Virus record (IMG/VR): IMGVR_UViG_3300028920_000295
Location: 1-21,623 of that record
Length of the DNA stretch: 21,623 bases
Direction: 5' to 3' (one strand)
Source of the DNA: a virus
The first letter of the stretch is position 1. The number at the start of each line of letters is the position of its first letter. A program made the position numbers and the translations under genes. The notes beneath the pieces are model-generated. The model had not been told where the DNA came from and searched no databases. It saw only the letters and a list, made by a program, of their open reading frames with translations. Below are positions 1 to 21,623 of the stretch, in pieces.

Positions 1-623
1 TGAAATCCATAACTATCATCATAGAAAGTAATAACATCATTAACTTTAAAAATATTTATCTTCATCTTATCTGAAACTTCTTTGATTTCAGATTTCAATT
101 CACTAATAGCTATATTTATTTCATTTTCTTTTGCTAAATCATCATTATTATTAAATTTAATATAAGTAGCAATAATTATACTTTTTAATTCTTTTCTTTT
201 CTTTTTATTTGAAATTATTTTGGAAACATCTCCAACAACAGATAAATATTTCAAATAATTTTCAGTTTCATTCTCTTTAAAACTAGAAGAAAACCAAGAC
301 ATAGATAATTCAGCATCAATTGCTTTATTATTTCTAGAAAATTTACACATTTTACCATCAACATCTAATAATCTAGCATATATTCTTAAATTATCGTCAT
401 AATAATTTTCTTTTTTTAAAGTAGAAATAGTAAAAGAAACATCTAAAGCAAAATTATCTACACTTATATCTTCAATTCCTTTTACATCTTTAAAAAATTC
501 TTCCAATTTTAGTTTAAGTTCATTGTTTTTCTTTCTTTCATTTTTAATTATTTTTTCTTTAATTACTTTAAGTTCTTTTTCAAAAACTTCCTTTCTTAAT
601 TTTAATTATTTTAATTTTTCCAT
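1..623 (-). CDS. Hypothetical protein, partial, with in-frame TAA at codon 6
   Basis: I do not recognise this protein. An ATG at 623-621 follows a perfect AGGAGG ribosome binding site, then reads M-E-K-L-K and meets TAA at 608-606. Beyond that stop the same frame stays open for about 200 codons to the window edge. The first part is Lys/Glu-rich and helical (FEKELKVIKEK), followed by mixed alpha/beta-looking sequence with real protein character (ISVDNFALDVSFTIS, LRIYARLLDVDG). The C-terminus is outside the window. No ATG, GTG or TTG with a good ribosome binding site lies just after the TAA. The stop is therefore a recent nonsense mutation, a base error in an A-rich stretch, or a readthrough codon. 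Being an in-frame substitution, it is not explained by an indel. Confidence 0.6.
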
Positions 624-653
624 AATTTACCTCCTAAACTATTACTTTAAATT

Positions 654-905
654 TTAAAGATCTCTCCAAATTTCACTAAAATCAGATCTTTGATCAATCA
701 TCAAATTATTTTTTTTAGCTTCTTCCAGAAACTTTTTTAAAAAATACCTATCAATGCAAGTTTTATAATTCTTTTCAGGTATAATACTTGTATTTTTTAA
801 ACTCTTATCTTTAGCAAAATCTTTAGATTTATTTGTTACAAATTTAATTGAAGCATATCCTTCATTTTTTATTTGAATATCAAAGTTTTTATATGAATAT
901 TTCAT
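654..905 (-). CDS. Hypothetical protein, 83 aa
   Basis: Unrecognised small basic protein. The start ATG at 905 follows GGAGGCAGAGT, the same leader found before the 1342 gene. The sequence is Lys- and Asn-rich with a mixed strand/helix pattern (FDIQIKNEGYASIKFV, then a helix FLKKFLEEAKKNN). It has no Cys pairs, membrane segment or recognisable motif. It ends in TAA, followed closely by in-frame TAA and TAG codons, just before the AGGAGG site of the next gene, so the two are probably co-transcribed. Confidence 0.7.
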   Translation of the reverse strand: MKYSYKNFDIQIKNEGYASIKFVTNKSKDFAKDKSLKNTSIIPEKNYKTCIDRYFLKKFLEEAKKNNLMIDQRSDFSEIWRDL

Positions 906-935
906 ACTCTGCCTCCTACCAGAAAAGATTCTGGA

Positions 936-1166
936 TTATTTTTCCTTTCTTTTAGAAACTACATAATAATAGTCCGTTTCATCAGGGATAAAACATTTCG
1001 GTAAGCTACATTCAATTCTGGTAATACTATCGTCTGGTCTTTGTAAACAATCATCTCCAATCTGACAAAAAACAGGATAAACTTGATTTCTTGAATATAC
1101 AGAGACTTCTACTTCACTTTCAGGATTTACATTTTTTAATTTTGTAATTAAATCTTTTACTTTCAT
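936..1166 (-). CDS. Small phage protein of the MKVKDLI type, 76 aa
   Basis: This resembles the many short phage and Bacillota proteins that begin MKVKxLIxxLxxxNPxxEVEV: here MKVKDLITKLKNVNPESEVEV covers residues 1-21 and predicts a helix followed by a beta strand. Such proteins are common near phage accessory genes and their role is unknown. The remainder (residues 22-76) has strand-like stretches and three Cys without a zinc-knuckle pattern. The start ATG follows AAGGAGGCAAAGTT. It sits between two other small genes in one apparent transcription unit. Confidence 0.75.
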   Translation of the reverse strand: MKVKDLITKLKNVNPESEVEVSVYSRNQVYPVFCQIGDDCLQRPDDSITRIECSLPKCFIPDETDYYYVVSKRKEK

Positions 1167-1186
1167 AACTTTGCCTCCTTGAAAAA

Positions 1187-1342
1187 TTATCTTTTTACAA
1201 TTATAATCATTCTCTTTTCATCTATAATATGAGTATTAATGATTTCTTTATATTTTCCTTTTTCATTCATTATATAAATTTTAGCATTATCATCTAATTG
1301 TGATAATGAAAATTTTAAATCTTTTCCTTTTAAATTATCCAT
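1187..1342 (-). CDS. Hypothetical protein, 51 aa
   Basis: A short gene, ATG at 1342-1340 and TAA at 1189-1187, preceded by AAGGAGGCAGAGT, an almost ideal ribosome binding site. The product begins MDNLKGKDLKFSLSQLDDN and ends in a beta-strand-like RMIIIVKR. The layout of short helix then strands resembles the following MKVKDLI gene, so it may be a distant relative, but I cannot name it. It is the first gene after the AT-rich promoter-like region at 1372-1403. Confidence 0.7.
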   Translation of the reverse strand: MDNLKGKDLKFSLSQLDDNAKIYIMNEKGKYKEIINTHIIDEKRMIIIVKR

Positions 1343-1371
1343 ACTCTGCCTCCTTATATTATTATATAATT

Positions 1372-1403
1372 ATATAATACCAAATAAAGACAAAATAGTT
1401 AAC
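1372..1403 (-). promoter_or_regulatory. Possible promoter, loose variant of the GTTWA/TGTATATAT family
   Basis: The 84-base gap between the terminase stop (1427) and the next start (1342) contains, on the minus strand, GTTAA at 1403-1399, and about 16 bases later a TGGTATTATATAAT-like run. GTTAA matches the upstream box of the four exact copies elsewhere, but the downstream box is TGGTATTAT rather than TGTATATAT and the spacing differs. It also offers ordinary TATAAT -10 elements. It is placed correctly to drive the 1342-1 gene group. Confidence 0.4.
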
Positions 1404-1426
1404 CACTTTTTTATATTATTGAAAAA

Positions 1427-3358
1427 TTAATTTAATAACGGGTGGATGTTTTCTTTCATTATATCCTCTTTTTGCTTTTCGTCTGAAGATCTTGAAGAGC
1501 CTGTTATTACTCCTGGTGAGGATTTTCCATGCAAACCAAAAAGCTTATCAAATCCTATCTTGGCATAGTTTCCAGCGTGTGCATAATGGTCCGGTCCTGT
1601 ATGCCCTACCACTTCATATAGTGAATCAGTTTTTTCATCAACATATCTTTCTATAGCAAGGCTAGCATGATGTTTTATAAATTCTTCAATGTTACTATCT
1701 AATCTTGGGATGTCTATTCCTTTTTCTTCGTATTGTTGTATCATTGCCTTAAATGTTCCAACTCTAGAAACTGTTACTCTCCTTGCTTTTTGGTTCCATG
1801 CTGGGATTATTAGCATATCTTTTTTCTTTTGCCGTTGTATTTCTCCTGTATCATAGAAACATCCCCAAGCTCGTGTTGGAAATTTTCCTACTAAATAAGA
1901 ATTCCTATCTACTCCTATTCCATTTGCGTCATTTACTATGATTGCTGCTTTAAAAAATATTGCTATTTTCTCCACTCTTTTTGCATGATCAATTTGTCTT
2001 CCTGCAAACCCATGCTTTTGCAGACTTTTATTATCTATTCTTTCTATATATATTATTTTTGGCTTGTGTACTTCTGGCGGGAATCCATTTGCCATCACAA
2101 CGACCCAACTTACCTCACCCCAATCAACACCTATAGAAACATTTTTTGTATTTCCTATCTGTTTATATTGATTTACAAAAGTCCTGTCTTGACATTGTTC
2201 AAATATTTCTCTTGATATTTGAGCTTCAGGGCTTATATATGCATACCCCATTATCTCATTCCAAAATTGATGGATAAACTTGAACGTATGGTATTTGTAC
2301 AAAATCTCTTTTCCTGTTTTCCACGGCAGCATCATGTAAGTGACCCTGTACGAGGCTCTTGTTATAATTAAATGTGGTTTATTAGGAACCCATCTTGATG
2401 TCTTCAGGTAAAACTGAGATGTCTTGTCAATATACTCACCGCAATACTTACAACCAATATATACAGTATCTAGTTTTTTTAAATACTTCTCGTCATCTGG
2501 TTCTGCATGGTCTACATCAAAGAAATTTCTTATGTTTTCTGGGAACTCCATCACTTGCTCTTTCTTGCATTTAGGACAGGTTATCATCCACTCATATTGA
2601 CTAGCCTTGTTAAACTTATCATCTATTCCACTATTAGGAAATTTTGGTGTTGATATCCTTGTCCTCCTTCCTATAGCACTATGTGAAGTTGATTCTGAAT
2701 ATATATCTTCTACTTGCGGGTTCTGACTCTCATACTCATCAAATGTTATCTTGTCACTTGATGGCCCTCTTCCTTGATAATCAGTCCAAGAACTGTCTAC
2801 TGTATAAAAACTTCCATTCTTAAACTCTTTAGATTTCATACTAAAAGGTTTCTTTAATTGAGTTATTATTTTTGGTGATTTTTCTATAGCTATTGAAATC
2901 TTTTCTTTTGCCATCTTCTCTGCCATACCAGCTGTAGGAAAGATGTGCCTTACATTAGTAAATGGACGTGATGCACATAGATATATATTCTCATTTATTT
3001 CATTTTCCGTAAATTCACTCTGCCTGCATTTTATGACTGTCTTGTCTTTACATGTATCATTTATGTACTGCGTCAAATATGGACGAGGTGCTTCTATAAT
3101 TTTTTTGTCTTTATTTCCAAGCATCATCTCTATTTCAGCATCTTTATAGCTAAAAACTCGCCCGCCTATCATTCTATTATTTTCAATCCATTCTTGAAGA
3201 TTCCCTTTTCCTTTTGTAAATTCACAATAGTTGGAGATACTATTGCTTATTAAATCAAAGACTTTACATGCTTCTACTTTTTCTTGATCATCATCGTTTA
3301 ATATAATGCTTGTTATATCGTTTATTATTTCGCTTGCTTCTTCTTTTTTTAAAGACAT
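1427..3358 (-). CDS. terL: Terminase large subunit (GpA-type), DNA packaging ATPase/nuclease
   Basis: This is the packaging motor subunit that pumps phage DNA into the procapsid and cuts concatemers. The 643 aa fit the family's usual length. Residues 108-117 (VIKCRQSEFT) are a degenerate Walker A with R112 and T117 but no GK[ST]. KITFDEYE at 203-210 is the Walker B, with acidic D207/E208. Cys pairs at 261/264 and 303/306 form the zinc ribbon usual in GpA-type proteins. A RNase-H-like nuclease follows, with likely metal ligands D412 (GVDWGE), D477 (VNDANG) and D590. The start ATG at 3358 has a modest AGGA site and lies inside the preceding membrane-protein gene (68-nt overlap). The gene is visibly richer in G+C than its neighbours. 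It ends the operon that starts near 5256. A TerS candidate lies far away at 11371-12060. Confidence 0.95.
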   Translation of the reverse strand: MSLKKEEASEIINDITSIILNDDDQEKVEACKVFDLISNSISNYCEFTKGKGNLQEWIENNRMIGGRVFSYKDAEIEMMLGNKDKKIIEAPRPYLTQYINDTCKDKTVIKCRQSEFTENEINENIYLCASRPFTNVRHIFPTAGMAEKMAKEKISIAIEKSPKIITQLKKPFSMKSKEFKNGSFYTVDSSWTDYQGRGPSSDKITFDEYESQNPQVEDIYSESTSHSAIGRRTRISTPKFPNSGIDDKFNKASQYEWMITCPKCKKEQVMEFPENIRNFFDVDHAEPDDEKYLKKLDTVYIGCKYCGEYIDKTSQFYLKTSRWVPNKPHLIITRASYRVTYMMLPWKTGKEILYKYHTFKFIHQFWNEIMGYAYISPEAQISREIFEQCQDRTFVNQYKQIGNTKNVSIGVDWGEVSWVVVMANGFPPEVHKPKIIYIERIDNKSLQKHGFAGRQIDHAKRVEKIAIFFKAAIIVNDANGIGVDRNSYLVGKFPTRAWGCFYDTGEIQRQKKKDMLIIPAWNQKARRVTVSRVGTFKAMIQQYEEKGIDIPRLDSNIEEFIKHHASLAIERYVDEKTDSLYEVVGHTGPDHYAHAGNYAKIGFDKLFGLHGKSSPGVITGSSRSSDEKQKEDIMKENIHPLLN

Positions 3359-3482
3359 ATTTAATCAATCCTAAAAGTATTTGAAAAATTATTGAGAGAA
3401 TAACCATAAAGAAAAGTGTTGTAGTTGATATAACTCCAGCTATTAAAGAAAAAAATATAAACTCTTTGAAAGAAGTTCTCAT
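3291..3482 (-). CDS. Small membrane protein overlapping terL, 63 aa
   Basis: An almost entirely hydrophobic stretch at residues 8-46 (one long or two short membrane helices) is followed by a strongly basic tail rich in KR, RN and KH. This suggests an inner-membrane protein with a cytoplasmic C-terminus. Size and layout fit a holin or other small phage membrane protein, but nothing identifies it specifically. The start ATG overlaps the stop of the PC4-like gene as ATGA, indicating translational coupling. The last 68 bases, encoding the basic tail, overlap the start of terL in another frame. Confidence 0.6.
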   Translation of the reverse strand: MRTSFKEFIFFSLIAGVISTTTLFFMVILSIIFQILLGLIKYVFKKRRSKRNNKRYNKHYIKR

Positions 3483-3703
3483 TTACACATTGTCTCCAAT
3501 ATTTCCCACTTCTTTTCAGACAATATGTCTAATATTTCCTCTGCGTCTTCATAATCTAGTGTTATTCCTTTCTTTAACGGCTGCAGTTCATTATTCTTGC
3601 CATAATACCATTTTCTTATATCCAGATATTTTTCACCATTAAATTCTACAACTTTCACCTGTATTGGTTCATCTTTTTCTATTTTATGAAATATCTTTTC
3701 CAT
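3479..3703 (-). CDS. PC4/p15-type single-stranded DNA-binding protein, 74 aa
   Basis: The fold signature of the transcriptional coactivator PC4/p15 family (PF02229 type) is clear: LDIRKWYYG at residues 27-35, a GELKP-like turn NNELQPLKKGITL at 37-49, then a helix starting YEDAEEILDIL at 51-61. In eukaryotes PC4 binds single-stranded DNA and acts in transcription; bacterial and phage relatives are small dimers that bind single-stranded DNA. Here it could protect DNA or modulate phage transcription; this is inference. It overlaps the previous gene by 20 nt and the next by 4 nt (ATGA), in the operon that ends with terL. Confidence 0.85.
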   Translation of the reverse strand: MEKIFHKIEKDEPIQVKVVEFNGEKYLDIRKWYYGKNNELQPLKKGITLDYEDAEEILDILSEKKWEILETMCK

Positions 3704-4037
3704 TGTTTTCTTTCTCTCTTTTTTTATTTTGAAGATCTATAACATTCTTTCTTTCTTTTTCAATCTCTTTTGAAGCCTTATTTTCATCATCTTGCCTCTT
3801 TTTTTGTATCTCTTTTTTTTCTTTGATTATTTTTTCTAAATATTCAATTGGGATCTTATTCAAAACATTTAAAGCTTCTTTTGATGTTTCAATTTGTTTT
3901 AAATATTCTGCATATAAAATATCAAAAGCTTTACTCATCCACACATCCATAGAAAAATTCCCATCGTTCACTCCCATAGTTTTTAAATAATTAATAAAAT
4001 CTCCAAACAATTTTTGTTTAATTTCTTTAGCACCCAT
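3684..4037 (-). CDS. Coiled-coil hypothetical protein, 117 aa
   Basis: Unrecognised. Residues 1-60 are a mixed helical region (FGDFINYLKTMGVNDGNF, then AFDILYAEYLKQIE). From about residue 66 to the end it is a highly charged Lys/Glu segment predicted to be a long helix or coiled coil (KEIQKKRQDDENKASKEIEKE). The start ATG follows AAGGAGGATTTTA, and the end overlaps the start of the PC4-like gene by 20 nt. Position upstream of terL suggests co-expression with late functions, without a specific role. Confidence 0.75.
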   Translation of the reverse strand: MGAKEIKQKLFGDFINYLKTMGVNDGNFSMDVWMSKAFDILYAEYLKQIETSKEALNVLNKIPIEYLEKIIKEKKEIQKKRQDDENKASKEIEKERKNVIDLQNKKREKENNGKDIS

Positions 4038-4052
4038 TAAAATCCTCCTTAA

Positions 4053-4550
4053 TTATTTTTCTACTAATAAATCTTTAAATTCTGTTGTTAGCTTATACTT
4101 CATTAATTGAATTAACATTGCTACTGATTCCATACTCTTATTTTTTATAACAAAAGCTTTCTCTAATGAGGGTTTTTCATCTAATGTATTTAAACAAGCT
4201 GTAATTCCTTCTGTTAAGGTTAAATCATTATGAGCATTAAGAAGAACTTGAAATGAAGTAAAAACCAATTCAAGAAGACTCAGCTTAGAATATTTATTAA
4301 AATCTATATTTCTCTCCCTCTCTTTCAAAATCCTAACTAAAATATCGGTGCTTATTACTTCTATTGATTCACCTTCATTAAGTAATATTGCTAAATTGTG
4401 CATATCTCTATCTTTAAAAAGTTCTTGCATTCTTGATAACTCAATCTTGTTATCGTTTAGATTTCCAGACTTAAATACTATTACATCATCTTCTTTTATT
4501 CTTAATTTTTTTATTTCTAACTCAATTTTTTTCTTTATTTTCTCTTCCAT
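4053..4550 (-). CDS. Hypothetical protein, 165 aa
   Basis: Unrecognised. The N-terminus is helical and charged (MEEKIKKKIELEIKKLRI), followed by strand-like VIVFKSG and an all-helical C-terminal half with LLELVFTSFQVLLNAHNDL. There are no membrane segments, Cys pairs or nucleotide-binding motifs. The ATG follows GAGGAGAATAA, and the gene begins inside the previous gene's 3' end (29-nt overlap), with a strong ribosome binding site of its own. Confidence 0.75.
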   Translation of the reverse strand: MEEKIKKKIELEIKKLRIKEDDVIVFKSGNLNDNKIELSRMQELFKDRDMHNLAILLNEGESIEVISTDILVRILKERERNIDFNKYSKLSLLELVFTSFQVLLNAHNDLTLTEGITACLNTLDEKPSLEKAFVIKNKSMESVAMLIQLMKYKLTTEFKDLLVEK

Positions 4551-4818
4551 TTATTCTCCTCAATATTTCACTCATTTCTTCAAATTTTTCTTTCTTTATA
4601 ATATAATCATTAACAGTAAAAAATTCTCTTCTTTCTGTATTATTTTTTATTTCTAAAGCATCTTTCTCTATATCTTCGCAAACGTCCAGCAAATTAAAAA
4701 AATTATCAACATCTTTAAATGAAGATATTTTTTTAATTTTCTTCATTTCAATTTTTATACTTATTTCTAAAATAATTGCAATTAAAAGAACAACTACCCA
4801 TGTTATAGTCAATAACAT
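4522..4818 (-). CDS. Membrane-anchored hypothetical protein, 98 aa
   Basis: A single N-terminal membrane helix (residues 1-20, LLTITWVVVLLIAIILEI) is followed by a charged cytoplasmic-looking helical domain (KKIKKISSFKDVDNFF, then EEMSEILRRINGRENKEK). No signal-peptidase site is evident, so this looks like a bitopic anchor. The start ATG follows AGGAGGTGTTCA, a very strong site that also encodes the last codons of the preceding gene. Function unknown. Confidence 0.7.
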   Translation of the reverse strand: MLLTITWVVVLLIAIILEISIKIEMKKIKKISSFKDVDNFFNLLDVCEDIEKDALEIKNNTERREFFTVNDYIIKKEKFEEMSEILRRINGRENKEKN

Positions 4819-5099
4819 TGAACACCTCCTGGCTCTGGAGCTTCTGGATATCCATCTAAACTTTTATAAAAATTACTATTTAATTGTGTTTTATTAATTC
4901 TAACAATCTCATCATTGTGATTTTTCAATTTAATTACAATAAATTCTTTATCAAACCCAATTACTTCTATTTTATCACCTTTTTTTATATTAATTAATTC
5001 AACTCTACTTTTTTTATTGTTAATCTCGCCATCTTTAGTAATAATAGTATTAAAAATACTTATGTATTCATATAATCCTAATTGATAAAATGTTATCAT
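4809..5099 (-). CDS. Hypothetical beta-rich protein, 96 aa
   Basis: Unrecognised. Residues 36-75 look like a small beta barrel (VELINIKKGDKIEVIGF, then EFIVIKLKNHNDEIVRI), similar to KOW/SH3-like or translation-factor barrels, though I see no diagnostic motif. The C-terminal tail PEAPEPGG is Pro/Gly-rich because it contains the next gene's ribosome binding site. The ATG overlaps the preceding stop as ATGA. Confidence 0.7.
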   Translation of the reverse strand: MITFYQLGLYEYISIFNTIITKDGEINNKKSRVELINIKKGDKIEVIGFDKEFIVIKLKNHNDEIVRINKTQLNSNFYKSLDGYPEAPEPGGVQCY

Positions 5100-5233
5100 T
5101 TATTTATCCTTTTCAACATTGTTCTTAAATGATTTATTCTTCTATAATTTCTTTTTATACAAGCCCATTTTATTTTTTCATTTAATTTTTTAATTCTTTT
5201 ATTGTCTCCTGTAAAACCTAAAGATTTTTGCAT
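5096..5233 (-). CDS. Small basic protein, 45 aa, first gene of the terL operon
   Basis: ATG at 5233-5231 after AAGGAGATATAA and TGA at 5098-5096, overlapping the next start as ATGA. The product is strongly basic and helical (NKRIKKLNEKIKWACIKR, then NYRRINHLRTMLKRI). It could bind nucleic acid or be a minor structural peptide; I do not recognise it. It is the first gene downstream of the exact promoter-like motif at 5256-5283, which supports its being real. Confidence 0.7.
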   Translation of the reverse strand: MQKSLGFTGDNKRIKKLNEKIKWACIKRNYRRINHLRTMLKRINK

Positions 5234-5255
5234 TTATATCTCCTTAACAATATTA

Positions 5256-5283
5256 ATATATACAAAATTTTTAATATGTAAAC
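5256..5283 (-). promoter_or_regulatory. Promoter-like motif GTTTA-N14-TGTATATAT
   Basis: On the minus strand GTTTA (5283-5279) is followed by exactly 14 bases and TGTATATAT (5264-5256). The same boxes and spacing recur at 7893, 8835 and 11368. It begins 5 nt after the upstream gene's stop codon and ends 22 nt before the ATG at 5233. The TGTATATAT box would supply an extended -10. I infer that it drives the operon 5233-1427, which ends with terL. Confidence 0.7.
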
Positions 5284-5288
5284 AAAAA

Positions 5289-5432
5289 TTAACCGCCTCT
5301 CTCTTCTATAAACCTTAACAATAAATGTGAGTATTCTGTAGAAAAATCTAATAATTCATCAAATAATTCCTCTAACTCATCAAGAGACATTTTTTTCAGT
5401 TCTTTTTCTGTATAATATTCATATTTTTTCAT
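5289..5432 (-). CDS. Small acidic protein, 47 aa
   Basis: ATG at 5432-5430, overlapping the previous gene's TGA as ATGA, and TAA at 5291-5289. The product is acidic and helical (KELKKMSLDELEELFDELL), ending FIEERGG. Such Leu/Glu-patterned peptides are common in phages and have no known role. It closes a transcription unit: the promoter-like motif for the next unit starts just after its stop. Confidence 0.65.
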   Translation of the reverse strand: MKKYEYYTEKELKKMSLDELEELFDELLDFSTEYSHLLLRFIEERGG

Positions 5433-5632
5433 ATATTTTCTAAATGCTTATTTATTATTCTATTAATCTTATATTTTAAACTTTTCTTTCTTTTTACTTC
5501 TAACTTATATATCATATCAATAATATCAAGATTTAATTTTTTGTCATAAAAATGTATGCCTTTGGTATTATTCTTTTTCGCTCTTTTTAACAATTCTATA
5601 ATTGAGTTTAATTCCTTCATTTCTTTTTCCAA
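5429..5632 (-). CDS. Hypothetical helical protein, 67 aa
   Basis: Unrecognised, Lys-rich and helical throughout (ELNSIIELLKRAKKNN, then YKLEVKRKKSLKYKINRI). A shared stop/start (ATGA) links it to the following 47-aa gene, and it begins inside the 3' end of the preceding membrane protein gene (16-nt overlap). No motifs are visible. Confidence 0.7.
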   Translation of the reverse strand: MEKEMKELNSIIELLKRAKKNNTKGIHFYDKKLNLDIIDMIYKLEVKRKKSLKYKINRIINKHLENI

Positions 5633-6042
5633 TATTGATTTTTTTCAGGGCATTTATAATCTTTGTATAAAATGCTCAATACATGATCCTTAAACTCATC
5701 CCAGCTTTTATAATGCTCAACCAATTTTTCTGAAATTTTTTTCGTTTTATTATAATTTTTATCCATTTTAAATTCCCACAAAATAATTCCTACTTCACCA
5801 TATTTATCTACAAGTAAAAAATGATTATATTTTTGCTTACATAATATTAAAGTTTCACCATTTTTTTCTCTATCTAATTTTTGAAGATAATCAGAAACTT
5901 GATGAAACCCAAATCTATACCATCTATGTTCATCCATAGAAAGACTTCTGTTTCGAATATCTTCCCCTCCATGTAAAACTGCACCAATAAATCCAAGAAT
6001 AAAAAAACAAATTGCAATAATTAATATAATTGTTGATACCAT
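5617..6042 (-). CDS. Membrane-anchored hypothetical protein, 141 aa
   Basis: An N-terminal hydrophobic segment at residues 2-24 (STIILIIAICFFILGFIGAV) anchors a soluble domain. That domain has strand-like segments (ETLILCKQ, HFLLVDKYGEVGIILWEF) and a helical C-terminus. The segment could be a signal anchor; no cleavage motif is clear. The upstream AAGG site overlaps the end of the possible frameshift extension of the preceding gene. Function unknown. Confidence 0.75.
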   Translation of the reverse strand: MVSTIILIIAICFFILGFIGAVLHGGEDIRNRSLSMDEHRWYRFGFHQVSDYLQKLDREKNGETLILCKQKYNHFLLVDKYGEVGIILWEFKMDKNYNKTKKISEKLVEHYKSWDEFKDHVLSILYKDYKCPEKNQYWKKK

Positions 6043-6053
6043 ATATTAGAACC

Positions 6054-6127
6054 TTATACATTTATCTTTATACTATTTATTTTATCTATCAATTTTTTAT
6101 CTTCTTCCCCTTTTATTCTTTTTTTTT
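6054..6127 (-). other. Candidate -1 frameshift site and 21-codon extension
   Basis: The run of nine A residues (minus strand, 6127-6119) holds two in-frame Lys codons in a slippery A-AAA-AAA arrangement near the end of the 6931 gene. The zero frame stops two codons later at 6115-6113. Slipping back one base opens a further 21 codons (RIKGEEDKK, then LIDKINSIKINV) ending in TAA at 6056-6054, right at the ribosome binding site of the next gene. A Shine-Dalgarno-like AGAGAAG lies a few bases upstream (6139-6133). An A10 run hidden by a sequencing error would give the same product. Confidence 0.4.
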
Positions 6128-6931
6128 GTTTTCTTCTCTAATTTTTTTTGTTGTTTCTTCATTTTTTTCAATTCTTAATAAGTCATCATATTTTATTCTC
6201 TGTTTTTTAGCTATTTTCTTTAATGTTTCATATTTCACTCTTCTTCCTGTACTTACCCTATAATAAAACATATCTGTGTGAATATTTAAATCCCCAAATG
6301 TTGTAGACCCACATTTTTCACAAGCAGGCGGGCTTCCAAATGCTTTGCTTAAACCCATAGATAATGAATTCATTACTAAATATAATGCACTTTTCTTATA
6401 AGACTTTGTTTGTAATTTATTACAATCACTACAATATACTCTTGTTTCAAAATCTTTAGGTAAGCTTCTTAAATATTCTTCAGATTTTTTTAATACTCTA
6501 TCATGATTACCAAAATGAATTGTAAAACTACCCCATGTTAGCCATAAATATCCCATATTACAATAAGTAATTTTAGCATCCCTTAAATCATTTTTAAGTA
6601 TTCCACAATAATCTCCACCAAACATTAATTCTTCCCATATCAACTCTAATTCTAAATGTTTCTTATCATCATATTCATATACACTAAAATTTGTCATTTG
6701 ATCTTTATGATTATAAATAGCATAATGTTTACACCCTCTTGGCCAAGTTCTCCATCTAACTTTTTCTAAATACAAATCAAATTGTTCTTTAGAAATATCT
6801 TCACCAGCTTTTTTTAAAATAGTTTGTTCTTGCTCTATTTGTTTTGGCGGATTGTTTTTTTCAAGATCTCTATATTCATCATCTAATCTTTCATTCTCTT
6901 CTATAAATTTTATTATTCCACTTTTACCCAT
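6113..6931 (-). CDS. Hypothetical protein with Cys pairs, 272 aa
   Basis: I do not recognise this protein. Residues 1-60 are charged and helical; the middle is aromatic-rich (RWRTWPRGCKHYAIY, GYLWLTWGSFTIHFG). Two CxxC pairs (VYCSDC and PACEKCG, about 40 residues apart) suggest a zinc ribbon wrapped round a hydrophobic helix. The C-terminus is a Lys-rich helix. The ATG at 6931 has a GAGGAAATA site and overlaps the preceding gene by 8 nt. The annotated stop follows an A9 run, so the true C-terminus may be 21 residues longer. Confidence 0.8.
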   Translation of the reverse strand: MGKSGIIKFIEENERLDDEYRDLEKNNPPKQIEQEQTILKKAGEDISKEQFDLYLEKVRWRTWPRGCKHYAIYNHKDQMTNFSVYEYDDKKHLELELIWEELMFGGDYCGILKNDLRDAKITYCNMGYLWLTWGSFTIHFGNHDRVLKKSEEYLRSLPKDFETRVYCSDCNKLQTKSYKKSALYLVMNSLSMGLSKAFGSPPACEKCGSTTFGDLNIHTDMFYYRVSTGRRVKYETLKKIAKKQRIKYDDLLRIEKNEETTKKIREENKKKE

Positions 6932-7289
6932 TATTTCCTCCTAAATAAGCAACAATACTAAACAAATCAAAATCCTCTATGATTTTTTCTTTTGTCTTTA
7001 TATCTGTACTCATTTTCTTTATTTGCCCAAAAATATGAAAATTTAACTTATTAGCTACATTTTTATACTTTTCATTTACAATTAGATTTATAGAAAAATT
7101 ATTATTTTCTTTTACTTCTATAGATTTCCATTTTCCAACTCTTTCTGTAATATCATTAAACATAACAATGTTTCTTTTGTATACCTTACATTTTTTATCA
7201 TATTCTTTTATTGCTTTGCCTAAAACTTCTTGGCTTATTTTTTCATTATTACTATTTTTTATTAAGAAATCAAAATAACCATCTTTCAT
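6924..7289 (-). CDS. Hypothetical protein, 121 aa
   Basis: Unrecognised alpha/beta-looking protein with no Cys pairs or membrane segments. It has an N-terminal helical region (QEVLGKAIKEYDKKCKVYK), a strand region (KWKSIEVKENNNFSINLIV) and a C-terminal hydrophobic DLFSIVAYLGG that overlaps the next start. Its ATG overlaps the previous stop as ATGA, so translation is probably coupled. Confidence 0.72.
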   Translation of the reverse strand: MKDGYFDFLIKNSNNEKISQEVLGKAIKEYDKKCKVYKRNIVMFNDITERVGKWKSIEVKENNNFSINLIVNEKYKNVANKLNFHIFGQIKKMSTDIKTKEKIIEDFDLFSIVAYLGGNNG

Positions 7290-7492
7290 AGTCTTATATA
7301 CCTTATTTCTTTCAACTTATTCTTTAAATGACGTATTTTTTCTTCACTTTTCCACAATCCGGGATCATTTTCATAAACACAATCAATGGTATTACAACTT
7401 AAACATGTTTCATTCAGAAAATTTTCCATTTTATCCAAGATATTTATCAATTCATTTAAATCTGAATCGTTTAAAAAACATTTTTCATCCAT
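7286..7492 (-). CDS. Hypothetical protein with four Cys, 68 aa
   Basis: A short protein with C5, a CLSC pair near residue 34 and a further Cys (DCVYEN). The spacing could hold a metal but is not a standard knuckle. The flanks are helical (LNELINILDKMENFL, and KIRHLKNKLKEIRYI). The ATG follows AAAGGAAAAATAG and overlaps the previous gene by 8 nt. Confidence 0.68.
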   Translation of the reverse strand: MDEKCFLNDSDLNELINILDKMENFLNETCLSCNTIDCVYENDPGLWKSEEKIRHLKNKLKEIRYIRL

Positions 7493-7658
7493 CTATTTTT
7501 CCTTTCATTTCTATAGCTTTTTTATATGCTCTCCCTTTTCCGTTTTTAAATTTAGAAGCTTGCCTTCTTGTAGGTTCTATATTTGCTAATTCACACATCT
7601 TAATGAAACGTGGTTCTTTCATATATTTTTTGTTTGTCATTCCCAAAACTTTTGTCAC
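7485..7658 (-). CDS. Small basic protein, 57 aa, GTG start
   Basis: GTG at 7658-7656 sits seven bases after GGAGG and overlaps the preceding stop as GTGA; the stop is TGA at 7487-7485. The product is basic with a central helix-turn-helix-like stretch (RFIKMCELANIEPTRRQASKF), then KNGKGRAYKKAIEMKG. The pattern, with a PTRRQASKFKNGKG loop, suggests a DNA- or RNA-binding phage protein. I cannot assign a family. Confidence 0.68.
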   Translation of the reverse strand: MTKVLGMTNKKYMKEPRFIKMCELANIEPTRRQASKFKNGKGRAYKKAIEMKGKIDG

Positions 7659-7846
7659 TTTAATTCCTCCCTTCTTTTTAACAGCTGCCCTTCACTCATA
7701 TAAGTAATATTTTTACTGCTTCTTTTTTTATTAATCCAATAAAAAATAAATTTTTTGCATTTCATACATTCATAAATATTAAAATCACTATTAGCATATT
7801 TCAATATTATTTCTTCATTTCCACAATTTAAACATATGTTTCTCAT
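7655..7846 (-). CDS. Zinc-ribbon-like small protein, 63 aa
   Basis: Two Cys pairs, CLNCG at residues 5-9 and CMKCK at residues 27-31, with strand-like sequence between them (EIILKYANSDFNIYE), form a classic rubredoxin-type zinc ribbon. The C-terminal tail is basic. The ATG follows AAGGAGTAATCT and lies 19 nt after the promoter-like motif at 7866-7893, making this the first gene of that unit. Confidence 0.75.
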   Translation of the reverse strand: MRNICLNCGNEEIILKYANSDFNIYECMKCKKFIFYWINKKRSSKNITYMSEGQLLKRREELK

Positions 7847-7865
7847 AGATTACTCCTTAATATTT

Positions 7866-7893
7866 ATATATACAAAATAATAAAAAAATTAAC
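7866..7893 (-). promoter_or_regulatory. Promoter-like motif GTTAA-N14-TGTATATAT
   Basis: On the minus strand GTTAA (7893-7889), exactly 14 bases, then TGTATATAT (7874-7866). The TAA of the upstream box is itself the stop codon of the HNH gene at 7889. The ATG of the 7846 gene follows 19 nt later, with AAGGAG between. I infer that it drives 7846-5289. Confidence 0.75.
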
Positions 7894-8215
7894 TTATAAC
7901 TCCATTTTTCCTGTCCATATTTTCTTTGTGTGTTACCCACTCAAGATTCTTATAATAATTATTTTCTTTGTTCCTATCTATATGATCAACATATATTTTA
8001 TCATATTTATTTTTTACAAAATGAATTGCTACCAATCTATGAATATAAAAATTTTTCTTTTTTCCATTTTTACAAAGGGTTACATAAAGATAGCCATTTG
8101 GCTTTTTCATTGGTTTTAATTTTTTTTTAACACCACTTTTTATTGAAAAAACCTCTCCATCACCAGAAACACTATATTCTTTATATTCTGCAAGATCTTC
8201 TCTTTTATAAACCAT
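7889..8215 (-). CDS. Freestanding NUMOD/HNH endonuclease, 108 aa
   Basis: A homing-type endonuclease that likely makes site-specific breaks in related phage DNA. Residues 12-30 (EYSVSGDGEVFSIKSG) match a NUMOD4-like element. IHRLVAIHFV at 58-67 holds the conserved HRLVA. VDHIDRNKENN at 76-86 is the HNH core (H78, D80, N86), followed by LEWVTHKENM at 91-100. This order, NUMOD then HNH_3, is the usual one. It starts after a short gap from the 8475 gene and its stop codon overlaps the promoter-like motif at 7866-7893. It may be a mobile gene that inserted at an operon boundary. Confidence 0.88.
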   Translation of the reverse strand: MVYKREDLAEYKEYSVSGDGEVFSIKSGVKKKLKPMKKPNGYLYVTLCKNGKKKNFYIHRLVAIHFVKNKYDKIYVDHIDRNKENNYYKNLEWVTHKENMDRKNGVIS

Positions 8216-8217
8216 TC

Positions 8218-8475
8218 TTATTTCTCCGGCATTCTATATATACTGTAATAATCAAAAACAGTATCTGCATCAGTTTCTTTCTTTGGATATTTCTGTATAT
8301 GTATGGCTTTCTCCATATCATTTAATATCTCATTGCATCTTTCTCTATTTTTATAATTTCCTAAAAAATAAGATGAACCAGATGAATCAGTTCCTGCTAT
8401 CTGCTCTCCTCCATGACTTATTATTATTCTTGTACAATTCATCAAACAATCTTTATCTTGACTTCTTATCCACAT
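8218..8475 (-). CDS. MWIRSQDK-type small phage protein, 85 aa
   Basis: The N-terminal MWIRSQDK and the C-terminal DYYSIYRMPEK are ends I recognise from a recurrent small protein of Bacillota and their phages: MWIRSQDK, then a beta sandwich with a G-x-Y element (here LGNYKNRERCNEILNDM), then a closing YxMPE. The function of this group is unknown to me. The ATG follows AAGGAGAATAATC and overlaps the 3' end of a 28-codon gene. A Bacillota-type homologue supports a low-G+C Gram-positive host. Confidence 0.82.
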   Translation of the reverse strand: MWIRSQDKDCLMNCTRIIISHGGEQIAGTDSSGSSYFLGNYKNRERCNEILNDMEKAIHIQKYPKKETDADTVFDYYSIYRMPEK

Positions 8476-8539
8476 GATTATTCTCCTTATTGTTTAATTT
8501 CCTTAATATCATTCTAAAAGCTTTACTATCATCCTTCAT
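8453..8539 (-). CDS. Very short protein, 28 aa
   Basis: ATG at 8539-8537 directly follows the TGA of the previous gene, with GAGG four bases upstream; TAA is at 8455-8453. The product is basic (MKDDSKAFRMILRKLNNKE, then NHVDKKSR). It fills the only gap between the two flanking genes and overlaps the next start by 23 nt. It is too short to identify, and could be a non-functional run. Confidence 0.45.
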   Translation of the reverse strand: MKDDSKAFRMILRKLNNKENNHVDKKSR

Positions 8540-8788
8540 TCATCCTCTTTTCCTATTTATTCTTCTACTTTTTCTTGCTATCTTATTTCTTATTCTATTC
8601 TTCTTTCTTTTTTTGTTTAGTTCTATCTCATGCTGCAAATGATTCCCTCTCCATTTACACCCTTCAACATGTTTATTTTTTTCTTTCAATTTAGATTTAT
8701 CTATTTCTCTTTTCTTTTTATTTGCTTCACCACTTTTTTCTACAGTTGTTTTTTTCTTTTGCTTCTTTACTTCTTTCTTATCACTCAT
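8540..8788 (-). CDS. Highly basic Lys/Arg-rich protein, 82 aa
   Basis: The composition is extreme: dense Lys and Arg throughout (KKEVKKQKKK, NKKRKKNRIRNKIARKSRR), with few hydrophobic residues. It is probably disordered and likely to bind nucleic acid; it could help compact DNA or be packaged, but this is inference. The ATG follows AAAGGAGATCTTA, 19 nt after the promoter-like motif at 8808-8835, so it leads that transcription unit. Confidence 0.68.
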   Translation of the reverse strand: MSDKKEVKKQKKKTTVEKSGEANKKKREIDKSKLKEKNKHVEGCKWRGNHLQHEIELNKKRKKNRIRNKIARKSRRINRKRG

Positions 8789-8807
8789 TAAGATCTCCTT
8801 TACGAAA

Positions 8808-8835
8808 ATATATACAAAATAAAAAAATCATTAAC
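8808..8835 (-). promoter_or_regulatory. Promoter-like motif GTTAA-N14-TGTATATAT
   Basis: On the minus strand GTTAA (8835-8831), exactly 14 bases, then TGTATATAT (8816-8808). It starts one base after the TAA of the 9055 gene and ends 19 nt before the ATG at 8788. Boxes and spacing match those at 7893 and 11368. I infer that it drives the unit 8788-7889. Confidence 0.75.
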
Positions 8836-8836
8836 A

Positions 8837-9055
8837 TTATTTACTTGAATAATTCTTATAAATGTCAGTGTATTTTTTATTAGTCTTTATATGTTTTTTT
8901 AAAGCCATTCCAACATAGTTTCTTAAACAAAGCCCATTTATTCTTGCTAATTCTCTTAAAATTCTAACATCTTCATTATTTAAATTAACTAAACTATTAT
9001 TTTCTATTTTTAACTCCACTCTTAATACATCATTTTTCTTAAATCTTTTTTTCAT
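8837..9055 (-). CDS. Possible DNA-binding protein, 72 aa
   Basis: A beta strand (DVLRVELKIENNSLVNL) followed by two helices (NEDVRILRELARINGL, RNYVGMALKKHIK) resembles ribbon-helix-helix or small phage regulators. It is not a confident match. The ATG is coupled to the upstream stop by a 4-nt overlap. It is the last gene of the unit that begins at 11324 and lies just before a promoter-like motif. Confidence 0.68.
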   Translation of the reverse strand: MKKRFKKNDVLRVELKIENNSLVNLNNEDVRILRELARINGLCLRNYVGMALKKHIKTNKKYTDIYKNYSSK

Positions 9056-9300
9056 TTTTTCTCCCTAAATAAAAGTTCTCTTACTTTTTCTCTTATAAAT
9101 TGGTGTGATCTTGAGCTTGCTTCTAAAAGATCTATTAACTCATATGCTGTAAAACACTTACTTTTCTGAGCTACTCCTGATGCAAATTTCCTACCATCTT
9201 TATCTTGTATTAAAAAAGCACTATAAATTATATTAACATTGTATTTTTCAGCCAATGCTTGTAATTCTTCTCTAAAAATTTTTTCTTCAATTTTTGCCAT
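9052..9300 (-). CDS. Hypothetical protein, 82 aa
   Basis: Unrecognised. Helix REELQALAEKYNVNIIY and strand AFLIQDKDG are followed by a helical C-terminus (AYELIDLLEASSRSHQFIREK). The lone hydrophobic strand flanked by helices suggests a small alpha/beta domain. The ATG follows AAAGGAGGTTTATA, an excellent ribosome binding site that lies inside the previous gene's end. Confidence 0.75.
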   Translation of the reverse strand: MAKIEEKIFREELQALAEKYNVNIIYSAFLIQDKDGRKFASGVAQKSKCFTAYELIDLLEASSRSHQFIREKVRELLFREKK

Positions 9301-9736
9301 TATAAACCTCCTTTAGCTTTTGTTTGAGTTCGGCTATTATTTTATCATCTATCATATACCATTTCTCATCATAAGGGGATAAAGGGATTTCTTGTTCCCA
9401 CTCATCAATCACCCTCATAACCTTTTCCCTATCCCGTTTCAACTGCACACCTATTTCATCATATATTTTCCCGTAGCAAGTATGACATAATAAGTAATCA
9501 GTTTTAGGAAATTTGTATTTCATTTCATCCACTTTGTCACCACAGATTTTGCAATGTTCTTCCGAATATGTTGTGAGTTTGTTATAACTTTCTCTATCCA
9601 TCACAACATAATCTTTTGAATGAATTATAGCTGTTTTTTTATTCTTTATTGTTTTAATAAAATCAATTAACATTTCTAATGATTTGCCATGTTTTCTTGA
9701 TTCCATTTTTATTTCTCTCAATTTCTCTCTGTTCAT
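9287..9736 (-). CDS. Zinc-finger-like hypothetical protein, 149 aa
   Basis: A helical N-terminus (residues 1-33), a strand region (TAIIHSKDYVVMD), then a Cys4 finger: CKICG at residues 62-66 and CHTC at residues 84-87, about 20 residues apart. The C-terminus is helical and acidic (VMRVIDEWEQEI, IIAELKQKLKEVY). The base composition is somewhat less AT-rich than in neighbours. I cannot name the family. Start ATG after AAGGAGTCCCT, overlapping the 3' end of the next gene upstream by 4 nt. Confidence 0.75.
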   Translation of the reverse strand: MNREKLREIKMESRKHGKSLEMLIDFIKTIKNKKTAIIHSKDYVVMDRESYNKLTTYSEEHCKICGDKVDEMKYKFPKTDYLLCHTCYGKIYDEIGVQLKRDREKVMRVIDEWEQEIPLSPYDEKWYMIDDKIIAELKQKLKEVYNGKN

Positions 9737-9915
9737 AGGGACTCCTTATTTATATCTTTCTCAGCCAACAACTTCCCATCTAATGTCCAATATTGTGTAA
9801 TACGTCTAAATGGATCATCTTTACCATTTCCACGCAATTCTAAATATGTTTTTATAACTGTTATGATTTCAACCTTATTTTCATCATGTATTTTATAATT
9901 GTTATACATCTTCAT
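9733..9915 (-). CDS. Small phage protein with GKDDPFRRITQYW motif, 60 aa
   Basis: The core LRGNGKDDPFRRITQYW (residues 27-43), followed by TLDGKLLAEKD, matches a recurrent phage/Bacillota small protein with a conserved G-x-G-x-x-x-D-P-[FY]-R segment and a Trp turn. Its role is unknown. The ATG follows GTAAAGGAGAAGGT, the same 19-base leader as the 10130 gene. Confidence 0.78.
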   Translation of the reverse strand: MKMYNNYKIHDENKVEIITVIKTYLELRGNGKDDPFRRITQYWTLDGKLLAEKDINKESL

Positions 9916-9929
9916 ACCTTCTCCTTTAC
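9911..9929 (-). repeat. Repeated ribosome-binding leader, copy 1
   Basis: The 19 bases spanning AAGGAG and the ATG of the 9915 gene (GTAAAGGAGAAGGTATGAA on the minus strand) are identical to 10126-10144 before the 10130 gene. The repeat covers only the ribosome binding site and start. Confidence 0.7.
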
Positions 9930-9938
9930 CCAGTGAAA

Positions 9939-10130
9939 TTAAATCATAGCATCACTACTAGTCTCATAAATTTCATAAATCTTCACTAAATTCATATCGA
10001 AAAAATCACTAAGTTTTTGTTTAGCTTTTGAAGAAGACGGGGCTTGTATAATTTTTTCAAATGTACTTCCATAAATCATCAAATCGTTATCGTATTCAAT
10101 TCCGCTAATGTAATAATATTTATCTTTCAT
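9939..10130 (-). CDS. Hypothetical protein, 63 aa
   Basis: I choose the ATG at 10130, which lies five bases after AAGGAG. An ATG at 10148 in the same frame would place that site inside the coding sequence. The product begins MKDKYYYISGIEYDNDL; the rest (IYGSTFEKIIQAPSSSKAKQKL, then MNLVKIYEIYET) looks like a compact strand-helix-strand domain. Its function is unknown. It sits between the YopX gene and the DPFRR gene. Confidence 0.7.
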   Translation of the reverse strand: MKDKYYYISGIEYDNDLMIYGSTFEKIIQAPSSSKAKQKLSDFFDMNLVKIYEIYETSSDAMI

Positions 10131-10144
10131 ACCTTCTCCTTTAC
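10126..10144 (-). repeat. Repeated ribosome-binding leader, copy 2
   Basis: Identical to 9911-9929: 19 bases containing AAGGAG, a five-base spacer and the start codon. It decides the start at 10130. Two neighbouring genes sharing an exact translation-initiation region suggests gene conversion or tandem duplication with divergence. Confidence 0.7.
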
Positions 10145-10513
10145 TCATTGATCCTCACCCTCCAGTAGTTCGGGGTTGTCAAATTTATTTCCTTTGACTT
10201 TTAAAAGTCCCGGTATTTCTTCAATATGCCATTCTCCAAAACAATATTGACTATTACGAAATAATATTACTCTTGATATATTATGTGATATTGATTTACA
10301 TATATCCCCTTCAAAAATCTTCTTACCATTCTTATCCTTCAACCCTGTCCACTGCCCGACTGATTCGGGGTTGACTTCATGAAAATGCAAATCAGGAACA
10401 ATAACATCATGACATTTTTGTTTTGGCAATATAGAAAACTCATTTTCAAAAATCATTAAACTTCCATAAACCCAACCTTCTCCATCAACTCTTTTTCCTC
10501 TGTATTCTCTCAT
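10145..10513 (-). CDS. YopX family protein, 122 aa
   Basis: A clear member of the YopX family (PF09643 type), common in phages and prophages of Bacillota and of unknown biochemical role. The signatures are MREYRGKRVDG with WVYGSLM at residues 1-20, VNPESVGQWTGLKDKNGKKI at about 47-66, and FEGDICKSI at 67-75. Length is near the family's typical 120-140 residues. The ATG follows GGAGGTATCAA and overlaps the stop of a tiny upstream frame as ATGA. Confidence 0.9.
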   Translation of the reverse strand: MREYRGKRVDGEGWVYGSLMIFENEFSILPKQKCHDVIVPDLHFHEVNPESVGQWTGLKDKNGKKIFEGDICKSISHNISRVILFRNSQYCFGEWHIEEIPGLLKVKGNKFDNPELLEGEDQ

Positions 10514-10545
10514 TTGATACCTCCGAATTCTCTCTTACTTATCAT
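10510..10545 (-). CDS. Possible 11-codon leader peptide upstream of YopX
   Basis: In the 44-base gap, an ATG at 10545-10543 lies six bases after GGGAG and opens MISKREFGGIK. Its TGA overlaps the YopX start codon as ATGA, and the YopX ribosome binding site is embedded in its last codons. It may be a translational coupler or chance. There is no independent evidence that it is expressed. Confidence 0.3.
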   Translation of the reverse strand: MISKREFGGIK

Positions 10546-10557
10546 ATTTTTCTCCCA

Positions 10558-10788
10558 TTATATTTTTTTATACTCAAAAGTAATTATTACAACACCCAAA
10601 TACATTACGGGAACAATATTCTTTTCAATATAATTTAATATTTTAACTTCTATATCTTTTTTTATTTTTTCTAACAAAACCAAATTTAAATATATTTTTC
10701 CTTTTTGATTAAACTTTACTACTATAGTATATTCATTTATATTAAATTTTTTTAAATATCTTCTAAATTTTTTATTTTGCTCTATCAT
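10558..10788 (-). CDS. Hypothetical protein, 76 aa, paralogue of the 13902 gene
   Basis: Unrecognised. A basic helix with RRYLKKFNINEYTIVV (residues 9-24), a strand region, then LNYIEKNIVPVMYLGVVIITF (residues 51-71) gives a strand-helix-strand fold. The first and last parts align with the 13678-13902 protein (RKYLEDNNITKYRLV; LNILKRDIIPVGIMF), so the two look like diverged paralogues. The ATG has an AAAGAG site and overlaps the upstream gene by 4 nt. Confidence 0.72.
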   Translation of the reverse strand: MIEQNKKFRRYLKKFNINEYTIVVKFNQKGKIYLNLVLLEKIKKDIEVKILNYIEKNIVPVMYLGVVIITFEYKKI

Positions 10789-11324
10789 ATTCTCTTTCCT
10801 TTTTCATCAAACCATATATATGGCAAATCATTAGGAACGTTCTTGAAATATTTATTATAATGCATATAATCTTTTCTCAATAAATTACTTTTATGACTTA
10901 GATGAAAATCCTTATTTCCTAACCATTTAGGATATATTATTTTCCCATATGGTTTAATAATATTCATATTATTAACAAATCCTCTTCTGACCCATTCATC
11001 AACACAATCATTAAAATAAATAATCAATGCATCTTCATAATTATACCACATTCTAATTGCTGGGTGGTTTAACCAACCTATTTTTCTAATTTTACCACCA
11101 CATAATATTCCATCATATTTTTCTAAACATATCATTGAATCGTTTTTATTTAGTTTTTCTCCATATTTTTTTCCACACTTTTTGCATCTATACTTATATC
11201 CACAATGTAAATTTTGTAATGTTAATAATATCTGGTAAGCTTCTACTCTCTGTTTCCCGAGTCTCTTGTTGTCTAAACATCTAACTGATTTAACAAAATC
11301 TTTGTATGGTAAAAATGTCTGCAT
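10785..11324 (-). CDS. Pyrimidine-dimer DNA glycosylase-like protein with zinc-ribbon insert, 179 aa
   Basis: This matches the MSMEG_6728/Pyr_excise family (PF03013 type), related to T4 endonuclease V, which removes UV-induced pyrimidine dimers. The N-terminal MQTFLPYKDFVKSVRCLDNKR and LGKQRVEAYQILL, then WLNHPAIRMW (84-93), EDALIIYFN (97-105), EWVRRGF (110-116), and the C-terminal LGNKDFHLSHKSNLLRKD and NDLPYIW, are all family hallmarks. Between residues 40 and 80 the usual short link is replaced by a segment with CKKCG (47-51), C66 and C75, apparently a zinc ribbon. The ATG follows GAGGTAGTT and lies 16 nt after a promoter-like motif, so the gene leads the 11324-8837 unit. Confidence 0.85.
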   Translation of the reverse strand: MQTFLPYKDFVKSVRCLDNKRLGKQRVEAYQILLTLQNLHCGYKYRCKKCGKKYGEKLNKNDSMICLEKYDGILCGGKIRKIGWLNHPAIRMWYNYEDALIIYFNDCVDEWVRRGFVNNMNIIKPYGKIIYPKWLGNKDFHLSHKSNLLRKDYMHYNKYFKNVPNDLPYIWFDEKGKRI

Positions 11325-11340
11325 AACTACCTCATATATA

Positions 11341-11368
11341 ATATATACAACTCCAAGATTTTTTTAAC
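11341..11368 (-). promoter_or_regulatory. Promoter-like motif GTTAA-N14-TGTATATAT
   Basis: On the minus strand GTTAA (11368-11364), exactly 14 bases, then TGTATATAT (11349-11341). It begins two bases after the TAA of the 12060 gene and ends 16 nt before the ATG at 11324. The intervening 14 bases differ from the other copies while the boxes are identical, as expected for a conserved promoter rather than a duplicated block. Confidence 0.75.
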
Positions 11369-11370
11369 AA

Positions 11371-12060
11371 TTATTTTTTAAATCCTTGAGCTCTTATCTC
11401 AGCACCTAACTCCTGGACTCTTCTGGAGATATTTGAAAGCATTTCTGGATCCTTTACAACATCTATTATTATATTTCTAAACTTCATAAACATATATTCA
11501 ACTTGTTCTACTGTAAATGATACTTTTGGAGCATGTTTCATTTCCCAATGTGTTTTCTTAAATCTAACTATATTGTCTAACAACCACATTAGTTTGCCTG
11601 GGTTTTCTGCTATCTCATCATCAGTTTTTGCTTTTAGAAATTTTCTTAAAACAACAACTGATAATTTTAACTCATCAAGTGTATTTGTAAGATCTTCTTC
11701 TGCAAGACCCTCCAATTCTCTTAGTTCTTTTTGTAAAGCAGCATCTTTGCCAATATCATATAACCCTAATGATTTCTTCAATTCCCTTATCTCCTTTTTT
11801 TTCTCTAAATTTACACCAGTATGCCTTCTGCAAACGACCCTTCCTTTTAAAGCTGGGTATGGGCATTGTCTAGGAGGATGAGATGACTGCAATTTTGCTT
11901 GACATCGTATAACTATCCGCCCGTCCTTGTAATATTTAAAATCTTCCCATTTTTCTCTTTTTTTTGTGCTAGAAGTTTTTCTTTCTCGTTCAATTATCTT
12001 CATCAATTCCTTTTTTTTCTTCTCTATCTTCTCGAAAATTTCTGGGTCTTTATTAGTCAT
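11371..12060 (-). CDS. HGG-like Cys/His protein, possible terminase small subunit, 229 aa
   Basis: Residues 1-45 are a Lys/Glu helix. Residues 52-83 carry C53, PPRQCPYPALKG with C66, and VVCRRHTGV with C77 and H80. This resembles the HGG-type Cys/His motif seen in phage proteins often encoded near, or annotated as, small terminase subunits. The remainder is helical (KELRELEGLAEED, LWLLDNIVRFKK, VEYMFMKFRNIIIDVV), and could oligomerise. Small terminase subunits bind the packaging site and pass DNA to TerL. The TerS assignment is inference: terL lies about 8 kb away, and both genes are richer in G+C than their surroundings. The ribosome binding site is weak (GAGG 13 bases upstream). Confidence 0.7.
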   Translation of the reverse strand: MTNKDPEIFEKIEKKKKELMKIIERERKTSSTKKREKWEDFKYYKDGRIVIRCQAKLQSSHPPRQCPYPALKGRVVCRRHTGVNLEKKKEIRELKKSLGLYDIGKDAALQKELRELEGLAEEDLTNTLDELKLSVVVLRKFLKAKTDDEIAENPGKLMWLLDNIVRFKKTHWEMKHAPKVSFTVEQVEYMFMKFRNIIIDVVKDPEMLSNISRRVQELGAEIRAQGFKK

Positions 12061-12102
12061 TTTATAGGCGCTTCCTCTATATTTGAATTTTTAAAGATTT
12101 TT

Positions 12103-12125
12103 ACAAGTAAAAAAATTTTACTTGT
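12103..12125 (-). other. Perfect 10-bp inverted repeat (stem-loop) in an intergenic gap
   Basis: ACAAGTAAAA, three A/T bases, then TTTTACTTGT: a perfect 10-base stem with a 3-base loop, 43 nt before the ATG at 12060 in a 137-base gap. It has no U tract in the leftward transcript, so it is not a standard terminator; it could be an RNase processing site, a weak attenuator or a palindromic protein site. A 19-codon frame (12101-12160, beginning MQERTRPG) runs through it and is not called as a gene. I see no member of the GTTAA promoter family in the rest of this gap. Confidence 0.5.
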
Positions 12126-12197
12126 CTTCTTCTTATCCCTGGACGTGTTCTTTCCTGCATTTTATTCCCATATACTTAAATAATACTGTATAATCTC

Positions 12198-12449
12198 CTA
12201 AAATTTCGGTGGGCACACACAGCGTGAATAAATATCTCCTTTGTTTCTATTATCTCTACAAAGAGGGCACATTAATTCATAAGGAAAGCCAACGATACAA
12301 AAACATCCAATTATATTTTTATTACAAAATTCCCAATCATCATCATCTTGATGATCTTCTTTATTTTTTACTTTCATAAAATCATGTAAATATTTTATCT
12401 TTTCTTTATCAGATAATTTTCTTCCTTCTTCCCATGATAAAAATTTCAT
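12198..12449 (-). CDS. Cys-rich hypothetical protein, 83 aa
   Basis: Unrecognised. The N-terminal half is charged and ends in an acidic run (EDHQDDDDWE, residues 31-40). The C-terminal half has seven Cys (42, 49, 51, 61, 64, 77, 79), including CPLC and CVC, suggesting one or two bound metal ions. The ATG follows GGAGTTATAGAT and lies 2 nt after the TAG of the upstream gene. It ends before the 137-base gap holding the inverted repeat. Confidence 0.72.
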   Translation of the reverse strand: MKFLSWEEGRKLSDKEKIKYLHDFMKVKNKEDHQDDDDWEFCNKNIIGCFCIVGFPYELMCPLCRDNRNKGDIYSRCVCPPKF

Positions 12450-12451
12450 AT

Positions 12452-12610
12452 CTATAACTCCACCTTTAATTCTTTTAAATATTCTTTAGCTCTTTTCTTT
12501 GCCATTCCACTAGAAAGAAGAATATTATTCTCTCTATCAATGACTCCATATCCTTCCTTATATGGCCAGATTGTTCTAATAATTTTTAATTTATATTTTT
12601 TTCTTTTCAT
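12452..12610 (-). CDS. Small basic protein, 52 aa
   Basis: ATG at 12610-12608 after GGAGAAAA, overlapping the previous TGA as ATGA; TAG at 12454-12452. The pattern of strand (YKLKIIRTIWPYKEGYGVID), turn and helix (GMAKKRAKEYLKEL) looks like a genuine mini-domain, perhaps nucleic-acid-binding because of its charge. No family is recognised. Confidence 0.7.
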   Translation of the reverse strand: MKRKKYKLKIIRTIWPYKEGYGVIDRENNILLSSGMAKKRAKEYLKELKVEL

Positions 12611-12912
12611 TTTTTCTCCGTAATTACTGGTTTTTTAATCCTCATAACATGAGTTATTCTATCAAACTTTTTACCACCCCATCTTTTATCCTGATATACC
12701 CATCCGTTCTCTCTTACATGTGCAGCACCCCATTTATCAAAACTTCTTTGATTCACATCTACGTCACCAAAAGACCACCCTTCTGGTATACTTGAAAATC
12801 TATCAGGTTGGCCTGTTGACAAGCTGCTATCAACAAATGCAAGCCCACTATCCTTAAACCATACTAGATCACTAGTATTAAGTTTTTGTCCTTTAAATTT
12901 CTTCCACATCAT
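12607..12912 (-). CDS. Hypothetical protein, 101 aa
   Basis: Unrecognised. Trp- and Gly-rich with beta character: LVWFKDSGLAFVDSSL, PEGWSFGDVDV, AAHVRENGWVYQDKRWGGKKF, then a basic strand THVMRIKKPVI. No Cys pairs or membrane segments. Its codons are less AT-biased than most neighbours. The ATG follows GGAGTATAT, and it overlaps the upstream gene's end by 4 nt. Confidence 0.72.
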   Translation of the reverse strand: MMWKKFKGQKLNTSDLVWFKDSGLAFVDSSLSTGQPDRFSSIPEGWSFGDVDVNQRSFDKWGAAHVRENGWVYQDKRWGGKKFDRITHVMRIKKPVITEKK

Positions 12913-13112
12913 ATATACTCCTCTAATACTTCTAAAATTGAAGAGATAATAATAGGCATTATACTCTCTGATTCTTCTTTACTAAATTCCATTGTCTGGC
13001 CATATTCATTAAGTATATTCTCTTTTTTGAATTTGTTGTTTATTTTATTTATTATTTTATCTTTATTATTTATTACCCAGTCTTTTTGTTTTTTTATATT
13101 TTTTTCTCCCAC
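12909..13112 (-). CDS. Hypothetical protein, 67 aa, GTG start
   Basis: GTG at 13112-13110 follows GGAGGAAATTAA, a good site, and I see no better start. The product is Lys/Asn-rich and helical (KQKDWVINNKDKIINKIN) with a C-terminal amphipathic helix (SIMPIIISSILEVLEEYI). It could associate with a membrane or with another protein. Function unknown. Confidence 0.68.
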   Translation of the reverse strand: MGEKNIKKQKDWVINNKDKIINKINNKFKKENILNEYGQTMEFSKEESESIMPIIISSILEVLEEYI

Positions 13113-13127
13113 TTAATTTCCTCCAAA

Positions 13128-13202
13128 TCAATTCAATCTAGGATTTATATTCTTTATCTTCTCATTAACATATTCTACTATTGTTTCTATTATACAACTC
13201 AT
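13128..13202 (-). CDS. Short frame with unresolved start, 24 aa or longer
   Basis: The 138-base gap between two genes contains an open frame ending in TGA at 13130-13128. ATG at 13202, with AAGGA just upstream, gives MSCIIETIVEYVNEKIKN plus six residues. The frame stays open upstream to 13244 (VKTDQLEKEGT), close to an AAGGAG site at 13252-13247, but the ATG and GTG nearest that site are in other frames. It is therefore a tiny gene, a damaged one, or a non-canonical start. Confidence 0.3.
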   Translation of the reverse strand: MSCIIETIVEYVNEKIKNINPRLN

Positions 13203-13250
13203 TACTGTTCCTTCTTTTTCTAATTGGTCTGTTTTAACACATATTACTCC

Positions 13251-13436
13251 TTAAGTTACATTCTTAAATTTAGTAAATATATTAAATTTATTCTTTTTAG
13301 GTACCTTTAACACTCTAACATTTTTTTTCATATCTTTATTCTCTTCAAATATCATACTAACACATTTTCCTATAAACCTCCCATTCATCATGACATAAAT
13401 ATTCTCAGATTCCAAATTAATCTTTTTCTTTTTCAT
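13251..13436 (-). CDS. Small basic protein, 61 aa
   Basis: I take the ATG at 13436, which has AAGGA upstream, rather than the in-frame TTG two codons earlier. The product is a Lys-rich N-terminus followed by strands (ENIYVMMNGRFIGKCVSMIF) and a basic C-terminus. The layout resembles a small beta hairpin with basic tails, but no family is recognised. It overlaps the preceding gene by 20 nt. Confidence 0.62.
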   Translation of the reverse strand: MKKKKINLESENIYVMMNGRFIGKCVSMIFEENKDMKKNVRVLKVPKKNKFNIFTKFKNVT

Positions 13437-13548
13437 TTTCAAGTTCCTTAATCAAATCACTTAGCATTTGAAGAGCTTGGGAATCTTTCCATTTTCTGAA
13501 ATATTCTAATATATACTTTAGCTTATTTATTAGATCTTTTTTCTTCAT
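13417..13548 (-). CDS. Very small helical protein, 43 aa
   Basis: ATG at 13548-13546 and TAA at 13419-13417. The product (MKKKDLINKLKYILEYFRKW, then ALQMLSDLIKELENEKEK) is predicted to be two amphipathic helices. It overlaps both flanking genes in different frames, which is common here. The upstream ribosome binding site is weak (AAGGATGAAGAAAA). Confidence 0.55.
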   Translation of the reverse strand: MKKKDLINKLKYILEYFRKWKDSQALQMLSDLIKELENEKEKD

Positions 13549-13681
13549 TTTTCTTCATCCTTGTTATTTTTCTTTTTAAATTTGAATTTTCTTTCTTTAA
13601 TTTCTCTATTAAATAAATTACATCATACATATCTAAAAATTCTAAATTATTAATTATTTCTTTATAAGATCTTTCTTTCAC
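13523..13681 (-). CDS. Small coiled-coil protein, 52 aa, GTG start
   Basis: GTG at 13681-13679 overlaps the previous gene's last codons and lies eight bases after GAGGGG; TAA at 13525-13523. The sequence is KERSYKEIINNLEFLDMYD, then IYLIEKLKKENSNLKRKI with a clear heptad-like leucine pattern, suggesting a short dimeric coil. Function unknown. Confidence 0.6.
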   Translation of the reverse strand: MKERSYKEIINNLEFLDMYDVIYLIEKLKKENSNLKRKITRMKKNEEKRSNK

Positions 13682-13902
13682 ATTCTATTCCCCTCAAATT
13701 TATCACTTAAAAAAATATCAAACATAATACCTACTGGTATAATATCTCTTTTCAATATATTTAGTAATTCCTCTCTTTTATTTTCAAAACTAGATGGAAA
13801 AACCAAGATTAAAGAAAGATCATTCCAATTTTCTACCAATCTATATTTGGTTATGTTATTGTCTTCAAGATATTTTCTTAATGCTTCTATAGTTAAATTC
13901 AT
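13678..13902 (-). CDS. Hypothetical protein, 74 aa, paralogue of the 10788 gene
   Basis: A strand-helix-strand layout: IEALRKYLEDNNITKYRLVE (residues 5-24), LSLILVFP, EELLNILKRDIIPVGIMFD (residues 44-62). Positional similarity to the 10558-10788 protein (RRYLKKFNINEYTIV, LNYIEKNIVPVMYL) suggests a shared ancestor. Its ending contains the next gene's GTG start. Role unknown. Confidence 0.72.
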   Translation of the reverse strand: MNLTIEALRKYLEDNNITKYRLVENWNDLSLILVFPSSFENKREELLNILKRDIIPVGIMFDIFLSDKFEGNRM

Positions 13903-13906
13903 TTTA

Positions 13907-14167
13907 TTATTCCTTTAAACTTTCTTTTAACAAATCAATTGTCTCTATTCCTGAGCCTCTATGAATTATCTTGGTAGCCCCTTTATTTATTCTTAAGACA
14001 AAAGTAATTGATCCATTATGCTCAATTTTGGGAACATTAAAAGAACAAGCTAGGAATTCATTAGTTCCATAAAAAATCTCAGTGTTTATATCTTCTACAC
14101 TTGCACTCTCTAATATATCTTTTATCTGTTTTAAAATACTCTTTATATACTTCTTTTTATTTAACAC
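13907..14167 (-). CDS. Hypothetical protein, 86 aa
   Basis: Unrecognised. An N-terminal helix (KKYIKSILKQIKDILESA), then three predicted strands (NTEIFYGTNEFLACSF, SITFVLRINKGATKII), then a short C-terminal helix (IDLLKESLKE). No motif is visible. The ATG overlaps the previous gene by 11 nt. Confidence 0.7.
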   Translation of the reverse strand: MLNKKKYIKSILKQIKDILESASVEDINTEIFYGTNEFLACSFNVPKIEHNGSITFVLRINKGATKIIHRGSGIETIDLLKESLKE

Positions 14168-14456
14168 TTTTCACCTCACATTTATGTTCCACAGAGTTGC
14201 TAACTATTTTACCACATTTTAAGCATTTATGAATTCCACCCATTTTTTTATTTTCTTTTTTGCTAGTTTTATCTATATATCTATCTAAATACCATTTGGC
14301 TTTTTTTAAATCCTCTAAAGATTTTTCTTTGAATTCATGTCTTGCTATATATTTTATAACATTGCCTAAATGAAAATTTAAATTCCATTCTTCTATAACA
14401 TCAATGACTTCAAACTTAGACATATTATAATGTTTAGGATGATTTATGTTACTCAT
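14157..14456 (-). CDS. DUF3310 protein with a C-terminal zinc knuckle, 99 aa
   Basis: DUF3310 (PF11753) is a phage-associated domain sometimes annotated as a nucleotide kinase, but its real role is unknown. The hallmarks are HPKHYN at residues 6-11, the acidic region FEVIDVIEEW (15-24), LGNVIKYIARH (31-41) and the basic helix LEDLKKAKWYLDRYI (47-61). The C-terminal CLKCG (78-82), with H91 and C93, forms a probable zinc knuckle. The ATG follows GGAGAAAAAAAC and overlaps the preceding stop as ATGA. Confidence 0.88.
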   Translation of the reverse strand: MSNINHPKHYNMSKFEVIDVIEEWNLNFHLGNVIKYIARHEFKEKSLEDLKKAKWYLDRYIDKTSKKENKKMGGIHKCLKCGKIVSNSVEHKCEVKSVK

Positions 14457-14650
14457 GTTTTTTTCTCCATTTTATTATATTCTTCTTCACATTTCTTAAT
14501 TATATCTAATGCTTCTCCATAAGCCTGCATAGTACCTTCTCTAAAAGTTTTATGTGCCTTACCTTTAATTGTATTATAAGTAAATTTTTCTCTCTCATAT
14601 TCATTCTGTATTTTTTTCTTAATAATCTCTATTAATTTCTTTTCACTCAT
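14453..14650 (-). CDS. Hypothetical helical protein, 65 aa
   Basis: Charged and helical (KKLIEIIKKKIQNEYEREKF, then FREGTMQAYGEALDIIKKCEEEY). The pattern resembles small phage proteins of the form 'E.. F..G...AY.EAL..I', frequent in Bacillota phages and of unknown role. The ATG follows AAGGAGAATTTTTAATA. Coupled to the DUF3310 gene by an ATGA overlap. Confidence 0.7.
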   Translation of the reverse strand: MSEKKLIEIIKKKIQNEYEREKFTYNTIKGKAHKTFREGTMQAYGEALDIIKKCEEEYNKMEKKT

Positions 14651-14652
14651 TA

Positions 14653-14979
14653 TTAAAAATTCTCCTTAAAAAATTTATCTATCATATCAAAGAATTTTCC
14701 ATCTTTTATTTCTCCCATACCTTCATTTTCCTCATTTTCTATCCAAATCTCATTTTCAAAAACGACAATCCTATAAAATCTTTTTCCTTTATTTATAATT
14801 AATGTTGTTCCATAACTATTATAAGTTGATAATATTTTTTGTATATTACTCCCTAAAGCATTAAAAAATTCTATTCTATCATCATTTGTTAGGTATTTGT
14901 TTTGTAACTCTTTTGATATCATATTAAATATTCTATCACATTGTAATGACAAAATATCACCATTTTTTACTTTTATCAT
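14653..14979 (-). CDS. Hypothetical protein, 108 aa
   Basis: Unrecognised. An N-terminal strand (IKVKNGDILSL), a helix (RIFNMISKELQNKYL), then strands (TLIINKGKRFYRIVVFENEIWIE) and a C-terminal helix (FDMIDKFFKENF). It looks like a small alpha/beta domain. The ATG follows AGGAGGTATAT, the strongest ribosome binding site in this group. Confidence 0.73.
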   Translation of the reverse strand: MIKVKNGDILSLQCDRIFNMISKELQNKYLTNDDRIEFFNALGSNIQKILSTYNSYGTTLIINKGKRFYRIVVFENEIWIENEENEGMGEIKDGKFFDMIDKFFKENF

Positions 14980-14988
14980 ATATACCTC

Positions 14989-15228
14989 CTAATTAAATTC
15001 TCTTTTGCATTTTCTATACTTTTCCTTTCTTATTTTAATAATTTCTTTTATGCATTTAGGATGGCAGAACCTCTGAGTATTATGAATACTTGGGAATTCA
15101 ACTTTATATTTTTCATCAATATATTTATCTATTATTTTTTTAGTTAAGCTGTATGTTATATTTGTTTTTTTACAAACCTGTGAATAAGTCAACCATCTTT
15201 TTTTATACCATTTTAAATCTCTTTTCAT
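14989..15228 (-). CDS. HTH-like small protein, 79 aa
   Basis: A basic protein whose LTYSQVCKKTNITYSLTKKII (residues 13-33) looks like an excisionase/MerR-type helix-turn-helix, followed by a segment that could be a wing (YKVEFPSIHNTQRFCHPKCI). The CHPKC pair could bind metal. It may bind DNA and regulate nearby genes. Its ATG overlaps the stop of the Zn-ribbon gene as ATGA. The 15921 protein has a similar layout. Confidence 0.68.
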   Translation of the reverse strand: MKRDLKWYKKRWLTYSQVCKKTNITYSLTKKIIDKYIDEKYKVEFPSIHNTQRFCHPKCIKEIIKIRKEKYRKCKREFN

Positions 15229-15653
15229 AATTTTTTGCTTTTTATTAAATTGTCTAAAGTTGTCACTCTACTATTTTTAGAATTTCTCTTGCTAATTTTT
15301 TTAACTCTCTTTTTTCGTTGCATCTTATGAACATTTTTGGTCCGTTTAGATGATGAACTGCTAGTATCATTTCTTCTTTGTTGTTTCTTTTTACTATCAT
15401 CTCTACGTTTTTGTTTAATTTTATTGTCACTGCTTCCTTTTCTTTCATATTTTTTTCTCCTTGTCGTTGTTTTCCCCTTTGGTATTTTAAACCCAAAAAT
15501 ATTAGAGAAAGAAAATTCAATGAAAGCTTTGCTACTACATTTTTTACATCTTGATTTATTTTTTTTCCAAACATCAGCTGTATTAGTATAATGGCAATTT
15601 AGACACATTAAAACCGTATCATCATCACATTTTTTTAAATCAATTGTCTTCAT
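15225..15653 (-). CDS. Zinc-ribbon protein with a basic disordered tail, 142 aa
   Basis: Residues 1-55 carry a Cys4 zinc ribbon: CLNCHYTNTADVW and CKKC (Cys 17, 20, 36, 39), with a hydrophobic strand after it (AFIEFSFSNIFGFKI). From about residue 60 it is almost only Lys, Arg, Ser, Asp and Asn, with an S5 run. That stretch encodes a second, well-structured frame (15263-15448). The stop overlaps the next start as ATGA, which supports the long frame being real. It may bind DNA or RNA. Its function is not identified. Confidence 0.7.
   Translation of the reverse strand: MKTIDLKKCDDDTVLMCLNCHYTNTADVWKKNKSRCKKCSSKAFIEFSFSNIFGFKIPKGKTTTRRKKYERKGSSDNKIKQKRRDDSKKKQQRRNDTSSSSSKRTKNVHKMQRKKRVKKISKRNSKNSRVTTLDNLIKSKKL
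15263..15448 (-). CDS. Nested overprinted gene, 61 aa
   Basis: Entirely inside the 15225-15653 gene in another frame. ATG at 15448-15446 lies nine bases after AAGGAG, and TGA is at 15265-15263. The product looks folded: strands VTIKLNKNVEMIV and MILAVHHLNG, strand KMFIRC, then an amphipathic helix RELKKLAREILKIVE. This is more protein-like than the K/R/S-rich host frame it overlaps. Third-position composition does not clearly separate the two frames. Either could be the older frame. Confidence 0.5.
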   Translation of the reverse strand: MKEKEAVTIKLNKNVEMIVKRNNKEEMILAVHHLNGPKMFIRCNEKRELKKLAREILKIVE

Positions 15654-15921
15654 TTTTTCTCTCTATCATAATAGTCCCAATATGTTCTGGTCGTCCTTTT
15701 GAATAATAAGAAATATATTTATGCTCTTTATATATTTCCAAAATCTCATCTTCTCTTACAGAAAAAATCTTTATATATTTTGTATGTAACTTTTCATCAA
15801 TTATACAATGGACTCCATCTTTTATAATTTTTCTTTTGATTAAATTTTTTAATTTAACCACGCTTAATTTATTTTTCCTACAAAAATTACTTATAGGTAT
15901 TGTCTCTATTTTTTCTTTCAT
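15640..15921 (-). CDS. HTH-like hypothetical protein, 93 aa
   Basis: Residues 8-32 (IPISNFCRKNKLSVVKLKNLI) resemble a helix-turn-helix, followed by a wing-like segment and a helix (REDEILEIYKEHKY). The order and spacing resemble the 15228 protein, suggesting a pair of diverged regulators flanking the Zn-ribbon gene; this is a weak similarity. The ATG follows AAGGAGATGGAAA inside the previous gene's end (35-nt overlap). Confidence 0.66.
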   Translation of the reverse strand: MKEKIETIPISNFCRKNKLSVVKLKNLIKRKIIKDGVHCIIDEKLHTKYIKIFSVREDEILEIYKEHKYISYYSKGRPEHIGTIMIERKNEDN

Positions 15922-16054
15922 TTTCCATCTCCTTATCTATTTCAATACCATCAGTGTCTTTCTCATATTCTATTCTCTGATCTCTATTAAATTTGCTAAT
16001 ATAATCTTTTGTTACTACATTTGCTTTTAATAAGGCATTTTGAATTTCATTCAT
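15887..16054 (-). CDS. Short protein, 55 aa
   Basis: ATG at 16054-16052 after GGAGAAAGAAT, TAA at 15889-15887. The product is MNEIQNALLKANVVTKDYIS, then charged and disordered (KFNRDQRIEYEKDTDGIEID, KEMENERKNRDN). Its 3' end carries the strong ribosome binding site of the 15921 gene. It fills what would otherwise be a gap, supporting its being real. Function unknown. Confidence 0.62.
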   Translation of the reverse strand: MNEIQNALLKANVVTKDYISKFNRDQRIEYEKDTDGIEIDKEMENERKNRDNTYK

Positions 16055-16066
16055 ATTCTTTCTCCA

Positions 16067-16273
16067 TTATTGTGGTTTCCTTCTTATAAAATGATAATTT
16101 TTTAATTCTACTGTAATTTTATACATTTTACAATTTTTATTCATACACCTTATTTTTATAGATTGTTTAAAATCTACTTCTACTTTCAATTCATTACCAC
16201 ATCCTTCACATTTATGCTTAAATTCAACATATTCAAATTTCTTTATTTTTTTTATACTTTCAAGTTGCTTCAT
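16067..16273 (-). CDS. Zinc-ribbon-like protein, 68 aa
   Basis: CEGCGNELKVEVDF (first Cys pair near residues 23-26) and CMNKNCKMYKI (second near 43-48) form a Cys4 zinc ribbon with strand-like links. The tail is HFIRRKPQ. It overlaps the preceding membrane protein gene by 4 nt. Likely nucleic-acid- or protein-binding; no specific role is known. Confidence 0.72.
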   Translation of the reverse strand: MKQLESIKKIKKFEYVEFKHKCEGCGNELKVEVDFKQSIKIRCMNKNCKMYKITVELKNYHFIRRKPQ

Positions 16274-16539
16274 TTTTTTGCTCTTCTTTTTTTATTTTTT
16301 TTCTTTGGTTTATACTCAATAGCTTTTGTTTTTATTAAAATACCATATGTTAAAAAAAGAATTGCTACATAAACAACTCTATATTTCTTTCTTTTAATCT
16401 TTTTGATATTACCATAAAAAGATAACATTGTTGGAGTAATATAAAATTTATCAGTTTTAGTTATTTTAAAATGTGATTTAAAAAAAACCCAAAAATTTAA
16501 TTTTATTTCACTCCAAATTTTCTTAAAATATTCTTTCAT
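16270..16539 (-). CDS. Small membrane protein, 89 aa
   Basis: An aromatic, basic N-terminus (KKIWSEIKLNFWVFFKSHF) is followed by a single membrane helix near residues 55-69 (VVYVAILFLTYGILI) and a very basic C-terminus (PKKKNKKRRAKK). The positive tail suggests a cytoplasmic end. The ATG follows GGAGGAAAAAA. It could be a small phage membrane effector, but nothing in it is specific. Confidence 0.7.
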   Translation of the reverse strand: MKEYFKKIWSEIKLNFWVFFKSHFKITKTDKFYITPTMLSFYGNIKKIKRKKYRVVYVAILFLTYGILIKTKAIEYKPKKKNKKRRAKK

Positions 16540-16549
16540 TTTTTTCCTC

Positions 16550-16759
16550 CTATTCTTTTATTTTTTTGTAAATATCACTTTTACTTAAATCTTCAACAAC
16601 ATTACCCCTCCCAACTATTTCCATATCAAAATAAGCTTTACATTTCTTATGATAATATCCTGGAAGATTGCTTATAGTAATAGGACCATTTTTTTCCTCA
16701 TCATCTTTTACAGTTATTTCTTTCATACATCTCTGACAAATTTGTCCTATTCCTTCCAT
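16550..16759 (-). CDS. Cys-pair finger protein, 69 aa
   Basis: CQRCMKEITV near residues 8-11 and YHKKC (H37, C40) give a CxxC-x-HxxC pattern similar to a LIM-like or treble-clef half finger. The C-terminus is acidic and helical. The ATG follows AAGGTAGATATATC and overlaps the upstream gene by 13 nt. Function unknown. Confidence 0.7.
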   Translation of the reverse strand: MEGIGQICQRCMKEITVKDDEEKNGPITISNLPGYYHKKCKAYFDMEIVGRGNVVEDLSKSDIYKKIKE

Positions 16760-16971
16760 GATATATCTACCTTTCCAAATATTGAATTATAAGTAAATTT
16801 TTTATTTTTGAAAATATCTTTAGTTAATTTTGTTAAAGAACTTCTTTCAATCGGTATTGCCATTATCATTTTCTTAAAATCACTTCTAGAAAAAGATATT
16901 TCCTTTATTTTTATAAAATTTTCATTACAATCTTTTAAAAAATCATTGATTACTTGTCGCTGATGCTTCAT
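16747..16971 (-). CDS. Hypothetical protein, 74 aa
   Basis: Unrecognised. Helical N-terminus (VINDFLKDCNENFIKI), middle strand/helix (SDFKKMIMAIPIERSSL) and an end FTYNSIFGKVDISW typical of short phage proteins that finish with a hydrophobic strand. GAGGT lies nine bases before the ATG, and the gene begins inside the 3' end of the transglycosylase-like gene (29-nt overlap). Confidence 0.7.
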   Translation of the reverse strand: MKHQRQVINDFLKDCNENFIKIKEISFSRSDFKKMIMAIPIERSSLTKLTKDIFKNKKFTYNSIFGKVDISWKE

Positions 16972-18172
16972 TATAAATTACCTCTTTTATTTTCTTTTTA
17001 AAAGCTTTTCTAAAAAAATAAATGAATCCAACAATGTAAATATATACAGAAAATATAAAAAAGAAACAGCATAAAATAAAAGTAATGATAAAACCAATAG
17101 AAATTTTATCACCTACTTTTATTTTCTTTAAAATATCTTTTGCAACCCATTTTACTTTTTTTAAAGCTTTAACACCTTTCCCACTTCTAGATTGTTTAGA
17201 AATTACTCTCAATCTTTTATTTGCTTTTTTTAATTCTTTTTTAAGTTCTTTTAATTTCTCATCTTTTTCATTAGAAGCCTCTTCATAATTTTTTATTTTC
17301 TTTCTCAAAGATCTAATTATAGATCTAGTTTTTCTAAAATCAATTTCTTCCTCTCTTATTCTACTGAAATAAGCTTGCCATTTTTCAATTATTTCTTTAC
17401 AAGGTTCTAGCTTACCAGATTCATATGCCTCTTTCATTTCTCTAAATGTATAATAATATTTTATAACATTATACTTTTTTCCATTTAATGTAAAACTAAC
17501 TGGAACTTTTCCTTCACCTCTATCCCAATATTTTGACAAGAATCCGCCCCAATGATATATTGAAACATACCAATCTTCCCTCCCTTGAAAACTTCTTCTT
17601 TCCCACCAAAGTAATGCATAAGTTATTTTTAAACTTGTTATAGGATCATATAAATCTTTTTTAGATTTTAGCTCAAAATATAAAAGCCTTCTTATATTAT
17701 CTGGCATAAATCTTAATAATCTCTCAGCTAATAAAGCTGTTGGCCATTTTATCCCACCTATCCCTATTTCTCCATAATCATGATCCATCCATGGATTAAA
17801 ACTACTTTCCATTTTATGTATTATTGGAACATCATATAACCCAAAAAACAATATAGTAGCACACCTATAATTAAATCTTATATACTTTATTTTCTGGTCT
17901 TTATTCATAGATTTTTTATAATTTTGGTCATATTTATACGAAAAAGCTGTCAATATATCTATCATCATTTTGGTGTATTTGCTTTCAGCATCAGGCATCT
18001 TAGTCCAATCAAATTCAGATCTAAGGGCAAGAATTTCTGCAGCTACTTTATTTTTATATTTACCACTATCAACTATTAATCTGCTTAGTTCAACTAAGGA
18101 AAGAAAACAAATAGAAACAGTTATTATAAACAATAATATTTTCAAATCTAATTTTTTTATTTTTTCAATCAT
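16943..18172 (-). CDS. Membrane-anchored lytic-transglycosylase-like protein, 409 aa
   Basis: The start chosen is ATG 18172, with GAGGTG six bases before it, not the ATG five codons upstream. A membrane helix at about 12-34 leads into an SLT-type domain (residues 100-240). ESSFNP at 122-127 supplies the likely catalytic E122; GEIGIGG at 134-140 corresponds to the family's G-x-x-G-L-x-Q region; VSIYHWGG at 203-210 corresponds to the A-x-Y-N-x-G stretch. A charged coiled coil (about 273-330) and a second membrane helix (358-388) follow, with a basic cytoplasmic tail. With both ends anchored, the SLT and coil would sit outside the membrane. It may remodel peptidoglycan, for lysis or entry. Proximity to recombination genes rather than tail genes is unusual. 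Confidence 0.8.
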   Translation of the reverse strand: MIEKIKKLDLKILLFIITVSICFLSLVELSRLIVDSGKYKNKVAAEILALRSEFDWTKMPDAESKYTKMMIDILTAFSYKYDQNYKKSMNKDQKIKYIRFNYRCATILFFGLYDVPIIHKMESSFNPWMDHDYGEIGIGGIKWPTALLAERLLRFMPDNIRRLLYFELKSKKDLYDPITSLKITYALLWWERRSFQGREDWYVSIYHWGGFLSKYWDRGEGKVPVSFTLNGKKYNVIKYYYTFREMKEAYESGKLEPCKEIIEKWQAYFSRIREEEIDFRKTRSIIRSLRKKIKNYEEASNEKDEKLKELKKELKKANKRLRVISKQSRSGKGVKALKKVKWVAKDILKKIKVGDKISIGFIITFILCCFFFIFSVYIYIVGFIYFFRKAFKKKIKEVIYNEASATSNQ

Positions 18173-18176
18173 ACTT

Positions 18177-18512
18177 TCACCTCTCATTTTTTAAATCTTC
18201 CCTTAAAGGCCTTGTGTTATTATAACATGTTGTGCAAAAACCAAAAAATGGCATTACATTTTTTGAAGAACCACAACATTTACAAATCAAAAACCTAGAT
18301 TTTCTTCCTCTTTTTTCCTTTATATATTTTTTCAAATATTTAGATTTTAAACATTCAGAACAATATAAATTATTTTTATATGTTTTCTTTCCACATCTTA
18401 TGCATCTATTTATCTTTTTCTGGTTTCTGGGTTTTCCCTTTTTCTTGCTCTTGTTTTTTATTTTGCTTTTTGGCTTGGTTATTTTTGTTTTCATTTTCTT
18501 CTTTGTTATCAT
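18177..18512 (-). CDS. Lys-rich zinc-ribbon protein, 111 aa
   Basis: The ATG at 18512 follows GGAGG by five bases and is preferred to the in-frame GTG at 18518. Residues 1-33 are very basic, and are read from the same DNA as the tail of the previous gene. Two zinc ribbons follow: CIRCGKKTYK with YCSECLK, then CKCCGSSKNV with CTTCYNN. Double-ribbon proteins of this size often bind nucleic acid. The end overlaps the ribosome binding site of the transglycosylase-like gene. Confidence 0.7.
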   Translation of the reverse strand: MITKKKMKTKITKPKSKIKNKSKKKGKPRNQKKINRCIRCGKKTYKNNLYCSECLKSKYLKKYIKEKRGRKSRFLICKCCGSSKNVMPFFGFCTTCYNNTRPLREDLKNER

Positions 18513-18900
18513 CTTCACCTCCCTTTTCAGAAGAAGCTTTATCTAAAGGAATTTCACTTACATCTATTCCTTCAGTTTGACCTGTTTGCTCAGCTATAAC
18601 ATCTTTTTGTGGTTTTTCTTCAGTTTTCTTCTCCTGTTTTGCTTCCGTTTTGCCATCCCATTTTAAATCAGATTCTGGCCAAAAAACATTTTCCTCGCCT
18701 TTATTTTTAAAATTAATATCAAATCTCTTCAATAAAAAATCAGCCATTTTAGAAAAATTAGATCCAGTTCTAAAGTTAAAATCAACAGTTTGCTCTCTTA
18801 AATTAAACCCTTTTCCTGCTGCCAATGTCCTCATTAACTCTAATTTTAATTTTTCCTCTTTGCTCATACCTTTTTCTCTACTATTAATTAATTGAGCCAT
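18406..18900 (-). CDS. Charged disordered protein, 164 aa
   Basis: Residues 1-80 are ordered and helical (KEEKLKLELMRTLAAGKGF, FSKMADFLLKRFDINF). From residue 83 onward it is Lys, Glu, Gln, Asp and Asn with little hydrophobic content, so probably disordered; the overlapping zinc-ribbon gene begins inside it. The ATG follows AGGAGGAGTAAA. Its partner may be nucleic acid or another phage protein. I do not recognise it, but the ordered N-terminus suggests a genuine domain. Confidence 0.72.
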   Translation of the reverse strand: MAQLINSREKGMSKEEKLKLELMRTLAAGKGFNLREQTVDFNFRTGSNFSKMADFLLKRFDINFKNKGEENVFWPESDLKWDGKTEAKQEKKTEEKPQKDVIAEQTGQTEGIDVSEIPLDKASSEKGGEDDNKEENENKNNQAKKQNKKQEQEKGKTQKPEKDK

Positions 18901-18910
18901 TTTACTCCTC

Positions 18911-19528
18911 CTATTTTTTTATATTTTTCAAATCTTTTTTTAAAACTTCTCTTTCCTTTTCAACAAATTTTTTCACTATATCATATCTATACTTTTTATA
19001 TTTACTTAAAATAATATCAGTATATTTTCTTACCTTAAACCTATAATACAACATTCCAAATAATGCTAATAAAAATGAGTCAGCTTCATCATTAGTATTA
19101 ACGTCAACTTTAAAATTTTTAAAAACCTCTTTACAAATTATATTCTTATCCATTCCACTTGCATTTCCATTAACAAATTTTTTCAAAGTCATAGGTGATA
19201 TTTCTATCATTAAAATTTTGTTTTTATATAAATAATATCTTACTAATGATCCTAACTCAAATAAATTTAAAACTCCGCCTCTTCTATAAATTGGCAGACT
19301 TTCTATTGCAATTATTTCTATATTTTTGTATTCCTTAGTATATTTTATTATAAAACTTTTTATTTTTATTATTATCTCTAAATATCTAGAAAATCTAAAA
19401 TTAACATTTGATTTTGTTTTCTCACTAGTAATTGTTTCTAAACAAATTAATTTTCCTTTTTCATCTATTATAGTAATTCCAGTACTAGAAAGTGATAAAT
19501 CTAAACCAACAAAATATTTTTTACTCAT
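18911..19528 (-). CDS. RuvC-like Holliday junction resolvase, 205 aa
   Basis: The RNase-H-fold resolvase family: GLDLSLSSTG at residues 8-17 gives catalytic D10, IEIIAIESLP at 70-79 gives E76, and NTNDEADSFLLAL at 144-156 gives D147/D150. Length is close to phage and bacterial RuvC (about 170-200 residues). It would resolve recombination junctions or branched DNA before packaging. It overlaps the exonuclease gene by 8 nt, so both are probably translated together. RuvC-like proteins in phages often replace host resolvases. Confidence 0.86.
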   Translation of the reverse strand: MSKKYFVGLDLSLSSTGITIIDEKGKLICLETITSEKTKSNVNFRFSRYLEIIIKIKSFIIKYTKEYKNIEIIAIESLPIYRRGGVLNLFELGSLVRYYLYKNKILMIEISPMTLKKFVNGNASGMDKNIICKEVFKNFKVDVNTNDEADSFLLALFGMLYYRFKVRKYTDIILSKYKKYRYDIVKKFVEKEREVLKKDLKNIKK

Positions 19529-20393
19529 TTCCCAACTCTCTTACTAAAAAATTCATATTATATTTTTTTAAAATAGATAACAATTTTTTAAAATCATTTT
19601 TCTTTTCAATGTATTGAATATCATATCCTTCTGAAATTAACTCTTTTAATTTATAATTTTTTATTATTGTATCTTTATTTTTAATTATTTCAGAATACCA
19701 TTTATTGTCTTCTAAATAGCATTTGTCTATTACCTCTTCTATAGAATCAACATTTTCAATAAGCTCCCAAACTAATTTTTTTCTAATACCTGGAATTCCT
19801 TTAACATTTTCTTTTCCATCTCCAGTTATAGCTTTAAACAAACATTGCTTTTCTATATTTAAGTTGTATTTTTCTTCTATAGTCTCTCTATTAAAAATCT
19901 CATTTCCTTTTAATATTTTTATATCTTTTCTTAAAAGTAATTGAAACCAATCATTATCATTGCTTACAAGTAAAATTTCTTTACTTGTTTTTAATTCTCT
20001 TTTTACAAAAAAACATGCCAAATCATCAGCTTCATAACCATTTGAATAAGCTTGGTCTATATTATATAAAGATAATAAATACCTTAATTCTTTTACTTGT
20101 TTAAAAAAATTCTTTTTATCAGAATGATCTCTATTAGCTTTGTAATCATTACTGATAGATTTTTTGTATTTTGGTTTTGTGTCCCATAAAATAATTATTC
20201 TTTTACATTTATATTTTTTCTTTAAGTAATGTATAAATCTTATAACACCAAAAAATAAACCAGTTTCTTTCCCGTCTTTGCTTGTAAGGTCTCTATGAAC
20301 CCAAGAAAATTTATAAGAGATATTCATTCCATCTATTAATATAAGATCAAATCTTTCTTCCATATTTTTTATATTATCTAATGTTCCTTTCAT
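19521..20393 (-). CDS. 5'-3' exonuclease / flap endonuclease, 290 aa
   Basis: A FEN/PIN-fold nuclease of the phage T5 D15 and polymerase I N-terminal domain type, which removes 5' flaps and RNA primers. LILIDGMN (17-24) holds D21; IILWDTKP (67-74) holds D71; YKANRDH (84-90) is the conserved basic loop; GYEADDLACFF (119-129) holds E121, D123 and D124; VSNDNDWFQLL (143-153) holds D146 and D148; ITGDGKENVKGIPGI (189-203) is the helix-hairpin-helix region with D192. Start by ATGA overlap with the HNH gene. It lies in a recombination cluster. Confidence 0.92.
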   Translation of the reverse strand: MKGTLDNIKNMEERFDLILIDGMNISYKFSWVHRDLTSKDGKETGLFFGVIRFIHYLKKKYKCKRIIILWDTKPKYKKSISNDYKANRDHSDKKNFFKQVKELRYLLSLYNIDQAYSNGYEADDLACFFVKRELKTSKEILLVSNDNDWFQLLLRKDIKILKGNEIFNRETIEEKYNLNIEKQCLFKAITGDGKENVKGIPGIRKKLVWELIENVDSIEEVIDKCYLEDNKWYSEIIKNKDTIIKNYKLKELISEGYDIQYIEKKNDFKKLLSILKKYNMNFLVRELGNE

Positions 20394-20686
20394 TTTATTA
20401 TTAAATAATTAAAATCCTCTAAACTTGCTAATCCTCTTTTTATTTTTAATAAATTGTTATACCTTTCTCTTCCTACATAAATATCAATTGCTTTTTCCTT
20501 TTTTTTCTTCCCATATTTTCCTTCAAAAACTCTATGTAAATAATTACAACAATATATTCCATTCTCTAAAATATTTTTCGTTCTTTTGCATCCTCTTGGA
20601 ATTATATGATGTGGGCTACATTCTTCAACACTACAATGTGGACATTTATTGTTATATTTCCTTGCTACTTCCTTTTCCCAACTCAA
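20390..20686 (-). CDS. HNH endonuclease, 98 aa, TTG start
   Basis: CPHC (C15, C18) and C23 lead into HHIIPRG (26-32) with catalytic His pair H26/H27, then LENGIYCC with N42, and LHRVFEG with H51: the full HNH pattern with structural Cys. HNH nucleases in phages act in packaging, homing or recombination; its place between an SMC-like ATPase and a flap endonuclease suggests a role in DNA processing, or a homing element. TTG at 20686 is the only start, with AAGGAG 13 bases upstream, and overlaps the upstream gene by 35 nt. Confidence 0.84.
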   Translation of the reverse strand: MSWEKEVARKYNNKCPHCSVEECSPHHIIPRGCKRTKNILENGIYCCNYLHRVFEGKYGKKKKEKAIDIYVGRERYNNLLKIKRGLASLEDFNYLIIK

Positions 20687-20870
20687 ATGATTTGCTTATC
20701 TCCTTTTTTGCACTATTAATATATTCATATTTTGTATGTTTGTCTATTTCCAACTTTAATTCTAATTTATTATCTTTCGGAGAAATTTTAACATCACTTT
20801 CTCTTTGGTTAGTATCAAATACATTTATTGATTTATCAGTAATAATCATTACTCTCATTATTTTTGACAT
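20652..20870 (-). CDS. Hypothetical protein, 72 aa
   Basis: I choose the ATG at 20870, six bases after GGAG, over the ATG at 20882 that overlaps the previous stop but lacks a ribosome binding site. The product is mostly strands (IMRVMIITDKSINVFDTN; NKLELKLEIDKHTKYEYI) with a short C-terminal helix. It resembles a small beta domain and may accompany the ATPase encoded just upstream. Unrecognised. Confidence 0.68.
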   Translation of the reverse strand: MSKIMRVMIITDKSINVFDTNQRESDVKISPKDNKLELKLEIDKHTKYEYINSAKKEISKSFELGKGSSKEI

Positions 20871-20881
20871 ATTATTCTCCA

Positions 20882-21623
20882 TTATAAAATATTTTTTATA
20901 TAACTTGTATTTGTGTTTCCATTCTTTTCAATTCTTATTAAATTTGGGAAAGAATCTTGGAGCTCAGTATGACTAATAATAAAAATTTGTTTAAATATAG
21001 ATTTAAGATAATTTATAACATTTGTCATTTGTTCTCTATGATATTTGTCAAGAGATGCAAAAACTTCATCTAAAATTATAATATCAAACCAAGCTCTTTC
21101 TCTCTGAGACAATATTCTACTTAATGCCATTCTTATAGAAAAGTTTATTATTGTCTTCTCTCCACCACTAAAACTTTCATATTTTCTTAAATTATTATTG
21201 TTTTCTATAAATATATCTAGGGTATCTTTCACATTTCCTGATTTATTCTCCTTTAACGTTTCAAATATTATCTTTTTATTATCATCACTAATATCATTCA
21301 ATATCTTATTTGCTTCATCTTGAATCTCATCTATCGAAATTTTAATTATTTCAGCTATTATTCCATTTTTACTAAAAATATTTTTTAACATGTTGTAAAC
21401 GTTAGCATCATCATACAAAATCTTAAGTTCATATTTCAATTTATCTACATCTTTTTTTCTAGAATTATATTCATTAATTTGAGAAGTTAATTCACTTAAC
21501 CTCTCTACTATTTCATCTTTTTCTATTCTTAATTCAGATAAATTTTTTTCTAAATTTTTATCAATATTTTTTAATTTGCTTTTCAGATCTTTTCTTTTTA
21601 AATTTAATTCTTTAATTTTCTTA
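20882..21623 (-). CDS. SbcC/Rad50/gp46-like SMC ATPase, C-terminal part
   Basis: Only the C-terminal lobe is in the window; the frame is open to the right edge, so a TTG at 21439 is internal. It begins with a coiled-coil arm (repeated K-E-L-x-L patterns) that returns to the ABC head. SFSGGEKTIIN (about 21175-21143) is the ABC signature, DIIILDEVFASLD (about 21085-21047) is Walker B and D-loop, and FIISHTE supplies the H-loop. Such ATPases pair with an SbcD/Mre11-type nuclease to process DNA ends, as T4 gp46 does with gp47. A nuclease subunit may lie upstream. Its stop overlaps the next start by one base. Confidence 0.92.
   Translation of the reverse strand, partial: KKIKELNLKRKDLKSKLKNIDKNLEKNLSELRIEKDEIVERLSELTSQINEYNSRKKDVDKLKYELKILYDDANVYNMLKNIFSKNGIIAEIIKISIDEIQDEANKILNDISDDNKKIIFETLKENKSGNVKDTLDIFIENNNNLRKYESFSGGEKTIINFSIRMALSRILSQRERAWFDIIILDEVFASLDKYHREQMTNVINYLKSIFKQIFIISHTELQDSFPNLIRIEKNGNTNTSYIKNIL

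Follow-up and report, generated by a model that had tools for sequence, protein, structure and literature searches.

Genes and Features of the Locus

The DNA analysed here, referred to throughout as the window, is a viral stretch of 21,623 nucleotides (positions 1 to 21,623) that belongs to an unclassified, AT-rich lineage of tailed phages with a distant Herelleviridae-like terminase. All of the 56 genes called by our home-made codon-usage model (coding density 93.5%) lie on the minus strand, which is therefore the sense strand throughout. The coding strand is strongly purine-biased, with A at 45%, G at 18%, T at 30%, and C at 8%. The features that concern us are the following, given in window coordinates.

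11371 to 12060, minus strand: 229-aa gene upstream of promoter 1, putatively TerS-like, by position only; orthologues in contigs L016, L013, G003, G004, G007, and L006
11340 to 11368, minus strand: putative promoter 1, directly after the stop codon of the TerS-like gene; GTTAA at 11368-11364, -10 TATATT at 11345-11340
10785 to 11324, minus strand: pyrimidine dimer DNA glycosylase (Pfam PF03013, E=6e-21), first gene of the operon behind promoter 1
8807 to 8835, minus strand: putative promoter 2, upstream of an 82-aa gene (8540-8788); GTTAA at 8835-8831, -10 TATATT at 8812-8807
7865 to 7893, minus strand: putative promoter 3, upstream of a 63-aa gene (7655-7846); GTTAA at 7893-7889, -10-like TATATA at 7870-7865
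5255 to 5283, minus strand: putative promoter 4, upstream of the operon running to terL; GTTTAC at 5283-5278, -10 TATATT at 5260-5255
1427 to 3358, minus strand: terminase large subunit (terL), 643 aa (phrog_675, E=1e-88; Pfam GpA_ATPase)
1369 to 1403, minus strand: putative variant promoter shortly after terL; GTTAAC at 1403-1398, -10 TATTAT at 1379-1374, overlapping TATAAT at 1374-1369
17039 to 17067, minus strand: possible internal promoter GTTTC-N18-TATATT within the SLT gene, in its 3' part, some 70 nt ahead of the start of the gene at 16747-16971

For most of its length the window terminase shares about 25% identity with Staphylococcus and Bacillus phage terminases; no GenBank phage was matched by the window in megablast, and a TerL scan of bacterial and archaeal genomes found neither a host nor a prophage. 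Relatives with terminase identities of 53-70% are present in IMG/VR, and the related contigs, cited by our own labels, comprise G003 (61.9 kb), G004, G006 (39.6 kb), G007 (97.3 kb), G010, L005, L006, L013, L016, and L017. All of these, like the window itself, are fragments, and they include near-duplicates, L013 being almost identical to G006 where the two overlap and G004 a close relative of G003. Since it was the terminase, and not the motif described below, that led to most of the relatives, they provide an independent test of the motif. A collection-wide scan with the 229-aa gene yielded nothing, its orthologues being found among the related contigs listed above, and collection-wide scans for the exact motif plus a Shine-Dalgarno sequence gave mostly scattered single matches; among the loci fetched from these motif scans, only one had at least three sense-strand copies, and it was already known via TerL. 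As a separate observation, the terminase genes of G003 (L007 9977-12352) and L016 (5066-8092) carry in-frame inserts that break them at one shared site, that of G003 matching Pfam Intein_splicing and that of L016 being longer, while the window terminase has no insert.

A Two-Box Motif at Four Gene Junctions

The motif, which was read from the window sequence before any testing, consists of GTTWA, 14 bases, and TGTATATAT. A pattern search of the window returns exactly four copies, all on the minus strand (5283-5256, 7893-7866, 8835-8808, and 11368-11341), the same four that had originally been predicted. All of them lie at gene junctions with gaps of 42-55 nt, and their placement is as had been described: each starts at the preceding stop codon or at most about 10 nt from it (at 7893 the TAA stop of the HNH gene is contained in GTTAA), each ends 16 to 22 nt before the next ATG (22 nt for the 5283 copy, 19 for 7893, 19 for 8835, and 16 for 11368), and the window holds no exact copy inside genes or on the plus strand. 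The further description of the copies as equally spaced holds for the boxes within each motif; along the genome the copies are unevenly spaced.

The strict motif did not occur in 400 whole-strand dinucleotide shuffles, and the looser pattern GTTWA-N18-TATAWW matched only the same four sites, with none on the plus strand, against a mean of 0.5 in 400 such shuffles. When three mismatches were allowed, the 30 matches found against 23 expected were at chance level, so that it is the exact copies, and where they stand, that carry the signal. Scans of the window for generic sigma70 promoters and for terminators gave matches at shuffle level. Taken alone, TGTATATAT occurs twice more, in both cases within genes, at 2465 (terL) and at 17048 (the 414-aa SLT gene), and the latter copy has GTTTC at the right distance. 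This in-gene near-match (17067-17039, TGTTTC...TGTATATATT) receives the top window score from a profile trained on the relatives, and it is possible that it represents an internal promoter, or it may have arisen by chance in T-rich codons for membrane helices. The same profile places the sites at 5283, 8835, and 11368 in the top five and misses the one at 7893.

A looser variant had also been suspected near 1403, and it proves to be real and conserved. It reads GTTAAC-N18-TATTAT, and a relative contains an evident homologue: the element GGTTAACTATTT...GGTATTATA is found after terL in G006/L013 and in a second place in G006, and the stretch GGTTAACTATTTTGTCTTTATTTGGTATTATA of the variant matches GGTTAACTATTTCGTTGCTTCTTGGTATTATA, which is present in two copies in G006.

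Box Architecture and Register

Three of the sites have T directly 3' of TGTATATAT and the fourth has A, which sets the motif into a sigma70-type layout: a -35 box TTWANN, a 16-bp spacer, and a -10 box TATATT/A. The -10 hexamer is TATAAT-like, reading TATATT in three of the four copies, with A2 and T6 retained, and TATATA, without T6, in the fourth. In the TTGACA register the spacer of 16 bp falls within the 16-18 bp of a sigma70-type promoter. Measured against the canonical sigmaA promoter (TTGACA-N17-TATAAT), the window sites thus have both boxes and a comparable spacer but a divergent -35: TTTACA matches at 5/6 positions at one site, TTAATT, TTAATG, and TTAAAA at 3-4/6 at the others, and the third position is never G, although this consensus is the canonical bacterial one and the host's own preference may differ. 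The 5283 site (TTTACA-16-TATATT) reaches 10/12 matches to TTGACA/TATAAT in the generic scan.

Alignment of ten sites from the window, L005, G006, and L016 reveals a longer conserved unit, tGTTWA-N15-GTATATAWT, in which T precedes GTTWA in nine of the ten (GTTWA itself being the search pattern). The earlier picture of two near-invariant boxes around a 14-base interior is to be corrected in that the conserved unit is longer. The remark that GTTAA differs from the usual -35 box captures a departure from TTGACA that is systematic: across ~105 non-coding TATAWT sites from this lineage, TTGAC occurs upstream once, and not at promoter spacing, whereas matches to GTTWA or GTTAC keep appearing at the expected distance. 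What that statement overlooked is that TTWANN, 16 bp, and TATATT together form an ordinary sigma70 layout, and that GTTTAC is known from T4 early promoters.

Conservation in Related Contigs

In the non-coding sense DNA of six pooled contigs (window included, near-duplicates omitted, distances 5 to 31), the distance from GTTWA to TATAWT peaks sharply at 18 (19 pairs) and 19 (9 pairs), with 0-4 pairs at every other distance; antisense non-coding DNA of the same contigs has no such peak. When a profile is built from the window sites, the two highest ranks in each of G006, L005, L016, and L013 go to the known sites. Most sites of the relatives carry GTTTA(C/A/T), and in G003 the GTTWA -35 box is followed by TCGTATAWT, which occurs 15 times on the sense strand and once on the antisense strand.

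The position of the sites is partly syntenic. A promoter directly follows the TerS-like gene in the window, G003, and G004, whereas in L016, L013, and G007 there is none and the next gene follows directly; promoter-like sites come after terL in the window (the 1403 variant), G006/L013, G003/G004, and G007, with different genes downstream.

Two further types of element were observed in the relatives. In G007, five elements of the type TTGTTACAAA...TTATATAAT stand before genes (52732, 61983, 70905, 81767, and 89703) and look like a member-specific promoter version, and in G003 GATTAAT-N7-8-ATGYACTATAAT forms a second class of promoter-like sites, located close to endolysin and structural genes (41324, 44857, 45936, and 56753).

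Comparison with Known Promoter Systems

The -35 box resembles that of T4 early promoters, which combine GTTTAC at -36 to -31 with a sigma70-type -10 (PMC1524935), and less closely the SPO1 late box. The window sites share with T4 the G-T-T-W-A core and the sigma70-like -10; they differ in that GTTTAC stands at one of the four sites and GTTAA at the other three, and in that T4 has 19 bases from GTTTA to the -10, a distance shared by some of the sites in G003 and in G006, against 18 in the window. The phage lineages also differ. SPO1, a Bacillus phage whose terminase lineage is distantly related, has the late consensus CGTTAGA-N17-19-GATATT (PMC3601020), with the GTTA core, the ATATT end, and the distance seen in the window. 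However, where SPO1 has the first C the window sites have T or A, the G in TTAGA is replaced by other bases, and the G at the start of GATATT by T; nor are window-type sites confined to structural genes.

Among the Herelleviridae, the Listeria phage CKA15 has host-sigmaA-like early promoters with TTGAC and late promoters of the form TGCTATATTA that lack a consensus -35 (PMC12282133), and the late promoters of Staphylococcus phage K are likewise devoid of a -35 box (PMC9241854). Three of the four window copies have the TATATT -10 of these late promoters, with TG a short way upstream, but in the arrangement TGTA-TATATT the TG is one position farther upstream than in an extended -10, in which TGN immediately precedes TATAWT and there is no -35, and the window sites keep a conserved -35.

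Nature of the Sites and the Polymerase That Reads Them

The four motifs are almost certainly promoters of the phage, a reading well supported by their strand, position, spacing, and conservation in relatives. Chance origin in T-rich intergenic DNA, or a site other than a start, such as a terminator or processing site, appears highly improbable. The intergenic sequence is indeed AT-rich and the three-mismatch pattern no commoner than in shuffles, but the absence of exact copies from shuffles, the strict strand bias, the fixed distance peak, and conservation in relatives in front of different genes all speak against it, and in a scan of the window none of the motif sites showed the hairpin and T run of a terminator. 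It was this combination of strand bias, fixed spacing, and conservation that led us to reject a terminator or chance origin.

The reading we favor, and consider probable, is that the four motifs and the 1403 variant are sigma70-type phage promoters recognized by host RNA polymerase carrying the primary sigma factor. Each would start an operon in this tightly packed, one-strand genome, with GTTWA (TTWANN in the TTGACA register) serving as the -35 and TATATT/A, behind a conserved GTA and 16 bp away, as the -10. Transcription would begin ~6-8 nt past TATATT, at the Shine-Dalgarno sequence or immediately ahead of it, leaving leaders of ~8-16 nt, and the reader would be of the kind that serves the GTTTAC early promoters of T4. 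Two observations weigh against the host sigma: three of the four window copies are GTTAA and not GTTTA(C), and TTGAC is essentially absent at promoter spacing, unlike in the sigmaA-like early promoters of a Herelleviridae phage.

The original prediction had allowed instead for a phage-encoded or phage-modified polymerase, or for an activator, and phage sigma factors are in fact present in the relatives, although we favor the host primary sigma as the reader. No sigma-family gene was found in the window fragment, whereas sigma70-family proteins, one or more per contig, are encoded by all of the larger relatives examined. G003 has two RpoD-like proteins of 276 and 294 aa that are 37% identical to each other; in G004 one was found, 94% identical to the first of these; and G006, G007, and G010 also encode proteins with sigma region 2.

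G003, 22235-23065 and 43965-44849 (L027 856-1686 and L028 805-1689): the two sigma genes
G006, 25985-26740: sigma-region-2 protein at or near the portal gene
G007, 37931-40564 (L032): sigma-region-2 protein at or near the portal gene
G010 (L072 1-1938): sigma-region-2 protein at or near the portal gene

The sigma-region-2 domain of G007 lies inside an 877-aa protein with DUF6496 and repeated segments resembling HKYLRK...YIYEE. Given their location at or near the portal gene, we think it possible that these proteins, that of G007 included, could be sigma factors carried in the virion.

That host core polymerase reads the sites with a phage-encoded sigma, in a cascade like that of SPO1, is a tentative alternative to which we give appreciable but clearly lesser weight. 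It would explain a -35 that is consistently GTTWA and not TTGAC, it finds candidate factors in G003, G004, G006, G007, and G010, and the layout is reminiscent of the SPO1 late consensus. Against it, the relatives' sigma proteins (all from genome fragments) resembled SPO1 gp34 or gp28 no better than chance, the window fragment lacks a sigma gene, and the second promoter-like class of G003 makes a better candidate for a late sigma. Both sigma genes of G003, moreover, sit behind the GTTWA/TCG class itself: this class should then fire before the sigmas are made, so that the first rounds of transcription should need no phage sigma, unless the virion brings one in, which favors the host primary-sigma holoenzyme. 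Very unlikely, in our estimate, is a third arrangement in which host polymerase reads the -10 and a phage activator other than sigma region 4 binds GTTWA, as MotA does at T4 middle promoters. The T before GTTWA in the aligned sites and a box that seems more uniform than many -35 boxes (GTTWA being, again, the search pattern) would suit such a protein, but GTTWA stands at the normal -35 distance (16-17 bp) and not closer to the -10.

A broader proposal, which we regard as rather doubtful, is that the lineage redirects host polymerase with its own, possibly virion-carried, sigma factors, and that GTTWA...GTATATAWT and its TCG and GTTACAAA counterparts are member-specific codes co-evolving with them.

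Implications for the Phage Lineage

A repeated phage promoter is in itself ordinary, and the present find is sound but largely of that kind: related phages share both boxes at the same spacing. It nevertheless supplies a promoter map, open to testing, for an uncultured phage lineage whose members keep the -35 box and the spacing and vary the bases before the -10, GTA in the window group and TCG in G003. As their genomes also hold several sigma-family genes, these phages form a useful set for following the divergence of phage promoters and sigma factors.
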